Origin: Muricauda sp. SCSIO 65647
Lineage (GTDB): Bacteria > Bacteroidota > Bacteroidia > Flavobacteriales > Flavobacteriaceae
Assembly: GCF_021534965.1 (NCBI RefSeq)
Contig: NZ_CP091037.1
Span: 3,417,501 to 3,481,500 of the forward strand
Direction: 5' to 3'
Length of the DNA: 64,000 nt
Each line of letters begins with the position of its first letter. The first letter of the stretch is position 1. The position numbers and the translations under genes were made by a program. The notes beneath the pieces were generated by a model that saw only the letters and a program-made list of their open reading frames with translations, was not told where the DNA came from and did not search any database. Below are positions 1 to 64,000 of the stretch, one piece after another.

Positions 1-515
1 CATTATTGAAGGAAAAGTTGGGCACTATTTTTCTTCAAATGCACAACAATTTTTCACCAAAAGATTTTGATAGGGTGGTTCGCTTTGTAGACTACTGGCC
101 CAAAGAATTTTCACTTGCCATAGAGTTTAGGCACACCGATTGGTTCAATGATGAAAAAGCGGCCCAAGAGCTTTATCATCTGCTTGAAGAAAACAATATG
201 GCCAATGTGCTTGTCGATACTGCGGGCCGTAGAGACCTGTTGCATATGCGATTGACCAATGATGAGGCATTTGTTCGTTATGTAGGTGCCAACCACGAAT
301 CAGATTATGAACGGCTTGATGATTGGGTAGATCGACTTGTTCAATGGAAAGGGCAGGGGCTTCGTAACATTCATTTCTTTGTACACCAGAACCTTGAACT
401 TGAGTCTCCGTTGCTCTCAGCGTATTTTATCGACAACTGTAACAAAATGTTGGGGTCAGACTTACAGATACCCAAAACCCTGGGCGGTGAAAAATCGACG
501 CTTTTCAGTAACTAG
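1..515 (+). CDS. DUF72 family protein, C-terminal part
   Basis: About 170 residues are visible; the reading frame is open through the left edge, so the true start lies outside the window. The part seen resembles the C-terminal half of DUF72 (YecE-like) proteins, with the stretches AIEFRHTDWF and YVGANHES typical of the family. DUF72 proteins have a TIM-barrel-like fold; no biochemical role is firmly known. The 3' end overlaps the convergent decarboxylase gene by 11 bases, so the two genes have no room for a separate terminator. Confidence 0.8.
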   Translation, partial: LLKEKLGTIFLQMHNNFSPKDFDRVVRFVDYWPKEFSLAIEFRHTDWFNDEKAAQELYHLLEENNMANVLVDTAGRRDLLHMRLTNDEAFVRYVGANHESDYERLDDWVDRLVQWKGQGLRNIHFFVHQNLELESPLLSAYFIDNCNKMLGSDLQIPKTLGGEKSTLFSN

Positions 516-1356
516 CACCGACTTCTACAAACGTATTTTTTTCGTGAAATCGTGGGGCCAGTGGAGCGGCCATACAACAGGTAGAACCCAAGTAAAAAAT
601 TGACAGTTCTTGCAGCTTCTCTACGGTACTGCCAACTTTGATGTTCTTGCCCAGTTCAATGGTGCCTACCGCCGGACCACCTACTATCGAAAGATACCAT
701 ACCCTGCCCATTTCATCGGTGATGTCAATGTTATAGCGTTCATTTCTGAATGCGGGCAGTGATGGATTTTGCTTATAGATCCAAGGTCTTAGTACCACTA
801 AGTCACCGGGCACATGTTGAATACGGCTTATGGTGCCCGAAATAGGTGAATGTATGCGATGATAGTTTTTGTTGTGCAAGAATACATTGGTGAAGACATG
901 CTCTTTGGGAATGAGGTCTTTTTCAACTCCGAATATTACGTCTATTCGCCGTGTATCACTTTTGACTTTTGACTCTTGTAGGCCATCTACATGTCCCATA
1001 TCGCAGAGCAGTCCCTCGCAGGGCCATACCCACGGACTAGGATTATCGGGCATCACCTTGAACTCACGCGTGAAAAAATCTTGAAAATTATCATAGGCCT
1101 CTTTGCCCATGGGCGGTTTGAACTTGTCTAAGTATGTCTTATCAGAATAGTTCAACCACAGATACGGACTGATAATGTATTTCGAAAATCTCTTTTGATA
1201 GAGCGTCGTGTATGCGGTAGAAATTTTTCGCTGTAAATGACTGGGTAATGCACCCCAAACATCCACAGATAAAAATCTGTAGAATCTTGCCCTCCAAGAG
1301 GGTACTTTAAAAACGGTAAAGGTCGGATCTGAATAATAATTGTTTATAGCTTCCAC
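505..1356 (-). CDS. psd: Phosphatidylserine decarboxylase
   Basis: 283 residues. The enzyme decarboxylates phosphatidylserine to phosphatidylethanolamine, the main membrane lipid of this group. Family signatures seen: FFTREFK near residue 93, YHRIHSPISG in the middle, and the LGST motif at residues 256-259, where self-cleavage before the serine creates the pyruvoyl prosthetic group and splits the chain into beta and alpha subunits. The start is GTG; no in-frame ATG precedes conserved sequence. It is divergent from the thioesterase gene across about 190 bases. Length fits the longer proenzyme type. Recognition rests on motifs; confidence is high. Confidence 0.9.
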   Translation of the reverse strand: MEAINNYYSDPTFTVFKVPSWRARFYRFLSVDVWGALPSHLQRKISTAYTTLYQKRFSKYIISPYLWLNYSDKTYLDKFKPPMGKEAYDNFQDFFTREFKVMPDNPSPWVWPCEGLLCDMGHVDGLQESKVKSDTRRIDVIFGVEKDLIPKEHVFTNVFLHNKNYHRIHSPISGTISRIQHVPGDLVVLRPWIYKQNPSLPAFRNERYNIDITDEMGRVWYLSIVGGPAVGTIELGKNIKVGSTVEKLQELSIFYLGSTCCMAAPLAPRFHEKNTFVEVGASY

Positions 1357-1523
1357 TTTGGTTAGACAGTTCGTTTTTGTTAATTGACGTTCTCAATTTA
1401 TTTTTTTATCGAATTAGTGCCCAATCAATTAAGAAAACTTTATTTAAAGCTTAACAAACTTTATAAATAGTGAAATATGTCGTGTTAGGTACTCAGGTTT
1501 TTTAATCGGATATGATTTGCCCT

Positions 1524-1531
1524 TACCTTTG
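1524..1531 (+). promoter_or_regulatory. TAnnTTTG -7 element ahead of the thioesterase gene
   Basis: The octamer TACCTTTG matches the Bacteroidetes -7 consensus TAnnTTTG exactly. It ends 17 bases before the ATG at 1549, giving a leader of only about 10-12 bases. I see no convincing TTG-type -33 element at the usual distance. Confidence 0.55.
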
Positions 1532-1548
1532 CACCAAAATTGTCAGCA

Positions 1549-1947
1549 ATGAGATTTCACTCCCGAAAATGGGTAAAGCCTGAAGACTTAAATGCCAATG
1601 GAACACTTTTTGGCGGCCGGGTACTGTCATGGATCGATGAGCAAGCCGTCATCTATGCCATAATACAGCTTGAAAATAAACGGGTTGTCACCAAATACAT
1701 GTCAGAGATCAATTTCATGAGCTCTGCCGTTGAGGGCGATATCATCGAACTGGGGATCGAGGTGGTCAAATTCGGAAAATCTTCTTTAAACTTAAACTGT
1801 GAGGTACGTAACAAGATGACCTTAGAGACCATTTTGACCGTTGATAACATTATTTTGGTGAATTTGGATGAGAAAGGAAAACCGTCACCCCATGGCAAAA
1901 CAAAGGTAGAGTACGTCGAAGATCGATTGGCCGGTCAAGAAAACTAG
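1549..1947 (+). CDS. Acyl-CoA thioesterase, hot-dog fold (YciA/BACH-like)
   Basis: 132 residues. It probably hydrolyses acyl-CoA thioesters in the cytosol. The segment NANGTLFGGRVLSWIDEQA is the classic hot-dog thioesterase motif, with the Asn/Gly helix start and the catalytic acidic residue in WIDE; the FMSSAVEGDIIEL strand also fits the family. Size agrees with single-domain members. I chose ATG 1549 over the TTG at 1540 because the -7 box at 1524-1531 would leave almost no leader for TTG. It converges with the dipeptidase gene, with only 5 bases between the stops. Confidence 0.85.
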   Translation: MRFHSRKWVKPEDLNANGTLFGGRVLSWIDEQAVIYAIIQLENKRVVTKYMSEINFMSSAVEGDIIELGIEVVKFGKSSLNLNCEVRNKMTLETILTVDNIILVNLDEKGKPSPHGKTKVEYVEDRLAGQEN

Positions 1948-1952
1948 ATAGG

Positions 1953-3245
1953 TTAGCCTGGGTTGGTCTGAATTTCTTTGGCCACTGTTTGTACCTCGTC
2001 AAGCACGCGCAAAAGGTTGCCGCCCCATAACTTCGAAATAGCTTCCCTGTTGTAGCCCCTTTTCACCAATTCTATAGTAACATTTTGGGTTTCAGAGGCA
2101 TCTGACCAGCCTTCGATGCCCCCACCACCATCAAAGTCAGAGCTGATACCCACGTGGTCAATGCCGATCAAATCGACCATATAGTCAATGTGGTCGACAA
2201 AGTCTGAAACATCTACGGCTGCAGGGGCATTCGGATTTTTAGCGGCCAAATCTTTTGAAATAGTTACCACCTTGCGGTAATTATCGATAAAGGCCTCTCT
2301 CTGGGCCGCGGTCAATTGACTGAATTGTGAACGTTCAAACCATTCGATGTTCAATGAATCGGCAACTTTTTTATAGATCTCTTTCATGTACGCTGAACGT
2401 GCTTCATGTTTCTCGGCGTTCAAGTAAGCACCTAAAGCCACGGTCTGTACCACGCCACCATTTTCTTTCATGAGCAATAATTGCTCGTCATCAAGATTTC
2501 TACTATGGTCGCAAAGTGCCCTTGCCGAAGAATGTGATGCAATGATCGGGGCTTTTGAAAGGGCGACCATTTGTTTCATCGCTTCTTTTGAAGGATGCGA
2601 AACATCAATCATTATTCCTAGTCTATTCAACTCATTTACAGCACTTTCACCCAATTCACTTAAACCATTATGTAACCATTCGCCATTTTCCTCACCCGTA
2701 TTCGAGTCGCAAAATTGGCTGTGCCCATTATGGGAAAGTGATACATAGCGCGCCCCCATCTCATGGTATTTCTCGAAGTTTGAAAGGTCTTCCCCAGCGG
2801 GGTAAGCGTTTTCAACGCCTATCATGGCTACCAACTTGCCCTTGGCATTGATATTATTGACATCTTCTGGGTTCAGGGCCAATTCTATTTGTTCGGGCGC
2901 ATATTCTTCACAAAGCCTGTGAATGGCTGCGAACTTGGCCATCGCGTTGGCCTCGGCCCTGGCATAGCCCTCGGTGTTTAGCGAATCTTGCCCTGTATAG
3001 ACGATAAGCCAGACAACATCCAATTCGCCTTCCTTCATTTTGGGCAGGTCGAGCTGGGTTTTCAGTCTTTGGGTGTAGTTGATACTATCGGTAAAGTTTT
3101 TCACATTGATGTCGACATGGGTATCAATGGTAATGACTCTTTGATGTATCTCTTTTGCCTTTTTCACCAAATCATCTTCTTGTTTTTTTGGTTTTTCGGC
3201 ACATGAGGCCAAAAGAAAAAAGGCAATTAAAAAATAGTGAACTCG
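1953..3245 (-). CDS. Membrane dipeptidase, M19 family, lipoprotein
   Basis: 430 residues from a TTG start at 3245. This start gives a compact lipoprotein signal (basic residue, hydrophobic core, lipobox LASC with Cys at 15); a GTG at 3305 would add 20 unlikely residues. M19 enzymes are zinc dipeptidases acting on L-D or L-L dipeptides. Metal-ligand motifs are all present: DTHVD near residue 41, GVENAYP (Glu), DVSH, ASHSSARAL (His) and SSDFDG (Asp). It is probably anchored in the envelope with its active site outside the cytoplasm. Its role may be peptide scavenging or turnover of wall peptides; substrate unknown. Confidence 0.88.
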   Translation of the reverse strand, partial: RVHYFLIAFFLLASCAEKPKKQEDDLVKKAKEIHQRVITIDTHVDINVKNFTDSINYTQRLKTQLDLPKMKEGELDVVWLIVYTGQDSLNTEGYARAEANAMAKFAAIHRLCEEYAPEQIELALNPEDVNNINAKGKLVAMIGVENAYPAGEDLSNFEKYHEMGARYVSLSHNGHSQFCDSNTGEENGEWLHNGLSELGESAVNELNRLGIMIDVSHPSKEAMKQMVALSKAPIIASHSSARALCDHSRNLDDEQLLLMKENGGVVQTVALGAYLNAEKHEARSAYMKEIYKKVADSLNIEWFERSQFSQLTAAQREAFIDNYRKVVTISKDLAAKNPNAPAAVDVSDFVDHIDYMVDLIGIDHVGISSDFDGGGGIEGWSDASETQNVTIELVKRGYNREAISKLWGGNLLRVLDEVQTVAKEIQTNPG

Positions 3246-3442
3246 CAACTTGAAAAATTTTACACCTACAAATAAAGCGAATTGACAACAAAATTGCGAA
3301 ACCACATAACAAATAATTGTCTGGACTAAGTTAAATGAAGAGTTTTAATGCTGTAATTACCAGTTTTTTAACGCAAGGCCCTTTTACCATTCTTTGATGA
3401 AGTATTGAGTGCCGGGCGTTTGAATGCAAGACGAAGATTTTA

Positions 3443-3805
3443 ATGATGAGGCTACTCAACCATTTGGACAGACTAGGGACCGAACTCGAACATTTCTCTT
3501 ACGAAGAGTTAAAGATTTCAGAAGCGATACAACTTAAACAGCACTACATGGTGCTGCAAGAAAGACTTCACCAAAACATTTTTGGTCTGGCCGAAACTGA
3601 CTTGGCAGTCGAGCAACTGCCTAAAGAGACAGCTTTCGAATCGACTTTGTTGAAGTCAAAAGTTTCTTTGGATGAACTTCAACAATTGATTGCACAATTA
3701 AGGGAATCAGACCTGGACCCGACGCAGCGTATGCTCGTAAAAAGAATACAATTGGTCTCCAATAACATTGGAGATGTGCTCAATACCACTAAAACTCAAA
3801 AATAA
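3443..3805 (+). CDS. Small helical protein of unknown function, first gene of the exopolysaccharide-like cluster
   Basis: 120 residues. I do not recognise a family. The sequence is strongly helical, rich in Leu, Glu, Gln and Lys, with no signal peptide or membrane segment, so a small cytosolic four-helix or coiled-coil protein is likely. It sits 22 bases before an HPt protein and a receiver protein, and all following genes run the same way. Its fold class and place suggest a partner or adaptor of the phosphorelay, but that is inference only. ATG start at 3443, directly followed by a second ATG. Confidence 0.6.
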   Translation: MMRLLNHLDRLGTELEHFSYEELKISEAIQLKQHYMVLQERLHQNIFGLAETDLAVEQLPKETAFESTLLKSKVSLDELQQLIAQLRESDLDPTQRMLVKRIQLVSNNIGDVLNTTKTQK

Positions 3806-3827
3806 CGGTTCACAAAATAGCATAGTT

Positions 3828-4238
3828 ATGGAAACAAAGATCACCCCCGCAGAAATCGAATCACATTTTAAAGACCTTGAGAAAAGTTATGACTTGCAGG
3901 GATTGTTACAAGAATGCATGGGACAAACCGCGTTGTTGGAAGAATTGATTCGGTTGTTCAAACAAAATGTACTCGAATTTGTTGGCAATGTCAAAGTGCA
4001 TTTGACCAATGATGATATGAAAGCACTTGGTTTTGCTTGCCATAAGATGAAATCTGGATTGAAAATGATGAAGGCCAATGGTCTGTTACAGATTGTGGAG
4101 CAATTACACCTCGCGAGTAAAACAGAGAAAGACGAAAAGCATATGAACTTCTTGTACAATCTTTTCATTGAAGAATATACCGTTCTCGAAAAACAGATGG
4201 ATAGTGAGTACAAGCGAATGCAAAAAGAAGAAATATAG
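3828..4238 (+). CDS. Histidine-containing phosphotransfer (HPt) protein
   Basis: 136 residues from ATG 3828; an upstream in-frame start at 3768 would overlap the previous gene and adds a tail that does not look like protein. The motif ACHKMKSGLKMM matches the HPt signature H-x-K-x-K/S-x, with His72 as the expected phosphoryl-accepting residue, in an all-helical protein. HPt proteins relay phosphate between receiver domains of hybrid kinases and response regulators. The receiver gene starts 8 bases downstream, so they probably work as a pair. No cognate histidine kinase lies next to them. Confidence 0.8.
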   Translation: METKITPAEIESHFKDLEKSYDLQGLLQECMGQTALLEELIRLFKQNVLEFVGNVKVHLTNDDMKALGFACHKMKSGLKMMKANGLLQIVEQLHLASKTEKDEKHMNFLYNLFIEEYTVLEKQMDSEYKRMQKEEI

Positions 4239-4246
4239 ATTGGATT

Positions 4247-4627
4247 TTGAGAGATAGAAAAATTTTATTGGCCGAAGACGATGAAATGCTTGCCTCTTTA
4301 CTGCAGTTTTGGTTAGAGAAAGAAGGATATGAAGTGGGTATTGTATCAAACGGATTGGAGGTCAAGCAATCACTTGAAAAGGCATTGCCCGATATCATGA
4401 TCAGCGATATTATGATGCCCTATTTTTCGGGCATTGAGTTGGTCGGTCATATCAGGAATGATCTGAAAGCCAATATGCCTATCATTCTTATATCATCGGC
4501 CTCAAATGATGAGAATATTCTCAACGCCTTTGAATTGGGCGCCAACGATTTTCTTTCAAAACCCATAAGCCCTTCCGAGCTATTGGTAAGGGTCTCACGG
4601 GCATTGAAGGCAGTGAATACCAGTTGA
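4247..4627 (+). CDS. Stand-alone response regulator receiver protein
   Basis: 126 residues, one REC domain and no output domain. Conserved sites: acidic pair Asp11-Asp12, phospho-acceptor Asp54 in SDIMMP, hydroxyl residue near Ser83-84 in ILISSAS, and Lys105 in SKPIS. The start is TTG at 4247; the REC fold begins immediately after it, so little can be missing. Single-domain receivers act by binding partners such as kinases or synthases. With the HPt protein just upstream and a HEAT scaffold and GT2 synthase downstream, it could control polymer synthesis post-translationally (inference). Confidence 0.87.
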   Translation: MRDRKILLAEDDEMLASLLQFWLEKEGYEVGIVSNGLEVKQSLEKALPDIMISDIMMPYFSGIELVGHIRNDLKANMPIILISSASNDENILNAFELGANDFLSKPISPSELLVRVSRALKAVNTS

Positions 4628-4699
4628 TAAATTAAATACCAAACCAAACAAACCAAACTACTAAACTACCACTCATCAACCTCCCCCATATACATACCG
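4628..4699 (+). other. G-free A/C-rich spacer ahead of a TTG-start gene
   Basis: This stretch has no G on the plus strand and is built of short AAC/ACC/CTA runs. It separates the receiver gene from the HEAT gene, the only sizeable gap (95 bases) in the cluster. It would be unstructured in RNA. A similar G-poor run precedes the TTG-start glycosyltransferase at 16819. Confidence 0.5.
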
Positions 4700-4722
4700 A
4701 TCTACTTTGGGATCTCACCATT

Positions 4723-6768
4723 TTGTTCACGGTGCTGGGTGTCCTATACTTCTTTTTTATCTTCTTTTTCAAAAGAAAGATTTCACTCAACGTTCAAAAA
4801 CTTTCCACAAAGAAAAAAGAACTGGCCCCGATTATCAGCAATTTTCTCTTTCATGACGATAAGGGACCTGTTGAAGAACAAAAAAGTTACATACAGCTGA
4901 AAATCGAGATTAGGGATGCCTTGAAAAATCACGCCTTTAGAAAAATACTTTCAGAGATTTTGTTGGACTTGGAGAAAGATGTATCAGGAGAGACCAGAAA
5001 AAAATTGCACAGGTTGTATGATGAACTGGGGCTTCACCTCGATGCCTATCGAAAATTGAAAAGTTGGCGTTGGGAGATCGTTTCACAGGGTATTCTCGAG
5101 CTCACCCAAATGCAAAGGGTGGATGCCTATCCGTTTATCACCAAATTTCTGAATGACCGTAGAAGTGTCATACGAAAGCAAGCGGAGATTTCCACAGTTT
5201 CATTGAAACCAGAGGGCATCAGTCATTTTTTGGATACCACCCGATATGGCATATCAGAATGGCAACAGTTGAAAATAATGGAAGAATTGAGGGGGATGGA
5301 GAATTTTCGTCCGCCCCGATTCGCTACCTGGTTGATTTCCAGAAATCGCGATGTAGTGTTGTTTTCTCTTAGGTTGATGCGCCACTACAACCAAAATAAT
5401 GCCGAAAAATCGATCATTGAACTGATCAAGCACAAAGACGATTATATAAAGTCTGAAGCTATTTGCTGTATCAAGGAGTTTTGTATGCTAAAGGCCCTTA
5501 AACCATTGAAAGCAGTATTTCGAAGTTGTAGTGAAATGGTCAAAATTGAGATTTTGGATGCCATCGCCACACTGGGCAGTGAAAGTGAAATTGAGTTTCT
5601 GCTCAAGGCAGAAAAGCATGAACCGTCTTTTATGGTGCGTACCAAGGCCTTGACCGCCATCAATGATCTAGTGCCCGATACCATTATTCCCACCAAAGAT
5701 ATTATGTCAAAATTCAAGAAAGACACCAAAGACCGATTGGATAAAAAACTTAAAGCTTTTGTGAAAAATGCCAAAGATGAAAACGGTACTGTCGAAGATT
5801 CTGGGGAGGCGGGAGTTGAAAATATCAATGACGACGAGCTTTCAGTAGATATCGAAGTCTTTGAGATCGATCCTGATACCATCTCGATCAAAGAAGAGGA
5901 GCGAGAAGATGATGGTGAAAGAATAATGACGTTTGACCATGACAAGACTGATTTCGAAATAGGCCCGATCGAACAAGGCCTTGATGACGCTATCAATACG
6001 CAGCTGGGTTTGGTCAATGCAGAAGCCGAAGAAGAGCAAAAGCCACAGGGTGAAAATGATCTTAAGGAAGAATACCAAAGAATGTCGCCCCCAGAACGAG
6101 AAATGCTCATCGATACTTTAGAGGTTTCCAACTCGGATCGAGATATTCCCGTATTGGAAGATTTGATAGAGCAGGAGGAAAGCTCAGAGTCAGGTTTCCG
6201 TATATTCAAAATGCTGAAAAACCTCAAGAGCCCATCCAAAGAAATACCACCCGTCGAAGAAGAACCATTTTACGATTCAAAAGAGCTGTTGGTCGGGGCA
6301 AACGACAGTATTTTCTATCCGTTGTTTGAATATGCAACCGATCAGGTTTCAAAAATGGCCCTATTGAAAGAAATGGCTTCAGTGGGCGATGAACGCGATT
6401 TGGCCATGCTTGAAGAATTGTCTCAAGATGAGGATCCAAAATTGGCCAAGCAGGCCAAAGATGCCAAAGAAAAGCTACTTAAGAAATTGACCTCAGAAGA
6501 ATCTTTAATTGAAGAAGACCCTGAAAAATCAACGGTCAGACCTGTAACCACCGAAAAAGAACCATTGCATTCTGAAGAATTGGAAGAGGCGATCATGGCT
6601 ACCGGAGTTGAAAAATCTGGGGAAGACGAAGATGGGTTGATGCCCATGGAGTTGTGTTTTCTGCATGATGAATTTGGTATCGACCCTTCAAGAGAAGAAG
6701 ATGACGAGCTTAATTTCGAGTTGGCCGATGAATTTTTCTTGCATCAAGACGGTACTTTTTCTGATTAA
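4723..6768 (+). CDS. Membrane-anchored HEAT-repeat protein with acidic linker
   Basis: 681 residues. One hydrophobic segment (about residues 2-16) is followed by a cluster of Lys/Arg, so by the positive-inside rule the bulk should be cytosolic. Residues about 90-340 form helical pairs of the HEAT/PBS-lyase type; 350-510 is strongly acidic and low in complexity; 530-600 holds further HEAT-like helices; the tail is again acidic. No catalytic motif is seen. HEAT solenoids are protein-binding scaffolds. Its position between the receiver gene and the GT2 synthase suggests a link between them (inference). The TTG start is uncertain: the frame stays open upstream without an ATG. Confidence 0.72.
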   Translation: MFTVLGVLYFFFIFFFKRKISLNVQKLSTKKKELAPIISNFLFHDDKGPVEEQKSYIQLKIEIRDALKNHAFRKILSEILLDLEKDVSGETRKKLHRLYDELGLHLDAYRKLKSWRWEIVSQGILELTQMQRVDAYPFITKFLNDRRSVIRKQAEISTVSLKPEGISHFLDTTRYGISEWQQLKIMEELRGMENFRPPRFATWLISRNRDVVLFSLRLMRHYNQNNAEKSIIELIKHKDDYIKSEAICCIKEFCMLKALKPLKAVFRSCSEMVKIEILDAIATLGSESEIEFLLKAEKHEPSFMVRTKALTAINDLVPDTIIPTKDIMSKFKKDTKDRLDKKLKAFVKNAKDENGTVEDSGEAGVENINDDELSVDIEVFEIDPDTISIKEEEREDDGERIMTFDHDKTDFEIGPIEQGLDDAINTQLGLVNAEAEEEQKPQGENDLKEEYQRMSPPEREMLIDTLEVSNSDRDIPVLEDLIEQEESSESGFRIFKMLKNLKSPSKEIPPVEEEPFYDSKELLVGANDSIFYPLFEYATDQVSKMALLKEMASVGDERDLAMLEELSQDEDPKLAKQAKDAKEKLLKKLTSEESLIEEDPEKSTVRPVTTEKEPLHSEELEEAIMATGVEKSGEDEDGLMPMELCFLHDEFGIDPSREEDDELNFELADEFFLHQDGTFSD

Positions 6769-6784
6769 AACGAGATAAGAAAGA

Positions 6785-8215
6785 ATGGATAGCGGACTGT
6801 TCAATATCATTCTTGAGTACATCAACATTGTCTTTTTGATGTTTACCACGGTATTGTTCGTGGCGTTCAGTTTTATGGGCTACCTGTCTACTCGAAATTC
6901 CATTCACTATAAAAACAAAAACAGCTTTGGTGACCTGTCAAAGGTAATGGCATCTCCTTTGGCCCCTGGCATTACGATCATCGCGCCCGCCTATAATGAA
7001 GAACTGACCATTGTGGAGAGTGTTCGCTCGCTCTTATCGCTCAAATATGTGAACTACGAGGTAATGGTGGTCAATGATGGCAGCAAAGACAACACGTTGC
7101 CAAAAATGATCGAAGCCTATGGACTTGAAAGGGTTGAGCGACCCATTGACCCCAATTTGAAAGCCAAGCCGATCAGGGGTATCTATAAATCAAAGCATCG
7201 CACGTTCTCAAAACTGACCGTAATAGACAAAGAAAACGGAGGCAAGTCAGATGCGCTCAATATTGGGATGCATCTTTCAGAAAACCGATATGTGGGCTGT
7301 ATTGATGTAGACTGCCTATTGATGCCCGATGCCTTGTTGCATGTAGTGAAAAACTTCTTTCAGCGCACAAAAAAAAGGGTTATAGCGGTCGGTGGTGTCA
7401 TTCGGGTGGCCAATTCGTGTAAGATTTCTGGGGGCACTTTAGAAGAAATACGCCTGCCAAAGAGTTGGCTGGCACGGTTTCAGTTGCTTGAGTACACCCG
7501 TTCGTTTCTTTTGGGAAGAATGGCATGGGGGCGAATCGACAGCCTTTTGATCATTTCAGGGGCCTTTGGCTTTTTTGATCGTGAAATCGCCTTGGCCGCC
7601 GGCGGCTACGATACCGGCACCGTCGGTGAAGATATGGAGATTGTCTTCAAGATGCGCCGCTATATGCACGAACGAAGAGAACCCTATACGATAGAATATA
7701 TTCCCGATCCGTTATGCTGGACCGAAGTGCCCGAAGATGCAAACATATTGATAAACCAGCGTGACCGTTGGGCCCGTGGCAATCTAGAAACGCTATACAA
7801 GCACAAAGACATGTTCTTCAACTCAAAATTTGGTAGGCTGGGGCTGATTAGCTATCCCTACTGGTTTTTCTATGAGTGGTCGGCACCGTTATTAGAGTTT
7901 TTTGGCTTTTTCTCCGTCGTAATTTTTTGGTATCTGGGCATCTTGAACTGGGATTTTTTCTTTGCACTGACGGCTACCATATACATGTTTTCGATCATGT
8001 TCTCGTTCTATGCCATTCTTTGGGATGTCTATACCTATAACGAGTACAGAAAAACGAAAGACATTCTGATTCTTATGTTTTGCGCGATGATCGAACCGTT
8101 CACATTTCATCCACTGGTCGTTTGGGCCTCAGTAAGGGGCAACATGACAAAACTGTTCAGAAGAAAAACGGGCTGGGGTGTACAAGTACGCAAAGGTTTG
8201 GTAAGGGCCACTTAA
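6785..8215 (+). CDS. Processive family 2 glycosyltransferase (PgaC/cellulose-synthase-like)
   Basis: 476 residues. An N-terminal membrane segment (about 12-33) is followed by a GT-A domain and about four C-terminal membrane helices (about 360-455). Processive GT2 motifs are present: VVNDGS near residue 98, DVD at 174-176 for metal and nucleotide-sugar binding, GED at 281-283 for the catalytic base, and QRDRW at 325-329, the acceptor/channel motif. Such enzymes polymerise sugars and pass the chain through the inner membrane. The sugar cannot be told from sequence. It lies 16 bases after the HEAT gene and 10 before the LtaS-like gene. Confidence 0.88.
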   Translation: MDSGLFNIILEYINIVFLMFTTVLFVAFSFMGYLSTRNSIHYKNKNSFGDLSKVMASPLAPGITIIAPAYNEELTIVESVRSLLSLKYVNYEVMVVNDGSKDNTLPKMIEAYGLERVERPIDPNLKAKPIRGIYKSKHRTFSKLTVIDKENGGKSDALNIGMHLSENRYVGCIDVDCLLMPDALLHVVKNFFQRTKKRVIAVGGVIRVANSCKISGGTLEEIRLPKSWLARFQLLEYTRSFLLGRMAWGRIDSLLIISGAFGFFDREIALAAGGYDTGTVGEDMEIVFKMRRYMHERREPYTIEYIPDPLCWTEVPEDANILINQRDRWARGNLETLYKHKDMFFNSKFGRLGLISYPYWFFYEWSAPLLEFFGFFSVVIFWYLGILNWDFFFALTATIYMFSIMFSFYAILWDVYTYNEYRKTKDILILMFCAMIEPFTFHPLVVWASVRGNMTKLFRRKTGWGVQVRKGLVRAT

Positions 8216-8225
8216 ATGTTTTGAT

Positions 8226-10607
8226 ATGAATACAAGTAAACTCGATAGATATACCTTAAAGCAGTACACAAGACTGACCATTGCATTCTTTCTGTGCCTG
8301 TTGCTGTTATCGGTTTGTCAATATACCATTCTTTATTTCAAAGGGGTGGTAGAGGCTATATTCAGCACCAGTTTTTTCATTGCTGTCGCGCACCAATTGG
8401 GTTTCGCCTCTGTTATGGCCGTGATACTGCTATTCCCCTTTAATTTTTGGGAAAACCTAAGACCTAGGTACGGGTTCAACCTCGTTTTTGTACTGCTTGC
8501 CCTTTTATTGATCATTGAGGCCATGCTCATTGCCTATTATTGTACGGCCCTTGTCCCGTTGGGGTCTGATTTATTGGGCTATAGCTTTGCCGATATCAAA
8601 GAGACGGTATCAAACTCGGGAGGCATTTCCTTTTTGCCCATTTTGGGGCTGGTGGCCATTATTGCGGCATTCTTTGGGCTGTACAAACTGACTTCGAGGT
8701 ATTACCACCATATCGGTAGAATGTATCCGTTTACCATCATTCTTTTCAGTCTGTTCATCTCTACGCTTTTTTTGGATGGAAAGCCCATCAATCAAAGTAA
8801 GACCCAATACTTGGCATTGAACCTTTACCGTTCAACAACAGAAGACACCTCGTACGAAGCCGATGTGGAATATCCCTTGATCAAGTCGCAACATACCGAA
8901 AACGTATTGGGTGGGTATTTTGAACTGAAGGAAGAAAAACCCAACATCGTTATGATCATCGTGGAAGGATTGGGTCGCGATTTTGTCGGCGAAGGAGCTG
9001 AATTTGGAGGTTTCACGCCCTTCTTGGATTCCCTCAGCCAGCAATCGCTCTATTGGGAAAACTGTTTGAGCACCACTGGTCGTACGTTTGGGGTGTTGCC
9101 CGCGATTACGGGTTCGTTGCCCTTTGGGAAGAGTGGTTTTATGGAGCTTGAAAAATATCCGAACAAGCTGACCTTGTTCAGCATCTTGAAGAACAATGGT
9201 TATCACACCTCGTTCTATCAAGGCACCAATAGCGCCTTTGATGGGGTAGATCGTTTTCTTCTTAGCGAAAATGTTGACTTTGTTCTCGATAAGTCCGGTT
9301 TTGGGGTCGATTACCAAATACAGTCTGAAGATGCCAATGGGTCGTCATGGGGGTACCCTGACAGGGAATTGTTCAGAAAGAGCATGACCTTACCCCGCGA
9401 TAGCGATAAACCCAGAATGGAGGTCTATATGACCATTAGCAACCATGAGCCCTTCATACCCCCGAACCAAGACCATTATGAAAAGAAAGTGAAAGAGTTA
9501 CTGCCTGGTAGCGGCCATGACTCAAAAACGAAAAGAGTCATTAAAAAGAACAGCAATATTTTTGCCACACTGCTATATACAGATGATGCGTTAAAGTTCG
9601 TAATCGAAGAGTATAAAAAGCTGCCCAATTATGGGAACACCATTTTTGTCATCACGGGCGACCATAGGTTGATACCCATACCCCAACGAAACACGATAAG
9701 CAGGTTTCATGTGCCCTTGATAGTGTACAGCCCAATGCTGAAAGAGACCAGAAAGATGAGTTCGGTTTCTTCCCACTTTGATGTGGCGCCCACCCTGTTG
9801 GCCCTGCTAGAAAGCCAATACGAAATGAAAATGCCCAAAAAAGTGGCTTGGATGGGCGGTGCCCTTGATACGTATGAAGAGTTCAGAAGCACCAAAGATA
9901 TACCGTTGATGCGAAATAAAAATGAATTGAAAGAATATGTGAGTGGAGAAAAAGTCTACTCAGATGGTTCGGTATATGAAATTGATGAAGACATGAATTT
10001 CAACAGTGCATTGGGAGGTTCTAAAATTGAACAAAAGCTGAATGCGTTCAAATCGATGAACGCCTATGTGACCACCAATGATAGGATCATACCCGATAGT
10101 CTTGCCATTTTTACCATCAAAAAAGAAAAATTCACCGACAGTGAGATTGTGTGGATTAACAGCCTTTACAACGGATTCAACTCTGATACCTACTACATGA
10201 TCGCCAGAGACTTGGCATTTGATGATGAGTATGACAAATCATTGTTGTTATGCCGTTACATTCTTTCAGAGCGTCCGAGCCATATTGACACCAAGGTACT
10301 TACGGGCCGGGTGAATGCATGGAGGGGAAATCGGGAAAAAGCAATAGAAATATTGAGAGAATGCATCGATCAGAATCCCAATTACATCGATTCATACGCA
10401 GCACTGTTCGACGTCTATTTTTGGGATGCACGGCACAAAGAAGCCTTACAACTCGTAGAACAGGTACAGCGCAATAGCTCAAGTGTCGATGAGATTGCCG
10501 ATAAGATCGCAAGGGCAAAAAGAGAAGCTAGAAAAGCAGGGGTATCATTGGCAAAGACACGTAAAAAACCAGAAAAACAAGATGTGGTGGCATCTCTAGA
10601 CCAATAA
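8226..10607 (+). CDS. LtaS/OpgB-like sulfatase-fold phosphotransferase with C-terminal TPRs
   Basis: 793 residues. Five N-terminal membrane helices (within about 15-185) precede an extracytoplasmic sulfatase-superfamily domain (about 238-580). Active-site elements: Glu247 in IIVEGLG, probable nucleophile Thr287 in TTGRTFG, ISNHEPF and ITGDHR metal ligands. Relatives transfer phosphoglycerol or phosphoethanolamine onto lipids or glycans. The last about 150 residues are tetratricopeptide-like helices, an unusual addition to this family. Placed between a GT2 synthase and an outer-membrane barrel, it may decorate the polymer during export (inference). Its stop overlaps the next start by one base (TAATG). 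Confidence 0.82.
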   Translation: MNTSKLDRYTLKQYTRLTIAFFLCLLLLSVCQYTILYFKGVVEAIFSTSFFIAVAHQLGFASVMAVILLFPFNFWENLRPRYGFNLVFVLLALLLIIEAMLIAYYCTALVPLGSDLLGYSFADIKETVSNSGGISFLPILGLVAIIAAFFGLYKLTSRYYHHIGRMYPFTIILFSLFISTLFLDGKPINQSKTQYLALNLYRSTTEDTSYEADVEYPLIKSQHTENVLGGYFELKEEKPNIVMIIVEGLGRDFVGEGAEFGGFTPFLDSLSQQSLYWENCLSTTGRTFGVLPAITGSLPFGKSGFMELEKYPNKLTLFSILKNNGYHTSFYQGTNSAFDGVDRFLLSENVDFVLDKSGFGVDYQIQSEDANGSSWGYPDRELFRKSMTLPRDSDKPRMEVYMTISNHEPFIPPNQDHYEKKVKELLPGSGHDSKTKRVIKKNSNIFATLLYTDDALKFVIEEYKKLPNYGNTIFVITGDHRLIPIPQRNTISRFHVPLIVYSPMLKETRKMSSVSSHFDVAPTLLALLESQYEMKMPKKVAWMGGALDTYEEFRSTKDIPLMRNKNELKEYVSGEKVYSDGSVYEIDEDMNFNSALGGSKIEQKLNAFKSMNAYVTTNDRIIPDSLAIFTIKKEKFTDSEIVWINSLYNGFNSDTYYMIARDLAFDDEYDKSLLLCRYILSERPSHIDTKVLTGRVNAWRGNREKAIEILRECIDQNPNYIDSYAALFDVYFWDARHKEALQLVEQVQRNSSSVDEIADKIARAKREARKAGVSLAKTRKKPEKQDVVASLDQ

Positions 10608-11890
10608 TGGGGAAAGAAAAAACATATATACCATTGTTGTTAATTCTCCTTGGCTATTTGGCATGGGGCCAAGACTTCGCCTATACCGATATGGGCGAGA
10701 CCTCTTACACAGATGCACATCATTTGGCCTATGAAGGTGACCATGGATCTGCCAAAAAAATACTTCTTAATGTACTTGCCAAAAGTCCTGATAACGTACA
10801 AGCACGATCGTTGTTGGCGAGTACCTATAGTTGGGCCGGGCAATATGAAAAAGCCAGGACCGAATTCAACAAAGCGACCTCAAAAGAGCGAAATGACCGC
10901 GATATCTGGATTGCCGCCATCAAGAACGAACTCTACGCCAAAGAAGGTGCCACAGCCTTGGGGTTGGCCAACAAGGCCCTGTCTTACCTTAAAAGCGATG
11001 ATGAAATAGAACGGCTGGCCCTCATGGCCAGGGCGCATATCGAGAACCGCGACTATCCTGAAAAAGGCTGGTACAACCAAGAGTCGACAGTAGTGTCCAT
11101 CAAGTCGAAAAAAGCAAAAAAGGCTGTCCAAAAAAAGGAAACTTCTGACAAAAAGGCGTTGCGCAATAGAATATCGGTCAACAATGCGCTTACTGTATTC
11201 AGCGAACAATTTGAGCCACAGCTCTTATCGAGCGTTTTTTATCGACGGCAGACCTCGGTGGGTAGCATCATGCCCAGAATCAATTATAGCAACCGCTTGG
11301 GCAGACAGGGGGTGCAGTACGATATCGATTTCTGGCCCAAGTTCTCAAAACGCTTCTATGCGTATCTGAACTATGGATATTCCAATTCTGATCTATTTCC
11401 CAAACATAAGGTGGGTGGCGATCTTTATGTCAACTTACCCTGGGCCCTCGAATTCTCGGCAGGCGGGCGCTATATCGTGACCAATAGTAGTGACATCAAG
11501 GCCATTACCAATTCTTTGGGCCATTACCGGGGCAATTACTATTTCTCGTTACGTTCGTTCATCACACCAAGACCGGACGGACTGACCCGTGTTTCGGGCA
11601 ATCTTTTGGTGCGCAAATATTTAAAGGACGCCCAAAACTTCATGGGCATCAATGTGGGCATGGGTGTCTCGCCCGAACTGCGGCAAATAGTCGCTGATGA
11701 TCGATTATTGGCCGAAACACTGTTTTTTATAGAGTCGCAACGTCTGAATCTCGAATATCAGTTCACGGGAAAGGATAATCCGAATATCTATCGGGCCAGA
11801 TTGGGGGTTCGCAGGCAAGAACTGGCCTCTGACTCCGGTAATTTCTTTTGGGGAGTGACCGCGGGCATTGTCTACGAGGTCAACTTCTGA
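10607..11890 (+). CDS. YaiO-type outer-membrane beta-barrel protein with N-terminal TPRs
   Basis: 427 residues. A signal peptide ends near LAWGQ (residue 22). Residues about 30-150 are TPR helices, 165-185 a Lys-rich linker, and 190-427 alternate aromatic strands typical of a beta-barrel, ending in a C-terminal Phe, the usual outer-membrane sorting residue. TPR plus barrel is the layout of PgaA and, in pieces, AlgK-AlgE and BcsC, which export polysaccharides made by processive GT2 enzymes. That makes it a good candidate outer-membrane exit for the polymer made by the upstream synthase (inference). The next gene converges 13 bases away. Confidence 0.78.
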   Translation: MGKEKTYIPLLLILLGYLAWGQDFAYTDMGETSYTDAHHLAYEGDHGSAKKILLNVLAKSPDNVQARSLLASTYSWAGQYEKARTEFNKATSKERNDRDIWIAAIKNELYAKEGATALGLANKALSYLKSDDEIERLALMARAHIENRDYPEKGWYNQESTVVSIKSKKAKKAVQKKETSDKKALRNRISVNNALTVFSEQFEPQLLSSVFYRRQTSVGSIMPRINYSNRLGRQGVQYDIDFWPKFSKRFYAYLNYGYSNSDLFPKHKVGGDLYVNLPWALEFSAGGRYIVTNSSDIKAITNSLGHYRGNYYFSLRSFITPRPDGLTRVSGNLLVRKYLKDAQNFMGINVGMGVSPELRQIVADDRLLAETLFFIESQRLNLEYQFTGKDNPNIYRARLGVRRQELASDSGNFFWGVTAGIVYEVNF

Positions 11891-11903
11891 TATTTTTTCA
11901 CCG

Positions 11904-13145
11904 CTATTTTAAAGACTTGTCCTCAGGTATGTCAAATACCCAATTATCGGCATACATACCGTACACCAGTCCGAGTTCGTTGTCATACACATACCGTTCA
12001 TCCTTTCCAGGGTCAAAATTTACGTTATATACATAGACCTTGATGCCGGCATCCCGCAATTGCAGCATCAATTTTTTTTGCTGTTGGATGATTCTTCGTG
12101 ATACCGCTGCATACTCAACATTGTTAATGGCCAAATAGTTCAGTTTATCACCTTTCAATTTTAGCAATGGGGTCTGTGAGATCATGGGCTTGATACCATT
12201 TCTCGAGGCTTCTTCAATGGCCATTTCGCTGAAAAGTTCCATAATCAATCGGTCTTTGTCGATAAATTTTTCAGCAAAGGCCATGGGGTCGCTAAGCTTG
12301 TCGGTCACCAATATCGCATCGGGATGTGCCTTGAACCAGTCATTGATGCCCTGCATATCTAAAGTGGTATAATCACCATAAATAGTGTGTTTCTTGAATT
12401 CTTCAAGGGTAGGGGGCAATGTGCCCGAATAATCGGTAAATCGTGACCACATGTTCCAATCATGGGCGGCCACCATTTTGCCGTCTGTTGTTTTGATGAT
12501 ATCCAATTCAAAAAGACGGAACCCTTTGGCATAGTTCTGGTCAAGGGCCTCTTTGCAATTGGTGTACGCGTGACCATCTATCGCACCACCGGCATGGGCA
12601 ATGTACCTATCGGCACTGGGTTCGAATTCATAGGTTTCCTTCGGAAAATAGATATGTTCGTCATTTATATCATTGGGAACAGGTATGGACAATGTCACTT
12701 TGATATCATCGAGCAGCTCGTACACTTCCCCTTTCAGGTTGTGCATGACATAGGCCTGTCGGCCTTTCAGGGAAGCCAGTTTTGAAAACTCCATTTCAGT
12801 GAGCTCTTTCGATTGCTTAAACGCACCTTTGGTGGCCGAATCATGTGCGAGAATGGCAAATAGGGCTCCATTTTTTTTCATGGTGCGCATTGTTTCCAAT
12901 GCTGCGGTCAGTTCTTCATCGCTTCCGTAGGTATCATAGGTGCGGAATTCAAATGTTGTAGGTGTGCTGAAGTGAAGTAGGGTCAGACCACGCTGTACGG
13001 TCTCTTTTTGTCCGGCAACAATGAAATGACTCCTTTGCTTGGCATTGAAGCTGTAGCTGTTGAGTTCTACAGAAGATGGTTGTTGTGCAAGGGCGATCTG
13101 TACCGTGCTTTGCAATAGCAAAACTGACAGCAATAGCTTAGCCAT
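11904..13145 (-). CDS. Exported glycerophosphodiester phosphodiesterase with ILEI-like domain
   Basis: 413 residues from ATG 13145, which gives a clean signal peptide ending at ALAQ; longer starts are less likely. Residues about 25-160 resemble the ILEI (FAM3/PANDER) beta-fold: RGLTLLHF, a TYDTY segment and FAILAHDSATKGA. The C-terminal half is a GDPD domain with HAGG, FELDI and AAHDW, the catalytic His, Glu/Asp and His. GDPD enzymes cut glycerophosphodiesters to glycerol-3-phosphate and an alcohol. It converges with the cluster that holds an LtaS-like transferase; a shared phosphoglycerol substrate is possible but unproven. Confidence 0.8.
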   Translation of the reverse strand: MAKLLLSVLLLQSTVQIALAQQPSSVELNSYSFNAKQRSHFIVAGQKETVQRGLTLLHFSTPTTFEFRTYDTYGSDEELTAALETMRTMKKNGALFAILAHDSATKGAFKQSKELTEMEFSKLASLKGRQAYVMHNLKGEVYELLDDIKVTLSIPVPNDINDEHIYFPKETYEFEPSADRYIAHAGGAIDGHAYTNCKEALDQNYAKGFRLFELDIIKTTDGKMVAAHDWNMWSRFTDYSGTLPPTLEEFKKHTIYGDYTTLDMQGINDWFKAHPDAILVTDKLSDPMAFAEKFIDKDRLIMELFSEMAIEEASRNGIKPMISQTPLLKLKGDKLNYLAINNVEYAAVSRRIIQQQKKLMLQLRDAGIKVYVYNVNFDPGKDERYVYDNELGLVYGMYADNWVFDIPEDKSLK

Positions 13146-13422
13146 GATATTGATAGAGTAGGAGGTCATCGTTTTCAGTGTTGTTGCTTGGTGCGGTAGC
13201 ATTTCGAAGGATGGTGCCATTCGCCAATAACTACCAAAAACACAACGATTTTGGGGGTTGCTTATTGCTGAAACGGCAATGGTTTTCCCTTTTAATCGAG
13301 AAAAATTTCTTTTGGCCGATAATGTAAAGCGGTGGCAAACCACACAAAATTTTAACAAAAAGGGCATTTTTGCCCATTTTAAGACGTTTTACAACAAAAA
13401 ACATAAAATTCACCACATTTTA
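13146..13422. other. Intergenic region with no supported gene
   Basis: The stretch between the phosphodiesterase start and the promoter of the small ORFs holds no convincing gene. An open frame crossing it on the plus strand lacks any protein-like pattern. It should hold the minus-strand promoter of the phosphodiesterase, but I see no clear TAnnTTTG on that strand. Confidence 0.4.
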
Positions 13423-13453
13423 TTGTGCTCCCACAAGCTTTGCTCTAAGTTTA
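13423..13453 (+). promoter_or_regulatory. Putative promoter of the tandem microprotein genes
   Basis: TTG at 13423-13425 and TAAGTTTA at 13446-13453 are separated by 20 bases; the second matches the TAnnTTTG box except for its last base. The start site would be near 13460, leaving a leader of about 37 bases before the ATG at 13497. A six-codon mini-ORF (MAKTEF, 13465-13485) lies within that leader. Confidence 0.35.
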
Positions 13454-13496
13454 GCGTTATAGGAATGGCAAAGACCGAATTTTAAATTGACCTACT

Positions 13497-13595
13497 ATGT
13501 TGTACGATACCTACGGTGAAGAGTATCTTGCTTTTCTACAAGAACTTAACGAGATTTTGAGTATTAACGAACTGGCTGAATTAGATTACCTATAG
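13497..13595 (+). CDS. Microprotein A of a tandem pair
   Basis: 32 residues, ATG start. No known family. Its core EYLAFLQELNEIL, followed by N-x-L-A-x-L, closely parallels the next small ORF (core AYQIFIQDLNEIL, then N-I-A-Q-L), with substitutions mostly conservative. The peptide is acidic and strongly amphipathic, so one or two short helices are likely. Two adjacent, similar, very short frames are hard to explain by chance. Too short for membrane insertion, it may bind a larger protein; function unknown. It is convergent with rpoD. Confidence 0.6.
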   Translation: MLYDTYGEEYLAFLQELNEILSINELAELDYL

Positions 13596-13627
13596 CCGAC
13601 CCAAGTTTTACATGAATCCCTTTGACT

Positions 13628-13729
13628 ATGAGCAATCAAGACAATAATAACGCTGCATATCAGATTTTCATACAAGATTTGAACGAAATCTTGACTGTTT
13701 ATAACATTGCCCAATTGAACTGCTCTTAG
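13628..13729 (+). CDS. Microprotein B of a tandem pair
   Basis: 33 residues, ATG start, 32 bases after microprotein A. After an Asn-rich N-terminus it repeats the pattern Y-x-x-F-I/L-Q-D/E-L-N-E-I-L-T/S and ends N-I-A-Q-L-N-C-S. The LNEIL core is identical between the two peptides. Its stop lies 31 bases from the rpoD stop. An ATG at 13612 is in another frame and closes after eleven codons, so ATG 13628 is the start. Likely a duplication product; function unknown. Confidence 0.6.
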   Translation: MSNQDNNNAAYQIFIQDLNEILTVYNIAQLNCS

Positions 13730-13760
13730 GGCACTGTCTCTGCTTACAAGTACTAGAAGA

Positions 13761-14624
13761 CTAGCCCAAGTACGTCTTTAAGATTTTGCTTTTTGAGTTA
13801 TGGCGCAGTTTGCGTATGGCCTTTTCACGTATTTGCCGTACCCGTTCCCGTGTCAGATCAAAAGTGCTTCCGATTTCTTCGAGTGTCATCGATTGCTGAT
13901 CTCCGATGCCATAATACAATCGTACCACATCGGCCTCTCTTGGCGATAGGGTATCGAGCGCACGGTTGATTTCGGTATTCAACGACTGGTGCATCAAATC
14001 CCTATCGGGCCTGGGCGATTCACTGGCCCGCATTACATCATAGAGGTTTGAGGTTTCGCCTTCTTTTAAGGGTGCATCCATCGAAACATGCCTTCCCGAG
14101 TTTTTGATGGACTGTTTGACCTCCATGACCGTCATATCAAGCTCTTTGGCTATTTCTTCTGCAGATGGCGGCCGTTCATGGGCCTGCTCCAAATACGAAA
14201 ACGTCTTTTTGATTTTGTTTATGGAACCGATTTTGTTCAACGGAAGCCGTACCACACGTGATTGCTCTGCCAATGCCTGAAGAATGGACTGTCTGATCCA
14301 CCATACGGCGTACGAGATGAACTTGAAACCACGGGTCTCGTCAAAACGCTTTGCGGCCTTGACCAGCCCGACATTGCCCTCATTGATCAGATCGGGGAGT
14401 TTCAATCCCTGGTTTTGGTATTGCTTGGCAACAGAAACCACAAAACGAAGGTTGGCATTGGTCAGCTTTTCAAGTGCCTTCTGATCACCAGCCTTGATCC
14501 GCCGGGCCAATTCGACCTCTTCGTCGGCAGTGATCAAGTCTATTTTGCTGATGTCCTGTAGGTATTTGTCAAGTGATTTGGATTCGCGGTTGGTAACCTG
14601 CTTGATAATCTTAAGTTGCCTCAT
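13761..14624 (-). CDS. rpoD: Primary RNA polymerase sigma factor
   Basis: 287 residues, the short form of the housekeeping sigma factor usual in Bacteroidetes, lacking the long region 1.1 of proteobacterial RpoD. Region 1.2 begins near residue 18; region 2 contains [11 protein letters not shown] and [16 protein letters not shown] (core binding and -10 melting); region 3 holds [14 protein letters not shown]; region 4 ends with [13 protein letters not shown] and [17 protein letters not shown], the -35 helix-turn-helix. It would direct transcription from TAnnTTTG promoters such as those seen here. ATG start; divergent from the helicase gene. Confidence 0.95.
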
Positions 14625-14821
14625 TCTTTTCTTTGGTATTCTCTATTATGTACAAGAGCTCATTATACAGTTTTAACATCGAATTTCCAAATGACATTTG
14701 TTATTGTTATCAAAAACTTTTCAGTTTACTGTGGTCGGTGGCATAGATGCATTGGTGATAAGTTGTTGATAGTATTTTGACCAAGCATAACGGTATATTT
14801 TTCCCGAGGGACAAAAACCGT

Positions 14822-14829
14822 TAATTTTG
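14822..14829 (+). promoter_or_regulatory. TAnnTTTG -7 element ahead of the helicase gene
   Basis: TAATTTTG matches the Bacteroidetes -7 consensus exactly, 37 bases before the TTG start at 14867. No strong -33 TTG is seen at the right spacing. Confidence 0.45.
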
Positions 14830-14866
14830 CAAGGTTTGATGCTAATGAACTGAAATTGCCCCTGAT

Positions 14867-16378
14867 TTGGAGTTTGAAAAAGAAATTTCTAGAAAAACCC
14901 TTTATGATTATCAGCTAGAGGACCTGAACAGAATCTTTACCTCTTTGGCTGAACTGCCTGAAGGTGCCAACCTGTTGTACCAATTGCCCACGGGCGGCGG
15001 AAAAACGGTCGTGTTTTCTGAAATCACCAGACGGTATATCGAGCAGACCCAAAAAAAAGTGGTCATCTTGACCCACCGTATCGAGTTGAGCCGTCAGACT
15101 TCGAATATGTTGACCGGTTTCGGGGTGGCCAATAAGATCATCAACAGCGAGGTCAAAGAATTGGAAGACCAAGATGAGTACAGTTGTTTTGTCGCGATGG
15201 TCGAAACGCTCAATAACCGTCTGCAAGAAGAGAAAATAAGCATCAAGAACATCGGATTGGTCATCATCGACGAGGCCCATTACAATTCGTTCAGAAAGCT
15301 GTTCAAGTATTTTGAGGAAGCCAATATTTTAGGTGTCACGGCGACCCCCTTGAGTTCGAACATCAAATTGCCCATGAAAGACCACTACCAGAAACTGATC
15401 GTGGGGCGGTCGATAAAATGGTTGATCGAGAACGAGTTTTTGGCCAAGGCCGAGCTGCATACCTATGACGTGACCTTGCGCTCCCTGAAACTGGGTATTC
15501 ACGGCGATTACACGGTCAAGTCATCCGATGAGTTCTATGGCGCCCAGAACATGCTGGGCAAGCTGTTGACAGCGTACGAAGAAATAGCCAAAGGCACCAA
15601 GACACTCATCTTCAACAACGGTATCAATACTTCCCTATATGTCTATCAGACCTTCAAAAAAGCTGGGTATAATATTCGGCATTTGGATAATAGGAACAAT
15701 GCAACGGAGCGGAAAGAGATTTTAGACTGGTTTGCCAACACACCCGATGCCATTGTGACCTCTGTGAGCATTCTGACCACGGGCTTTGACGAACCGACGG
15801 TCGAGACCATAATGCTCAATAGGGCGACCCGTTCGCTGACCCTTTATTTTCAAATGATTGGTCGCGGTTCGCGTATCATTCCCGGTAAGAACCGGTTCAA
15901 CGTGGTCGATTTGGGGAACAACATCGCCCGTTTCGGCCCTTGGGAAGATCCTGTCGATTGGCAAGAAATCTTTCATTTTCCCGATTTTTATTTGGAGAGC
16001 ATCAAAAACGACGAAGACATTGAGCGAGAGTTCGTCTATGAAATGCCTGCTGAACTTCGATCGAAGTTCAATAAATCGGAAAATATCGATTTTGATGTCA
16101 AGGCAGAATATAAAAAGGTCTTCGCACAAGGACTCAAATCTAAATTGGTGCTCGAAAGAAGCATCGAACAGCACGCCAGAATCTGTGTCGAGAACAGCGA
16201 AGATGTCTTCGATGCCCGATTATTGGCCAAAGAGCTCAAAGAAGAAATTGCCTACCGCGTGCGCCAGTATTCGTACTGTATCATGAACAATACCAAAAAC
16301 TATAAAGAGTGGCTCGAAGAAGATTATGAACGTAAATTGCGCTCGAACATTTCTAAGAAGTTTGCCGAGATGATGTGA
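14867..16378 (+). CDS. DEAD/DEAH-box superfamily 2 helicase
   Basis: 503 residues. N-terminal Q-like motif YDYQLEDL (near 14), Walker A QLPTGGGKT (near 42), motif II IIDEAH, motif III VTATP; second RecA lobe with LIFNNGINTS, VTSVSILTTGFDEP (motif V) and QMIGRGSRIIPGKN (motif VI). The C-terminal about 130 residues are helical and family specific. It resembles the ResIII/RadD-like group that remodels nucleic acids with ATP; no nuclease or methylase neighbours suggest restriction. The start is TTG, as an in-frame stop lies just upstream and no ATG is available. Exact role unknown. Confidence 0.88.
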   Translation: MEFEKEISRKTLYDYQLEDLNRIFTSLAELPEGANLLYQLPTGGGKTVVFSEITRRYIEQTQKKVVILTHRIELSRQTSNMLTGFGVANKIINSEVKELEDQDEYSCFVAMVETLNNRLQEEKISIKNIGLVIIDEAHYNSFRKLFKYFEEANILGVTATPLSSNIKLPMKDHYQKLIVGRSIKWLIENEFLAKAELHTYDVTLRSLKLGIHGDYTVKSSDEFYGAQNMLGKLLTAYEEIAKGTKTLIFNNGINTSLYVYQTFKKAGYNIRHLDNRNNATERKEILDWFANTPDAIVTSVSILTTGFDEPTVETIMLNRATRSLTLYFQMIGRGSRIIPGKNRFNVVDLGNNIARFGPWEDPVDWQEIFHFPDFYLESIKNDEDIEREFVYEMPAELRSKFNKSENIDFDVKAEYKKVFAQGLKSKLVLERSIEQHARICVENSEDVFDARLLAKELKEEIAYRVRQYSYCIMNNTKNYKEWLEEDYERKLRSNISKKFAEMM

Positions 16379-16474
16379 ACGCTGGGTGAAGGGTTAAAGG
16401 TGAAGGGTTAAGGGCAAAATTTAGAATTCAGAATTCAGAATTGAGAATTCAAATTCCAAATTCCAACCATTCAA

Positions 16475-16628
16475 CATCGAGCATCGAACATCAAGCATCA
16501 AACATCAAACATCAAACATCGAGCATCAAACATCGAGCATCAAACATCGAGCATCGAACATCGAGCATCAAACATCGAGCAACAAACATCGAGCATCAAA
16601 CATCGAACATCAAACATCGAGCATCAAC
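16475..16628 (+). repeat. Tandem array of 22 heptamers, consensus CATCRAR
   Basis: 154 bases divide exactly into 22 units of seven, nearly all CATCAAA, CATCGAG, CATCGAA or CATCAAG. Only the two purine positions vary, with a loose alternation of AAA and GAG units. One unit reads CAACAAA and the last CATCAAC. The frame has no stop on this strand because the unit has none, so an apparent 66-codon ORF here is not evidence of a gene. Confidence 0.85.
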
Positions 16629-16660
16629 CCTTAGCAAATAACAAATTCCAAAACCCAAAA
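16628..16660 (+). repeat. Direct repeat, copy 1 (33 bp)
   Basis: A 33-base block starting CCCTTAGCAAATAAC and ending CCAAAACCCAAAA follows the heptamer array and recurs exactly at 16717-16749. The second copy also follows CATCAAR heptamers, so array tail plus block seems to have been duplicated together. Confidence 0.75.
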
Positions 16661-16716
16661 TCCAAAACCCAAAATCCAACAATCGAACAATCCAACATCA
16701 AACATCAAGCATCAAA

Positions 16717-16749
16717 CCCTTAGCAAATAACAAATTCCAAAACCCAAAA
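16717..16749 (+). repeat. Direct repeat, copy 2 (33 bp)
   Basis: Identical to 16628-16660 and again preceded by a few CATCAAR heptamers (about 16696-16715). Confidence 0.75.
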
Positions 16750-16818
16750 CTCAAATTCCAACAATCCAACCATCAACTACTAACTACTAACTAAAGACTA
16801 CTAACTAACTAACAACCC

Positions 16819-18072
16819 TTGCCTCCAGAACCCAAAAAAAAGCTCCTTATCATCGGCCACAACTGGCCTGAACCCTCAACCACGGCTGCAGGGCAGCGGA
16901 TGCTACAATTGTTGACAGCCTTTACGGAAAAGGGGTTTCAAATTTTCTTCGGAAGTACGGCCACCAAAACGGAATACGCTTGTGATCTATCCCTTTTCGA
17001 TGTTACCGAAGTAGCTATCAGGCTGAACGATTCTGGTTTTGATCTATTGGTCAAACAACTACGGCCCGATTTGGTCATTTTCGACCGGTTCATGGTAGAA
17101 GAACAGTTTGGTTGGCGGGTTGCTGAAAATGTACCCAATGCCCTTCGGATACTGAACACCGAAGATTTACATTCCCTACGCCATTACCGCGAAACCGCGA
17201 TTAAAAAACAAGAACCTTTTGATACGGGCCATTGGTTGGCCTCTGATATGGCCAAACGTGAGATGGCCAGTATTTTTCGTTCAGACCTGACCTTGGTGGT
17301 CAGCGATGTGGAGCGACAATTGTTGGTAGATAGGGTAGGAGTGCCCCAGACCCATATACTGCACCTACCGTTTATGCTGCCGCCATTGATTGAAAACGAA
17401 ATCAATGGTTGGACCCCTTTTGGGGCACGAAGAGGTTTTGTCTGTTTTGGCAATGGCAGGCATGCCCCGAATGTAGATGCCATCGTTCAGTTGAAGACAA
17501 CGCTCTGGCCCGATATACGGAAGCAATTGCCCCAAGCCACCTTGTCGGTTTATGGGGCCTATTTGCCACAGCACGTTCAACAGTTTCATAATGAAACCGA
17601 AGGTTTTCTGGTCAAGGGATGGGTCGATGATTTAGATGCCGTACTTCAAAAAGCCCGAATCAACTTGGCACCTCTCCGTTTTGGGGCGGGCATCAAGGGC
17701 AAGTTCATCAATGCGATGCAAAATGGGCTCCCCAGTGTCACCACGCCCATCGGGGCCGAGGGCATGCACGATCAACTGCCTTGGGCCGGGCATATCGCCA
17801 AAGACGACGGGGACTTCATAAAAGTAGCGGTGCAGCTTTACAACGACAAACCGCAATGGCAGCTGGCCCAACAAAACGGCGTCGCCATCATCAACAAGCT
17901 GTACCCTACGAAAAACCTAAAAGCAGCTCTTTTTGATAAAATCGCGGCCTTGACCCAAGACCTTGCCGAACATCGCGCCCAAAATTTTATCGGGCAGTTA
18001 TTGCAGCACCAATCACTGGCCGCCACAAAGTTTATGGGTAAATGGATCGAGGAAAAAAACAAAGGGCGCTAA
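16819..18072 (+). CDS. GT4-type glycosyltransferase
   Basis: 417 residues. GT-B fold: N-terminal Rossmann start KLLIIGHNWPEPSTTAAGQR, C-terminal donor domain with GFVCFGNGRHAPNVDAI, VKGWVDDL and APLRFGAGIKGKFINAMQNGLP, the E/G-rich loop pattern of family 4 enzymes (here Lys-Gly-Lys at the usual Glu region), then TTPIGAEGM. It should transfer a nucleotide-linked sugar in the cytosol; acceptor unknown. The TTG start directly follows the G-poor spacer; no ATG is close. Its 3' end overlaps the convergent oxidase gene by 4 bases. Confidence 0.8.
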   Translation: MPPEPKKKLLIIGHNWPEPSTTAAGQRMLQLLTAFTEKGFQIFFGSTATKTEYACDLSLFDVTEVAIRLNDSGFDLLVKQLRPDLVIFDRFMVEEQFGWRVAENVPNALRILNTEDLHSLRHYRETAIKKQEPFDTGHWLASDMAKREMASIFRSDLTLVVSDVERQLLVDRVGVPQTHILHLPFMLPPLIENEINGWTPFGARRGFVCFGNGRHAPNVDAIVQLKTTLWPDIRKQLPQATLSVYGAYLPQHVQQFHNETEGFLVKGWVDDLDAVLQKARINLAPLRFGAGIKGKFINAMQNGLPSVTTPIGAEGMHDQLPWAGHIAKDDGDFIKVAVQLYNDKPQWQLAQQNGVAIINKLYPTKNLKAALFDKIAALTQDLAEHRAQNFIGQLLQHQSLAATKFMGKWIEEKNKGR

Positions 18073-19235
18073 CCGACAACAGCATCCGCTTTTCTCAGTG
18101 CTTCAATGGTTTCGACGCCCAATTGCACCATGTTGTTCTGTAGGTCGTCCATGAGGATGCTGGCCACATGGTCGCCCCCATATTTGCCTAAAGCGGCCAC
18201 ACCCCAAACAAAAGGCCTGCCCACCAAGACAAAATCGGCACCCAGATAAAGGGCACGCATCACGTCCAACCCTGTGCGGACACCACTGTCGAAAAGTATG
18301 GGCACCTTACCGTTGACCTCTTTGGCTATCGCTGGCAATGTGTCTAGGGCGGTCAGGGCACCGTTGAACTGCCGTGCCCCGTGGTTGGAGACATAAATGC
18401 CGTCCATGCCGCTGTCGATGGCCTTTGCCGCATCTTGAGGGTGTAAAATGCCTTTCAAGACCACGGGGCCGTCCCAGGCTTCTTTTAATTCTTTGCAGTA
18501 GTCCCAATCTAAGGTGCCGCCCAAACGGTTGCCCACAAACCCGCTCACGAACTTCATATCGTTGTTGTTGGTATAGTGTTCTACGGCGCGCAAGCGGGGC
18601 AATCCGCGCAAAAGGGTTTGGTAGCTCCAAGTGGGGTGGGTGATGCCCTGCCAAAGCATTCGTGGCGTTATCTTCGGGGGCATGGTCAGCCCCGCCCGTT
18701 TACTGCGCTCACGCCTGCTTGCCATGGGCACATCGGCGGTGACCACCAAAGTGTGGAAACCCGCTTCTTTGGCCCGCTGCAAAAGCGAGTTGCGTACGTC
18801 TTTATCTTTTGGGGGATATAATTGAAACCAGCCCATATCGCCCACATGCCTGCCGACCGTTTCGGGGGTTTCGGTGGCCACGGTACTCAGGCAAAAGGGG
18901 ATCTGTAACCGATAGGCCGTGGCGGCCAAATAGTGTTCGACCCTGGGCCAAAGCAATCCGGTCAACCCGATGGGGGCCATACCGATGGGGGCATTGTATG
19001 TTTTACCAAAAAGGGTGGTTTGGGTAGTAGCCTCAAGTACCCCCTTGCAAAATCGGGGCAAAAAACGAATGTGCTGAAAGGCGGTTCGGTTATGGTGCAA
19101 CAGGCTTTCATCGCCCGTACCGGCATCTAGATACTCCCATGCCACATGGGGCACCCTTTTCTTGGCTTTTTGGGCCAGGTCTTCGATGCGGGGGTAGCGA
19201 TTCGCAAACCGTTGCAATTGTGTTTTGTTGGCCAT
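18069..19235 (-). CDS. FMN-dependent alpha-hydroxy-acid oxidase/dehydrogenase (LldD-like)
   Basis: 388 residues from ATG 19235. The family oxidises L-lactate, glycolate or similar hydroxyacids to ketoacids. Visible motifs: APIGMAPIGL, WFQLYPP (active-site Tyr), LVVTADVP, VVLKGIL (FMN Lys), YVSNHGARQF with catalytic His and substrate Arg, and LFDSGVRTG ... VLVGRP for phosphate binding. No signal peptide, so cytosolic or peripheral at the inner membrane. Substrate cannot be read off; lactate dehydrogenase is the likeliest. GC content is somewhat higher than in neighbouring genes, but codon use is not obviously foreign. Confidence 0.88.
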   Translation of the reverse strand: MANKTQLQRFANRYPRIEDLAQKAKKRVPHVAWEYLDAGTGDESLLHHNRTAFQHIRFLPRFCKGVLEATTQTTLFGKTYNAPIGMAPIGLTGLLWPRVEHYLAATAYRLQIPFCLSTVATETPETVGRHVGDMGWFQLYPPKDKDVRNSLLQRAKEAGFHTLVVTADVPMASRRERSKRAGLTMPPKITPRMLWQGITHPTWSYQTLLRGLPRLRAVEHYTNNNDMKFVSGFVGNRLGGTLDWDYCKELKEAWDGPVVLKGILHPQDAAKAIDSGMDGIYVSNHGARQFNGALTALDTLPAIAKEVNGKVPILFDSGVRTGLDVMRALYLGADFVLVGRPFVWGVAALGKYGGDHVASILMDDLQNNMVQLGVETIEALRKADAVVG

Positions 19236-19239
19236 GGGT

Positions 19240-19247
19240 TGAAAATA
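19240..19247 (-). promoter_or_regulatory. Candidate -7 box of the hydroxyacid oxidase gene
   Basis: On the minus strand TATTTTCA (TAnnTTCA form) lies 4 bases before the ATG at 19235, so the transcript would be leaderless or nearly so. The surrounding block TTTCTTGTATTTTCA recurs on the same strand at 19989-20003, upstream of the next minus-strand gene. Confidence 0.35.
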
Positions 19248-19381
19248 CAAGAAAATGGCGACAACTGCCCAAGAAAGGCTTGGGGTAGGTAAATTAAAGG
19301 GAACGTTTTGTTATTGGCTTAACCTATACCCGTGACCAACTTTTGTAGGGCATGACCGGTATGTATTGTTGGGGTAGTTGT

Positions 19382-19891
19382 TTATTCCTTCTTATGTGCA
19401 ATGCCCAGAAAGAACGTATTCCAGCTATTTGTTTTTGAGTTGTACATCAAAAACTCTTCCCTTATGGTACCATCATCTTGTTTGGCCCAAATTCCACGCA
19501 CGGGATAACTCTTATTATCCTTATATACAAAAATAGTCCCTTCCAATACCATGGCGCCCTGTTCATCAATGCCACCTGAATAGTCGAGTTGACCCAAAGA
19601 ACTGACATAAATCTGTCGCCAAAGACCCGTATTTCGATCCACAAAGGTCATACCATGGCCGGGTATTCCACCCATTGTGGTCCACTCTTCCGTGATCAAG
19701 CATCCCTCTGCCTCTTTTGCATAGACCTGTTCCCCAAGCTTTTTACCGTCAGGGCTAAAGAGTTCCCAATTGCCCAATACAAAATCGAATTCCTTACTGG
19801 TACTATCTTCACATGGTGATTGTGCCACGGAGGCCTGAAATGCCAAAACCGAAATCAGTAGTATAAATCCAAAAAGATTATTATGTTTCAT
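19382..19891 (-). CDS. Exported lipocalin-like protein (DUF1579-type)
   Basis: 169 residues. The signal peptide ends near ASVAQ (residue 24). The mature part starts with FDFVLGNWELFSPDGKKLGE and carries repeated beta-strand patterns ending in WNTFFLGIAHKK, resembling small beta-barrel proteins of the DUF1579 or related class. No catalytic residues are recognised. It probably binds a small hydrophobic ligand in the periplasm, but this is only inferred from fold type. Confidence 0.6.
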   Translation of the reverse strand: MKHNNLFGFILLISVLAFQASVAQSPCEDSTSKEFDFVLGNWELFSPDGKKLGEQVYAKEAEGCLITEEWTTMGGIPGHGMTFVDRNTGLWRQIYVSSLGQLDYSGGIDEQGAMVLEGTIFVYKDNKSYPVRGIWAKQDDGTIREEFLMYNSKTNSWNTFFLGIAHKKE

Positions 19892-19988
19892 ATAGGTCTG
19901 TTTTTTACTGGAACACGATTTAAGAGTGTTTTTGTTACAGGGTATTGAAAATTAACATGCTGCTTTTTATGTTTTATAGGCCGTGGGA

Positions 19989-19996
19989 TGAAAATA
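19989..19996 (-). promoter_or_regulatory. Candidate -7 box upstream of the lipocalin-like gene
   Basis: TATTTTCA on the minus strand within a block nearly identical to the one ahead of the hydroxyacid oxidase gene; it lies about 100 bases upstream of the ATG at 19891. Confidence 0.3.
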
Positions 19997-20117
19997 CAAG
20001 AAATTTGTAATAACCGTGCAAAAACAATAGGGGAAGGCAAACCAGAGGGGGTAGTTTAGTTACCGGTATCGGCTATGATTTGGGCGGCATTGGAAATAGC
20101 TAGATTTTCTGACGCAT

Positions 20118-20141
20118 CCGCTGAGCTTGTCAAAGGGTAGG
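20118..20141. repeat. REP-like element (CTGAGCTTGTCAAAGGG type)
   Basis: The sequence CCGCTGAGCTTGTCAAAGGG is close to the widespread intergenic palindrome CCCTTCGACAAGCTCAGGG. It lies 15 bases from the stop of the minus-strand serine hydrolase gene, where such elements often sit as 3' hairpins. Confidence 0.5.
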
Positions 20142-20155
20142 CGAGAACGGTACCA

Positions 20156-21640
20156 TTACTTATGGCCTCCGTTACCATCTGTTTTTATTTTTTTAAAGTT
20201 TAAATTATCAAAATTGAAATCCCCGGAAGCTATTTCCATTCTAAAACCTTCTATATTTCCTTTTTTATCCAATTCGAAAACGATCTCTCCTACGGGCAAA
20301 AATTCATCCTTAAGTTTGATTTTAAACGTTGTTTTGTCCACGGGATAAAGAATACCTGAAAAAAGTTCTTCACTTGGAAGAAGTTTGAGTATTCCTCTCC
20401 CATTTATGGAACGGATTGATGCTTTTCCATAAACGTTATCTTCGTATAAACCTGTGTATTGGGAAAAATTGCTTGGGAGATTAACGCTCAGGTCAGTATT
20501 TTTTGGGTTGTCCCATGAATACCCAAAGTATGAAAAGTATTTTCTGTTTTCTGACCAATCCGTTAATTCTGGTTTAATGATATAGGTGGAAATCATATTT
20601 ATGAGCCCTTCATTTATCGAGGATATTTTATTGGTGAGAACCACAATACCTAAACGGCTTTCTGGGTAAAGGGCGACCATGGATTTGTACCCCGGCATAC
20701 CACCGCCATGAAATATGACCTTTTGTTTGTTTTCATAACCGATATACCACCCAAATCCATAACCTTCAGACCCTCTGTCACCTATGATTATTTTAGGGCT
20801 GGTGATAGTTTCAAACGTTTCTTTCGAAATTATTTTTTTTTCAAAAATCCCTCCCTCATTAAGGTACATTTGAAGCCATATCAACATGTCATCAATTGTA
20901 GAATTGATGGCACCTGCCGGGGCAGCATTGTCAACACTTCTTGGTTGAATGGGTTTGTTTGCAATATGCGGAAGTGCGTGATCGGCACTTTTGGTCAATT
21001 CTGATATTGTAGTTGAACTATTTTTCATACCTAAAGGGTCAAAAATTTTAGTTCTTAAGAACTCACTCCAAGCTAGTCCACTTACTTTTTCAATGATTTT
21101 TCCTGCAACAACATACATTACATTGTTATAGTTAAAGTCCAACCTAAAAGCCCCCTCAATGGGATAGTATTGAATTTTATCAATTACTTCATCACTTGAA
21201 TAGTTAGTGCCATACCAAAGTAAATCTCCATCGAATAATCTAAGACCAGACCTATGACTTAACAGATCACTAATCGTTAGTTCTTTGGTTATCCATGGGT
21301 CAGAAAGTTTAAAAGCAGGTAAATATTCGATTACCTTGTCATTCCATTTTAATTTTCCCTCGTCTACAAGTATTCCCAAACATGTGGCTGTAAAAGCCTT
21401 GGTGCATGACATAATCGGGAACACTGTTTGGGTATTGATGGGTGAACCTTTTTCTGTACTTGTCACACCAAATCCTTTTTTAAAAATTATCGAGTCGTTG
21501 TGCACAACACCAATAGCCATACCTGGCATGTTGTATTCTGTCATCAACTTAGAAATATAGTTGTCAAGTGAATCGGTATCTATTGATTGACCCCACAACA
21601 AAAAGGGAATTAAGAACAGAATTGACAAGAAAAATTTCAT
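20156..21640 (-). CDS. Exported serine hydrolase, beta-lactamase/class C-like
   Basis: 494 residues. The signal peptide ends near LLWGQ (residue 18). Serine beta-lactamase/DD-peptidase fold: S-x-x-K as SCTK (near 80), Y-x-N as YNN (near 175), and HGG in IFHGGGMPGY. A C-terminal beta domain (about 385-485) resembles the DUF3471 type often attached to these enzymes. Likely substrates are peptides, esters or wall-like molecules; antibiotic resistance cannot be claimed. The gene is more AT-rich than its neighbours, which might reflect transfer. Its stop lies 15 bases from a REP-like palindrome. Confidence 0.82.
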   Translation of the reverse strand: MKFFLSILFLIPFLLWGQSIDTDSLDNYISKLMTEYNMPGMAIGVVHNDSIIFKKGFGVTSTEKGSPINTQTVFPIMSCTKAFTATCLGILVDEGKLKWNDKVIEYLPAFKLSDPWITKELTISDLLSHRSGLRLFDGDLLWYGTNYSSDEVIDKIQYYPIEGAFRLDFNYNNVMYVVAGKIIEKVSGLAWSEFLRTKIFDPLGMKNSSTTISELTKSADHALPHIANKPIQPRSVDNAAPAGAINSTIDDMLIWLQMYLNEGGIFEKKIISKETFETITSPKIIIGDRGSEGYGFGWYIGYENKQKVIFHGGGMPGYKSMVALYPESRLGIVVLTNKISSINEGLINMISTYIIKPELTDWSENRKYFSYFGYSWDNPKNTDLSVNLPSNFSQYTGLYEDNVYGKASIRSINGRGILKLLPSEELFSGILYPVDKTTFKIKLKDEFLPVGEIVFELDKKGNIEGFRMEIASGDFNFDNLNFKKIKTDGNGGHK

Positions 21641-21802
21641 TGTGCTTTTCTAATGGAGGGTTTCGTATGGTTATGGTCTTGTTTTACTATTTCAACTGTG
21701 CTCAGCACAGGTTCCGTTATTGCGTTGAATTACAAAATTCGGTGATTTTTTGTAAACCTTCATTTTCATAATCTGTAAGGCGTCAACGAATTATCAACAG
21801 CT

Positions 21803-21881
21803 GTCATTTCGAAATGAGTCCACTTAAGGGTGGACGATTGAGAAATCTAGATTTCTCAGTCGCAAGCTCTTTCGAAATGAC
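21803..21881. repeat. Compound palindromic REP/MITE-like element
   Basis: 79 bases bounded by perfect inverted repeats GTCATTTCGAAA (21803-21814) and TTTCGAAATGAC (21870-21881). Inside are a hairpin GTCCAC-6-GTGGAC (21818-21835) and the perfect 18-base palindrome GAGAAATCTAGATTTCTC. Arms of this CATTTCGA / GAGAAATC kind are common in flavobacterial intergenic regions. It lies between divergent genes, upstream of menB. Confidence 0.75.
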
Positions 21882-21951
21882 TGTCGTATTGATATTTCTC
21901 TCCTCAACACCGCTTAAGTTTCAAAATAGTAGTGGAAAATAGCATTCTCAC

Positions 21952-21959
21952 TATCTTTG
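21952..21959 (+). promoter_or_regulatory. TAnnTTTG -7 element of menB
   Basis: TATCTTTG matches the -7 consensus exactly. It covers the TTG at 21957 that would otherwise be an in-frame start, which argues for ATG 21984 with a leader of about 18 bases. Confidence 0.6.
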
Positions 21960-21983
21960 GGCATACCAGATATACACACCGAA

Positions 21984-22826
21984 ATGAAAACACCACAGTG
22001 GCAGACCGCCATCGAATTTGAAGACATCACCTATAAAAAATGTGACGGGGTGGCCCGTATCGCCTTTAACCGCCCCGAGGTGCGCAATGCCTTTCGGCCC
22101 AAAACCACCAGCGAACTCTACAGGGCCTTTTATGATGCCCAAGAAGATACCTCGATCGGGGTGGTGCTGCTCTCGGGCGAAGGGCCCTCGCGCAAAGATG
22201 GCAAATGGGCCTTCTGCAGTGGGGGCGACCAAAAGGCACGGGGCCACCAGGGCTATGTGGGCGACGATGGCTACCATCGCCTCAATATTTTGGAGGTGCA
22301 ACGACTCATTCGTTTTATACCCAAGGTGGTCATCGCCGTGGTGCCTGGTTGGGCCGTAGGGGGTGGCCATAGCCTACACGTGGTCTGTGATATGACCCTG
22401 GCCAGTAAAGAACATGCCGTTTTTAAACAGACCGATGCCGATGTGACCAGTTTTGATGGGGGGTATGGCTCTGCCTATCTCGCCAAGATGGTCGGACAAA
22501 AAAAAGCCCGCGAAATCTTCTTTTTGGGCCGAAGCTATACCGCACAGGCGGCCTATGAAATGGGCATGGTGAATGCCGTGGTGCCCCATGAAGAGCTGGA
22601 GGAGACCGCCTATGAATGGGCGCAGGAGGTCTTGGCAAAATCGCCTACCTCGATTAAAATGCTAAAGTTTGCCATGAACCTCACCGATGATGGTATGGTG
22701 GGGCAACAGGTGTTTGCCGGCGAGGCCACCCGATTGGCCTATATGACCGATGAGGCCAAAGAAGGCCGTAACGCCTTTCTCGAAAAGCGAAAACCCGATT
22801 TCGGCAAGAACAAATGGATCCCATAG
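21984..22826 (+). CDS. menB: 1,4-dihydroxy-2-naphthoyl-CoA synthase
   Basis: 280 residues. MenB closes the second ring of menaquinone by converting o-succinylbenzoyl-CoA to dihydroxynaphthoyl-CoA; menaquinone is the respiratory quinone of this group. Crotonase-fold motifs: RPEVRNAFRP, FCSGGDQKARG (oxyanion hole), GWAVGGGHSLH, and TDADVTSFDGGYGSAYLA, which holds the MenB-specific Asp and Ser. FLEKRKPDF at the end is also typical. The start follows from the promoter box position. The AraC-type regulator begins 15 bases downstream, perhaps co-transcribed. No other men genes are in the window. Confidence 0.95.
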   Translation: MKTPQWQTAIEFEDITYKKCDGVARIAFNRPEVRNAFRPKTTSELYRAFYDAQEDTSIGVVLLSGEGPSRKDGKWAFCSGGDQKARGHQGYVGDDGYHRLNILEVQRLIRFIPKVVIAVVPGWAVGGGHSLHVVCDMTLASKEHAVFKQTDADVTSFDGGYGSAYLAKMVGQKKAREIFFLGRSYTAQAAYEMGMVNAVVPHEELEETAYEWAQEVLAKSPTSIKMLKFAMNLTDDGMVGQQVFAGEATRLAYMTDEAKEGRNAFLEKRKPDFGKNKWIP

Positions 22827-22841
22827 AGCAACCTTCAAAGA

Positions 22842-23960
22842 ATGATGCCGATAGCCATTCTTCTTCTGGTCGGAGCCGTACAGGCGGGCTTTTTGGCCTT
22901 TGTACTGGCCTTTAACAAAAACAAGGACCTGGCCAGCAAGTGGCTTATCGCTTGGCTGCTGTTCATCACCATACATTTGCTTTTCGTCCATTTCGGATTC
23001 AGCGGGGTCTACAAAGAGTACCCGCTGCTGCTAATTTTTGGGTCGGCCCTGATGCTGCTTCAAGGACCCTTTCTTTTTCTTTATACCGCTATTTTGACCA
23101 ACCGGATCAAAAGCCTAAATGTCTGGCAGCTTCTACATGCCGTACCCTATTTGTTTTATACCTGCTATATCGCCGTGGTGCTCATGGAGGTCGATGCCCC
23201 CAATAGGTATGAACATATTTCAGGCATTATTGACGATCCCCAAAATCTAATGATGTTATCACTGGGGCTGTTGAACCACTTGCACATCATGGTTTATTTG
23301 GTGCTCAGCATACTGCTGCTAAAAAAACACTCCAAAAGTCTGACCGATACATTTTCTTATTTGGAGGACATTAACCTAAAATGGTTGAAAAATCTGTTGA
23401 TAGGGATCACCGTCGTCGCCGTTGTCATTCTGTTTGGGCTGTTGACAAGCGATCTTTTTCCTTTTATCTCGCATTATGCAAAAGCTACTTTGATCTATTC
23501 GGCCTTAGCCATTTTACCCTTTTACATGTCATTTTATGCGATTCGACAAAAACTGATTTTTCCATTGCATGCCGATTTGTTGAATGTAAAGTACGAAGCC
23601 TCACGATTGACCAAAAAAGAGTCGGCAAAAATCGCCGAACAATTGGTCCACCATATGCAATCGAACAAACCGTATCTAAATCCGAAGCTAAGCATAAAAG
23701 ACCTGTCCGATGACCTGGGTCTGCACCCGAAAGATCTGTCGCGGGTCATCAATGAAAATTTTGAAAAGAACTTTTTCAACTTTATAAACGAATATCGGGT
23801 CGATGAATTCATAAGCAAGATAAAAGACCCCAAGCACGATCGTTTCACATTGATCGCCATCGCCTATGACTGTGGATTCAACACAAAGTCTTCTTTCAAC
23901 AGTATTTTCAAGAAGACCAAGGGAATGACCCCTTCTGCATTCAAGGCACGTTTGACATAG
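22842..23960 (+). CDS. AraC-family regulator with N-terminal membrane domain
   Basis: 372 residues. Seven or so hydrophobic helices fill residues 1-235; the C-terminal about 120 residues form an AraC-type double helix-turn-helix (LSIKDLSDDLGLHPKDLSRVI and FTLIAIAYDCGFNTKSSFNSIFKK, then TPSAFK). This membrane-bound layout is frequent in Bacteroidetes and should sense a signal in or outside the membrane and bind DNA directly. Target genes are unknown; it follows menB by 15 bases. The start is one of two adjacent ATG codons. Confidence 0.88.
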   Translation: MMPIAILLLVGAVQAGFLAFVLAFNKNKDLASKWLIAWLLFITIHLLFVHFGFSGVYKEYPLLLIFGSALMLLQGPFLFLYTAILTNRIKSLNVWQLLHAVPYLFYTCYIAVVLMEVDAPNRYEHISGIIDDPQNLMMLSLGLLNHLHIMVYLVLSILLLKKHSKSLTDTFSYLEDINLKWLKNLLIGITVVAVVILFGLLTSDLFPFISHYAKATLIYSALAILPFYMSFYAIRQKLIFPLHADLLNVKYEASRLTKKESAKIAEQLVHHMQSNKPYLNPKLSIKDLSDDLGLHPKDLSRVINENFEKNFFNFINEYRVDEFISKIKDPKHDRFTLIAIAYDCGFNTKSSFNSIFKKTKGMTPSAFKARLT

Positions 23961-24059
23961 CATTCTTAAAGTTGGACCCATTGGTGTGGTACAACGTCCT
24001 GAACTTTGACCCCTGGGCCTGAGATTTGAAATACCTTCACCCTGACAAAACAAAATCTC

Positions 24060-25256
24060 ATGAAACCACTTGTTATTTTCTCAATGGCATTGCTGATCAA
24101 TAGCTTACCACTCTTGGCACAAAAAGGTACTTCACCACAACTGGAAGTCAGATTTCAACCCGATTCGATCGTTTACGTGTATGAAACTATCGGTCCTGAA
24201 ATGTCAAAATCACTGTACACCGCCATCGTACAGAACATGGCAATCATCAATCGGTCAGAACTGCCGATCCGTATCGAAAAGATTTCGATAAGGGCGATGA
24301 GGGGCGATGAAACCCTACAGCTCAAAAACGTCCATCTCGATAGGGTTCGAAAAAGTGCTTCCAAATTCAGAATGCTTCAAGAGCAGGGTTATTTGGAGTT
24401 GTATGATTTTCAGTTTCAAACTTCGCAATATTTAAAAGGATTCTCTTTGGCCGCAAGTGATTCGCTAGGTGCCAAACAGGCCGTCATTCTCAGCCATGAG
24501 ACCTTTTTGTTTGAGCAATTGCCCGATCATATCCAGGTCACGGTCTTGGGCAAAACCGCTGATGGTGAGCAGGTAACGGCCTCAAAACCCCTAAGAATTG
24601 TCAACCATTACAGCCAAAACAACTATATATTGCCAGTCAAGGGCATTTGGACAATTGCCGCCGGGCCTTCTTTGATCGGACACCACCGATGGGGGAGCAT
24701 ACAAGAGTTTGCCTTTGATTTCATCAAAATTGGTGCCCACCAGAAAACCTTCAAAGATGAGGGAACGCGCCTAGAGGACTATTATGCCTATGGAGAACCG
24801 GTTTTTGCCGTAGAAGATGGAGTGGTCGTCTCTGCACTGGATGGTATTTCTGAATCTTCTGACAATTTGAAAAAACCTGATGAAACCCAAGAAGAATACC
24901 TAAAAAGAATGATTCCCCATCAAAACGAATTGATTTCTAAGGGATTTCAATATGTTTTTGGCAACCACGTCATTATTCGCCACCCCAATAATGAATATTC
25001 CAGTTACTTCCATTTAAAGAAAGGAAGTGTAAAGGTGAACGTCGGTGATATGGTCAAAAAAGGTCTCAACATCGGAGAACTAGGGCATAGCGGAAACAGT
25101 ACCGAACCCCATTTGCATTTTCATCTTTCAGATGGCCTTGATATCATGTATTCCCGTAGTATACCCGTTGAGTTTGGAAACGTCTCGCTGTTTCCTGCCG
25201 ATAATGGCAACGTTCGCCACATACATTCTGGACAAATAGTAAGTACGACGGAGTAG
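24060..25256 (+). CDS. Exported M23 (LytM-like) metallopeptidase
   Basis: 398 residues. The signal peptide ends near PLLAQ (residue 21). An N-terminal beta-rich domain (about 25-190) precedes a LytM/M23 domain with HHRWGSIQEFAFDF, where His and Asp should bind zinc in an expanded H-x-n-D motif, FGNHVIIRHPN, YFHLKKGSV, and the terminal HLHFHL giving the last zinc His. M23 enzymes cut glycyl or peptide cross-links in peptidoglycan or other peptides. A TACCTTCA box lies upstream (about 24031), similar to other leaders here. A hairpin at 25329 may end the transcript. Confidence 0.8.
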   Translation: MKPLVIFSMALLINSLPLLAQKGTSPQLEVRFQPDSIVYVYETIGPEMSKSLYTAIVQNMAIINRSELPIRIEKISIRAMRGDETLQLKNVHLDRVRKSASKFRMLQEQGYLELYDFQFQTSQYLKGFSLAASDSLGAKQAVILSHETFLFEQLPDHIQVTVLGKTADGEQVTASKPLRIVNHYSQNNYILPVKGIWTIAAGPSLIGHHRWGSIQEFAFDFIKIGAHQKTFKDEGTRLEDYYAYGEPVFAVEDGVVVSALDGISESSDNLKKPDETQEEYLKRMIPHQNELISKGFQYVFGNHVIIRHPNNEYSSYFHLKKGSVKVNVGDMVKKGLNIGELGHSGNSTEPHLHFHLSDGLDIMYSRSIPVEFGNVSLFPADNGNVRHIHSGQIVSTTE

Positions 25257-25328
25257 AGGGATGTAAGGTGAAAGGGATAATGCGCCAGTGCACGGGGTTC
25301 CACTTTAGAGACAAGGTGACATAAACTA

Positions 25329-25364
25329 AAAAGAGCCCTGTCTTTTTGAGATCAGGACCCTTTT
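25329..25364 (+). terminator. Probable intrinsic terminator after the M23 gene
   Basis: AAAAGAGCCCTG (25329-25340) pairs with CAGGACCCTTTT (25353-25364) over 12 positions with two mismatches around a 12-base loop; the right arm ends in T4. It lies 73 bases past the stop. Confidence 0.45.
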
Positions 25365-25676
25365 ACGAGAACACTATATGAAAATGAAAAAATTTACTTT
25401 TCTGAATTAATTACATGATAAATGTACGCCCATATCGCCGCTGGGTGAAATTATTGTTGTGAAGTGGCAAAAAACTGTGGTTTGCGCCTTAAAACTTGTT
25501 ATTTGGGTTGTAAAAACCTGATTTAAAGAATGTTTTGACCGCACAGTGTTTGAAATATTATCGGCCTACTTATCAGTTTCGATCGAAAAAGAAAAAAGAT
25601 TTCCCTGTTCATTTCTTTTGCTTCGCGAGCCCTTCGACTACGCTCAGGGCCCGCATTCTGAACCCGTATGACATTT
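25365..25676. other. Intergenic region with one REP-like palindrome
   Basis: No gene is supportable between the terminator and the serine hydrolase stop. A 60-codon open frame on the plus strand runs through the palindrome at 25629-25650 and has no protein-like pattern. Confidence 0.5.
25629..25650. repeat. REP-like palindrome (CCCTTCGACTACGCTCAGGG type)
   Basis: Arms GCCCT and AGGGC flank TCGACTACGCTC. This is a variant of the very common intergenic CCCTTCGAC...CTCAGGG element, and like the copy at 20118 it lies just beyond the stop of a minus-strand serine hydrolase gene. Confidence 0.6.
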
Positions 25677-27011
25677 TCAACGAATTGCCTTTACCAAAGC
25701 GCCCAAAAACCCATTGATATCAAAATCTGGGTCCTCGGCGAGCCCTGTGCGAACCACCACCAACTCTTTTGAAGGAATGATGAACACATATTGCCCCTGA
25801 TAGCCATTGCACGAATACAGGTCTTTGGGCACATCGGGATAGACACCGCCCGCGTTCAGCCAAAAGTGTGCCCCATAGCGCCCATCTGAATGTTGGGTAG
25901 GGGTGCTGACGTACTCCGCCCATTGGGGAGAAAAGAGCTGTTCACCGTTCCACTCGCCCTTGTTCAGGTAGAGTTGCCCAAAGCGGGCCCAGTCTCTCGT
26001 GCTGGCCCATGCATACGAAGAACCTACATAATTGCCCGCCAAGTCGGCTTCGATGAGCATAGAGTGCATACCGATCTTATCGATAAGCGATTGATAGGGA
26101 AAATCGAGATACTCTTGGTACGACCTGAACTGCATACGCAGAATACCCGACAATAGATTTGAGGTACCTGAGGAATAATTCCAGATTTCCGTGGGTTTGG
26201 CGACGGCCTCCTTATTTTTTTGGGCCTCGGTCATATCGCTGTCCAAAAACAACATTTGGGTCACATCGGAAATCTCGGTATAGACCTCTTCCCATGCCAA
26301 TCCACTTTGCATCCGCAGCAAATGGTCAAGGGTGATGTCTTTGCGCCCGTCGTCTTTCCACTCGGGTATGGGCGCTGGCCAATCCATGTCAACTCTTTTC
26401 TGGTGCTCTAAAATACCGAAGAACGTGGCCAGTACGCTTTTGGTCATCGACCAGCCCAAAACCGGGGTATCTTTGGTAAAACCTTCCACATAATGCTCAT
26501 GTAGCAGATGGCCCTTGTACAGTACCAAGAGCGTTCGTGTTTTCTGTACCGCATTGTTGGTAAAGGGCAATGCGACCGCTTTCTGCAATTGCTCATAGTC
26601 GATTTCGGCGAACACCGTGTCGATCGCCGGTAAATGTCCGAACGGGTAGGGGTGCCCAAGGGTCGAAAAATTGCGTTTGGGTTGCAGATACGGCTCCCCT
26701 TCGGCATAATCGCCATTGACCAGCACACAGCCCAGCCCCTGACGGTCTATGGCCTTGCGTTCCATAAGTCCGTACACCGTGGCCGAGGCACTCGTCTCTT
26801 CGTTGTCGACCTCCGTTTCGGCCAATTCGATTAACGGAAATTGCAAGTCGCTCTCAATTATGGCATTGGGCTGTCTTTCGGCGATATATACCTGTGAGGC
26901 CATATACTTTGAGGCATAGCCCGAAATCATGTTCAGCTTCGGATAATTGAGGTATACCACCAGGGCGATGACCACCAAAAGCAATAACAGAATGCGTTTG
27001 AACCACTTCAT
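25677..27011 (-). CDS. Membrane-anchored serine hydrolase, beta-lactamase class C-like
   Basis: 444 residues. An N-terminal uncleaved-looking anchor (residues 5-21) is followed by a long linker, then the serine hydrolase domain: S-x-x-K as SMTK near residue 189, Y-x-S/N as YSSG near 282, and a C-terminal HSDGRYG/YQGQYVFIIPS strand in place of the usual HGG or KTG motif. Probable esterase or peptidase facing outside the cytoplasm. It is divergent from the pirin gene across 51 bases, which must hold both promoters. It is unrelated in detail to the hydrolase at 20156, so not a recent duplicate. Confidence 0.8.
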   Translation of the reverse strand: MKWFKRILLLLLVVIALVVYLNYPKLNMISGYASKYMASQVYIAERQPNAIIESDLQFPLIELAETEVDNEETSASATVYGLMERKAIDRQGLGCVLVNGDYAEGEPYLQPKRNFSTLGHPYPFGHLPAIDTVFAEIDYEQLQKAVALPFTNNAVQKTRTLLVLYKGHLLHEHYVEGFTKDTPVLGWSMTKSVLATFFGILEHQKRVDMDWPAPIPEWKDDGRKDITLDHLLRMQSGLAWEEVYTEISDVTQMLFLDSDMTEAQKNKEAVAKPTEIWNYSSGTSNLLSGILRMQFRSYQEYLDFPYQSLIDKIGMHSMLIEADLAGNYVGSSYAWASTRDWARFGQLYLNKGEWNGEQLFSPQWAEYVSTPTQHSDGRYGAHFWLNAGGVYPDVPKDLYSCNGYQGQYVFIIPSKELVVVRTGLAEDPDFDINGFLGALVKAIR

Positions 27012-27022
27012 ATTTTGGAATT

Positions 27023-27030
27023 TAGTTTTG
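27023..27030 (+). promoter_or_regulatory. TAnnTTTG -7 element of the pirin operon
   Basis: TAGTTTTG matches the consensus, 32 bases before the pirin ATG. An overlapping TAACTTTC at 27031-27038 is a weaker alternative. Confidence 0.4.
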
Positions 27031-27062
27031 TAACTTTCTTGGCGAATATAAACATTTGAGGC

Positions 27063-27932
27063 ATGTCGAACATCGGAATGATCATTGAAGAGCGAAGCCG
27101 CGACATCGGTGATTTTTTAGTGGGGCGATTGATTCCCTTTCGTAAAAAGCGTATGATCGGCCCGTTTATTTTTATCGACCATATGGGCCCCACGCAATTG
27201 GGTCCGAATACATATATGGATGTTGACCAACACCCCCATATCGGACTTTCAACATTGACCTACATGCTTGAAGGCGAAATCATGCATGAAGATAGCTTGG
27301 GTACCCAACAGCTCATCAAACCGGGCTCGGTGAATTGGATGACGGCCGGAAAGGGCGTTTCACACTCAGAACGAACCCCCGAACACCTACGAAACGGCCA
27401 GACCTTCACCGCCCATGGTTATCAGATATGGGTCGCACTGCCCAAACATTTAGAGGATATGGCACCTGAATTTTACCATATCGCCGCGGCCGATCTGCCC
27501 AAATGGCGTGAGAGCAGTGCCGAATTCACCTTGGTGGCGGGTAGGGGGTATGGGCAAAGCTCACCGGTACCCGTGCACTCACCCTTGTTCATGGTCGAGG
27601 TAAAGAATACGGAAGCCTTTGAACTCAACGTCAATGGCGATCTAAAGGGCGAAATTGGCATCTGTATCGTCGAAGGGGCCATTACGGCCTGTGGCGAAAC
27701 GGTCGAAAAGGGCCATATTTTGGTCTCAAAGGTCGAAGATACCTGTGATATTCTATTACGGCCCCATTCACATCTGTTGCTGTTCGGTGGGGAGCCTTTT
27801 GAGGAGGAACGCCATATTTTCTGGAATTTTGTCTCCTCGAGCAAGGAAAAAATCGAAAAGGCCAAGACCGATTGGCAGCGCAAAACGTTTCCCATGATGG
27901 AAAATGACAAGACCTATGTACCGCTTCCATGA
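27063..27932 (+). CDS. Pirin family protein
   Basis: 289 residues. Bicupin with the N-terminal metal site: DQHPHIGLSTLTYMLEGEI gives two His and a Glu, and GKGVSHSER the last His; PHSHLLLFGGEPF lies in the second cupin. Pirins bind iron and some have quercetin dioxygenase activity; bacterial roles are diverse. Cytosolic, no signal peptide. The next start overlaps its stop by 4 bases (ATGA), so it heads an operon with cell-wall genes, although a functional tie is not evident. Confidence 0.9.
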   Translation: MSNIGMIIEERSRDIGDFLVGRLIPFRKKRMIGPFIFIDHMGPTQLGPNTYMDVDQHPHIGLSTLTYMLEGEIMHEDSLGTQQLIKPGSVNWMTAGKGVSHSERTPEHLRNGQTFTAHGYQIWVALPKHLEDMAPEFYHIAAADLPKWRESSAEFTLVAGRGYGQSSPVPVHSPLFMVEVKNTEAFELNVNGDLKGEIGICIVEGAITACGETVEKGHILVSKVEDTCDILLRPHSHLLLFGGEPFEEERHIFWNFVSSSKEKIEKAKTDWQRKTFPMMENDKTYVPLP

Positions 27933-28393
27933 AAGTGAACGACCTGCTTTTGAAACTTTTGATGACAGTTCTTGTTCCCCTAGGGGCATCAACGGGGTTT
28001 TCCTGTCAACGGGAGGTTCCCCTCAAAAGGGTGGAAACACACCATTGGTATGGACTCGAGGTCATTGCCTCGGCCTATAATTCGGTGTCATGGCAGACCG
28101 ATAGTCTGGCAAATTTGGCGGCATGGGGCGACACGCTCAAACCAGATATGAAGGTAATAGCCGTTTCGCGCGACCTTTTGAAGTATGGGCTTACCCATAA
28201 CACCATGGTGAAAATCGATACGTTTCCCGATACCTTCTATGTGAAGGACAAAATGCATCGGAAATGGCGGAAACGAATCGATATCTACATGGGCACCGAT
28301 GTCAAAAAGGCCCGTGAATGGGGAAAAAAGAAGTTGATGATATGCTATGCCGTTCCGAAGTCCGATTCCGTAATACATAATAATGATGAATAA
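27929..28393 (+). CDS. 3D-domain envelope protein
   Basis: 154 residues. An N-terminal hydrophobic stretch ends near GFSC, perhaps a divergent lipobox, otherwise a simple signal peptide. The rest matches the 3D (three-Asp) domain: VIASAYNSV, GDTLKPDMKVIAVSRDLL, the VKDKMH strand and RIDIYMGTDVKKAREWG, where conserved acidic residues line a double-psi barrel as in the MltA C-terminus. Such domains are linked to peptidoglycan cleavage or binding. It overlaps pirin by 4 bases and the amidase by 11, so translation is likely coupled. Confidence 0.75.
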   Translation: MKVNDLLLKLLMTVLVPLGASTGFSCQREVPLKRVETHHWYGLEVIASAYNSVSWQTDSLANLAAWGDTLKPDMKVIAVSRDLLKYGLTHNTMVKIDTFPDTFYVKDKMHRKWRKRIDIYMGTDVKKAREWGKKKLMICYAVPKSDSVIHNNDE

Positions 28394-29039
28394 AAGAATA
28401 GTGATAGTGTTGTTATGGTGCGCATCGTGCAGCACCCCAGGGGTCGTCATCGACCGACCCATCGAGTTTGACGAACAGCGTATCGAACTCACCCAAGAAT
28501 ATTTGAAACAACGCTATAATCTAGAGCAAGATTCCCCCGAAATAGTGCCCAAAATGATCGTGCTGCACTGGACGGCCATCCCCACTCTCGAAAAATCTTT
28601 TGCCGCTTTTGAGAAATCGACACTCCCCAATTGGCGCCCCGATATCAAAAGCGTCAGTGGCCTGAACGTGTCTGCCCATTTCTTGGTCGATCAAGACGGT
28701 ACCATTTATCGCTTGATGCCCGAGACCACTATGGCCCGACATGTCATCGGACTGAACCACTGCGCCATCGGAATAGAAAATGTAGGGGGCACCAAAGAGA
28801 CGCCCCTTACCAGAAAACAATTGCGCGCCAATGTTTGGTTGGTCGATTATTTGGCTGAAAAGTATGCTATCGAATATGTGATCGGCCATCATGAATACAC
28901 CCGGTTTGAAGACCATCCTTTATGGTTGGAGGTTGATTCGACCTACCGTACCAAAAAGACCGATCCCGGTAAGAAATTCATGAAAAGGGTTCGTAAAGCC
29001 ACCAAAAAGCATAATTTTAAACCCGTTCCGAAAAAGTAA
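28383..29039 (+). CDS. N-acetylmuramoyl-L-alanine amidase, Amidase_2 type, lipoprotein
   Basis: 218 residues. A short signal ends at WCASC, giving a probable lipid-modified Cys near residue 16. The amidase domain shows VLHWTA (first zinc His), NVSAHFLVDQDGTIYRLMPE, ARHVIGLNHCAIGIEN (second His) and VIGHHEY ... KTDPGKKF (third ligand Asp and conserved Lys). The enzyme should cut the bond between N-acetylmuramic acid and the stem peptide. It overlaps the 3D gene, and the M14 peptidase starts 4 bases after it, supporting a wall-remodelling operon. Confidence 0.88.
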   Translation: MMNKRIVIVLLWCASCSTPGVVIDRPIEFDEQRIELTQEYLKQRYNLEQDSPEIVPKMIVLHWTAIPTLEKSFAAFEKSTLPNWRPDIKSVSGLNVSAHFLVDQDGTIYRLMPETTMARHVIGLNHCAIGIENVGGTKETPLTRKQLRANVWLVDYLAEKYAIEYVIGHHEYTRFEDHPLWLEVDSTYRTKKTDPGKKFMKRVRKATKKHNFKPVPKK

Positions 29040-29043
29040 TGAC

Positions 29044-30516
29044 ATGACCTTATCAAAATGCATATGGGCCGCTTTTGCACTTGTTTTTACCTGCAATGCC
29101 CAAAATGACCTGACTTCACAGCTTTACGAAACCTATGAAAATTATAAAGAGCCATCGTTGAACAAGCGACGCATCAAGTATGATCAGATACAGCCCTTGA
29201 TCGACAGGGCTCGCAACGATTCAAAATACGTGGTAAACAAGGTTGGGGAATCGATCGAAGGTCGCGACCTGACCTTGATCAGCATTGGCGAGGGAGACAC
29301 CAATATTTTTCTTTGGTCGCAGATGCACGGCGATGAGCCCACAGCGACCTTGGCCACTTTCGATATCTTCAATTTTTTGGACTCTGATGATTTCAAGGAA
29401 GAGAAGCAGGTCATCCTTTCGAACTTAAAACTGCATTTTCTGCCCATGGTGAACCCTGATGGGGCCCAGGTCTACCAACGGCGTAATGCCTTGGGCATCG
29501 ATATCAACCGTGATGCCCTGCGATTGCAATCACCTGAAGGGCAAACCTTGAAGAAAGTGCGTGACAGTCTCGATGCCGCCTTCGGTTTTAATTTACATGA
29601 CCAGAGTCGTTATTACAATGCTGAACGCACGCCGAAGCCCGCGACCATTTCATATCTGGCAACGGCCTACAATTATGAAAAAGATATCAATGAGGTAAGG
29701 GTCAATGCCATGAAGGTCATCGTGTTCATGAACGACATCATTCAAAAATATGCGCCTGGCCAAGTGGGCCGCTATAGCGATGATTTTGAGCCGCGTGCCT
29801 TTGGTGACAATATTGCCAAATGGGGCACCAGCTTGATTTTGATTGAATCGGGCGGGTATGCGAATGATAGGGAAAAGCAAGAGATTCGAAAACTGAACTA
29901 TGTTTCCATTCTTTCGGCGCTATACACCATTGCCACGGAAAGTTACAAGCAAATACCCATTGAAGAATATGAGAAAATTCCAAGGAATGACCGAAACCTG
30001 TTTGATCTGAAGATTGAAAACGCCACCTACGAACTGATCGGCAAAGACTATATCATCGATCTGGGCATTAATCGACAGGAAATCGACTTGGAGGGCCATA
30101 ATGATTTTTACTATAGAAGTATCATCGCCGATCAAGGGGACCTTTCAACCTATTATGGCTATGAGACCTTTGATGCCACCGGATACAAAATTGTGCCGCC
30201 CCATATCGCAGATCAATCTTTTGAAAGTCCGACAAAAAAGGAAAAGTTGAATATCAAGGATGAGCTTTTAAACGGCACTGCCTATGTTAGGGTAGACAAT
30301 TTGGTGGATAAAACCCCATTAACTGAACTTCCCTTGCATATGGTCGAAAAAACCTATCGTTTTCCTAAGGAGTTCAGAATATCTCCAGGCATGAATCCCA
30401 CCTTCTTTTTGGAGAAAGAAGGTAAGATTACCCACGCAGTGATCAACGGTTTTGTGTTAGATCTCAATAAGCCTCTTGACAAACAGGGGTTTGGCAATGC
30501 ACTGATTTACCGTTAG
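29044..30516 (+). CDS. Exported M14 zinc carboxypeptidase-like protein
   Basis: 490 residues. The signal peptide ends near CNAQ (residue 20). Catalytic domain: WSQMHGDEPTATL carries the H-x-x-E zinc pair, PMVNPDGAQVYQRRNALGIDINRD the substrate Arg region, NLHDQSRYY the third zinc His and LILIESGGY the catalytic Glu. The C-terminal about 190 residues form an added domain. M14 enzymes trim C-terminal residues; in an operon with an amidase and a 3D protein, release of amino acids from peptidoglycan peptides is plausible (inference). Confidence 0.85.
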   Translation: MTLSKCIWAAFALVFTCNAQNDLTSQLYETYENYKEPSLNKRRIKYDQIQPLIDRARNDSKYVVNKVGESIEGRDLTLISIGEGDTNIFLWSQMHGDEPTATLATFDIFNFLDSDDFKEEKQVILSNLKLHFLPMVNPDGAQVYQRRNALGIDINRDALRLQSPEGQTLKKVRDSLDAAFGFNLHDQSRYYNAERTPKPATISYLATAYNYEKDINEVRVNAMKVIVFMNDIIQKYAPGQVGRYSDDFEPRAFGDNIAKWGTSLILIESGGYANDREKQEIRKLNYVSILSALYTIATESYKQIPIEEYEKIPRNDRNLFDLKIENATYELIGKDYIIDLGINRQEIDLEGHNDFYYRSIIADQGDLSTYYGYETFDATGYKIVPPHIADQSFESPTKKEKLNIKDELLNGTAYVRVDNLVDKTPLTELPLHMVEKTYRFPKEFRISPGMNPTFFLEKEGKITHAVINGFVLDLNKPLDKQGFGNALIYR

Positions 30517-30527
30517 CGTACTTTTTT

Positions 30528-30692
30528 TCAATATCCGTACTGTACATTTTGGGGTATGGTGGCGAACAATAGCACCAACATGATCATCAAGGTGCACACA
30601 ATCGAGGTAAAAAGGGAGAGTACCAAGCCTTTTGACCAATTTGAATAGGGGCCGATGGCACTGTTTTGAATAATTTCCTTAATAACATCCAT
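30528..30692 (-). CDS. Small single-pass membrane protein
   Basis: 54 residues, ATG start. No known family. Residues 1-18 are polar; about 20-44 form one hydrophobic helix (GLVLSLFTSIVCTLMIMLVLLFATI), given here only for its ends G20 and I44, followed by a short polar tail. The clear helix, good start and lack of any competing gene in the 350-base gap support it; it lies antisense to nothing and faces the M14 gene 3' end. Function unknown. Confidence 0.5.
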   Translation of the reverse strand: MDVIKEIIQNSAIGPYSNWSKGLVLSLFTSIVCTLMIMLVLLFATIPQNVQYGY

Positions 30693-30869
30693 AACCTGAG
30701 TTTTTTAGCATTAAACTTGTTCTGTCTTTAGGATGTCGGTAGTTGTGGTCTTTGGTAATGAAACAACTTTTGGGCCAAAAACCCTACCCGAGTGTCGTTC
30801 AGCGAATTTTTATGGTAAGATACCCTATCAAATGTTTAAATTCACGACAAAATCGAAAAGCAAGAAACG

Positions 30870-31484
30870 ATGAAAATAAAAACAGCTATAAGTACCCTAG
30901 CGGTATCGCTCTGCGTGATGGCGATGGGATGGACCCAGGAATATCAGGGAGAATCCCTTTTCAACGGTGAGAATTTAGATGGATGGGAGCAACACGGCGA
31001 TGAGAAATGGTACGTTGAAGACGGACTGCTCATCTGTGAAAGCGGTCCGAAGGCAGATTACGGATATCTGTCCACCAAAGAGTTCTATGATAATTTTGAG
31101 CTGACTTTGGAATTCATGCAGGAAGCCGATGGCAACAGTGGGGTCTTCTTTAAATCCACTTTTGAGGGCACCAAGGTCACCGGTTGGCAGGTTGAGGTGG
31201 CACCCCCGGGGAAACATAGTGGGGGCATCTACGAATCGTACGGTAGGGGATGGTTGATCAAGCCGAATCCCGAAAAAGAATCTGCCCTAAAGATGGGCGA
31301 ATGGAACAAGATGACCATATCAGTAATGGGCCCTACGGTGACGACATGGTTGAACGGCGTTCAGATGGTAGAATTCACCGATGATAAAATCGGAGCGGGC
31401 AAGGGCGCTATTGCCCTACAGATCCATGATGGTGGGGGTATCAAAGTGAAATGGCGCAACATCAAGATCAAGACGGTTCAGTAA
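30870..31484 (+). CDS. Exported DUF1080 (3-keto-disaccharide hydrolase-like) protein
   Basis: 204 residues. The signal peptide ends near MGWTQ (residue 23). A single DUF1080 concanavalin-like domain begins SLFNGENLDGWEQHG and includes GNSGVFFKSTF, WQVEVAPPGKHSGGIYE and GEWNKMTISVMG...TWLNGVQ. Some members hydrolyse 3-keto-glycosides made by Gfo/Idh oxidoreductases, but none of those is nearby. A minus-strand DUF1080 gene converges with it across a shared terminator. A TAAATTCA box lies about 30 bases upstream. Confidence 0.85.
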   Translation: MKIKTAISTLAVSLCVMAMGWTQEYQGESLFNGENLDGWEQHGDEKWYVEDGLLICESGPKADYGYLSTKEFYDNFELTLEFMQEADGNSGVFFKSTFEGTKVTGWQVEVAPPGKHSGGIYESYGRGWLIKPNPEKESALKMGEWNKMTISVMGPTVTTWLNGVQMVEFTDDKIGAGKGAIALQIHDGGGIKVKWRNIKIKTVQ

Positions 31485-31515
31485 CCGACCAGACTGTCCA
31501 TATTGGTCACAAAAG

Positions 31516-31541
31516 AAGCCCATGTCAACAAACATGGGCTT
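31516..31541. terminator. Bidirectional intrinsic terminator between two DUF1080 genes
   Basis: AAGCCCATGT and ACATGGGCTT form a perfect 10-bp stem with a 6-base loop CAACAA. A-rich sequence on the left and TTCTT on the right allow termination from both sides. Confidence 0.85.
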
Positions 31542-31565
31542 TCTTATACAATCGTGAGCGCTATG

Positions 31566-32516
31566 CTATTCTTCAGAATATATTGGGGTGATCACAAATG
31601 ATCTAAATTCAATGGCCCCATGATCCCCTTGTATCATAAAAGGTCCAGCTTCACCTTCTTTGCTATCTAGTGCGCCTCCTGTGATGCCGGGTATGGTTTG
31701 GTCGTTTATGACCACCTTTCCATTGGCGATAACGGTCACTCGACGCCCGATCAACGTGATTTCATAATTCTGCCATTCACCGGCATCCCTTGCTGCATTT
31801 TCATTGGGTTCTAGAAAGCCGTAGATTCCCCCAAAATAAATATCCATGGGCTCAAGGCCTTTGTTGTCCGCTATCTGAACCTCATAACGGCCGCGTAAAT
31901 AGATGCCACTGTTACTTCCCTCGGGGTATCTGAACTCGGTCTCCAATTTGAAATCCGTAAATTTTTGATCACTGATAAGATTGGCCCCTTTTTTGGTACT
32001 TTTCAAGATACCCTCTTCGACCACCCAATTGATGTTCTCACCATCGGTATGCCAGTTGGTCAAATCTTTTTTATCGAAGAGCTCAATGGGTTCGGACCAT
32101 ATCGGCCGGTAGTTGTATGGAAGATCAGGTGCCGGTGTTCCTGTGAAGGGGTAGGTGTTGCCATCTACATAGGTCAGGGTGCCACTGATGGTTTCATCTG
32201 CCAAAACACCTTCGATTGCCAGATCGCTCCCCTCTGGCTCCCATTGTCTGGGAACGGAAAAACTGAATTTGTCACCATTGATTTTGACTTCAGACACAGG
32301 TCGGGCACTGCCAGTGAGTGCCAAAAAACGTCCGACCAACGTCGCATGCCCTGAATGCCTTACCTCTAACCAAGAAGGGACGGTCTTGCCCTCAAATTCT
32401 ATTTCAAGATCCCAACGGCCTTCTAGAGGATGCTGTTTTTGGGCAATTGTGGTACTAAAGGCTAAAAAAAGGAAACAACCGGTGACTACCGTGGAAAGTT
32501 TTTTGCGATACTTCAT
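31566..32516 (-). CDS. Exported DUF1080 protein with extra N-terminal domain
   Basis: 316 residues from ATG 32516, which opens a signal peptide ending TTIAQ; a start 27 bases further upstream would spoil it. Residues about 25-115 form a beta-rich region (LEGRWDLEIEFEGKTVPSWLEV) resembling calycin-like domains; residues about 125-316 are DUF1080, with ELFDKKDLTNWHTDG, GSNSGIYLRGRYEVQI and YGFLEPNENAARDAGEWQNYEITLIG. Predicted sugar-binding or 3-keto-glycoside hydrolase function in the periplasm. It shares a terminator with the DUF1080 gene at 30870 but is only distantly similar to it. Confidence 0.83.
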   Translation of the reverse strand: MKYRKKLSTVVTGCFLFLAFSTTIAQKQHPLEGRWDLEIEFEGKTVPSWLEVRHSGHATLVGRFLALTGSARPVSEVKINGDKFSFSVPRQWEPEGSDLAIEGVLADETISGTLTYVDGNTYPFTGTPAPDLPYNYRPIWSEPIELFDKKDLTNWHTDGENINWVVEEGILKSTKKGANLISDQKFTDFKLETEFRYPEGSNSGIYLRGRYEVQIADNKGLEPMDIYFGGIYGFLEPNENAARDAGEWQNYEITLIGRRVTVIANGKVVINDQTIPGITGGALDSKEGEAGPFMIQGDHGAIEFRSFVITPIYSEE

Positions 32517-32570
32517 TTTTAATAGGTTCAAGTGAGGCGCCAAGATAATGAATTATGACAAAGAATTTGG

Positions 32571-32810
32571 TCATTGGCTTTCCGGTAATGCTTCAAATTC
32601 CATCCTCTTGCTTTCCATCCATGAAGCCATCGCTTCTGGAGATTTCATAAGTACTTGCATCTCTTCCATCGCTTTTAAATGTGCTGCATCAGCCTTCTGA
32701 AACATCTCCATACCGTGCTTCTTGCTCAATTCGGCAATTTCTTCAAAAGTCTCGGCATGAAATGCCATATCACAGGCACCGCCGAGCTGTTTACAGGTCA
32801 TCGTTTTCAA
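32571..32810 (-). CDS. DUF1059 family small protein
   Basis: 79 residues. It starts MKTMTCKQLGGACD and continues with FHAETFEEIAELSKKHG, the diagnostic pattern of DUF1059: two Cys seven residues apart and a helical half that includes EMF and HLKAMEEM. Family function is unknown. It sits between a DUF1080 gene and the VWA lipoprotein gene on the same strand with spacings of 54 and 35 bases. Confidence 0.85.
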   Translation of the reverse strand: MKTMTCKQLGGACDMAFHAETFEEIAELSKKHGMEMFQKADAAHLKAMEEMQVLMKSPEAMASWMESKRMEFEALPESQ

Positions 32811-32845
32811 AATGAAACTTTTTTGGAAGTAAAATATACTAAGAA

Positions 32846-33940
32846 TTATTCACATCCGCCCGTGAATCCATCGGCATTGAACTCGGTCTGTACCGCACCT
32901 TGCAGACTGCCATCGGTCAATTGAATGACCAGATTGTTATCACCGCTGCCATCGCGTTTCGGTGTGCAATATTCAAAAAGATAGAAACTGTTGGCCTGCT
33001 CAGATACCCTTTGTGATATTTGGTTGAACGTAGCTTCCAATTCTTCTTTGTTATTGGCAAACACACTGGCGGTCTTGCCGATATCTGTCAGAATTTGTGT
33101 ATCGATTTCCGAACCAAGACCAATGGTGAAAAATGAAACGTTGCCGTTGGCCCCATTCACTGCGCTAAGGGCGCGCTCTTCGGTAAAGCGTGAAGCTTGA
33201 TCGGTACCATCTGTAAAAATCACTACCGATGCCGCACCGATGATCGCGTTTTGGCTGTTTTCCCGAATCAGATCTTCAGCGATATCGGTTGCTTTAATGA
33301 CGGCCCCATATAAATCGGTTGATGGATCCGTACTGATATCTTCGGTAATGCCTTCAATGGCCGCTGTCAATTCAGTGGCAGATGGGGTCAGCTCATTGAG
33401 CAAATGCAGTTCGTCTTCACCATCGAACCAATAAATGGCCATCTTGAAAGATTCGGTTTCTGGTGAGGGCATTACATTGTTGATGAAGCTGGTCGAAGCT
33501 GCCTTGAGCTCCTCCAAACTACTTTCCAAGACCGAGTTGCTCAAATCCAACACCAACAGCGTATTGTTGCTGAATATTTGTGAGTTGGGCGAGATCCGGG
33601 CCAAAGACTCAGAAGATGAGATGGTATTGAAACAATCATCGTTTCGGCCTTGTTCATAAATGGTGAATTGATCGGCGGTCAACCCTGAAATCGGATTGCC
33701 CTGTTTGTCAGATACCTTGAACAGAATGGACACCTTGCTGGGTAGGGTGGTAAATTGTTCTTGTATGGATAGGAGCAGATCATTTTCGCCAAAGCCCAGA
33801 CAATCATCGGGTTCCTTGCCTTTGCCGAGTTCACTGTCGTTGAAATCAAAGCTTACATCATCATCGGCATTTCCACAGGAAACAAGAAATAGAATGGTCA
33901 AAGCGTAGGGGAATACTTTTGAAAAGACTTTCATTTTCAT
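32846..33940 (-). CDS. VWA-domain lipoprotein
   Basis: 364 residues. Lipoprotein signal with lipobox FLVSC (Cys near 22). After an acidic linker, a short beta segment (LPSKVSILFKVSDKQGNPISGLTADQFTIYE) precedes a von Willebrand A domain with a full MIDAS: DLSNS near 132, Thr/Asp in STDLYGA, and IFTDGTD. The C-terminus has several Cys. VWA domains bind proteins through a metal ion; surface adhesion or complex assembly is possible. The start is one of two closely spaced ATGs (33940 or 33934). Confidence 0.82.
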   Translation of the reverse strand: MKMKVFSKVFPYALTILFLVSCGNADDDVSFDFNDSELGKGKEPDDCLGFGENDLLLSIQEQFTTLPSKVSILFKVSDKQGNPISGLTADQFTIYEQGRNDDCFNTISSSESLARISPNSQIFSNNTLLVLDLSNSVLESSLEELKAASTSFINNVMPSPETESFKMAIYWFDGEDELHLLNELTPSATELTAAIEGITEDISTDPSTDLYGAVIKATDIAEDLIRENSQNAIIGAASVVIFTDGTDQASRFTEERALSAVNGANGNVSFFTIGLGSEIDTQILTDIGKTASVFANNKEELEATFNQISQRVSEQANSFYLFEYCTPKRDGSGDNNLVIQLTDGSLQGAVQTEFNADGFTGGCE

Positions 33941-34194
33941 TTTGTTTAGGGTTCAGCCTTTCAACGCAAAAACCGGGCCGATAGTATAGCCATGCAGAAC
34001 TTTGTTGGATCCTTGACTTTAAATATGGTTTTTTGAAGAACTTGGGATCGTGTTGTTTAGGGTACTTTATCTTGAAGAAACGCTGGTGATCTAAAGCTTT
34101 GTTAAATCACTCGTTGTGCTGTTAAAAAAAAAGAATCCGAAATTTTTTTTGGTACCTTCAACAGGTAATCCAATTCGTAATCAATCTTAAAACT

Positions 34195-34656
34195 ATGCCA
34201 ACGTATCAAATCAAGGTCAACAGCGAACTAATGACTGTTGACGTAGCTGCTGATACCCCAGTGCTCTGGGTATTGCGCGATCATTTAGACTTGGTGGGGA
34301 CCAAATATGGCTGTGGGGTCGGTCTATGTGGGTCTTGTACCATACATGTCGACGGTGCGGCCATGCGAAGCTGCTCCTTGACCATGGAACAACTTGAGGG
34401 AAAATCAGTGACCACTATTGAAGGACTTTCTGAAGATGGAAGCCATCCGGTACAAATTGCTTGGAAAGAGGTCGATGTGCCGCAATGCGGCTATTGTCAA
34501 GCGGGCCAGATCATGACCGCTTCCGCTTTTCTCGAAGACAATCCGAATCCCACGGAAGATGAAATCAAGAGTGCCATGAATGGCAATATCTGTCGTTGCG
34601 CTGCTTACAATAGAATCTACAGGGCCGTCGAAAAGGCTGCTGAAAACATGGGCTAA
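34195..34656 (+). CDS. (2Fe-2S) subunit of a molybdenum hydroxylase, IorA-like
   Basis: 153 residues. It binds two [2Fe-2S] clusters: plant-ferredoxin type GCGVGLCGSC plus a later Cys in MRSCSL, and the second set CGYCQAGQ ... NICRCAAY. This is the small subunit of xanthine-oxidase-family enzymes, best matched to the isoquinoline 1-oxidoreductase alpha subunit because no FAD subunit gene follows. It passes electrons from the molybdenum subunit encoded 17 bases downstream. A TACCTTCA box lies about 40 bases upstream of the ATG, which begins a run of thirteen co-directional genes. Confidence 0.92.
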   Translation: MPTYQIKVNSELMTVDVAADTPVLWVLRDHLDLVGTKYGCGVGLCGSCTIHVDGAAMRSCSLTMEQLEGKSVTTIEGLSEDGSHPVQIAWKEVDVPQCGYCQAGQIMTASAFLEDNPNPTEDEIKSAMNGNICRCAAYNRIYRAVEKAAENMG

Positions 34657-34673
34657 CCTCTAAAGAAAAGACA

Positions 34674-36902
34674 ATGGCAACAAATCAAAATATGACAGTT
34701 AGCAGAAGGGCCTTCATGAGAACAACAGGTCTTGCAGGAGGCGGTATGCTCATAGGCTTTAACCTTTTTCAGGCCTGTAAGCCAAAGGCGGCACCACCGG
34801 TCGACCTTTCGCAATTGAACTACAACGACTTCAATGCCTTCATAGAAATTGCAGACAATGGGGCGGTAACGATATATTCACCAAATCCTGAAATAGGGCA
34901 GGGGGTCAAGACCTCTATGCCGATGATCATTGCAGAAGAGTTGGATGTGGCATGGAAGGATGTATATGTGAAACAAGGGGTGTTGGACACTGAGAACTAT
35001 ACCCGTCAAGTGGCTGGCGGCAGTCAGTCTATCCGTTTCGGGTGGGATGCGTTGCGGCAAACCGGTGCCACGGCCAAGCAGATGTTGGTGAATGCAGCCG
35101 CTGCACGCTGGGGCGTAGATGCATCAGAATGTACCGTAAGCGAAGGGGTCATTACCAATGCAGCAGGTGAGACCTTGGGCTATGGAGATGTGGTCAACGA
35201 TGCCGCCAATTTGGAAGTTCCTGAAGAGGTAGTGCTCAAGAAACCTAGTGAGTACAAGATCATCGGAAAAGATGCCCGCAACGTAGACATCGATAAAATC
35301 ATTACGGGACAACCGCTCTTCGGATTGGATTATAAGGTAGATGGAATGGTCTATGCTGCAGTGGCAAGGCCACCGGCCTTTGGGCAAACACTGGCGTCTT
35401 ATGACGATACAGAAGCCCGACAAATGCCGGGGGTCATAGATATTGTGACGATTGGCGAAAAAGCCCGCGGGCTATTGGAAAAAGACGAAAGAACGGGCAA
35501 TATTTTGTCTGGAAGTGATAAGGTGGCGGTCATTGCCGAGACCACATGGCAGGCCATGAAAGCCAAAGAAGCACTCAAGACCGTTTGGGAAGATGTCGAT
35601 AACTTGGAAAGTACTGCCGATCATGATAAAATCTTGACCGATTTGTTAGACGGCAACACGTTCGAGACCATGCGGTCTGATGGCAATGTCAAAAAGGCCT
35701 TTGCAGCGGCCGACCAAGTATTGGAACGTACTTATGAATCGCCGTTTCTTCCCCATAATTGTATGGAGCCCATGAACTTTTTTGCGCATGTGACCGATGA
35801 GAAGGTACACTTGGCAGGCCCCATACAGACCCCTGAATGGAAAGCGGGACTGGTCTCGACGATGCTCGATCGCGATCCGAAAGACATTCATTTAGAGATG
35901 ACCCGAATGGGCGGGGGCTTTGGGCGGAGGCTTTTCGGTGATTTTGTACTCGAAGCCGCCGAACTGTCCGACAAGATCAGAAAGCCTGTAAAAGTGGTGT
36001 ATTCGCGTGAAGATGATATGAACGATGGCATTTATCGTATGGCCATCAAATATCGTATCAAGGCAGGGGTCAAAGATGGTAAGGTAACGGCCTATCATTT
36101 AAAAGAAGCTGCCATTAATTCGAATATGTACGGTCTTATTCCGAACTTCTTTCCAGCAGGGGCCATAGAAAATTATCAAATTGACGCCGCGAATCACAAG
36201 AGCCCTATCACAACAGGGGCATGGCGTGCACCTTATACCAATTTCTTGGCCTACGCCGAGCAGAGCTTTTTCGATGAACTTGCCGAAATGATGGAAGTTG
36301 ACCGTGTACAGCTTCGATTAGACCTTTTGAAAAAGGTAGATGCGGCGGCCGATGAGCGTATTCAGTATTCTCCTGAAAGAATGATCAAGGTGGTAGAGAC
36401 CGCGGTCGAAAAATCAGGTTGGGGCCTGCAGCCAAAAGGCGTGTACCAAGGCTTTGTAAACTACTACTGCCATAATAGCCATGTTGCCGAGGTGGCCGAT
36501 GTGGTCATCGAAAACGGTGAGCCTGTGGTGAAAAAGGTGACCTGTGTGGTCGATTGTGGTATTGTGGTCAACCCACTTGGTGCCAAAAACCAAGCCGAAG
36601 GCGGTGTCATCGATGGTATCGGACATGCCATGTACGGTGATTTTGGTTTTGAAAACGGAAAGCCTTTGGCCAGTAATTTTGATCGGTATCGATTGATTCG
36701 AATGCAAGAGGTTCCCGAGGTCGAGGTGCATTTCATCAAAAACGACCTTTCACCAACGGGATTGGGCGAACCGACGCTTCCACCAGCTGGGGGCGCCATT
36801 GCCAATGCTTTCAAGGCGGCCACGGGCAATCGCTTGTACAAGCAGCCTTTTACCAAGACACCTGAATTGTTGAAACCACAAAAACAGGAAATCATAGGAT
36901 AG
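34674..36902 (+). CDS. Molybdopterin-binding subunit of a molybdenum hydroxylase, IorB-like
   Basis: 742 residues. The N-terminus has a twin-arginine signal (SRRAFMRTTGLAGG) and a Cys in FQACK that could be lipidated, so the folded holoenzyme is probably exported by Tat with its partner. Molybdenum-binding segments include EIGQGVKTSMP, MGGGFGRR, TGAWRAPYTNF and GLGEPTLPPAGGAIANA, whose Glu is the expected catalytic base. The lack of an FAD subunit points to IorAB or aldehyde-oxidase types using other electron acceptors. Substrate unknown. It is followed within 3 bases by moaD. Confidence 0.92.
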   Translation: MATNQNMTVSRRAFMRTTGLAGGGMLIGFNLFQACKPKAAPPVDLSQLNYNDFNAFIEIADNGAVTIYSPNPEIGQGVKTSMPMIIAEELDVAWKDVYVKQGVLDTENYTRQVAGGSQSIRFGWDALRQTGATAKQMLVNAAAARWGVDASECTVSEGVITNAAGETLGYGDVVNDAANLEVPEEVVLKKPSEYKIIGKDARNVDIDKIITGQPLFGLDYKVDGMVYAAVARPPAFGQTLASYDDTEARQMPGVIDIVTIGEKARGLLEKDERTGNILSGSDKVAVIAETTWQAMKAKEALKTVWEDVDNLESTADHDKILTDLLDGNTFETMRSDGNVKKAFAAADQVLERTYESPFLPHNCMEPMNFFAHVTDEKVHLAGPIQTPEWKAGLVSTMLDRDPKDIHLEMTRMGGGFGRRLFGDFVLEAAELSDKIRKPVKVVYSREDDMNDGIYRMAIKYRIKAGVKDGKVTAYHLKEAAINSNMYGLIPNFFPAGAIENYQIDAANHKSPITTGAWRAPYTNFLAYAEQSFFDELAEMMEVDRVQLRLDLLKKVDAAADERIQYSPERMIKVVETAVEKSGWGLQPKGVYQGFVNYYCHNSHVAEVADVVIENGEPVVKKVTCVVDCGIVVNPLGAKNQAEGGVIDGIGHAMYGDFGFENGKPLASNFDRYRLIRMQEVPEVEVHFIKNDLSPTGLGEPTLPPAGGAIANAFKAATGNRLYKQPFTKTPELLKPQKQEIIG

Positions 36903-36904
36903 AT

Positions 36905-37159
36905 ATGACCGTATTGCTATTTGGGGTTACCAAAGACATCATTGGTAGCCCCACCTTATCTATACCGACAGCAAGTATCACAGGTAAAAAAGTACCTAAA
37001 ACAGTGGGTGAGTTACGTATGTATTTGGGAAAGCTTTATCCAAGATTGAACAAGCTGTCGTCGTTGGCGATCGCCGTCAACAATTCATACGCCAAAGACG
37101 AAAAGGAAATCAACTCATACGATGAAATTGCCTTGATCCCACCGGTAAGTGGAGGATGA
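36905..37159 (+). CDS. moaD: Molybdopterin synthase small subunit
   Basis: 84 residues. Ubiquitin-like fold ending in the required Gly-Gly (PPVSGG), which is adenylated and thiocarboxylated to supply sulfur for the dithiolene of molybdopterin. The middle shows KKVPKTVGELRMYLGKLYP and AIAVNNSYA, as in MoaD. It begins 3 bases after the molybdenum-subunit gene. Its activating enzyme (MoeB-like) is further along the run, but no MoaE partner gene is in the window. Confidence 0.88.
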   Translation: MTVLLFGVTKDIIGSPTLSIPTASITGKKVPKTVGELRMYLGKLYPRLNKLSSLAIAVNNSYAKDEKEINSYDEIALIPPVSGG

Positions 37160-37163
37160 AACC

Positions 37164-37799
37164 ATGGATTATCTGCAGCACACCACATATTTAGATCACG
37201 GGTCAGCGAGTATCCAAAACCTGATTCAAGAATTTAAGAAAGATACGCTCACCAATCTGGAAAAGGCGATTGGCATATATCTGAAAATCAGGGATGGTTG
37301 GCGGTACAATCCTTACAACATCAGCCTCGACGAAAAAAAATATGTGGCCAGTGCCATCGCACAAAAAGAGGAAGGGCATTGTGTCGATAAAGCCATTTTG
37401 TTGACCGCTTGTCTCAGAGGTCTGGGCATACCCGCCAGAATACGATTGGCAAAGGTCACCAACCATATCGCGGTAGATCGTTTGATGGAACGGTTCGGGT
37501 CGAATGTGCTGACCCCGCATGGAATGGTCGATGTTCACTTGAACGGAAAGTGGATCAAGGCCACACCCGCCTTCAACAAAGAGTTGTGCGAGAAATGCAA
37601 CGTTACACCTTTGGAATTTGATGGAGAGAACGACTCCGTTTTTCAAGAATTCAATTCAGAAGGCGCTATTTTTATGGAGTATATGGAAGACTATGGACAT
37701 TTTGAGGATGTACCCTTGGCGTTCATGATCCAGAACTTAAAGGATAATTACCCAGACGTGTTCATCGATGAAAACGGAGTGGTCGAATATCGATTTTGA
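37164..37799 (+). CDS. Transglutaminase-like cysteine protein
   Basis: 211 residues from ATG 37164; a GTG at 37149 is possible but overlaps moaD. The transglutaminase/protease-like triad is visible: Cys in EEGHCVDKA (followed by an acidic helix and RGLGIPARIRLAKV), His in TPHGMVDVHLNGKW, and the strand WIKATPAFN, where Asp is replaced. Cytosolic, no signal. Such proteins can be proteases or peptide-bond formers. Its place between moaD and moaA, 4 bases after moaD, is unusual; it might act on MoaD or the hydroxylase (speculation). Confidence 0.75.
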   Translation: MDYLQHTTYLDHGSASIQNLIQEFKKDTLTNLEKAIGIYLKIRDGWRYNPYNISLDEKKYVASAIAQKEEGHCVDKAILLTACLRGLGIPARIRLAKVTNHIAVDRLMERFGSNVLTPHGMVDVHLNGKWIKATPAFNKELCEKCNVTPLEFDGENDSVFQEFNSEGAIFMEYMEDYGHFEDVPLAFMIQNLKDNYPDVFIDENGVVEYRF

Positions 37800-37811
37800 T
37801 AAACAATATAA

Positions 37812-38795
37812 ATGTTGGTAGACAATCATAATAGAACCATTAACTATTTACGGCTGGCCGTAACAGATCGTTGCAATTTACGCTGCAATTACTGCATGCC
37901 TTCAGAAGGCATCGATTTTGCAAAAAATGATAAGTTATTGACCATTGATGAACTGTGTCAGGTCGCTGAAATATTGGTGGACCAGGGAATCGACAAAATC
38001 AGGATCACGGGTGGGGAACCTTTTGTGCGCAAAGACCTGATGGTGCTGTTGCAACATCTGACCACCTTGAAAGAATTGAAAGATATCTCGGTCACCACCA
38101 ATGCCACATTGATCGGGCCGCATATCGATCAGCTGAAACAATTGGGCATTAAAAACATCAACGTAAGTCTTGATGCCATTAACCGAGAAACTTTTGAGCG
38201 TATAACAAGGCGCAATCAGTATGATACCGTGCATAACAATTTGATCCGTTTGATTTCTGAAGGGTTCAACGTGCGCATCAATTTTATTGTGTTGGATGGG
38301 CAGAACGAACAAGATATCTTGTCCATATTGGAGTTGATGAAACATTATCCGGTTTCCGTGCGGTTTTTGGAGGAAATGCCCTTTAACGGGGGTAGCAAGA
38401 CCTTCCAGAAAATCAAATGGGACTATAAGGCCATTCTAGCGCACATTGCCGATGCCTATCCAAACCATAGGAAGCTGGAATCACCTGCCACCTCTACCTC
38501 CATCAACTATCAAATCGAGGGGCACAGGAGCACCTTCGGGTTGATTCCCTCGTTTAGCCGTACATTTTGTGGTAGCTGCAATCGGTTGCGCATTACGGCC
38601 ACAGGCGATGTCATTACCTGCCTGTACGGAAAGCCCAAAGCGAACCTTAGGGACATTATCAGGGGTGAAAATGCGAGGGAAAATAGTAAAGCAAAAATTT
38701 TGGAAGCGGTCGGAAGCCGTGCCAAAACAGGATTTGATGCACAAAAAGAAAATAAAAAGGTATTTGACAGTTCGATGACCTCGATCGGGGGATAA
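37812..38795 (+). CDS. moaA: GTP 3',8-cyclase
   Basis: 327 residues. Radical-SAM enzyme for the first step of molybdenum cofactor synthesis, acting with MoaC to form cyclic pyranopterin. The SAM cluster motif is CNLRCNYC near residue 21, with ITGGEPFVR (GGE motif) and VSLDAINRETFERI. The second cluster is bound by FCGSCNRLRIT ... VITCLYG near 260-280. The C-terminus ends in Gly-Gly, which is required in MoaA. MoaC is not in the window. Confidence 0.95.
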   Translation: MLVDNHNRTINYLRLAVTDRCNLRCNYCMPSEGIDFAKNDKLLTIDELCQVAEILVDQGIDKIRITGGEPFVRKDLMVLLQHLTTLKELKDISVTTNATLIGPHIDQLKQLGIKNINVSLDAINRETFERITRRNQYDTVHNNLIRLISEGFNVRINFIVLDGQNEQDILSILELMKHYPVSVRFLEEMPFNGGSKTFQKIKWDYKAILAHIADAYPNHRKLESPATSTSINYQIEGHRSTFGLIPSFSRTFCGSCNRLRITATGDVITCLYGKPKANLRDIIRGENARENSKAKILEAVGSRAKTGFDAQKENKKVFDSSMTSIGG

Positions 38796-38852
38796 TCGAA
38801 AGCAAACGTATCCAATATGCCGAGGTAATTGGGTCATATCAAAAAACGGATC

Positions 38853-40496
38853 ATGAAAAAAACAGTTCTCTTCTTGACTTTTTTACTGTGTTGGCAACTT
38901 AATGCACAAAACACCCTTACCAGTGAAAATTGGAAGACTGACCTGCGCTTTCTTCAGAAAACCGTTCATGAAGAGTACCCCTTTCTCTTCAAAAAGATTA
39001 CTGCCGAAGACTTTGATGCCGCGGTAGAAAAGTTTCATGATGCCATTCCCAATATGCAAGATCATGAGATATTGGTGGGCTTTGCAAAAATTATCGCCCT
39101 GTTCAAGTACGGCCATACAAGGGTTGGTTTCAGGGATGGTCCGGTGCCCTATCACCAATTACCCATATACACGCGAGAGTTCCCCGAGGGGACCTATATC
39201 ACAGGGACACACGAAGATTATGGGACGCTTGTGGGTGCCAAGATCTTGGCCGTTGAAAACAAGCCCATGGCCGATGTCTTGAAGGCCATTTACCCAGTGG
39301 TGCCCGCTGAAAACGACCAATTCTTCAAGGCATATGGTGGTCTCTATCTAGTGATACCCGAAGTATTGCATGCCCAGGGCATCACAGAGACGCTTCAGCA
39401 AGAAATCGATTTCAGCCTTGAAAAGGATGGCAAAACATTCAGTGCAACCATTCTAGCAAAGGAAGCAGGTGATATTCCGATGGCCTATGGCGAGGTGAAG
39501 CCAGGAACGAATTGGGTGAGCGTACGTGATCTTGAGAGCAATCCCCTGTATCTCAAAGACCTCGATAAGATATACTACTATGAGTATCTGCCCCAAGAAA
39601 AAGCGCTCTACGTAAGGCACAGCCAGATTCAAGATGACCCTTCAGAAGATATACCCACTTTTTATAAGCGGGTGTTCGATTTTGTCGAGAACAATGAGGT
39701 CGAAAAACTGATCATCGATGTGCGGTTGAACGGGGGCGGCAACAATTATAAGAACAAGCCCATTATTACCGGGACCATTGAGCAACAAAAAATCAACCAA
39801 AAAGGCAAGTTGTTTGTCATCATTGGCCGACGTACCTTTTCTGCTTGTCAGAACTTGGTCAATGAATTCAGTAATTACACCAATGCCATTTTTGTGGGCG
39901 AGCCCACCGCTGAAAACATCAACTTTTATGGTGACAATAGACGTGTAGACCTACCCAACAGTAAACTGCCGATGTATTTGTCATTCGCTTGGTGGCAAGA
40001 CAAGCCCCAATGGGAGAATGGCCCCTATACGGCCCCACATTTGGCGGTCGAGATGGGGTTTGACGATTACCGTTCAAACCGTGACCCGGTACTTGAGAAA
40101 GCACTGGGCTTCAACAGTGCCGATTTCATCATAGACCCCATGGCTTATTTGAGAGGCCTGTTCATGGAGAACAAATTGGATTTGCTGAGAACTGAGGCAA
40201 TGCGTCTTGTGAAGGACCCGCAGTACAGATTTGTGAAATTCGAAGATGAATTCAACAAGGCAGGTTACAACCTATTGGACTCAAAACAAATAGAGGGGGC
40301 CATCTTTGTGCTTCAGGCGAATACTGAATTGTTTCCCGAATCGGCCAATACATGGGACTCTTTGGCAGAGGCCTACTGGAAAGCTGGTGATGCCATCAAG
40401 GCTCGGGAGTATTACCAGAAGGCCATTGACCTTGATCCCCAAGGTCCCATAGGTGACAATGCGCGAAACATGTTAAAAAAGATGGACAAAAAATAA
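38853..40496 (+). CDS. Exported S41-family peptidase-like protein with C-terminal TPRs
   Basis: 547 residues from ATG 38853, with a signal peptide ending LNAQ; an upstream start at 38829 adds only eight residues. The S41 (CPP/tricorn core) region has YGHTRVG, LIIDVRLNGGGN, FVIIGRRTFSACQNLVNEF with the probable nucleophile Ser, and AIFVGEPTAEN. Residues about 470-545 are TPR helices. Found mid-run between moaA and mobA with 57- and 24-base gaps, so its role may be unrelated to cofactor synthesis, or it may process exported hydroxylase components (speculation). Confidence 0.82.
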   Translation: MKKTVLFLTFLLCWQLNAQNTLTSENWKTDLRFLQKTVHEEYPFLFKKITAEDFDAAVEKFHDAIPNMQDHEILVGFAKIIALFKYGHTRVGFRDGPVPYHQLPIYTREFPEGTYITGTHEDYGTLVGAKILAVENKPMADVLKAIYPVVPAENDQFFKAYGGLYLVIPEVLHAQGITETLQQEIDFSLEKDGKTFSATILAKEAGDIPMAYGEVKPGTNWVSVRDLESNPLYLKDLDKIYYYEYLPQEKALYVRHSQIQDDPSEDIPTFYKRVFDFVENNEVEKLIIDVRLNGGGNNYKNKPIITGTIEQQKINQKGKLFVIIGRRTFSACQNLVNEFSNYTNAIFVGEPTAENINFYGDNRRVDLPNSKLPMYLSFAWWQDKPQWENGPYTAPHLAVEMGFDDYRSNRDPVLEKALGFNSADFIIDPMAYLRGLFMENKLDLLRTEAMRLVKDPQYRFVKFEDEFNKAGYNLLDSKQIEGAIFVLQANTELFPESANTWDSLAEAYWKAGDAIKAREYYQKAIDLDPQGPIGDNARNMLKKMDKK

Positions 40497-40520
40497 CGGG
40501 TTCGACCAACTGTAAAATAT

Positions 40521-41117
40521 ATGTCAAATAATAGCACATCACCATTGTACGGTCTGATTCTCTCAGGAGGTAAAAGTACCCGAATGGGCGAAGACAAAGG
40601 CTTATTGGATTATCACGGTATTCCTCAACGAGAATATCTCTATGGGTTATTGGAAAACTTGGGATTGCCTTGCTACCTAAGTATTCGGCTTGATCAAAAA
40701 AACAATATCCCCAATAATTTCAAGGTCATTGTTGATAATGACCGTTATCGCGGGCCCTTTAATGGTATGCTGACCGCACATGCTACATATCCCAGAGCGG
40801 CTTGGCTGGTATTGGCCTGTGATTTGCCCTTGTTGAACAAGGTGGCGCTCAAGAATCTCGTTTTGAAACGAAACACGAACAAAACGGCCACGGCCTATGC
40901 CACCAACGCGAGCAGTCTGCCAGAGCCCTTGGTGGCGATTTGGGAACCGACTGGTCTGCAAAAGGCAAAAGAATACTTGAAGACGGCAGAAAGTAGTTGT
41001 CCGAGAAAATATCTTATCAATTCAGATACCGAACTTGTATTTCCCGAGCGCGATGAAGTACTGTATAACGCCAATTCGCTATCAGAGTATCAATTTGCCA
41101 AATCAAAGTTGAGGTAA
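40521..41117 (+). CDS. mobA: Molybdenum cofactor guanylyltransferase
   Basis: 198 residues. The N-terminal LILSGGKSTRMGEDKGLL is the nucleotide-binding signature of MobA; LVLACDLPLL carries the metal-binding Asp, and RYRGPFNGML and LPEPLVAIWEP fit the family. MobA attaches GMP to molybdopterin. A second nucleotidyltransferase of the MocA type lies at the end of the run, so the two may make different dinucleotide forms, or this one may serve other enzymes. Its stop overlaps the next start by one base. Confidence 0.87.
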   Translation: MSNNSTSPLYGLILSGGKSTRMGEDKGLLDYHGIPQREYLYGLLENLGLPCYLSIRLDQKNNIPNNFKVIVDNDRYRGPFNGMLTAHATYPRAAWLVLACDLPLLNKVALKNLVLKRNTNKTATAYATNASSLPEPLVAIWEPTGLQKAKEYLKTAESSCPRKYLINSDTELVFPERDEVLYNANSLSEYQFAKSKLR

Positions 41118-42184
41118 TGGCCAACGATCGCTACATAAGACACCAGCAATTGAAGGACTTTGGTTCTGAGGGTCAAGCAAAACTTACGCAAGCCAGCGTA
41201 TTGGTGGTGGGCCTTGGTGGATTGGGACTGCCGGTCGTGCAATACTTGAATGCGATGGGCGTCGGCACATTGGGTTTGGTCGAACAAGATTTGGTTGAAA
41301 AACATAACCTACAGCGGCAGGTACTCTATTCTGAAAACGATGTGGGAAAACCAAAACTCGAAGTGGCGCTTGATAAACTGGCAGGCCAAAATACGACCAC
41401 CGACCTAGTGCCTTTTGATACTTTTTTGACCAAACATAATGCGCTGCAAATCATTGAAGGGTTTGATGTGGTGGTCGATGCCACCGACAATTTTGCCACT
41501 CGATATTTGATAAACGATGTCTGTGTGATGCTTCACAAACCTTTTGTATATGGTGCTTTGCATGGTTTTGAGGGGCAGGTCAGTGTCTTCAACCATAAAG
41601 AAGGGCCAACCTATCGTTGCCTTTTTCCTAAAATGCCAAGGGCCGATGAAGTGCCGAACTGCGATGAAAACGGAGTGCTGGGGGTGCTGCCGGGCATCAT
41701 AGGTACTTTGCAAGCGCTAGAGACCGTAAAGGTCATTACGGGCATAGGTGAGGTACTAGCAGGCAAATTGTTGGTATACGAAGGTCTTACGCAAACGGTG
41801 CAAAAAATACGTTTTGCGGTAAATCCCGAGAACAAAAAAATCAACGAACTGCAAGCATCCTACGGCATTGCGTACTGTGAAAGCACATTGTCTTTGAGTG
41901 CCAAAGAATTTGCCGAACGGCTGAAAACCAAAAAATTGCAGGTAATCGATGTTCGAAACCCCGATGAGTACAACGATTATCATCTCGATGGGGCAAAGAA
42001 CATTCCCCTGCATGAACTGCCCACAAGAATTCATGAAATAAATTTTGGTGCAACAGTGTATCTTATCTGTCAATCAGGAAAACGAAGTGCTGCGGCCCTT
42101 GAAATAGTGCGAAAAGAAAAACCAAAAGCATCAATTTTGCATATCTTGGGCGGAATGGACAAAACCGCACCTCTATGTCTTTAG
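41117..42184 (+). CDS. moeB: MoeB/ThiF-like adenylyltransferase with C-terminal rhodanese domain
   Basis: 355 residues. An E1-like domain (1-245) has VVGLGGLGLPVVQYLNAMGVG, the Arg in HNLQRQVLY and DATDNFATRY, and should adenylate the C-terminus of MoaD. The rhodanese domain (about 255-355) shows VIDVRNPDEYNDYHLDGAKN and the active Cys in LICQSGKRS, giving a MOCS3-like enzyme that both activates and sulfurates MoaD. Three of the four usual structural-zinc cysteines are missing (TYRC instead of CYRC, and no C-terminal CxxC). It overlaps mobA by 1 base and the permease gene by 10. Confidence 0.88.
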   Translation: MANDRYIRHQQLKDFGSEGQAKLTQASVLVVGLGGLGLPVVQYLNAMGVGTLGLVEQDLVEKHNLQRQVLYSENDVGKPKLEVALDKLAGQNTTTDLVPFDTFLTKHNALQIIEGFDVVVDATDNFATRYLINDVCVMLHKPFVYGALHGFEGQVSVFNHKEGPTYRCLFPKMPRADEVPNCDENGVLGVLPGIIGTLQALETVKVITGIGEVLAGKLLVYEGLTQTVQKIRFAVNPENKKINELQASYGIAYCESTLSLSAKEFAERLKTKKLQVIDVRNPDEYNDYHLDGAKNIPLHELPTRIHEINFGATVYLICQSGKRSAAALEIVRKEKPKASILHILGGMDKTAPLCL

Positions 42185-42957
42185 CCACCGGAGAATTTGT
42201 GGGCCTTATGGCCATCTTTTTTATAATTGCGCTTCTCTATTCAAGTGTGGGTTTTGGAGGTGGGTCAAGCTATTTGGCCATTTTGGCCTTGGTGCTGACC
42301 AGCTTTTTTGTGATTCGCAGTACCGCGCTGCTATGCAATCTAGCGGTGGTCTCGGGTAGCTGTTACTTGTATTTTCAAAGAGGGCACTTACAGTTAAAAA
42401 AATTTCTTCCCTTTGTCGTGACCAGTGTTCCCATGGCGTTCTTGGGGGCATCTTTTAGACTTAAAGAGAACGTCTTTTTTATCATTTTGGGCATTAGCCT
42501 TATCGCTTCTGCCATTGCCTTGGCCATGCAGACGATACAGTTGAAAACTGATTTTGAACCAAAGCGGTACCCATCCTATCTCCTGTATTTGTTGGGAGGT
42601 GGCATCGGACTGCTTTCAGGTCTGGTAGGTATAGGGGGTGGTATTTTTTTGGCGCCTGTGTTGAACTATCTTAAGTGGGACAGGCCCTTGGTCATTGCCG
42701 CGCTGGCCAGTTTTTTTATTTTGGTAAATTCCGTTTCTGGATTGACCGGATTGGCCCTTGCGGGCACTTTCGAATGGTTTTGGCCCGAGATAGGCATACT
42801 GTTGGCCGTGGTCATTATTGGAGGGCAGATAGGTGTGCGGTTGAGCCTGGGCCAGTTTTCGGCTAAGACAATCCGTCTGATTACCGCACTTTTGGTTTTT
42901 GTGGTCGGTGTAAGGGTATTGTTGGATAATGGATGGCAATTGAATGTATTCAGATGA
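42175..42957 (+). CDS. TauE/SafE-family membrane permease
   Basis: 260 residues with about eight hydrophobic helices. Family features: GFGGGSSYLAILAL near the N-terminus and the inverted repeat GLLSGLVGIGGGIFLAPVL past the middle. TauE/SafE proteins move sulfite, sulfoacetate or other small anions. Lying inside the cofactor run and overlapping both moeB and moeA, it may move a sulfur or oxyanion compound connected with cofactor or hydroxylase function, but no substrate can be assigned. It is not a ModB-type molybdate permease. Confidence 0.85.
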   Translation: MSLATGEFVGLMAIFFIIALLYSSVGFGGGSSYLAILALVLTSFFVIRSTALLCNLAVVSGSCYLYFQRGHLQLKKFLPFVVTSVPMAFLGASFRLKENVFFIILGISLIASAIALAMQTIQLKTDFEPKRYPSYLLYLLGGGIGLLSGLVGIGGGIFLAPVLNYLKWDRPLVIAALASFFILVNSVSGLTGLALAGTFEWFWPEIGILLAVVIIGGQIGVRLSLGQFSAKTIRLITALLVFVVGVRVLLDNGWQLNVFR

Positions 42958-44153
42958 TTTCATATGAAGAGGCATATCGATCGGTATTGGGCGCCGCAGG
43001 GGATTTTGGTAGCGAACAAGTTTCTTTGAATGCTGCCCATGGCCTGATATTGGCAGAAGATATTAGGGCAGACCGTGATTTTCCACCTTTTGACAGGGCG
43101 ACCAAAGATGGTATTGCCATTGCCCATGAAGCCTATGAAAACGGGGTGCGTTCATTCGAAATTGAAGGTATTGCCGCTGCTGGAAGTCCAAGGCAAATTT
43201 TACAAGGTCGCAAAAACTGCATAGAAGTGATGACCGGAGCCATGCTACCTGAAAATACCGATACGGTAGTGATGTACGAGCATATCAATATTGATAAGGG
43301 TACCGCATTTTTGGAGAGGGCCGTTTCGAGCGGGCAGAACATCCATAAAAAGGGAAGTGACGAGCCCAAGAACGCATTGGTACTCAAAAAGGGCACTAAG
43401 ATCGAGGCAGCTGAAATCGGTGTTTTGGCTTCTGTGGGCAAAGCGCAGGTGTTGGTAAAAAAACTTCCTAAAATAACCGTGGTTTCAACAGGGAACGAAC
43501 TGGTCAATGTTGATGAAAAACCGCTTCCGCATCAAATCAGAAAATCGAACGGCTATTCCTTAGATGCTGTATTAAGAGTTGAAGGTATAAAGTGTAATTT
43601 ATTGCATATCAATGATTTTGAAGAAGAGATTAAAAAAGAATTGGCTGCCGCTTTGAGAGAAAACAATGTATTGTTGTTGAGCGGGGGCGTTTCAAAGGGA
43701 AAATACGATTACCTGCCAAAAATCTTGCAAGAATTAGGTGTTGACAAGGAATTTCATAGGGTCGCCCAACGCCCAGGAAAACCATTTTGGTTTGGTGCCA
43801 AGGCAGATGGTAGGGCCACGGTTTTTGCTTTTCCGGGAAACCCTGCCTCGACCTTCGCCAGTTATCATGTTTATTTTTTGCCATGGCTTCGAAGATCCTT
43901 GGGTCTTCCGCTTACTGAGCATAGTGTGGTACTTGGTGAAGCTTTTGAGAATGCCACCGGGCTGACACGTTTTATCCGGGCCGAGGCACATTTGAAAGGT
44001 GGTCGATTAAAGGCTACCTTGGTCATGGGCAATGGTTCTGGTGATTTGACCAGCTTGGCCCTATCGAACGGTTTTGTACGTTTCAACCCTGAGACAAACT
44101 ATAACGAAGGTGATCTAGTGCCTTTTTATCCCACAAAAAGAATACTACAATGA
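42954..44153 (+). CDS. moeA: Molybdopterin molybdotransferase
   Basis: 399 residues from ATG 42954, overlapping the permease stop as ATGA; an ATG 21 bases upstream is also in frame. MoeA inserts molybdenum into adenylated molybdopterin. Motifs: FPPFDRATKDGIAI, VMTGAMLPENTDTVVMYE, VVSTGNELVNVDE, SNGYSLDAVL, LLSGGVSKGKYDYLPKIL and FPGNPASTFASYHVYFLPWL. The usual MogA/MoaB partner that adenylates the pterin is not in the window, so it must be elsewhere in the genome. Confidence 0.93.
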   Translation: MISYEEAYRSVLGAAGDFGSEQVSLNAAHGLILAEDIRADRDFPPFDRATKDGIAIAHEAYENGVRSFEIEGIAAAGSPRQILQGRKNCIEVMTGAMLPENTDTVVMYEHINIDKGTAFLERAVSSGQNIHKKGSDEPKNALVLKKGTKIEAAEIGVLASVGKAQVLVKKLPKITVVSTGNELVNVDEKPLPHQIRKSNGYSLDAVLRVEGIKCNLLHINDFEEEIKKELAAALRENNVLLLSGGVSKGKYDYLPKILQELGVDKEFHRVAQRPGKPFWFGAKADGRATVFAFPGNPASTFASYHVYFLPWLRRSLGLPLTEHSVVLGEAFENATGLTRFIRAEAHLKGGRLKATLVMGNGSGDLTSLALSNGFVRFNPETNYNEGDLVPFYPTKRILQ

Positions 44154-45160
44154 CGCATGAACTGAAGAGCATAGTGCACGCCCATGAAGCAGCGAAAAAA
44201 AAGGGAATAAAGACCGTATTGGTCACTGTGGTCGCTTTAAAGGGATCTTCATATCGGCGCCCCGGCGTTCGTATGTTATTGCTTGAGAATGGTAAAATGG
44301 TCGGGGCCGTAAGCGGGGGCTGTGTAGAAAAAGAGGTGCTTCGACAGGCCGAAAGCGTTTTTGCCACGGGTACGCCAAAAGTAATGACCTACGACGGCCG
44401 TTATCGCTTGGGCTGTGAGGGCATTCTGTATATTTTATTGGAACCCTTTTCACCAAGTGCAACTTTTTTGGATGTTTTTTGGAAGACCATCCGTTCTCGA
44501 AAACCATTCAAGATCATAAGTGCCTTTCAGAAACAGCATGTTGAGCGAGAGGTGTTCGGTTCTCTTTTTCATTTTGACGATAAAGCGGTCGGGGTTCGAA
44601 ATGGTTTTGAGAAGTTACCAGAGGGTACCGAGTTTTTTGAACAGGCCATGCAGCCCTGTTTCAAGATAGCCATCATTGGGGCCGAACACGATGCGGTACA
44701 ACTTTGCTCGTATGCGGCCATGACAGGATGGGAAGTCACCATAGTGGTCGACCCGAGAGAAGAGAAAACCATTTCAGATTTTAAGGGTGCTACTGAATTT
44801 ATACAAGCAGAGGGCGGGTCATTGCTATTGAATGTAGACCATGAAACGGCGATTGTGCTGATGACCCACAGTTTTGCAAAAGACCTACACTATCTAATGG
44901 CCTTGAAAGATGCCGATCCAGCCTATTTCGGATTGTTGGGCCCTGCCGATAGGCGCGAAAAATTATTTGATGCGCTACTTGAACGGCACCCCGATATATC
45001 GGACGAGTTTCTGGAAGGTATGCATGGCCCCGCAGGTCTTGACATTGGGGCAGAGACCCCCCAAGAAATAGCCATATCTGTACTTTCAGAGATATTGACG
45101 GTCATCAATCAAAAAAAACCCATACGCTTAAAAGAAAAAGAAGGGAAAATCCATACTTGA
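44150..45160 (+). CDS. xdhC: XdhC/CoxI-family molybdenum cofactor maturation protein
   Basis: 336 residues. The N-terminal half has KGSSYRRPGVRMLLLENGKMVGAVSGGCVE, the XdhC signature that includes the conserved Cys; the C-terminal half is a Rossmann domain (IAIIGAEHDAVQLCSYAAMTGWEV, FGLLGPADRREKL, and TPQEIAISVLSEI). XdhC binds the cofactor, protects its sulfurated form and inserts it into xanthine-oxidase-family enzymes, which fits the IorAB genes at the head of this run. ATGA overlap with moeA and a 4-base overlap region with the next frame. Confidence 0.92.
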   Translation: MTHELKSIVHAHEAAKKKGIKTVLVTVVALKGSSYRRPGVRMLLLENGKMVGAVSGGCVEKEVLRQAESVFATGTPKVMTYDGRYRLGCEGILYILLEPFSPSATFLDVFWKTIRSRKPFKIISAFQKQHVEREVFGSLFHFDDKAVGVRNGFEKLPEGTEFFEQAMQPCFKIAIIGAEHDAVQLCSYAAMTGWEVTIVVDPREEKTISDFKGATEFIQAEGGSLLLNVDHETAIVLMTHSFAKDLHYLMALKDADPAYFGLLGPADRREKLFDALLERHPDISDEFLEGMHGPAGLDIGAETPQEIAISVLSEILTVINQKKPIRLKEKEGKIHT

Positions 45161-45165
45161 AGAAT

Positions 45166-45765
45166 ATGGGCGACAAAAAAATTATGATATTGCTGTTGGC
45201 AGCAGGCGCTTCTTCACGCATGGGTGTGCCCAAACAATTGCTCCCCTGGAAACACGGTACCTTGTTGAACCACGCCGTGGCGCAGGCAAAAAAAGTGTCG
45301 AATAGGGTAGTGGTCGTACTGGGGGCGCATGCTAAGGAAATCAAAAAGACACTCCCTGAAACTGTTGAGACCATCATCAATGAGAACTGGGAAAAGGGCC
45401 TGGGGTGTTCCATTGCTCATGGCGTGCGATATGTGGTCGACAACTTTGATGTTGACGGACTCTTGATCATGCTGGCCGATCAACCCCTGTTGGGCCATGG
45501 GCATCTTATCGAATTGACCACCACCTTTAAAAGAGAAAACAAAACAACGGCCACCCAATATGATAAAGGGCTGGGGGTGCCTGCGGTTTTCCACAACTCG
45601 TTGTTTGACCAATTATTGGAATTGAATGCCGATTTCGGGGCAAAAAGAATACTTGAAAAAAATGCTGAACAACTTGAAGTAGTGGCCCCAAAAGGAAAGG
45701 CCGTAGATATCGATACCCTTGAAACGTACCATAAATTGTATCACGAACATGGCCAGAAAACATAG
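45166..45765 (+). CDS. MocA-like molybdenum cofactor cytidylyltransferase
   Basis: 199 residues from ATG 45166; a TTG at 45157 overlapping the xdhC stop would add three residues. The N-terminal LLLAAGASSRMGVPKQLLPW is the MocA/MobA nucleotidyltransferase signature, and LIMLADQPLL holds the catalytic Asp; GLGCSIAHGVRY and KGLGVPAVFHNSLF fit MocA better than MobA. It would attach CMP to molybdopterin, the form used by xanthine-oxidase-type enzymes such as IorAB, in agreement with the neighbouring xdhC. Confidence 0.85.
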   Translation: MGDKKIMILLLAAGASSRMGVPKQLLPWKHGTLLNHAVAQAKKVSNRVVVVLGAHAKEIKKTLPETVETIINENWEKGLGCSIAHGVRYVVDNFDVDGLLIMLADQPLLGHGHLIELTTTFKRENKTTATQYDKGLGVPAVFHNSLFDQLLELNADFGAKRILEKNAEQLEVVAPKGKAVDIDTLETYHKLYHEHGQKT

Positions 45766-45771
45766 ACACCC

Positions 45772-46860
45772 ATGATGAGATTTACGAAAGAAGTATGCAT
45801 AACCCTTTTGTTCTGTGCTTTTTCCGCCATGGCACAAGAAATGGGTTTCGAAGAGTATAATCCGACATCCACTTTAGTGGTGCCCGAACACCCAACGTTG
45901 AAAGCAAAATATACTTTTATAGATATACACAGCCACCAATTTCGCATGGCAGAACAGAATCTATCTGAGCTCATTGCGGCCATGGATTCATTGAACATGG
46001 GTGTTATGGTAAATCTTAGCGGGGGATCTGGAGAGGAGTTAAAGGCCAAACTACAAAATGTCAATGACCATTACCCGAATCGGTTTGTCATTTTTGCCAA
46101 TGTGGATTTCAGTAGGGTCGGAAATCCCAATTGGGGCAAAGAGGCTGCCGCACAATTGGAAGCAGATGTCAGAGCGGGGGCAAAGGGATTGAAGATCTAT
46201 AAAAGCCTTGGACTTCGAAATAGAGATATCAATGGAAACCGAGTTGCCGTTGATGACCCGCGACTTGATCCCATATGGGCAAAGTGTGGTGAATTGGGTA
46301 TTCCAGTATTGATTCATTCAGCAGACCCAAAATCGTTTTGGAACCCGATGGACAATACCAATGAGCGTTGGCTTGAATTGAAGACGCGACCGCGAAGAAA
46401 GCGCTCTGATACCAATCCCGCTCCTTGGCAGCAGATTATTGATGAGCAGCATCGCATGTTCAAAAAACATCCGAATACCAAATTCATCAATGCGCATATG
46501 GGCTGGTATGCCAATGATCTGCAAAAGTTGGGAGAGTTGCTTGATGAAATGCCCAATATGTATGTGGGCATTGCGGCCGTTATTGCCGAGTTGGGGCGGC
46601 AACCAAGGCAGGCAAAGGCTTTTTTCATCAAATATCAAGAGCGTATTCTTTTTGGCAAGGATGCCTGGAACCCCAGCGAGTTTCCCACCTACTTCAGGGT
46701 TTTGGAAACTTCGGATGAATACTTCCCCTATTACAAAAAATACCATGCCTTTTGGGCCATGTATGGGCTAGACCTGCCAGATGACGTGCTCAAGAAAGTG
46801 TATTATAAGAATGCGTTGAAACTCATTCCGACCCTTGATAAATCATTGTTCAAAGAATAG
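45772..46860 (+). CDS. Exported amidohydrolase (Amidohydro_2 family)
   Basis: 362 residues. The signal peptide ends near SAMAQ (residue 22). TIM-barrel metal-dependent hydrolase: IDIHSH (first metal pair), GLKIYKSLG (Lys), IPVLIHSADP (His), FINAHMGW (His) and ERILFGKDAWNP (Asp). Relatives hydrolyse or decarboxylate aromatic and cyclic compounds. It is 6 bases after the MocA-like gene and ends the thirteen-gene run, so it might act on the product of the exported molybdenum hydroxylase in the periplasm (inference). Two adjacent ATGs are possible starts. Confidence 0.85.
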   Translation: MMRFTKEVCITLLFCAFSAMAQEMGFEEYNPTSTLVVPEHPTLKAKYTFIDIHSHQFRMAEQNLSELIAAMDSLNMGVMVNLSGGSGEELKAKLQNVNDHYPNRFVIFANVDFSRVGNPNWGKEAAAQLEADVRAGAKGLKIYKSLGLRNRDINGNRVAVDDPRLDPIWAKCGELGIPVLIHSADPKSFWNPMDNTNERWLELKTRPRRKRSDTNPAPWQQIIDEQHRMFKKHPNTKFINAHMGWYANDLQKLGELLDEMPNMYVGIAAVIAELGRQPRQAKAFFIKYQERILFGKDAWNPSEFPTYFRVLETSDEYFPYYKKYHAFWAMYGLDLPDDVLKKVYYKNALKLIPTLDKSLFKE

Positions 46861-47013
46861 CTAAGAACGCTCTTTGCCTAAAGACTTGGTTTTTGGAGTG
46901 GTGTGGTCATTATATTCTTGAAAGATTCCACATGAAATCTGTTGTCTCACCAATGATTTTTTCGGCTTTTTCGCCAAGGCTTCGATCTGTTTGTTCAAAA
47001 ATTGCATACCCAT
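46861..47013 (-). CDS. Possible small basic protein
   Basis: 50 residues, ATG start, opposite strand to the run that ends at 46860. It is Lys/Gln-rich with a central LVRQQISCGIF stretch and no known family. The only support is the intact frame in an otherwise empty 220-base gap, plus an inverted repeat (47020-47036) just upstream. It may be chance. Confidence 0.3.
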   Translation of the reverse strand: MGMQFLNKQIEALAKKPKKSLVRQQISCGIFQEYNDHTTPKTKSLGKERS

Positions 47014-47019
47014 GAAACG

Positions 47020-47036
47020 CAATAACAGCGTTATTG
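47020..47036. promoter_or_regulatory. Perfect inverted repeat CAATAAC-AGC-GTTATTG
   Basis: Seven-base arms around a three-base spacer, 6 bases upstream of the small minus-strand ORF and 47 bases from the GntR gene stop. Size and symmetry suit an operator for a dimeric regulator; no T-run follows that would make it a terminator. Confidence 0.4.
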
Positions 47037-47083
47037 TTGCAAGATATCGTCAAAAAACCATTGAAGCTTGAAGATCAATCAGC

Positions 47084-47728
47084 TTAGGTATTTTTTTCAA
47101 CCGTTGACAGCCGTTTTTCCAAATATTGCAAAACGATCATCCAGTTCATTTTTAAGATCAAAGCGGCTGTCGGAATATTGTCTTCTTCAATGGCCTGAAC
47201 AATGGCCTCCATTTGGTTGTCAACGTTTTCGTAAACCGAAGCATCCCTGATAAAGGCCTGTTCATAAAATAAGATTCGGTGTTTCAGCTTCCTTAAAAGT
47301 TGGATCAAGATACGATTGTTGCAGTGCCCAATGAGCAAATCATGAAACCTATAGCGTGCCTGTAGCCTTGCATTATGGGTGTGCGACTGTTGCAACCTTA
47401 AAAGGCTTTTTTTTAGATCGCGAATGGCCTTTTCAGTGAAATGCGAGTCCTCAATGGCCATCACCTCAAGCTGTGATACCGTGGCATAAAGGTCTTTGGC
47501 CTCTTTCAATTGCAGTTCGGCCACCACAAAACCACGGTTGGGCACGGCTTTTATTATCTGGGATTCCTCAAGTTGGCTGAGGGCTTCCCTGATGGGGGTG
47601 ACGCTGATGCCCAATTTACGTGAAAGGGCGGCCAAATTGATGGTCTTTCCAACAGAAAGAGCACCTTTTTGCATTTCCATCAAGATGAAATCCTTGACTT
47701 TATCGCGCAGTATGGTGGTTTGAAGCAT
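47084..47728 (-). CDS. GntR-family regulator, FadR/FCD subfamily
   Basis: 214 residues. The N-terminal winged helix-turn-helix shows ISVTPIREALSQLEESQIIKAVPNRGFVV, standard for GntR proteins; residues about 75-205 form the all-helical FCD ligand domain with conserved Asp/His metal-site residues (YRFHDLLIGHCNN; the second conserved His is less clear). It likely binds a sugar acid or similar metabolite. The gene is divergent from trehalase, with a 14-base palindrome between them typical of this subfamily, so it probably controls trehalase and itself. Confidence 0.88.
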   Translation of the reverse strand: MLQTTILRDKVKDFILMEMQKGALSVGKTINLAALSRKLGISVTPIREALSQLEESQIIKAVPNRGFVVAELQLKEAKDLYATVSQLEVMAIEDSHFTEKAIRDLKKSLLRLQQSHTHNARLQARYRFHDLLIGHCNNRILIQLLRKLKHRILFYEQAFIRDASVYENVDNQMEAIVQAIEEDNIPTAALILKMNWMIVLQYLEKRLSTVEKNT

Positions 47729-47733
47729 TTCCG

Positions 47734-47747
47734 AATCGTATACGATT
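47734..47747. promoter_or_regulatory. Palindromic GntR-type operator AATCGTATACGATT
   Basis: A perfect 14-base palindrome centred on GTATAC, 5 bases from the GntR start codon and 14 from the trehalase ATG. FadR-subfamily operators commonly have the form AATTGGTATACCAATT, so the centre and symmetry agree. Confidence 0.65.
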
Positions 47748-47761
47748 TTAACGTCTAAGGT

Positions 47762-49387
47762 ATGGATTTATTACAGTATCTTAGGACATTAATAAACCTT
47801 ACTATCGTGAGATTACAAGTTTTTTCCTTATTCCTGTTTTTGTTCTTGTTGTCTGGTTGCAGGCAAGCCGTAGAAATCAAAAAAATTGACAGTCTTTATG
47901 AATCGCAACTGTTCAAAGATGTGCAATTGGCAGCGGTCTATGAAGACTCTAAAACATTTGTTGATTTAGTGCCCAAGGGATCCATTGCCGAATTGGAAAT
48001 CAAATATCTTGAGGCCAAAAAACAGGCTGATTTTGATCTGGAAGTTTTTGTGAAGGAAAATTTTGAAGATCGTTCCATGAAATCTTTGGAAATCAGAACC
48101 GATACGACCAAGACCATGTATGAACATATTGAAAATATGTGGGATAAACTCGCCCGGGGCCCCGATACGCTGATTCCCTATTCAAGCCGTATACCGTTGC
48201 CACACCGTTACGTGGTGCCCGGCGGCCGTTTTCAGGAAATCTATTATTGGGACAGCTATTTCACGATAGAGGGGCTATTGGCGGCCAATAAGAAACAGTT
48301 GGCAAAGAGCATGGTCGACAATTTTGCTTTTTTATTGGACTCTATCGGTTTTATACCGAATGGTACCCGTGATTACTTCCTGACCCGTTCGCAACCGCCA
48401 TTTTTTGGCGTTATGGTCAGCACATTGGCCCAAGAAGACAAGAATATGCTGGTGCATTACCTACCCGAAATGGCCAAAGAATATAAATTTTTTATGGCGC
48501 ATGACAGCATTGAGGGCCCTTATGGTGCCGATCAGCATGTGGTGCTAATGACCGGGGGCGGTTTGCTCAATCGGTATTGGGACAAAGGCAATACGGCCCG
48601 CCCAGAGGCCTATAAAGAAGATCTTCACCTCGCTTCAGAAAAAAATACTCAAGCAGAAAAAGAGCGGCTCTATAGAGATTTACGTTCCGCTGCCGAAAGT
48701 GGTTGGGATTTCAGCTCAAGATGGTACCTCGAAGAAGATTTTGCCAGTACGGGCACCACCTCCATTGTTCCCGTAGACCTAAATTGTTTGCTCTATCATC
48801 TCGAAACGCAATTGGCCGCTGCCAGTCGTTTAAAGGGAGATGAAGAAATCGCAGACCATTTCGCAAAGCTTGCCGGTCAACGAAAAAACCTTATCAGAAA
48901 ACAGCTGTGGAACGAGGAAAAGGGCTTTTTCATGGATTTCAATTTTGAGACTAAGGCACATACACCCCATTTGACATTGGCAGGGGCCTTTCCCTTGTTT
49001 TTTGGCATAGCGGACCAAGAGCAAGCTGAAAAGGTCAAAAATATGCTGATGGAAACATTTTTAAAGGATGGTGGACTGGTCTCTACCCTAAACCATTCTG
49101 GCCAGCAGTGGGACGCCCCCAATGGTTGGGCGCCCTTGCAGTGGATGGCCGTAAAAGGTCTTTTGGCCTACGGATACGAAGAGGAAGCGCGTGAGATCAT
49201 GGAACGATGGCTGGCTTTGAATGAAAAGGTATTCAAGAACACGGGCAAGATGATGGAAAAGTACAATGTTGAAGACTTGAGCCTTCTGTCAGGCGGTGGC
49301 GAATATGAGACCCAAGATGGTTTCGGATGGACCAATGGTGTGGCCTTGGGCTTCAAGAGAATTTTGGATGAAATGGAGCAGAACTGA
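47762..49387 (+). CDS. Trehalase, GH37, lipoprotein
   Basis: 541 residues from ATG 47762; a GTG at 47807 would give a tighter lipoprotein signal before the lipobox LLSGC. GH37 trehalases hydrolyse trehalose to two glucoses. Both family signatures are present: PGGRFQEIYYWDSYF near 156, and QQWDAPNGWAPLQW near 445, with ESGWDFSSRW (catalytic Asp) between and MMEKYNVED (catalytic Glu) near the end. It should act in the periplasm or on the surface. Divergent from the GntR gene, with the operator between them; the DUF2652 gene follows after 6 bases. Confidence 0.93.
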   Translation: MDLLQYLRTLINLTIVRLQVFSLFLFLFLLSGCRQAVEIKKIDSLYESQLFKDVQLAAVYEDSKTFVDLVPKGSIAELEIKYLEAKKQADFDLEVFVKENFEDRSMKSLEIRTDTTKTMYEHIENMWDKLARGPDTLIPYSSRIPLPHRYVVPGGRFQEIYYWDSYFTIEGLLAANKKQLAKSMVDNFAFLLDSIGFIPNGTRDYFLTRSQPPFFGVMVSTLAQEDKNMLVHYLPEMAKEYKFFMAHDSIEGPYGADQHVVLMTGGGLLNRYWDKGNTARPEAYKEDLHLASEKNTQAEKERLYRDLRSAAESGWDFSSRWYLEEDFASTGTTSIVPVDLNCLLYHLETQLAAASRLKGDEEIADHFAKLAGQRKNLIRKQLWNEEKGFFMDFNFETKAHTPHLTLAGAFPLFFGIADQEQAEKVKNMLMETFLKDGGLVSTLNHSGQQWDAPNGWAPLQWMAVKGLLAYGYEEEAREIMERWLALNEKVFKNTGKMMEKYNVEDLSLLSGGGEYETQDGFGWTNGVALGFKRILDEMEQN

Positions 49388-49393
49388 TGCTAA

Positions 49394-50503
49394 ATGTCCA
49401 AGTCGCTACTGTTCATACCTGATATTTCAGGCTACACACAATTCATACAGACCACTGAGGTCGAGCATAGCCAGCATGTTATTGCAGAATTGCTCGAGGT
49501 ATTGATAGCTGCCAATACCGAAGAATTGAAATTGGCCGAGGTTGAGGGCGATGCCTTATTTTTTTATAAGGAGAACCAAATCCCTTCCCAAGAAAAGTTA
49601 TTGGCCCAGATAGAATCGATGTATGCCGCATTTTATAGCCACTTGCAGAAGTTCGAAAAGAATAGGGTCTGCCCGTGCAATGCCTGTGCGACCGCACCCA
49701 ATTTGAAATTGAAGATAATTGCCCATTCGGGTAGGTTACAGCATATAGAAGTTCAAGGAAATCGAAAACCGTTTGGGCAAGAGGTCATTGAGGTGCATCG
49801 ACTTTTGAAGAATTCTGTTCAACATGATAACTATGTGTTGATCAGTCGCCCATTGGCGCTTGAAATTCAATTATCCTATACCTATAGCAGCAAGGTGTTT
49901 CGCTTTCGGCAAGGCACTGACACCTATGATGGCAAACAGATTGAATATCTCTATGCGCTGATCGATACCGAGAGCTTGAATTTACAAGAGGTTGAAGAGT
50001 CTTTTTCGGTTTCATTTGATGCCCCTCCGCAACTGACGGCAACAAAGACTTTTACTATAGCGGCCGCACAACTATATGAATATATCTCGAATTATTCATA
50101 TCGCCACCATTGGGTGAAAGGGGTCGATTCGTTTGAGTATAACCCCAATGAGGTTACCAGATTGGGCACCGAACACCTTTGCGTGATCAACGGAGCCCAA
50201 CTTGATTTTGTGACGGTCACCAAACCGGCCCAACACAACCAATTGGTGTACGGAGAGTTCACCAAAAGTCTTCGCCCCGTAGATGAACTATATCAGTTTT
50301 ATATCGTGGAGCCCATTGATGGAGAAAGCTGTGAGGTAACTGCTGAAACCTATTGGAAGGTCAAGTCACCGATCAAAAAGATTTTAATGGCCATTGCGGT
50401 AAAAAAGATCTTTCGTTCCAGACTTGAAAAATCATTGAGGTTACTGGAAGAATTTTTGGTTACAGAGGTCAAAGAACGATCGGATAATGATACAAGTGGC
50501 TAG
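49394..50503 (+). CDS. DUF2652 protein: cyclase-like domain fused to SRPBCC-like domain
   Basis: 369 residues. Residues 1-190 begin LLFIPDISGYTQFI and include VIAELLEVLI and AEVEGDALFFY, the same layout as class III nucleotide cyclase cores, though catalytic metal residues appear incomplete. CPCNACATA (near 93) adds three Cys. Residues about 210-345 look like an SRPBCC ligand-binding fold (TIAAAQLYEYISNYSYRHHWVKGVDSF). Cytosolic. Function unknown; a nucleotide or lipid sensor is conceivable. It is 6 bases after the trehalase gene and probably co-transcribed with it. Confidence 0.75.
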   Translation: MSKSLLFIPDISGYTQFIQTTEVEHSQHVIAELLEVLIAANTEELKLAEVEGDALFFYKENQIPSQEKLLAQIESMYAAFYSHLQKFEKNRVCPCNACATAPNLKLKIIAHSGRLQHIEVQGNRKPFGQEVIEVHRLLKNSVQHDNYVLISRPLALEIQLSYTYSSKVFRFRQGTDTYDGKQIEYLYALIDTESLNLQEVEESFSVSFDAPPQLTATKTFTIAAAQLYEYISNYSYRHHWVKGVDSFEYNPNEVTRLGTEHLCVINGAQLDFVTVTKPAQHNQLVYGEFTKSLRPVDELYQFYIVEPIDGESCEVTAETYWKVKSPIKKILMAIAVKKIFRSRLEKSLRLLEEFLVTEVKERSDNDTSG

Positions 50504-50541
50504 AAATTTTTTGAAGCCTGACTAATCATTCGATTTGACCA

Positions 50542-51171
50542 TTATCTTTCCATATAGCTCCAGACAAAGTTAGGGTGGTGCCCATCCCTTCTGACCATTT
50601 TCACCCATAGCAGAGTCATATGTTCTAAATGTAATGATTGGTCTAAAGCTCCCGTATCTTTATACATATAACCTGTTTCTTCAATCAAAGGTTTAAGTTG
50701 TTCCTTTGCATTTTGGTCATCGCCCGCGACCAACATCACGGGTTTGTTAGGGTAGTTGGGAAAGGAAGCATCCTGTAAATTTTCATATCCATAAATGGTA
50801 AAGGCCTTTACCACTTTGGCCGAGGGCGCCCACGCCTGTATTTTTTCCGACCCGGAGATTTCACTGTTAAGCCCATGTGAAATGCCCTGACCAACCGGAT
50901 TGGTACAGTCCACCAAAGTTTTTCCCTCAAAATCAATTTCGTTTAGCACCATTTCGACAGCCCCGAACGGAACGGCCAAAAAAACGATTTCTGCCCAGGC
51001 AACGGCATCTTGTATCGACTTTGCGGTCATATTTTCATTTTTTTTCAACGCTGATGCGACACTTTTAGAATTTGGGTCGTTGGTGGCAATGGTAATTTCA
51101 TGGCCTTTTTGTTGTAATGTATGGGCAATGGCAAAGCCCACATTTCCGATTCCGATAAATGCTAGTTTCAT
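50542..51171 (-). CDS. NADP-dependent oxidoreductase, F420-oxidoreductase-like fold
   Basis: 209 residues. N-terminal Rossmann motif FIGIGNVGFAIAHTLQQKGH, followed by IATNDP, IVFLAVPFGAVEMV and LVDCTNPVGQG, the layout of the NADP oxidoreductase coenzyme-F420-dependent family. F420 use is unlikely in this organism; members here probably reduce other substrates with NADPH. It overlaps the DJ-1/PfpI gene by 4 bases, so the two are translated together under the control of the divergent HxlR gene (inference). Confidence 0.82.
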   Translation of the reverse strand: MKLAFIGIGNVGFAIAHTLQQKGHEITIATNDPNSKSVASALKKNENMTAKSIQDAVAWAEIVFLAVPFGAVEMVLNEIDFEGKTLVDCTNPVGQGISHGLNSEISGSEKIQAWAPSAKVVKAFTIYGYENLQDASFPNYPNKPVMLVAGDDQNAKEQLKPLIEETGYMYKDTGALDQSLHLEHMTLLWVKMVRRDGHHPNFVWSYMER

Positions 51172-51941
51172 CTTGTTGATTTGCTGAGTTGTTCAATTAC
51201 CATTCTTGCTGCGGCTGTACCTGAATTTTGTTGCTGTCCGGTGATAAGGTTTCCATCGGCAATGGCATACGATGAAAAAGGTGCCGCTACTTTGAAAGTA
51301 GTGTTTTTAAGTTTTATGGCCTCGTCTTCAATTCGATAAGGCTGTATCTTCTGACCCACGGCCTGATCGGCAAAGTCTTCTTCAGCATTGGCAAAACCTG
51401 TCCATGTTTTATCTGTTACCAACAACTCTCCATTCATTTTTCTAGCTTCTAAAAGTAGGGTAGTGGAGTGGCATACAGCGGCACTGGGCTTCTGGGCTTC
51501 AAAAAATGAGACAAATAGTTTTTCCAAATCGGTATTGCCTTTAAACGTATACATGGGTCCTTGACCACCCACCAAAAAAATGGCATCGAATCGATCGGGG
51601 TCAATATCGGTCAGCTTTGAAGTGTTTTCGAGTAGTTGATCAAACCAATTTAACTGCATAAAGCCTAGCGAAATCACATCATGGGCCGAATAGCCACTTT
51701 CATCGGTCGGATCTGAGAATGCATCCATGACCACTTTTCCCCCTTCGGTCGAGGCCAATTCCACTTCATAACCAGCTTCTTGAAAAACATGAAGGGGGTG
51801 TGTCAGTTCTGAGGCCCAAAAGCCAATGGGCCATCCTGTTTGTTTAGAAATGGCCGGACTGCTGAGCACCATAAGTATTCTGCCCTTATGGTCTGCCCCA
51901 TGAAAGTGTACGTAACTGTTTTCTTCTCTTGGTAAATCCAT
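51168..51941 (-). CDS. DJ-1/PfpI superfamily protein (Hsp31-like)
   Basis: 257 residues from ATG 51941; a TTG at 51959 is possible but weak. The nucleophile elbow AAVCHSTTLLLEA carries the reactive Cys, with the Glu in FWASELTHPLHVF near the N-terminus, and FLVGGQGPMYTF, as in Hsp31-type glyoxalase III/chaperone proteins. Likely handles reactive carbonyls such as methylglyoxal. It heads a two-gene operon with an NADP oxidoreductase and is divergent from an HxlR regulator, a set-up common in electrophile responses. Confidence 0.86.
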   Translation of the reverse strand: MDLPREENSYVHFHGADHKGRILMVLSSPAISKQTGWPIGFWASELTHPLHVFQEAGYEVELASTEGGKVVMDAFSDPTDESGYSAHDVISLGFMQLNWFDQLLENTSKLTDIDPDRFDAIFLVGGQGPMYTFKGNTDLEKLFVSFFEAQKPSAAVCHSTTLLLEARKMNGELLVTDKTWTGFANAEEDFADQAVGQKIQPYRIEDEAIKLKNTTFKVAAPFSSYAIADGNLITGQQQNSGTAAARMVIEQLSKSTR

Positions 51942-52000
51942 TTGTTTGTTTTTGACCAAATTTCTTTTAAACCGCTATCTTTATGAAGATACTTACCAAA

Positions 52001-52029
52001 AAGTATGGTACTTACTTTTTTGAAAGTAA
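52001..52029. promoter_or_regulatory. Two overlapping inverted repeats, likely HxlR operators
   Basis: AAGTA-TGG-TACTT (52001-52013) overlaps TTACTTT-TTTG-AAAGTAA (52012-52029). Both share the TACTT/AAGTA core, and a further TACTTACC lies at 51990. HxlR-family sites are often TACT-N-AGTA inverted repeats. Located between the divergent starts 51941 and 52048. Confidence 0.6.
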
Positions 52030-52047
52030 TTTGAAAATCAATGAATT

Positions 52048-52392
52048 ATGCCAGAGTTTTTGTACAATAACAAGTTGTATTACAATCCGGTGGAGTTTGC
52101 AATGGACCGTATTGGGGGCACTTGGAAGATTCCAATCCTGTGGCGATTGCAAAACAGGGTGATGCGGTACGGTGAGCTGAAAAAAGACATTCCGCATATC
52201 ACTGATAAGATGCTGACCTCGCAATTAAGGGAATTGGAAAAAGAGGGTTTTGTGCATAGGGAAGTGTATGCCGTAGTACCTCCAAAAGTGGAATATTCGA
52301 TAACGGCAAAAGGCAAACGAACCATTCCTGTTATTGAGACCATTAGAAACTATGGACTCTCACTGATGACAGAGGAAAACATAATCGAATAG
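52048..52392 (+). CDS. HxlR-family transcriptional regulator
   Basis: 114 residues. Winged helix-turn-helix of HxlR type: FAMDRIGGTWKIPILWRL, MRYGELKKDIPHITDKMLTSQLRELEKEGFVHREVY and VEYSITAKGKRTIPVI. The protein has no cysteine, so it cannot be a thiol switch like YodB or HypR and must sense its signal otherwise. It is divergent from a DJ-1/PfpI gene with inverted repeats between them. The DUF3052-like gene follows 3 bases after its stop. Confidence 0.9.
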   Translation: MPEFLYNNKLYYNPVEFAMDRIGGTWKIPILWRLQNRVMRYGELKKDIPHITDKMLTSQLRELEKEGFVHREVYAVVPPKVEYSITAKGKRTIPVIETIRNYGLSLMTEENIIE

Positions 52393-52395
52393 TCA

Positions 52396-52806
52396 ATGCC
52401 GGCCGGTTATTCAAAGACACCGCTCTTCAAAAAACTGGGTATCAAATCTGGTTTTACCATCCATCTTAAAAACCAGCCCGAACATTACTGGAAACTTTTC
52501 GAGTTAGTGCCATCCGATATTGAGGTAGTGAAAAAGCCCAAACCTGGTTCCATAGATTTTGTGCATCTGTTCTGCACCTCACAAAGCGAATTGAAAAAAC
52601 GGGCAGGGACCTGCAAAGAGTTGCTCAAAAAAACCGGTATGCTATGGGTAAGCTGGCCAAAGGGTAGTTCTGAAATACCTTCTGATATAAAGCGTGATCA
52701 CATTCGTGACCATTTGTTGGCCATTGGGTTGGTCGATACCAAGGTGGCGGCCATTGATGGTGATTGGAGCGGACTAAAATTCATGTATCGCCTTAAGGAC
52801 AGATAG
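52396..52806 (+). CDS. DUF3052-like small protein
   Basis: 136 residues. It opens AGYSKTPLFKKLGIKSGFTI and has MLWVSWPKGSSEIPSDIKRD and VAAIDGDWSGLKFMYR, the pattern of a conserved bacterial family usually labelled DUF3052. No catalytic motif and no signal. Function unknown. It is 3 bases from the HxlR gene stop and probably co-transcribed. Confidence 0.7.
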   Translation: MPAGYSKTPLFKKLGIKSGFTIHLKNQPEHYWKLFELVPSDIEVVKKPKPGSIDFVHLFCTSQSELKKRAGTCKELLKKTGMLWVSWPKGSSEIPSDIKRDHIRDHLLAIGLVDTKVAAIDGDWSGLKFMYRLKDR

Positions 52807-52890
52807 CCCGTATTTTAACAATAATCTTCTTAGAAAAAGAGTTGTTTTTGGTTATCTTCAACCACTTTTTTAATTAAAAACCTATCGATT

Positions 52891-55800
52891 ATGAGACTAC
52901 GTTTGAAAGGCTTGCTCGCCTTTTTCACCTTATGTACAATTGCAACTGGTATTTCACAGGAAAACGAAAAAAAGGAAGCCGACATCCATGCAGGACTAAA
53001 GTTCCGAAATCTGGGGCCAGCACTGACCTCGGGCCGTATTGCCGATATTGCCATCCATCCTGAAAATGAGAATGTTTGGTATGTGGCCGTAGGGTCGGGC
53101 GGAGTATGGAAAACGGTCAATGCGGGCACGACCTTCAAACCTATTTTTGATAAGGAAAAGAGTTATTCAATAGGTTGCGTGACCATCGATCCCAATAATC
53201 CTTCCACGGTTTGGGTGGGCACCGGTGAAAACGTGGGTGGCCGCCATGTTGGTTTTGGCGACGGCATCTACGTCAGCCATGATGAAGGAAAGACCTGGAA
53301 GAACAAGGGGTTAAAAGCTTCAGAGCATATTTCGAAAATTATTATTGATCCTGAGAATTCGAACAAAATATATGTGGCCGTACAGGGTCCGTTATGGAGC
53401 AAGGGCGGTGAGCGCGGTCTTTATCTTTCAGAGGATGGTGGAAACACATGGACCAAAACACTTGGTGGCAATGAGTGGACGGGCGTTACCGACATGGAAA
53501 TGGATCCGAACGATTCCAATGTACTTTATGCGGCCACTTGGGACAGGCACCGGACAGTGGCAGCGTACATGGGTGGTGGTCCTGGCACGGGAATTCATAA
53601 AAGTACCGACGGGGGCCAAACATGGACTGAATTGAAACAGGGCATTCCAAAGTCAAACTTGGGAAAAATCGGTTTGGCCATCTCACCCTTCGATAGCGAT
53701 GTCATCTATGCGGCGATTGAATTGGATAGGAAAAAAGGCGGACTGTTCATTTCTCGAAATGGGGGTGCTTCATGGTCTAAACAATCCGATGCCGTTTCTG
53801 GGGGTACGGGCCCACATTATTATCAAGAATTGTATGCCTCGCCGCACCAAGAGGGCCGTTTGTATCTGATGAGCAACTACGTGCAGGTATCCGTTGACCA
53901 TGGCAAGACCTTCAATTTCATGAACGAAAAAAAGAAGCACGTCGATAGCCATGCGATGGCCTTCAAAAAAGACGATCCCTATTATGTACTGTTCGGTACA
54001 GATGGTGGTTTATACGAATCGTATGACCTGACCAAAACTTGGCGTTATTTCGATAATTTACCCATCACCCAGTATTACAAGGTTGCCGTCGATGACTCAG
54101 AACCCTTCTATAATATTTATGGGGGCACGCAAGATAACGGTTCACATGGCGGGCCATCGAGAACCACAAGTTCGGCCGGTATTCTCAACCATGATTGGTG
54201 GATCACCCTTGGGGCCGATGGGCACCAATCGGCAATCGAACCGGGTAATCCTGATATCACCTATGGCGAGTTTCAACAGGGTTGGTTGTGGCGTATCGAC
54301 CAAACTACGGGTGAAACGGTATTTATACAACCGCAACCCGCTGAAGGTGATCCCCATGAGCGTTTCAACTGGGACGCACCCATTTTGGTGAGTCCGCACA
54401 AGCCCACACGTCTCTATTTTGCTTCCTATCGGGTGTGGAAGTCAGAGAATAGGGGAGATTCGTGGACGGCCATTTCCAATGATTTGACCCGTAATGAAGA
54501 ACGGTTGACACTCCCCATTATGGGCAAACAGCAAAGCTGGGACAACCCCTGGGATGTCGATGCCATGAGCAACTACAATACGATTACCTCTTTGGCCGAG
54601 TCGCCCAAGCAAGAGGGGTTGATCTATGCGGGCACAGATGATGGTATTCTTCAAGTAACCGAAGACGGAGGGGCCAATTGGCGCAAGATTGCGCTGGGTA
54701 GCATTAAGGGCGTGTCTGATCGAGCTTTTGTCAACGATGTACGGGCCGATCTTTATGATGCCAACACGGTTTATTTGGTACTCGACAACCACAAAGAGGG
54801 TGATTTCAAGCCCTATCTGCTCAAGAGTACCGACAAAGGTCGTACTTGGAGCTTCATGAACGGCAACTTACCCAAGCGCCTATTGACTTGGCGTATTGTT
54901 CAAGACCATGAAGACAAAGACCTATTGTTCACCGCCACGGAATTCGGGATATATTTCACTAAGGACGGAGGTAAAAACTGGCAACAATTAAAGGGTGGTC
55001 TACCCACTATTTCTTTCAGGGACATTACTATTCAACGAAGGGAAAATGATTTGGTGGCCGCTTCTTTCGGAAGGGGATTTTATGTGCTGGACGATATTTC
55101 ACCCATTCGTGATTTTGACCCTGCAAAAAAGAATGAAGTACAGTTTTTCAATACCCGACCCGCCTATTGGTATGTGCCCAAAGACGGGGTTTATGGGCAA
55201 GGAAACAATGAATATGTGGCCGAAAATCCGCCCTTTGGTGCGGTGTTCACCTACTACCTTCCCAAGAAATATGAGTCTATGAAAGATCAACGGGTCAAAA
55301 AAGAAAAAGAGCTGACCAAGCAAAAAGCCAATATCCCTTTTCCTGGTTGGGAAGCCCTGGCGGAAGAAAAACAGCAAGAAAAACCTGGACTGTTCTTAAT
55401 GATAAAAGATGCAGATGGCAATTTGGTCAATACGGTCAAAGCTACTGCCAAAAAAGGGTTCAACCGTGTTGCATGGGACCTTGCCCATGCCAGTAGAAGT
55501 GGGGTGTCACTCAAAGCGCCAAAGCCAAGCGATGATGACAACTTTTTTGGTTCGCCCTACATGGCAACACCCGGCACCTATTCGGTGGCCCTTTATGAAA
55601 ATATCGATGGTACCCTAAAACAATTGGCAGGCCCCATGAATTTTGAGGTCAAAAAGCTTCGTGATGGAGCGCTACCTGCCAAACCCACATCAGAAATCGA
55701 TGCCTTTAGGGAAGATTTTCAAGCATACCAACAAGACTTGAAGGCCATCAACACCCATCTTGAAAATGGATTGAAAAAGGTAGATGCCATGAAGCGTGCC

Positions 55801-56142
55801 TTTAAACAAGCGAAACGTCCTTCAGATCAACTGTATTCAAAAATTCACGATGCTAAAGAAAAATTGCTTGGCATGAAAGCGGTGATGCAGGGCAATACTG
55901 CCAAAAATGAGATAGGTGAGCGAAATCCCCCAAGTCCGGGTGACGGTGCCTTTGTGGGCTTTGTGGCCTTGAACAACACCTATGGCCCTACCGAAAACCA
56001 TAAAAAGGCATTCGCAAGAGCACAAAAACAAATGAATGGTGTCAAATCGAATTTACGCAACATGGTTGATACGACCTTGCCTGCTATTGAAGCTGAATTG
56101 AAGGCTTCGGGTGCTCCGTGGATCGAAGGGCAGAGGTTCTAG
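52891..56142 (+). CDS. Exported VPS10/sortilin-like Asp-box beta-propeller protein
   Basis: 1083 residues. The signal peptide ends near GISQ (residue 24). At least seven Asp-box motifs of the S-x-D-x-G-x-T-W kind are spread through residues about 120-720 (SHDEGKTW, SEDGGNTW, STDGGQTW, SRNGGASW, TEDGGANW, STDKGRTW, TKDGGKNW), forming one or two propellers as in sortilin-like proteins often called glycosyl hydrolases. The C-terminal 300 residues are an immunoglobulin-like then helical region. No catalytic site is identifiable; protein binding on the surface is more likely. A TATCTTCA box lies about 40 bases before the start. Confidence 0.85.
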   Translation: MRLRLKGLLAFFTLCTIATGISQENEKKEADIHAGLKFRNLGPALTSGRIADIAIHPENENVWYVAVGSGGVWKTVNAGTTFKPIFDKEKSYSIGCVTIDPNNPSTVWVGTGENVGGRHVGFGDGIYVSHDEGKTWKNKGLKASEHISKIIIDPENSNKIYVAVQGPLWSKGGERGLYLSEDGGNTWTKTLGGNEWTGVTDMEMDPNDSNVLYAATWDRHRTVAAYMGGGPGTGIHKSTDGGQTWTELKQGIPKSNLGKIGLAISPFDSDVIYAAIELDRKKGGLFISRNGGASWSKQSDAVSGGTGPHYYQELYASPHQEGRLYLMSNYVQVSVDHGKTFNFMNEKKKHVDSHAMAFKKDDPYYVLFGTDGGLYESYDLTKTWRYFDNLPITQYYKVAVDDSEPFYNIYGGTQDNGSHGGPSRTTSSAGILNHDWWITLGADGHQSAIEPGNPDITYGEFQQGWLWRIDQTTGETVFIQPQPAEGDPHERFNWDAPILVSPHKPTRLYFASYRVWKSENRGDSWTAISNDLTRNEERLTLPIMGKQQSWDNPWDVDAMSNYNTITSLAESPKQEGLIYAGTDDGILQVTEDGGANWRKIALGSIKGVSDRAFVNDVRADLYDANTVYLVLDNHKEGDFKPYLLKSTDKGRTWSFMNGNLPKRLLTWRIVQDHEDKDLLFTATEFGIYFTKDGGKNWQQLKGGLPTISFRDITIQRRENDLVAASFGRGFYVLDDISPIRDFDPAKKNEVQFFNTRPAYWYVPKDGVYGQGNNEYVAENPPFGAVFTYYLPKKYESMKDQRVKKEKELTKQKANIPFPGWEALAEEKQQEKPGLFLMIKDADGNLVNTVKATAKKGFNRVAWDLAHASRSGVSLKAPKPSDDDNFFGSPYMATPGTYSVALYENIDGTLKQLAGPMNFEVKKLRDGALPAKPTSEIDAFREDFQAYQQDLKAINTHLENGLKKVDAMKRAFKQAKRPSDQLYSKIHDAKEKLLGMKAVMQGNTAKNEIGERNPPSPGDGAFVGFVALNNTYGPTENHKKAFARAQKQMNGVKSNLRNMVDTTLPAIEAELKASGAPWIEGQRF

Positions 56143-56184
56143 AAAACCCTTAAACAATGCAAAAAAATGGTCGTTTGGGAAAAG

Positions 56185-56877
56185 ATGAAATGGTTTATTG
56201 GAATACTATTTACAATGCTTTTGGGGCATAACGGTCTTTCCCAAACCGACTATACCGCCATGCGTCAGACCATGGTCGAAAGTCAACTGAAGGCACGGGG
56301 CATTTTTGACAAGAACACGCTTAAGGCAATGTCTAAGGTGCCCCGTCATCTTTTTGTGCCAGAAAACCAACAAATACATGCGTATAGTGATGGCCCGCTG
56401 CCAATAGGTATGAAGCAGACCATTTCCCAACCCTATATGGTGGCTTTTATGACCCAGGCCATTAAACCTTGGAAGAACAAAAAAGTACTTGAAATCGGTA
56501 CGGGTTCGGGCTATCAAGCGGCTATTTTGGCAGAAATAGTCGATTCTGTCTATACCATTGAGATTATTCCAGAGTTGGGTAAAAGGGCAGAAAAATTGCT
56601 ACAATCGATGCAATACGAAAATGTAAAGGTCAGGGTGGGGGACGGTTACGATGGCTGGCCCGAACAAGCCCCTTTCGATGCCATCATCGTCACGGCAGGG
56701 GCCGAGCAGATTCCCGAGCCATTGGTCGAACAATTGAAAGATGGTGGCCGAATGGTGATTCCTGTAGGTCCCCATCACGGGGTACGCGATTTAATATTGC
56801 TGACCAAGAAGAACGACAAAATCAAAAAAAAGAGTTTGATGGCCGTTCGGTTCGTGCCCTTCACAAGAAACGATTGA
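56185..56877 (+). CDS. pcm: Exported protein-L-isoaspartate O-methyltransferase
   Basis: 230 residues from ATG 56185, which opens a signal peptide ending GLSQ; a start at 56167 adds six residues. Pcm methylates damaged L-isoaspartyl residues with S-adenosylmethionine. Motifs: VPRHLFVPE, MKQTISQPYMVAFM, VLEIGTGSGYQAAIL (SAM motif I), YTIEIIPEL and FDAIIVTAGAEQIPEPL. An exported Pcm is odd because SAM is cytosolic, but signal-bearing Pcm proteins do occur in this phylum. The signal could instead be a membrane anchor. Confidence 0.88.
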   Translation: MKWFIGILFTMLLGHNGLSQTDYTAMRQTMVESQLKARGIFDKNTLKAMSKVPRHLFVPENQQIHAYSDGPLPIGMKQTISQPYMVAFMTQAIKPWKNKKVLEIGTGSGYQAAILAEIVDSVYTIEIIPELGKRAEKLLQSMQYENVKVRVGDGYDGWPEQAPFDAIIVTAGAEQIPEPLVEQLKDGGRMVIPVGPHHGVRDLILLTKKNDKIKKKSLMAVRFVPFTRND

Positions 56878-56887
56878 AGTTTTTGAT

Positions 56888-58144
56888 CTATGAAATCGCT
56901 TCGGTCTTCAATGAGGTGGGCAGCTCGTAGATTTCCAGTCCGAAATAAGGTACTGCCGCCAAAATATGATCAAAGATATCGGCCATGATGTACTCATAGT
57001 TCTGCCAGCGTTTGTCGCTACTGAACGCATAGACCTCTAGGGGGATGCCCTGCGGGGTCGGTTCTAATTGGCGTGTCATTAGGGTCATGTCTTTGTTGAC
57101 GGCCGAATGCTTTTCAAGATAGGTTTCGATATACTTTCTAAAAACCCCCAGATTGGTGAGGTTTCTTCCGTTTATGAGCGATGATTTATCGACTTCTTTT
57201 AAGGTATTATGAGCCTTTATTTTCTCTTGCCGGTCTGTTAGGTAGGGTCTGACCAATTCAATCTTCTTAAGCGAATCAACTTCTTGGTCCGTCAAAAATT
57301 TGATGCTCTGTTGCTTCAAGATTACTGCTCTCTTCATGCGCCTTCCGCCAGAAGACTGCATACCTCTCCAGTTCTTGAAACTATCTGAAATCAGCGCATA
57401 GGTGGGTATGGTGGTAATGGTCTTATCAAAGTTCTGCACCTTGACCGTGGCAAGGGTGATTTCGATCACATCACCATCGGCACCGTATTTTTCGAAGGTA
57501 ATCCAGTCACCGATACGTACCATATCGTTGATGCTGACCTGAATGCTGGCCACGAACCCCAAAATAGTATCCCTGAAAATCAAAAGAATAACCGCCGAGG
57601 CGGCACCAAGACCAGTGAAAAATTTCCAAAAACTGATATCGGTAATGATCGCGATAATGGTCATAATGCCCGCGATCCAAGCAAAAATCATGAAGACCTG
57701 AATGTAACTGGCAATGGGTTTATCTTTAAATTTTGGTAGTGTTTTCAGATAATCTTTGAGCGTATGCAGAAAACTTCTAATGATTCTGAGGATGACGACT
57801 ACCCAGAGTATGTAGAGTATTTTCATCGCAATGTTTTCAGCGTACGAAAAGTCATAAAACACGAACGGTGTAAGCTCAAAGGCCAGCAAAAGGGGTATAA
57901 CATGCGCAAGATGCCTTGGCAGGCGGTTTGCGACCATCATGTCGTCAAAATTGGTCTTTGTACTTCTTGCCACACGGGCCGATAGGGATCGAATACTTTT
58001 CCAGGCCACATAATCGATCAACAAAACGAGAGCGATCATGAGAATGAACAAAAGCGTTGTGTTCAGATAAGCGGAATTGACTTCTGAAACACCTTTTTCT
58101 ACTAGATATTCGTATATAAAATGAAACCACCTGTTCTTTTCCAT
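56888..58144 (-). CDS. MscS-family mechanosensitive channel (YbdG-like)
   Basis: 418 residues from ATG 58144. About five N-terminal hydrophobic helices precede the MscS core: pore-lining helix FFTGLGAASAVILLIFRDTILGFVASIQ (conserved Gly/Ala pattern, given by its first 12 residues FFTGLGAASAVI) and the beta domain VRIGDWITFEKYGADGDVIEI. A long C-terminal soluble domain follows. It opens on membrane tension to protect against osmotic downshift. Larger than E. coli MscS and closest in layout to YbdG. Convergent with pcm, 10 bases apart. Confidence 0.88.
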   Translation of the reverse strand: MEKNRWFHFIYEYLVEKGVSEVNSAYLNTTLLFILMIALVLLIDYVAWKSIRSLSARVARSTKTNFDDMMVANRLPRHLAHVIPLLLAFELTPFVFYDFSYAENIAMKILYILWVVVILRIIRSFLHTLKDYLKTLPKFKDKPIASYIQVFMIFAWIAGIMTIIAIITDISFWKFFTGLGAASAVILLIFRDTILGFVASIQVSINDMVRIGDWITFEKYGADGDVIEITLATVKVQNFDKTITTIPTYALISDSFKNWRGMQSSGGRRMKRAVILKQQSIKFLTDQEVDSLKKIELVRPYLTDRQEKIKAHNTLKEVDKSSLINGRNLTNLGVFRKYIETYLEKHSAVNKDMTLMTRQLEPTPQGIPLEVYAFSSDKRWQNYEYIMADIFDHILAAVPYFGLEIYELPTSLKTEAIS

Positions 58145-58207
58145 ACCCTTAATATTCGAGTGCAAAATTAATGAATGGGCAGAACTTGAACCTTGATTTA
58201 TGCCAGA

Positions 58208-58828
58208 TTATTCTTTATTCAATTCCTCCAAGAGCATATCATAATCCTTTATCCAAGTGTACAGGTACCCTCCCAAGTTTATGATCGGATTTTGCAGTGA
58301 GTCCAATGGTTTTTCCCTTGCCTGTAATGCATTCGACAAGTATTCTTTTATTTTGGGTTTTTCCGAAAGTCTAATGCTTTTGAATATATAATGGTTTCTA
58401 TTGAGTTTGTCGATGATCGAATCACATGTTGGGCATGTTTCTGTCACATAAATGGTAATGTGCTTTTTGGGCTGTATCATCTTTGGTGGAATTTCAATCG
58501 GGGTATATTCCTTTTTCAGGGCACGTCGAGATAAACTGTCATTGACATCAAGTGTATAGTTGTACTGGGGCTTTTTGTTTCGAAGCAGGATAATGGTCTT
58601 CAAATGTACCTTCGAGGCCGATGGTATCCTTATCCAGCGAGGTTTGGCCGCACTTTGTCTGAAATTGGTCCCTTTCACTTTAAAAAGCACGTCAAAATCA
58701 CGGTGATCTTCATTATAGGCGTAAAAGGCCATACGATTGCCCTTGGCTTCTTCAACCACCTTGACCCTTGGTGACTCCTGCCCGAAAAATGATGTGGTAA
58801 CCAAAAGGAAGAATAAAAATTTGTGCAT
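58208..58828 (-). CDS. Exported glutaredoxin-like CxxC protein
   Basis: 206 residues. The signal peptide ends near SFFGQ (residue 17). Residues about 20-115 form an unassigned beta domain (MAFYAYNEDHRDFDVLFKV); residues about 120-206 resemble glutaredoxin: ITIYVTETCPTCDSIIDKL with a CPTC redox pair, followed by DKLNRNHYIFKSIRL and LGGYLYTWIKDYDMLLEEL. A periplasmic thiol oxidoreductase is likely; substrate unknown. It is 63 bases upstream in sequence of the MscS start on the same strand. Confidence 0.7.
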   Translation of the reverse strand: MHKFLFFLLVTTSFFGQESPRVKVVEEAKGNRMAFYAYNEDHRDFDVLFKVKGTNFRQSAAKPRWIRIPSASKVHLKTIILLRNKKPQYNYTLDVNDSLSRRALKKEYTPIEIPPKMIQPKKHITIYVTETCPTCDSIIDKLNRNHYIFKSIRLSEKPKIKEYLSNALQAREKPLDSLQNPIINLGGYLYTWIKDYDMLLEELNKE

Positions 58829-58933
58829 TTCTATGTGAATTAGCTTTTTTCAAGATAAGAAATTATAGCTTCCCACAAATTGGCAGGCTGGTTTATTAGC
58901 TGTAATATTGATATCGTCAAATAAGAGGAGTGT

Positions 58934-59857
58934 ATGGGCAAACATCCGAATCCCACATTGGTGGTTCTATGCTTTTTCTCAATTTATGTTATTTGGGGAT
59001 CTACCTATTTATGGAATAAGATAGCAGTGACCGAACTACCACCTTTTATGTTGGCAGGTATGCGTTTTGTCGTGGCCGGCCTTCTCATTTTTTTGATAGT
59101 GGCCTTGATGCGCAAAAACGTCGGTGTGACCCTTAGGCAACTACTGAACACCTTCATTGCAGGGTTTCTTTTTCTAAGTATTGGCAACGGTTTCGCCGTT
59201 TGGGCCCTGCAGTATATAGATAGCAGTTTTGAAGCTTTGATAATTTCGGCCCAGCCCTTGGTGATATTGTTGATGATGTGGTTACTGCAAGGCAGAAAGA
59301 TACAATTGATGTCAATGGTGGGCGTGGTGTTGGGCTTTTTGGGTATTTACCTGTTGGTGAGCCAAAAAGCGCTGGTGCAACATGAAAACTTTTTCTTGGG
59401 TGTCTTTTTGGTTTTTTTGGCGTTACTGGCTTGGGGCTACGGTAGTCTTTTTGTGGGTAGGGCTGATCTGCCCAAGAATTTTTTTGTCAATACGGGCTAT
59501 CAGATGTTGTTCGGTGGCCTCACCATGTTATTGATAAGCTTCATCATCAAAGAAGAATGGTCAGGTCCGTGGCAATGGAGCACCAAAGTACAGGGAGTCA
59601 TGGTGCTCCTGATTGTTTTCGGCAGTATTATAGCGTTTACCTCTTTCAATTACCTGCTCAAACATGTTTCGCCCGAAAAGGTGGCCACCAGCACCTATGT
59701 GAATCCTATTGTCGCCATGTTCTTGGGTTGGTATTTCTTGAATGAACAGATTACCCTGCAGTCGATCATCGCGGCCATTGTACTGTTTATGGGAGTGTAT
59801 TTTATCAATTCAAAGAAAAAATGGCAATTGTTCTCTCGCTTTAAGAAAGTACAGTAG
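58934..59857 (+). CDS. EamA/DMT-family transporter
   Basis: 307 residues with about ten hydrophobic helices in two EamA halves (about 10-140 and 155-295). Typical features: YVIWGSTYLWNKIAV near the start, FLFLSIGNGFAVWALQYI, and FTSFNYLLKHVSPEKVATSTYVNPIVAMFLGWYFLNE. EamA proteins export amino acids or other metabolites; substrate unknown. An AAGAGGAG sequence 4-11 bases before the ATG is one of the few clear Shine-Dalgarno-like sites in the window. Confidence 0.88.
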   Translation: MGKHPNPTLVVLCFFSIYVIWGSTYLWNKIAVTELPPFMLAGMRFVVAGLLIFLIVALMRKNVGVTLRQLLNTFIAGFLFLSIGNGFAVWALQYIDSSFEALIISAQPLVILLMMWLLQGRKIQLMSMVGVVLGFLGIYLLVSQKALVQHENFFLGVFLVFLALLAWGYGSLFVGRADLPKNFFVNTGYQMLFGGLTMLLISFIIKEEWSGPWQWSTKVQGVMVLLIVFGSIIAFTSFNYLLKHVSPEKVATSTYVNPIVAMFLGWYFLNEQITLQSIIAAIVLFMGVYFINSKKKWQLFSRFKKVQ

Positions 59858-60007
59858 CTTTTAAGGTTACCATTGAGCGTTTTGTTCTTATCCCGACCAA
59901 AAAGGACAAAAGTAATTGTATTGTGATTAACAAATCACCTATTTGCTTGAACATTTCGCGGTTATCGTACGCTTTTTTTGTACATTTCAAGATAGATACT
60001 ACTTAGG

Positions 60008-61129
60008 ATGCTCAGAGTTTTTTTATCCATAGTATGCATTGTTTCTGGGTTGGTTTCTTACTGGTTGTTTAGACCTGAAATTTATGCTTTTGAATTGTTG
60101 AATATTTCGAGTTCAGCAATTTTTGAAGATGTCAATCCATTGACCTTTTGGATAAAAAACCATTTGGCGGACACTTTATGGTGTATGGCTGCGTACTTGA
60201 TGGCAATTGAGTTGAAGGTTCAGCGATACCCGAATTTTTACAGTATGCTCTTATGGGTGCTTCCGGTGACCAGTGAAATGCTTCAGGGTATGGGAATGGT
60301 CGGTGGAACGTTCGATTGGATAGATCTTTTTATTTATATCTTTTTAGCATTTATTTTTTTACTAACAACCCAACCTATGAAAAAAGTACAATTACACCTT
60401 ATCGGCATCACAGTGGTTGCCATTGGAATTTTGGGTGTGATAGGCAGCAAGGCCCCCAAGCCCATTCCTATTGAATACACACAGGCAACCTTCGCACTGC
60501 AACCCAAGCAAGATGAAATTTTCACCAAACCTTTATTGGCAAAAACACTGAACAGTGCAGAAAACATATCTGTGGTATTGCGGGTTCCGGCCTCTGAGGA
60601 AGATAAGATCACCGAGGCCCAAAAACTCATCAACAACACCATTTACAGTACCATTGAAAAAGAATTTGCCAAAGCCAACTATATTGTTCGTGATAGGGCC
60701 ATGTTCGCCAAAGTATTGGAAGATGACAATGTTTCCGCTGATTATGCCAAGATACACAACAGTACCAAAACAGACCTTATTCTTGAACTGGTCAGTTATG
60801 GTGACATTAAGCACAATACCAACAAGTTCACAGATAAAAACGGTATCGAGCAAACGGCAAACGTAAACTTTGCATTTACGGGCACCTCTGCTGAGTTCAA
60901 ACTGATAAGCGTTAAAGACAATGACCTAGTGGGCTCTTATACCTTTTATTATACACCCTGTACTCTTGGTTGTACATATAGGATCAATGCGACAAGGGCC
61001 TCCAATAAACTATATGCTATCGATACCGATAGAGATGCCCCGTACGAATACGTGGCCCCAGACGTATTGGAGAATTTCTTCAAAGAATGTTCAGTGAGAC
61101 TTATAAAAGAATTGGAGGCAATTAAATAG
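60008..61129 (+). CDS. VanZ-like membrane domain fused to a periplasmic domain
   Basis: 373 residues. Residues 1-120 have about four hydrophobic helices and a VanZ-like pattern (HLADTLWCMAAYL, then SEMLQGMGMVGGTFDWIDLFIYI). At residue 124 a second hydrophobic segment follows MKKVQ, just like a signal peptide, and leads into an alpha/beta domain of about 225 residues (ISVVLRVPASEEDKITEAQ, NYIVRDRAMFAKVL, LILELVSYG) that loosely recalls CsgG-type lipoprotein domains. The frame is continuous, so this is a fusion, unless ATG 60377 starts a separate protein. Function unknown. Confidence 0.65.
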   Translation: MLRVFLSIVCIVSGLVSYWLFRPEIYAFELLNISSSAIFEDVNPLTFWIKNHLADTLWCMAAYLMAIELKVQRYPNFYSMLLWVLPVTSEMLQGMGMVGGTFDWIDLFIYIFLAFIFLLTTQPMKKVQLHLIGITVVAIGILGVIGSKAPKPIPIEYTQATFALQPKQDEIFTKPLLAKTLNSAENISVVLRVPASEEDKITEAQKLINNTIYSTIEKEFAKANYIVRDRAMFAKVLEDDNVSADYAKIHNSTKTDLILELVSYGDIKHNTNKFTDKNGIEQTANVNFAFTGTSAEFKLISVKDNDLVGSYTFYYTPCTLGCTYRINATRASNKLYAIDTDRDAPYEYVAPDVLENFFKECSVRLIKELEAIK

Positions 61130-61545
61130 CCTTATAGTTCAAATGAAAGGCCCCTATTTTTTTACACTATTGGTTTTTGGAGCGTAATCAAAAGGGTGTA
61201 GCTCTTTTCAATGGTGAAAATCTAAAGGGTGGCGTTGTAATGTCTCCTTAGGGTATTTTTTACCAGATGCACATAATCCATTTGTAGTGCAAAACCATAT
61301 GCTGGTGGGTTTGGGTGGACCCAATGCCCCCCTAATGGAATTTTTCCATAATCAACAGAAGTTCGGGTAGAAAACACCGATGCAGGGTACTTTTGTTGCA
61401 TTGTGTTCACAGACCATTTTTTGACTTTTGTACACTTCACTACGCTGATTGTCCAATTCACGACATTGCTTTTTTTGATGACCCAAATACTGAGCATATT
61501 TGCTTCATCATCAATCAAAAAACGAACAATCAATCAATCATCAAC
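61130..61545. other. Intergenic region, no intact gene
   Basis: About 415 bases between two plus-strand genes. It contains a short DUF1080-like remnant (61186-61251), a TACTTTTG box (about 61388-61395) that fits the -7 consensus, and then A/C-rich sequence leading to the hairpin at 61546. A minus-strand open frame of 103 codons (61222-61533) has no protein-like pattern and is probably chance. Confidence 0.5.
61186..61251 (+). pseudogene. Possible remnant of a DUF1080 gene
   Basis: The frame reads VALFNGENLKGG and then stops at TAG 61249. The nine residues LFNGENLKG match the conserved start of DUF1080 domains (compare LFNGENLDG in the intact gene at 30870). Nothing else of the domain is recognisable, so it may be a decayed gene or a coincidence. 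Confidence 0.3.
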
Positions 61546-61579
61546 CTGCCTGCTAATCAATTTTTAGCGGGCAGTTTTT
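61546..61579 (+). terminator. Intrinsic terminator/attenuator hairpin 15 bases before a start codon
   Basis: CTGCCTGCTAA (61546-61556) pairs with TTAGCGGGCAG (61564-61574) over 11 positions with one T-G wobble, loop of seven, followed by T5. The next ATG is at 61594, so the hairpin lies inside the probable leader of that gene, where it could terminate early or attenuate. Confidence 0.7.
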
Positions 61580-61593
61580 AAAAATGAACTGAC

Positions 61594-63045
61594 ATGAATC
61601 TATTGACAAAATTTCTTGCCTCACTGATCCTCAAAATTTTACTGTTGTTTTTTCTTCTTGCCCCGAGTACTACTGAAGCACAACGAAGAAGTACATCTGT
61701 CAACGTAAGTGACAATGGCAAGACCACCATCTCTATCAAAAATGGCTTTGGCAACAACTTCCATATCGAATATAAAGGAGACATCACTTTGTCTGATGAC
61801 GATACCGATGTAATAGGTATTTCCCGTGGGGGCTATATGGAAATCAAGAAATCTGCCTTTGGTAGTAGACGAAGAATATTTATAGAATCAGATGGTTCGG
61901 GAAATCTTATCAAGAAATATTATGTCGGAGGTTCGCAACGAAGTTTTGATGCCGAAGGGCGCAAATGGTTATCGGAAATTCTTCTCGAAGTAGTAAGGAG
62001 CACGACTTTGGGGGCCGAAAAAAGAGTTGACCGCATGTATGGAAAGGGAGGGTCGTATGCAGTATTGAAAGAGGTTGACAAGATTGAAAGTAACCATGTA
62101 AAGGCCAGATACATAAAACTGTTACTTGAAAAAAAACCTAAGAGCACTGATTTGATTTCAATATTGAATGCTGTGGGCGAAATCGACTCTGACCACCATA
62201 AGGCAGATATCTTGAAGCGATATAGCAGCACCTTTTTGACAACCGAAAAAGCTACTAGCGCTTATATCACAACGACGGGTAATATAGACTCCGATCACCA
62301 CAAAGCAGATGTGCTGAAGAAGTCTATTCGTGATGGCAATATTACCGATACCCAAATGAAAGCCCTTTTTGTTATTGCCGAAGACATCAATTCAGATCAT
62401 CATAAGGCCAGTGTACTTTTAGAGGCCATGCGCAATCGTCAACTTACCCCCAACAACGTTAAGCTGCTGGTCAATACTTCAAAAGATATTGATTCAGACC
62501 ATCACAAGGCAACGGTATTACGTGAAGCCTTAAAAACCGAAAAACTATCGCAAAGTGCTTACCATACTTTGTTGAATTCGGTTGAAAATATGAGTTCAGA
62601 CCACCATATCGCCTCGATTTTTGCCGATATGGCCAAAAATGAGCTCGATGATGAAGCTTTGGGGCATTTGTTGAAACTTGTCGAGGAAAACATGGACTCA
62701 GACAGCCATCGGGCCAATGTGCTCAAAAAAGTGGTGTACCACCAAAAACTGAAATCCAGTTCTTTGAACGAATTTCTTGAGGCATTGACAGGGATCAACT
62801 CTGACCATCACAAGGCAGAAGTTTTTAAGAACCTTGCCAAGCAGAAATTTACAGAAGAACAGTTGATCACGATTTTACGGGCAACCCATTCTATCAACTC
62901 TGACTATCACAAAGCAGAATCGTTGCTCCGGTTTTCATCGGTTGTCAATGAGAGCTCAAGTACCGTTAAAGATGCATATCGGTCTGCCTGTATGGACATA
63001 GACTCTGATTCTCATTTGGGCAGGGCGATTAAGGCAGTGAATTAA
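61594..63045 (+). CDS. Exported protein with ten 34-residue SDHH repeats
   Basis: 483 residues. The signal peptide ends near STTEAQ (residue 30). Residues 35-155 form a beta-rich head that ends in a short helical segment (GRKWLSEILLEVVRSTTLGAEKRV). Then ten repeats follow with a motif I-D/N-S-D-H-H-K-A-x-V-L; the motif Ser falls at 166, 199, 233, 267, 301, 335, 369, 403, 436 and 471, so the period is 34. Each unit should be two helices, giving an alpha-solenoid like TPR or HEAT. About fifteen motif His line one face. Function unknown; the LytS-type kinase gene follows. Confidence 0.8.
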   Translation: MNLLTKFLASLILKILLLFFLLAPSTTEAQRRSTSVNVSDNGKTTISIKNGFGNNFHIEYKGDITLSDDDTDVIGISRGGYMEIKKSAFGSRRRIFIESDGSGNLIKKYYVGGSQRSFDAEGRKWLSEILLEVVRSTTLGAEKRVDRMYGKGGSYAVLKEVDKIESNHVKARYIKLLLEKKPKSTDLISILNAVGEIDSDHHKADILKRYSSTFLTTEKATSAYITTTGNIDSDHHKADVLKKSIRDGNITDTQMKALFVIAEDINSDHHKASVLLEAMRNRQLTPNNVKLLVNTSKDIDSDHHKATVLREALKTEKLSQSAYHTLLNSVENMSSDHHIASIFADMAKNELDDEALGHLLKLVEENMDSDSHRANVLKKVVYHQKLKSSSLNEFLEALTGINSDHHKAEVFKNLAKQKFTEEQLITILRATHSINSDYHKAESLLRFSSVVNESSSTVKDAYRSACMDIDSDSHLGRAIKAVN

Positions 63046-63063
63046 CCAACCATTTTTTTAAAG

Positions 63064-63099
63064 CACCGAAATACTCAATTATTAATGAGTATTTTGGTG
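63064..63099. terminator. Long hairpin between the SDHH-repeat gene and the kinase gene
   Basis: CACCGAAATACTCA (63064-63077) pairs with TGAGTATTTTGGTG (63086-63099) over 14 positions with one G-T wobble and an 8-base loop. It ends 2 bases before the kinase ATG. No T-run follows on the plus strand, so it may limit or couple expression of the kinase instead of simply terminating. Confidence 0.5.
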
Positions 63100-63101
63100 T
63101 T

Positions 63102-64000
63102 ATGGAATGGCCAGATTTATACCGACCAAACATGTGGAAACATCTTGCAATTGCCACCGTAGGATTTCTTCTTGGCATTTCACTTCATGGTTTTTTGAGT
63201 TTCAATACCGACGAAATACTCTTAGAGCACTACTTGAGCGGCGTTTTGGGTATTTTGATCGGTTATGCCATTTTCTATAGCAATTCATTTTTAAACCGCC
63301 TCTGGCCTTGGCGAAAACACCCTGGCCTTCGTCTTTTTGTCGGATTGATCTTTGATTTGCTCCTTTCTTTTTTTCTGGTCTTTCTTTCTATTTGGCTCTA
63401 TATGGCTATCATGAAATCACCGATGGGAACATTCGATTTTCAAAAACTATTGATCAAGATCGGCATTCTGCTCTTCTGCGTTTCATTGGTTTACAACATT
63501 TTCTATTTCGCTTTTTACTCCTATAACCATTATGCCGCCGGACAACTGATGGAGTTGAAATTGGAACGCAGACAGGCAGAGCTGCAGTTGACAACCTTGA
63601 AATCGCAATTGAGCCCCCATTTTCTTTTCAATAGCATTAATTCGCTCTCATCATTATTTCAAAAAGACGTTGTCAAGGCCGAGTTGTTCATAAGGGCTTT
63701 GGCCAAGTCTTATGATTACGTATTGAAAAACCATCGTGCAAGCTTGGTGACGGTAGGTGATGAGCTTCAATTTGTTGAAGCCTATGCCCAACTTATGAAA
63801 ACACGCTTTGCAGAGGGGTTTGAACTGCAGGTCGACTTATCAGAAAGTGTTCGTAAAAGCAAGATTCCCCCTTTGACCCTGCAAATTTTGGTAGAGAATG
63901 CGCTCAAGCACAATGTTATGGACAGTAATCATTCGTTGTCTGTAAAAATCGATGCGGATAAAAATCACATTCAGGTGAAGAACAACAAGACCAGGCCCAA
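63102..64000 (+). CDS. LytS/YehU-type sensor histidine kinase, 5' part (cut by window edge)
   Basis: 299 residues are visible and the frame is still open at the right edge. About four hydrophobic helices fill residues 15-155, then a coiled segment and the His_kinase domain: LKSQLSPHFLFNSINSLSSLF with the phospho-accepting His, and LQILVENALKHN as the N box of the ATP lid. The glycine boxes lie beyond the edge. Such kinases usually pair with a LytTR response regulator, expected just downstream. ATG 63102 directly follows a long hairpin. Confidence 0.88.
   Translation, partial: MEWPDLYRPNMWKHLAIATVGFLLGISLHGFLSFNTDEILLEHYLSGVLGILIGYAIFYSNSFLNRLWPWRKHPGLRLFVGLIFDLLLSFFLVFLSIWLYMAIMKSPMGTFDFQKLLIKIGILLFCVSLVYNIFYFAFYSYNHYAAGQLMELKLERRQAELQLTTLKSQLSPHFLFNSINSLSSLFQKDVVKAELFIRALAKSYDYVLKNHRASLVTVGDELQFVEAYAQLMKTRFAEGFELQVDLSESVRKSKIPPLTLQILVENALKHNVMDSNHSLSVKIDADKNHIQVKNNKTRP

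Follow-up and report, generated by a model that had tools for sequence, protein, structure and literature searches.

We know of no description of how a processive polysaccharide synthase is gated in Bacteroidota that lack GGDEF enzymes, although this phylum contains major glycan users of the sea and the gut. The question is raised by seven open reading frames, all on the + strand, at positions 3443-11890 of a 64-kb stretch of the genome of Muricauda sp. SCSIO 65647 (the window). No description of this gene set was found in the open-access literature searched, as judged by titles and the openings of abstracts. The features of the locus are:

3443..3805, + strand: hybrid histidine kinase remnant, 120 aa (alignment to the intact kinase of locus L097)
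3828..4238, + strand: HPt protein, phospho-His H72 (PF01627, 29.3 bits, cut-off 24.6)
4247..4627, + strand: lone receiver (REC), phospho-Asp D54 (PF00072, 96.2 bits, cut-off 30.2)
4675..6768, + strand: HEAT-repeat protein with N-terminal hydrophobic segment; TTG-start ORF 4723-6768 (HEAT_2, 50.6 bits, cut-off 27.7)
6785..8215, + strand: predicted processive-type GT2 (PF00535/PF13641, 73.8 bits, cut-off 23.3)
8226..10607, + strand: LtaS/OpgB-type membrane transferase with C-terminal TPR-like repeats (PF00884 Sulfatase, 108.6 bits, cut-off 25)
10607..11890, + strand: N-terminal helix, TPR and YaiO-family outer-membrane barrel (PF19413, 206.6 bits, cut-off 23.9; TIGR04390, 179.1 bits, cut-off 32)
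11904..13367, - strand: GDPD-family phosphodiesterase, convergent neighbour of uncertain membership (PF03009, 34.4 bits, cut-off 23.6)

A sequence-only reading had taken the seven co-directional genes, with gaps of 8-95 bases and a 1-base overlap, for a phosphorelay-controlled, phospho-decorated exopolysaccharide system. The ORF coordinates agree with that layout: the gaps are 22 bases between the helical protein and HPt, 8 between HPt and receiver, 95 between the receiver and the HEAT ORF, 16 between HEAT and GT2, and 10 between GT2 and the LtaS-like gene, which overlaps the TPR+barrel ORF by 1 base. Pfam matches bear out its calls of HPt, lone receiver, HEAT, GT2, LtaS-like and TPR+barrel proteins. 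Translation of the HEAT protein probably starts 5′ of TTG 4723, since a homologous N-terminus, LINLPHIHTDLLWDL, reads in frame ahead of this codon but contains no ATG, GTG or TTG. No Rfam match was found within the 64-kb window.

Residues D98, D148, D174/D176, GED and QRxRW of the glycosyltransferase are identical in 75/75 sequences (window included), and by these D, DxD, GED and QxxRW signatures the protein is predicted to be a processive-type polysaccharide synthase. It fell far short of the cut-offs of all named synthase families, the best curated matches being PgaC_IcaA (136.1 bits, cut-off 422.3) and the XrtG-associated glycosyltransferases (115 bits). The PNAG system PgaABCD is similar in combining such a GT2 with a TPR-barrel outer-membrane protein. 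It differs in that no PgaB deacetylase or PgaD domain was present among the seven cluster genes and three flanking genes scanned; receiver-HEAT genes occur in their stead, and an LtaS-like transferase is added. The cellulose synthase Bcs also has a GT2, a TPR+barrel protein and, in the phosphoethanolamine transferase BcsG, a periplasmic decoration enzyme of the alkaline phosphatase superfamily. The transferase described here, however, is LtaS/OpgB-like in sequence and fold, with BcsG matching only one fused relative at E 0.14, and neither a PilZ domain nor BcsB was found among the cluster genes with Pfam. E. coli YaiO, for which we know of no described function, belongs to the same barrel family (PF19413, TIGR04390), whereas the barrel here lies within a receiver-HEAT-GT2-LtaS cluster.

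When the loci of relatives were compared, the gene order proved to be kept far beyond close relatives, so that the first outcome named as refuting the sequence-only reading did not occur. In all 11 genomes of the family that have a full-length LtaS-like orthologue, the order receiver-HEAT-GT2-LtaS-like-(TPR+barrel) was whole; at 66 of the 80 named loci all five genes kept this order if HEAT and GT2 are allowed to overlap by up to 130 bases. YaiO immediately followed the LtaS-like gene in 79/80 loci and GT2 immediately preceded it in 72/80; among those 72, HEAT came immediately before GT2 in 66, of which 64 had the receiver 5′ of HEAT. At four of the 80 loci (L150, L152, L164, L167) GT2 did not adjoin the LtaS-like gene although the stretch continues. 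GT2 and LtaS-like domains were fused in a single ORF in L084, L085, L086, L089, L091, L092, L093 and L142, which represents at least four changes on the GT2 tree. Conservation of order over such distances indicates that this is not a chance neighbourhood, and together with the fusions it upholds the pairing of the processive GT2 with both an LtaS-like enzyme and a TPR/barrel protein. An extra 390-aa gene beside the class-level clusters matched nothing in NCBIfam and nothing noteworthy in Pfam or meaningful in the PDB.

GT2 loci from genomes negative for the LtaS-like gene were also sampled (20 of 45 GT2-only genomes). A receiver lay within 4 kb in 20/20 and a HEAT gene adjoined GT2 (E<1e-4) in 17/20, whereas YaiO was present in 12 of the stretches and LtaS-like genes in none. 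Thus the core of the cluster is receiver-HEAT-GT2, and the GT2 has its most constant partners in the receiver and the membrane HEAT protein.

The first gene of the cluster, previously read as an unknown helical protein, instead encodes what is left of a hybrid histidine kinase, its N-terminus and a decayed HisKA; in the nearest relatives this kinase is whole. Residues 4-114 of the 120-aa product align to residues 21-134 of the 587-aa kinase of L097 with 34% identity (E 6e-16, in a database of only four sequences). The remnant keeps the N-terminal and HisKA helices, without the phospho-histidine box, HATPase or internal receiver, and a Pfam scan of its 120 residues gave nothing significant. Whole kinases in L040, L043 and L045 have the arrangement HisKA-HATPase-REC-HPt, and a full hybrid kinase was scored in 20 of the 33 rows of the window's clade, the window being one of the 33. 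The HPt protein, the former C-terminal domain of the same, now decayed, kinase, shares approximately 50% identity with the terminal HPt domains of the L098 and L124 kinases.

The kinase core was lost on several occasions, yet the phospho-residues of HPt and receiver were retained. The phospho-histidine was kept in 56 of 57 HPt sequences and in each of the 11 rows checked that have lost the kinase core, and the D, D/N, D, S/T and K positions of the receiver, a protein of 126 aa with no output domain, were kept in 74/74 sequences. The phospho-acceptors H72 of HPt and D54 of the terminal receiver are thus present in the cluster, from which the HisKA phospho-histidine, HATPase and internal receiver are missing. 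A search of the strain's own genome for a relocated kinase found none, the nearest hybrid kinase (L199) being 35% identical with no HPt match. Without a kinase core of its own, the relay here would need phosphate from a different kinase. Elsewhere, 23/79 tree rows had no kinase or HPt upstream on the same strand, some of them representing contig ends or a kinase located elsewhere. Because of this, and because the core is missing here, any phosphate flow is putative. Phosphorelay control, as originally proposed, is therefore backed by the conserved HPt and receiver residues but not by a local kinase. No GGDEF protein (PF00990) was found in the strain's own genome, the control search being positive in 8/14, which makes c-di-GMP control of the GT2 here unlikely.

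The LtaS-like protein is a member of the alkaline phosphatase superfamily in which the active-site residues E247, T287, H407, D479 and H480 are all present. In the structure model, five long N-terminal helices precede the catalytic domain, and the C-terminal TPRs, which score 23.5 bits, just under the cut-off of 25, are visible as helical repeats. The best Foldseek matches were VP1736 (3lxq) and LtaS/LtaP structures, with a TM of about 0.70 by target. LtaS (52.2 bits, cut-off 970) and OpgB (43.8 bits, cut-off 574) were the nearest named families, although the scores are far under these curated cut-offs. LtaS and OpgB share the helices and the E/T/H/D/H site; unlike them, the protein carries the TPR-like repeats and lies beside, or is fused with, a GT2. 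A sulfatase reading of the gene was rejected: the nucleophile is the T of GRTFG, aligned with the threonine of an LtaS homologue, whereas formylglycine sulfatases have the motif C/S-x-P-x-R, and the nearest structures are LtaS-type.

All seven site residues were kept in 58 of 72 LtaS-like sequences (window included), and two more differed only at H495. In the other 12, H407, D479 and H495 were all replaced, and in three of these the T/S nucleophile was also gone; the same three residues were lost in L043, L044, L045 and L090. The 14 dead-site rows form one clade in the tree, so that the inactivation looks like one event, and the 12 relatives keep the GT2 residues and, as far as the contigs reach, the gene order. 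Decoration appears to be optional for the module, because the site is dead in this clade and the gene is missing from many clusters. Phospho-decoration is thus not what defines the system.

No phosphatidylglycerol or cardiolipin synthase was found in the strain's own genome by the models used. The genome has a single CDP-alcohol phosphatidyltransferase (PF01066), nearest to PssA (92.7 bits, cut-off 107), and its sole PLDc_2 protein is a polyphosphate kinase. Any group donated by the LtaS-like enzyme is on these grounds probably phosphoethanolamine, and phosphoglycerol is unlikely; this argument about the donor lipid rests on the single PF01066 gene, because the pgsA model is weak in the family (0/60 genomes over cut-off).

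An AlphaFold2 model of the last protein (mean pLDDT 86, pTM 0.54) showed a TPR domain at residues 29-146 and a 14-stranded barrel at residues 187-426; the PgaA and BcsC barrels have 16 strands. TPR_19 scores 44.9 bits (cut-off 25) in this protein. BcsC (9b8a) was the best Foldseek match by E-value, yet with a TM of 0.28-0.35 and an rmsd of 24.9, and PgaA (4y25) ranked eighth; OmpG superposes better on the model than BcsC (TM 0.63 by target). VIA-align placed FadL/TodX, CymA and OmpG highest, and the lack of a BcsC or PgaA row among its best 50 was not counted against them. The convergent GDPD gene was present in 25 of 80 loci, all in the window's clade (25/31: L097-L125, L139, L144), and in none of 12 dead-site loci (L128 being incomplete) or 37 others. 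A possible link between GDPD and LtaS-like activity is a single-clade contrast, because intact-site loci both inside the clade (six) and in other clades also lack the gene.

The cluster occurs in many Bacteroidota and probably serves to synthesise a sugar polymer for the cell surface, decorate it and carry it out of the cell. On balance we lean towards a synthase-dependent surface (exo)polysaccharide system in which the receiver and membrane HEAT scaffold would stand in place of the c-di-GMP binding proteins known from PNAG, cellulose and alginate systems. We infer a polymer and its export, a kinase in trans, a receiver-HEAT contact, a donor lipid and a receiver-HEAT-GT2 switch, which might work together as follows. 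A hybrid kinase, local in many relatives and in trans here, would phosphorylate HPt, and from there the phosphate would move to D54 on the lone receiver. The latter would then dock onto the membrane-anchored scaffold at its cytoplasmic HEAT array, and the scaffold would open or assemble the GT2. The GT2 would polymerise a nucleotide sugar and move the chain across the inner membrane. In the periplasm the LtaS-like enzyme, coupled to the GT2 and in some relatives part of one polypeptide with it, would add a phosphoethanolamine-type group, and the TPRs would steer the chain into the YaiO barrel, through which it would leave the cell.

The product might instead be periplasmic or lipid-anchored, such as OpgB-decorated osmoregulated periplasmic glucans or a teichoic-acid-like glycolipid, with the barrel serving something else. 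LtaS (52 bits) and OpgB (44 bits) are indeed the nearest families of the transferase, LtaS structures are among its nearest folds, and the barrel gene was undetected in 8 of the 20 LtaS-negative stretches. We nevertheless consider such a product unlikely: the GT2 is PgaC-like (136 bits) rather than like the OPG synthase MdoH (14.6 bits), YaiO adjoins the LtaS-like gene at all but one of the 80 loci, and the TPR+barrel protein is nearest BcsC by Foldseek E-value.

It is likewise improbable that the LtaS-like protein serves the GT2 chiefly as a structural partner, a TPR-like scaffold towards the barrel with catalysis secondary or lost. Such a role would suit the 12 dead-site relatives, in which the GT2 residues (75/75) and, as far as contigs reach, gene order are kept, the losses in L043, L044, L045 and L090, and the GT2-LtaS fusions; the site is nevertheless complete in 58 of the 72 sequences and altered only at H495 in two more, and its inactivation looks like one event, the 14 dead-site rows of the tree forming one clade. 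We think it quite unlikely that receiver, HPt and HEAT are merely co-expressed neighbours with another target and the GT2 constitutive. In favour of this reading, neither receiver-HEAT nor HEAT-GT2 fusions were seen in the annotated loci. A receiver, however, lay no more than 4 kb from the GT2 in all 20 LtaS-negative loci, where the chance for a random point is about 0.09 each (a rough figure, from the receiver density of the strain's own genome and ignoring kinship), and this receiver has no output domain of its own.

For the surface polysaccharide system favoured here, a wider reading can be offered tentatively, at somewhat less than even confidence. The cluster may represent a phylum-wide Bacteroidota synthase class switched post-translationally by a phosphorylated lone receiver via a membrane HEAT scaffold, equivalent to PilZ/Alg44/PgaD control but independent of c-di-GMP, in which the sensor kinase of several lineages, this one included, has decayed to an HPt-receiver pair fed by other hybrid kinases. 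The conserved receiver-HEAT-GT2 core offers a small, testable candidate switch, and the lineages that repeatedly lost the sensor kinase but retained HPt and receiver are a natural experiment in phosphorelay rewiring. The fusion of an LtaS-like domain to the GT2 suggests that synthesis and phospho-decoration can form one machine.

The receiver, HEAT and GT2 genes form the core of the cluster. All seven co-directional genes of the window agree in position, strand, spacing and domains with the sequence-only reading, except that the HEAT start was adjusted. Homology in the HEAT reading frame continues 5′ of the TTG at 4723, with a conserved N-terminus in frame over 4636-4723. This stretch contains no in-frame ATG, GTG or TTG, and a rare start codon may therefore be used. 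The genome is a single contig of 3.81 Mb. In the tree, the window's GT2 and LtaS-like genes cluster with those of L124 (labelled Croceitalea), L144 (Croceivirga) and L097 (Flavobacteriaceae), with 100/100 support (such L-numbers denote loci in relatives, unless stated otherwise).

The LtaS-like protein was used as query against 60 genomes of the family, the window's own included. Matches at E<=1e-20 were found in 25, comprising the own genome, 11 others with full-length orthologues (38-73% identity) and 13 with domain matches only. The order REC-HEAT-GT2-LtaS-YaiO was intact in all 11. In a draw of 395 genomes from the phylum, the LtaS-like protein was present in 38 at E<=1e-40, counting the own genome, and the GT2 in 83 at E<=1e-90; when the lists were compared by eye, all 38 fell within the 83. 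The two genes are sometimes apart, as 4 of 20 stretches examined (L077, L081, L079, L096) contained no GT2; the contig of L079 is 6 kb long, and L096 comes from a genome whose GT2 lies on a different contig.

A scan of genome contigs confirmed at least 561 loci. Among the best 80 of the 561, YaiO lies directly 3′ of the LtaS-like gene in 79 (L128, which ends at that point, is the exception) and GT2 directly 5′ in 72; HEAT directly precedes GT2 in 66 of these 72, and REC directly precedes HEAT in 64 of the 66. Eight loci have no adjacent GT2: L107, L137, L139 and L158 are at contig ends, and in L150, L152, L164 and L167 the GT2 is non-adjacent, with receiver, HEAT and GT2 located ~5-7 kb downstream in L150 and L164. 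The six without HEAT are at contig ends (L146, L155, L160) or have overlapping ORF calls (L118, L125, L144), and both loci without REC (L135, L176) are at contig ends. With HEAT-GT2 ORF overlap permitted, 66 of the best 80 carry all five genes in order. Conservation of the order beyond close relatives, which had been proposed as a check, is thus borne out. In two Flavobacterium loci (L151:13906-17749 and L159:13884-17724) the first set is closely followed downstream by another HEAT-GT2-YaiO set, this one lacking an LtaS-like gene.

Forty-five genomes were GT2-positive and LtaS-negative, and 20 were sampled. None of the 20 stretches contained an LtaS-like gene. REC was found within 4 kb of GT2 in all 20 (in 15 it shares the strand of the GT2 and is within 1.5 kb), HEAT adjoined GT2 at E<1e-4 in 17 (weak signals only in L179 and L195, none in L178), and YaiO lay within the stretch in 12. 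On a quick GT2 tree of 59 rows, in which 24 of 55 inner branches are open, LtaS presence implies no fewer than 11 changes, and fusion no fewer than four. GT2 and LtaS-like protein form a single ORF of 1134-1270 aa in L084, L085, L086, L089, L091, L092 and L093, and of 1296 aa in L142. In L177 (8078-10666) a GT2 of the cluster family lies inside an 862-aa ORF whose C-terminal half has no match to the cluster profiles. Some more distant versions of the cluster also contain a ~390-aa protein (L083:10662-11831, L084:10865-12049, L085:4613-5800, L087:14224-15375, L088:3613-4788, L192:2007-3155). It has a hydrophobic segment at the N-terminus and many invariant residues, and none of its matches in Pfam, NCBIfam or PDB was convincing.

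In the model of the LtaS-like protein (mean pLDDT 86.4, pTM 0.85), long helices at the N-terminus precede an alkaline-phosphatase-superfamily domain, and helical repeats make up the C-terminus. The model's closest structures are VP1736 and LtaS/LtaP; PbgA, sulfatases and MCR-1 rank below. All seven site residues (nucleophile T or S) are present in 58 of 72 sequences, and two deviate at H495 only. The other 12 have lost H407, D479 and H495, and three of them the nucleophile also. The 14 dead-site rows form a single clade in the tree, in which gene order is retained as far as contigs extend and GT2 residues are intact. At 12 such loci (L126-L137) the protein without metal ligands still adjoins the GT2 and barrel genes, and is possibly a pseudo-enzyme.

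The own genome encodes one CDP-alcohol phosphatidyltransferase (PF01066; control positive in 14/14), which is closest to PssA (92.7 bits against a cut-off of 107; pgsA 26.4). Its sole PLDc_2 protein is polyphosphate kinase. The window also contains:
505-1356, phosphatidylserine decarboxylase
Together these genes make phosphatidylethanolamine the likeliest donor lipid. A GDPD-family phosphodiesterase gene (11904-13367) is convergent with the barrel gene; its relatives flank the cluster in 25 of the 31 loci in the clade that includes the window, 0 of 12 dead-site loci and 0 of 37 others.

The YaiO protein, modelled as a TPR domain and 14 strands, is the putative polymer exit. By E-value its best Foldseek match was BcsC, with a TM of only 0.28-0.35 and rmsd of 24.9, so either the domains are oriented differently or the match is partial. 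OmpG ranked 4 (TM 0.63 by target) and PgaA 8 (0.52). The top barrels in VIA-align were FadL/TodX, CymA and OmpG (Z 18-21, rmsd ~3-4).

In many relatives the cluster opens with the gene for a 573-608-aa hybrid kinase, in which a conserved N-terminus is followed by HisKA, HATPase, receiver and HPt; at Lutibacter-type loci the kinase is longer (773-785 aa), and the single example scanned (L047) has PAS domains. The window's 120-aa helical protein, described earlier as unknown, matches the L097 kinase at residues 21-134 (34%, E 6e-16, the database holding four sequences); it retains the N-terminal helices and those of HisKA but lacks the H-box. A single N-term-HPt protein is present in Zobellia, Euzebyella and Pseudozobellia, L111 and L116 retain the internal receiver, and L112 retains a degenerate kinase core. 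In a 47-row tree the kinase is reduced in 13 of 33 clade rows and full in 13 of 13 scored outgroup rows; L135, its kinase cut by the contig, was unscored, and L128 was counted full although its kinase is split over two ORFs. The best tree requires at least six changes. As its backbone is open, we rely on nested cases: the reduced window kinase among three full sisters (100/100), L122 with L117 (100/99), and L112 with L101 and L115 (99/96). Both L105 and L112 come from draft metagenome assemblies. No same-strand kinase or HPt is seen upstream in the tree's Flavobacterium-named loci.

The HPt phospho-histidine is present in 56 of 57 sequences, the exception (L131) adjoining a second HPt with the histidine, and in all 11 checked rows that have lost the kinase core. 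Receiver phospho-site residues are present in 74 of 74. It therefore seems that HPt and receiver remain under selection in lineages that have lost the kinase. Just two HPt matches were found in the own genome, which also encodes several hybrid kinases ending in a receiver (own-genome loci L199, L208, L200, L203). These are possible phosphate donors in trans; a larger kinase, L198, may carry its own output.

No GGDEF match was found in the own genome, the control being positive in 8 of 14. According to PMC8461298, c-di-GMP controls the synthase complexes of PNAG, cellulose and alginate systems post-translationally. Among the open-access papers listed in literature searches we found no description of a system with the gene set of this cluster, in line with the sequence-only reading. 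The synthase cluster is real and widely conserved, and its novel element is the regulatory core, in which an output-less receiver adjoining a membrane HEAT scaffold and GT2 would be a natural substitute for c-di-GMP control.
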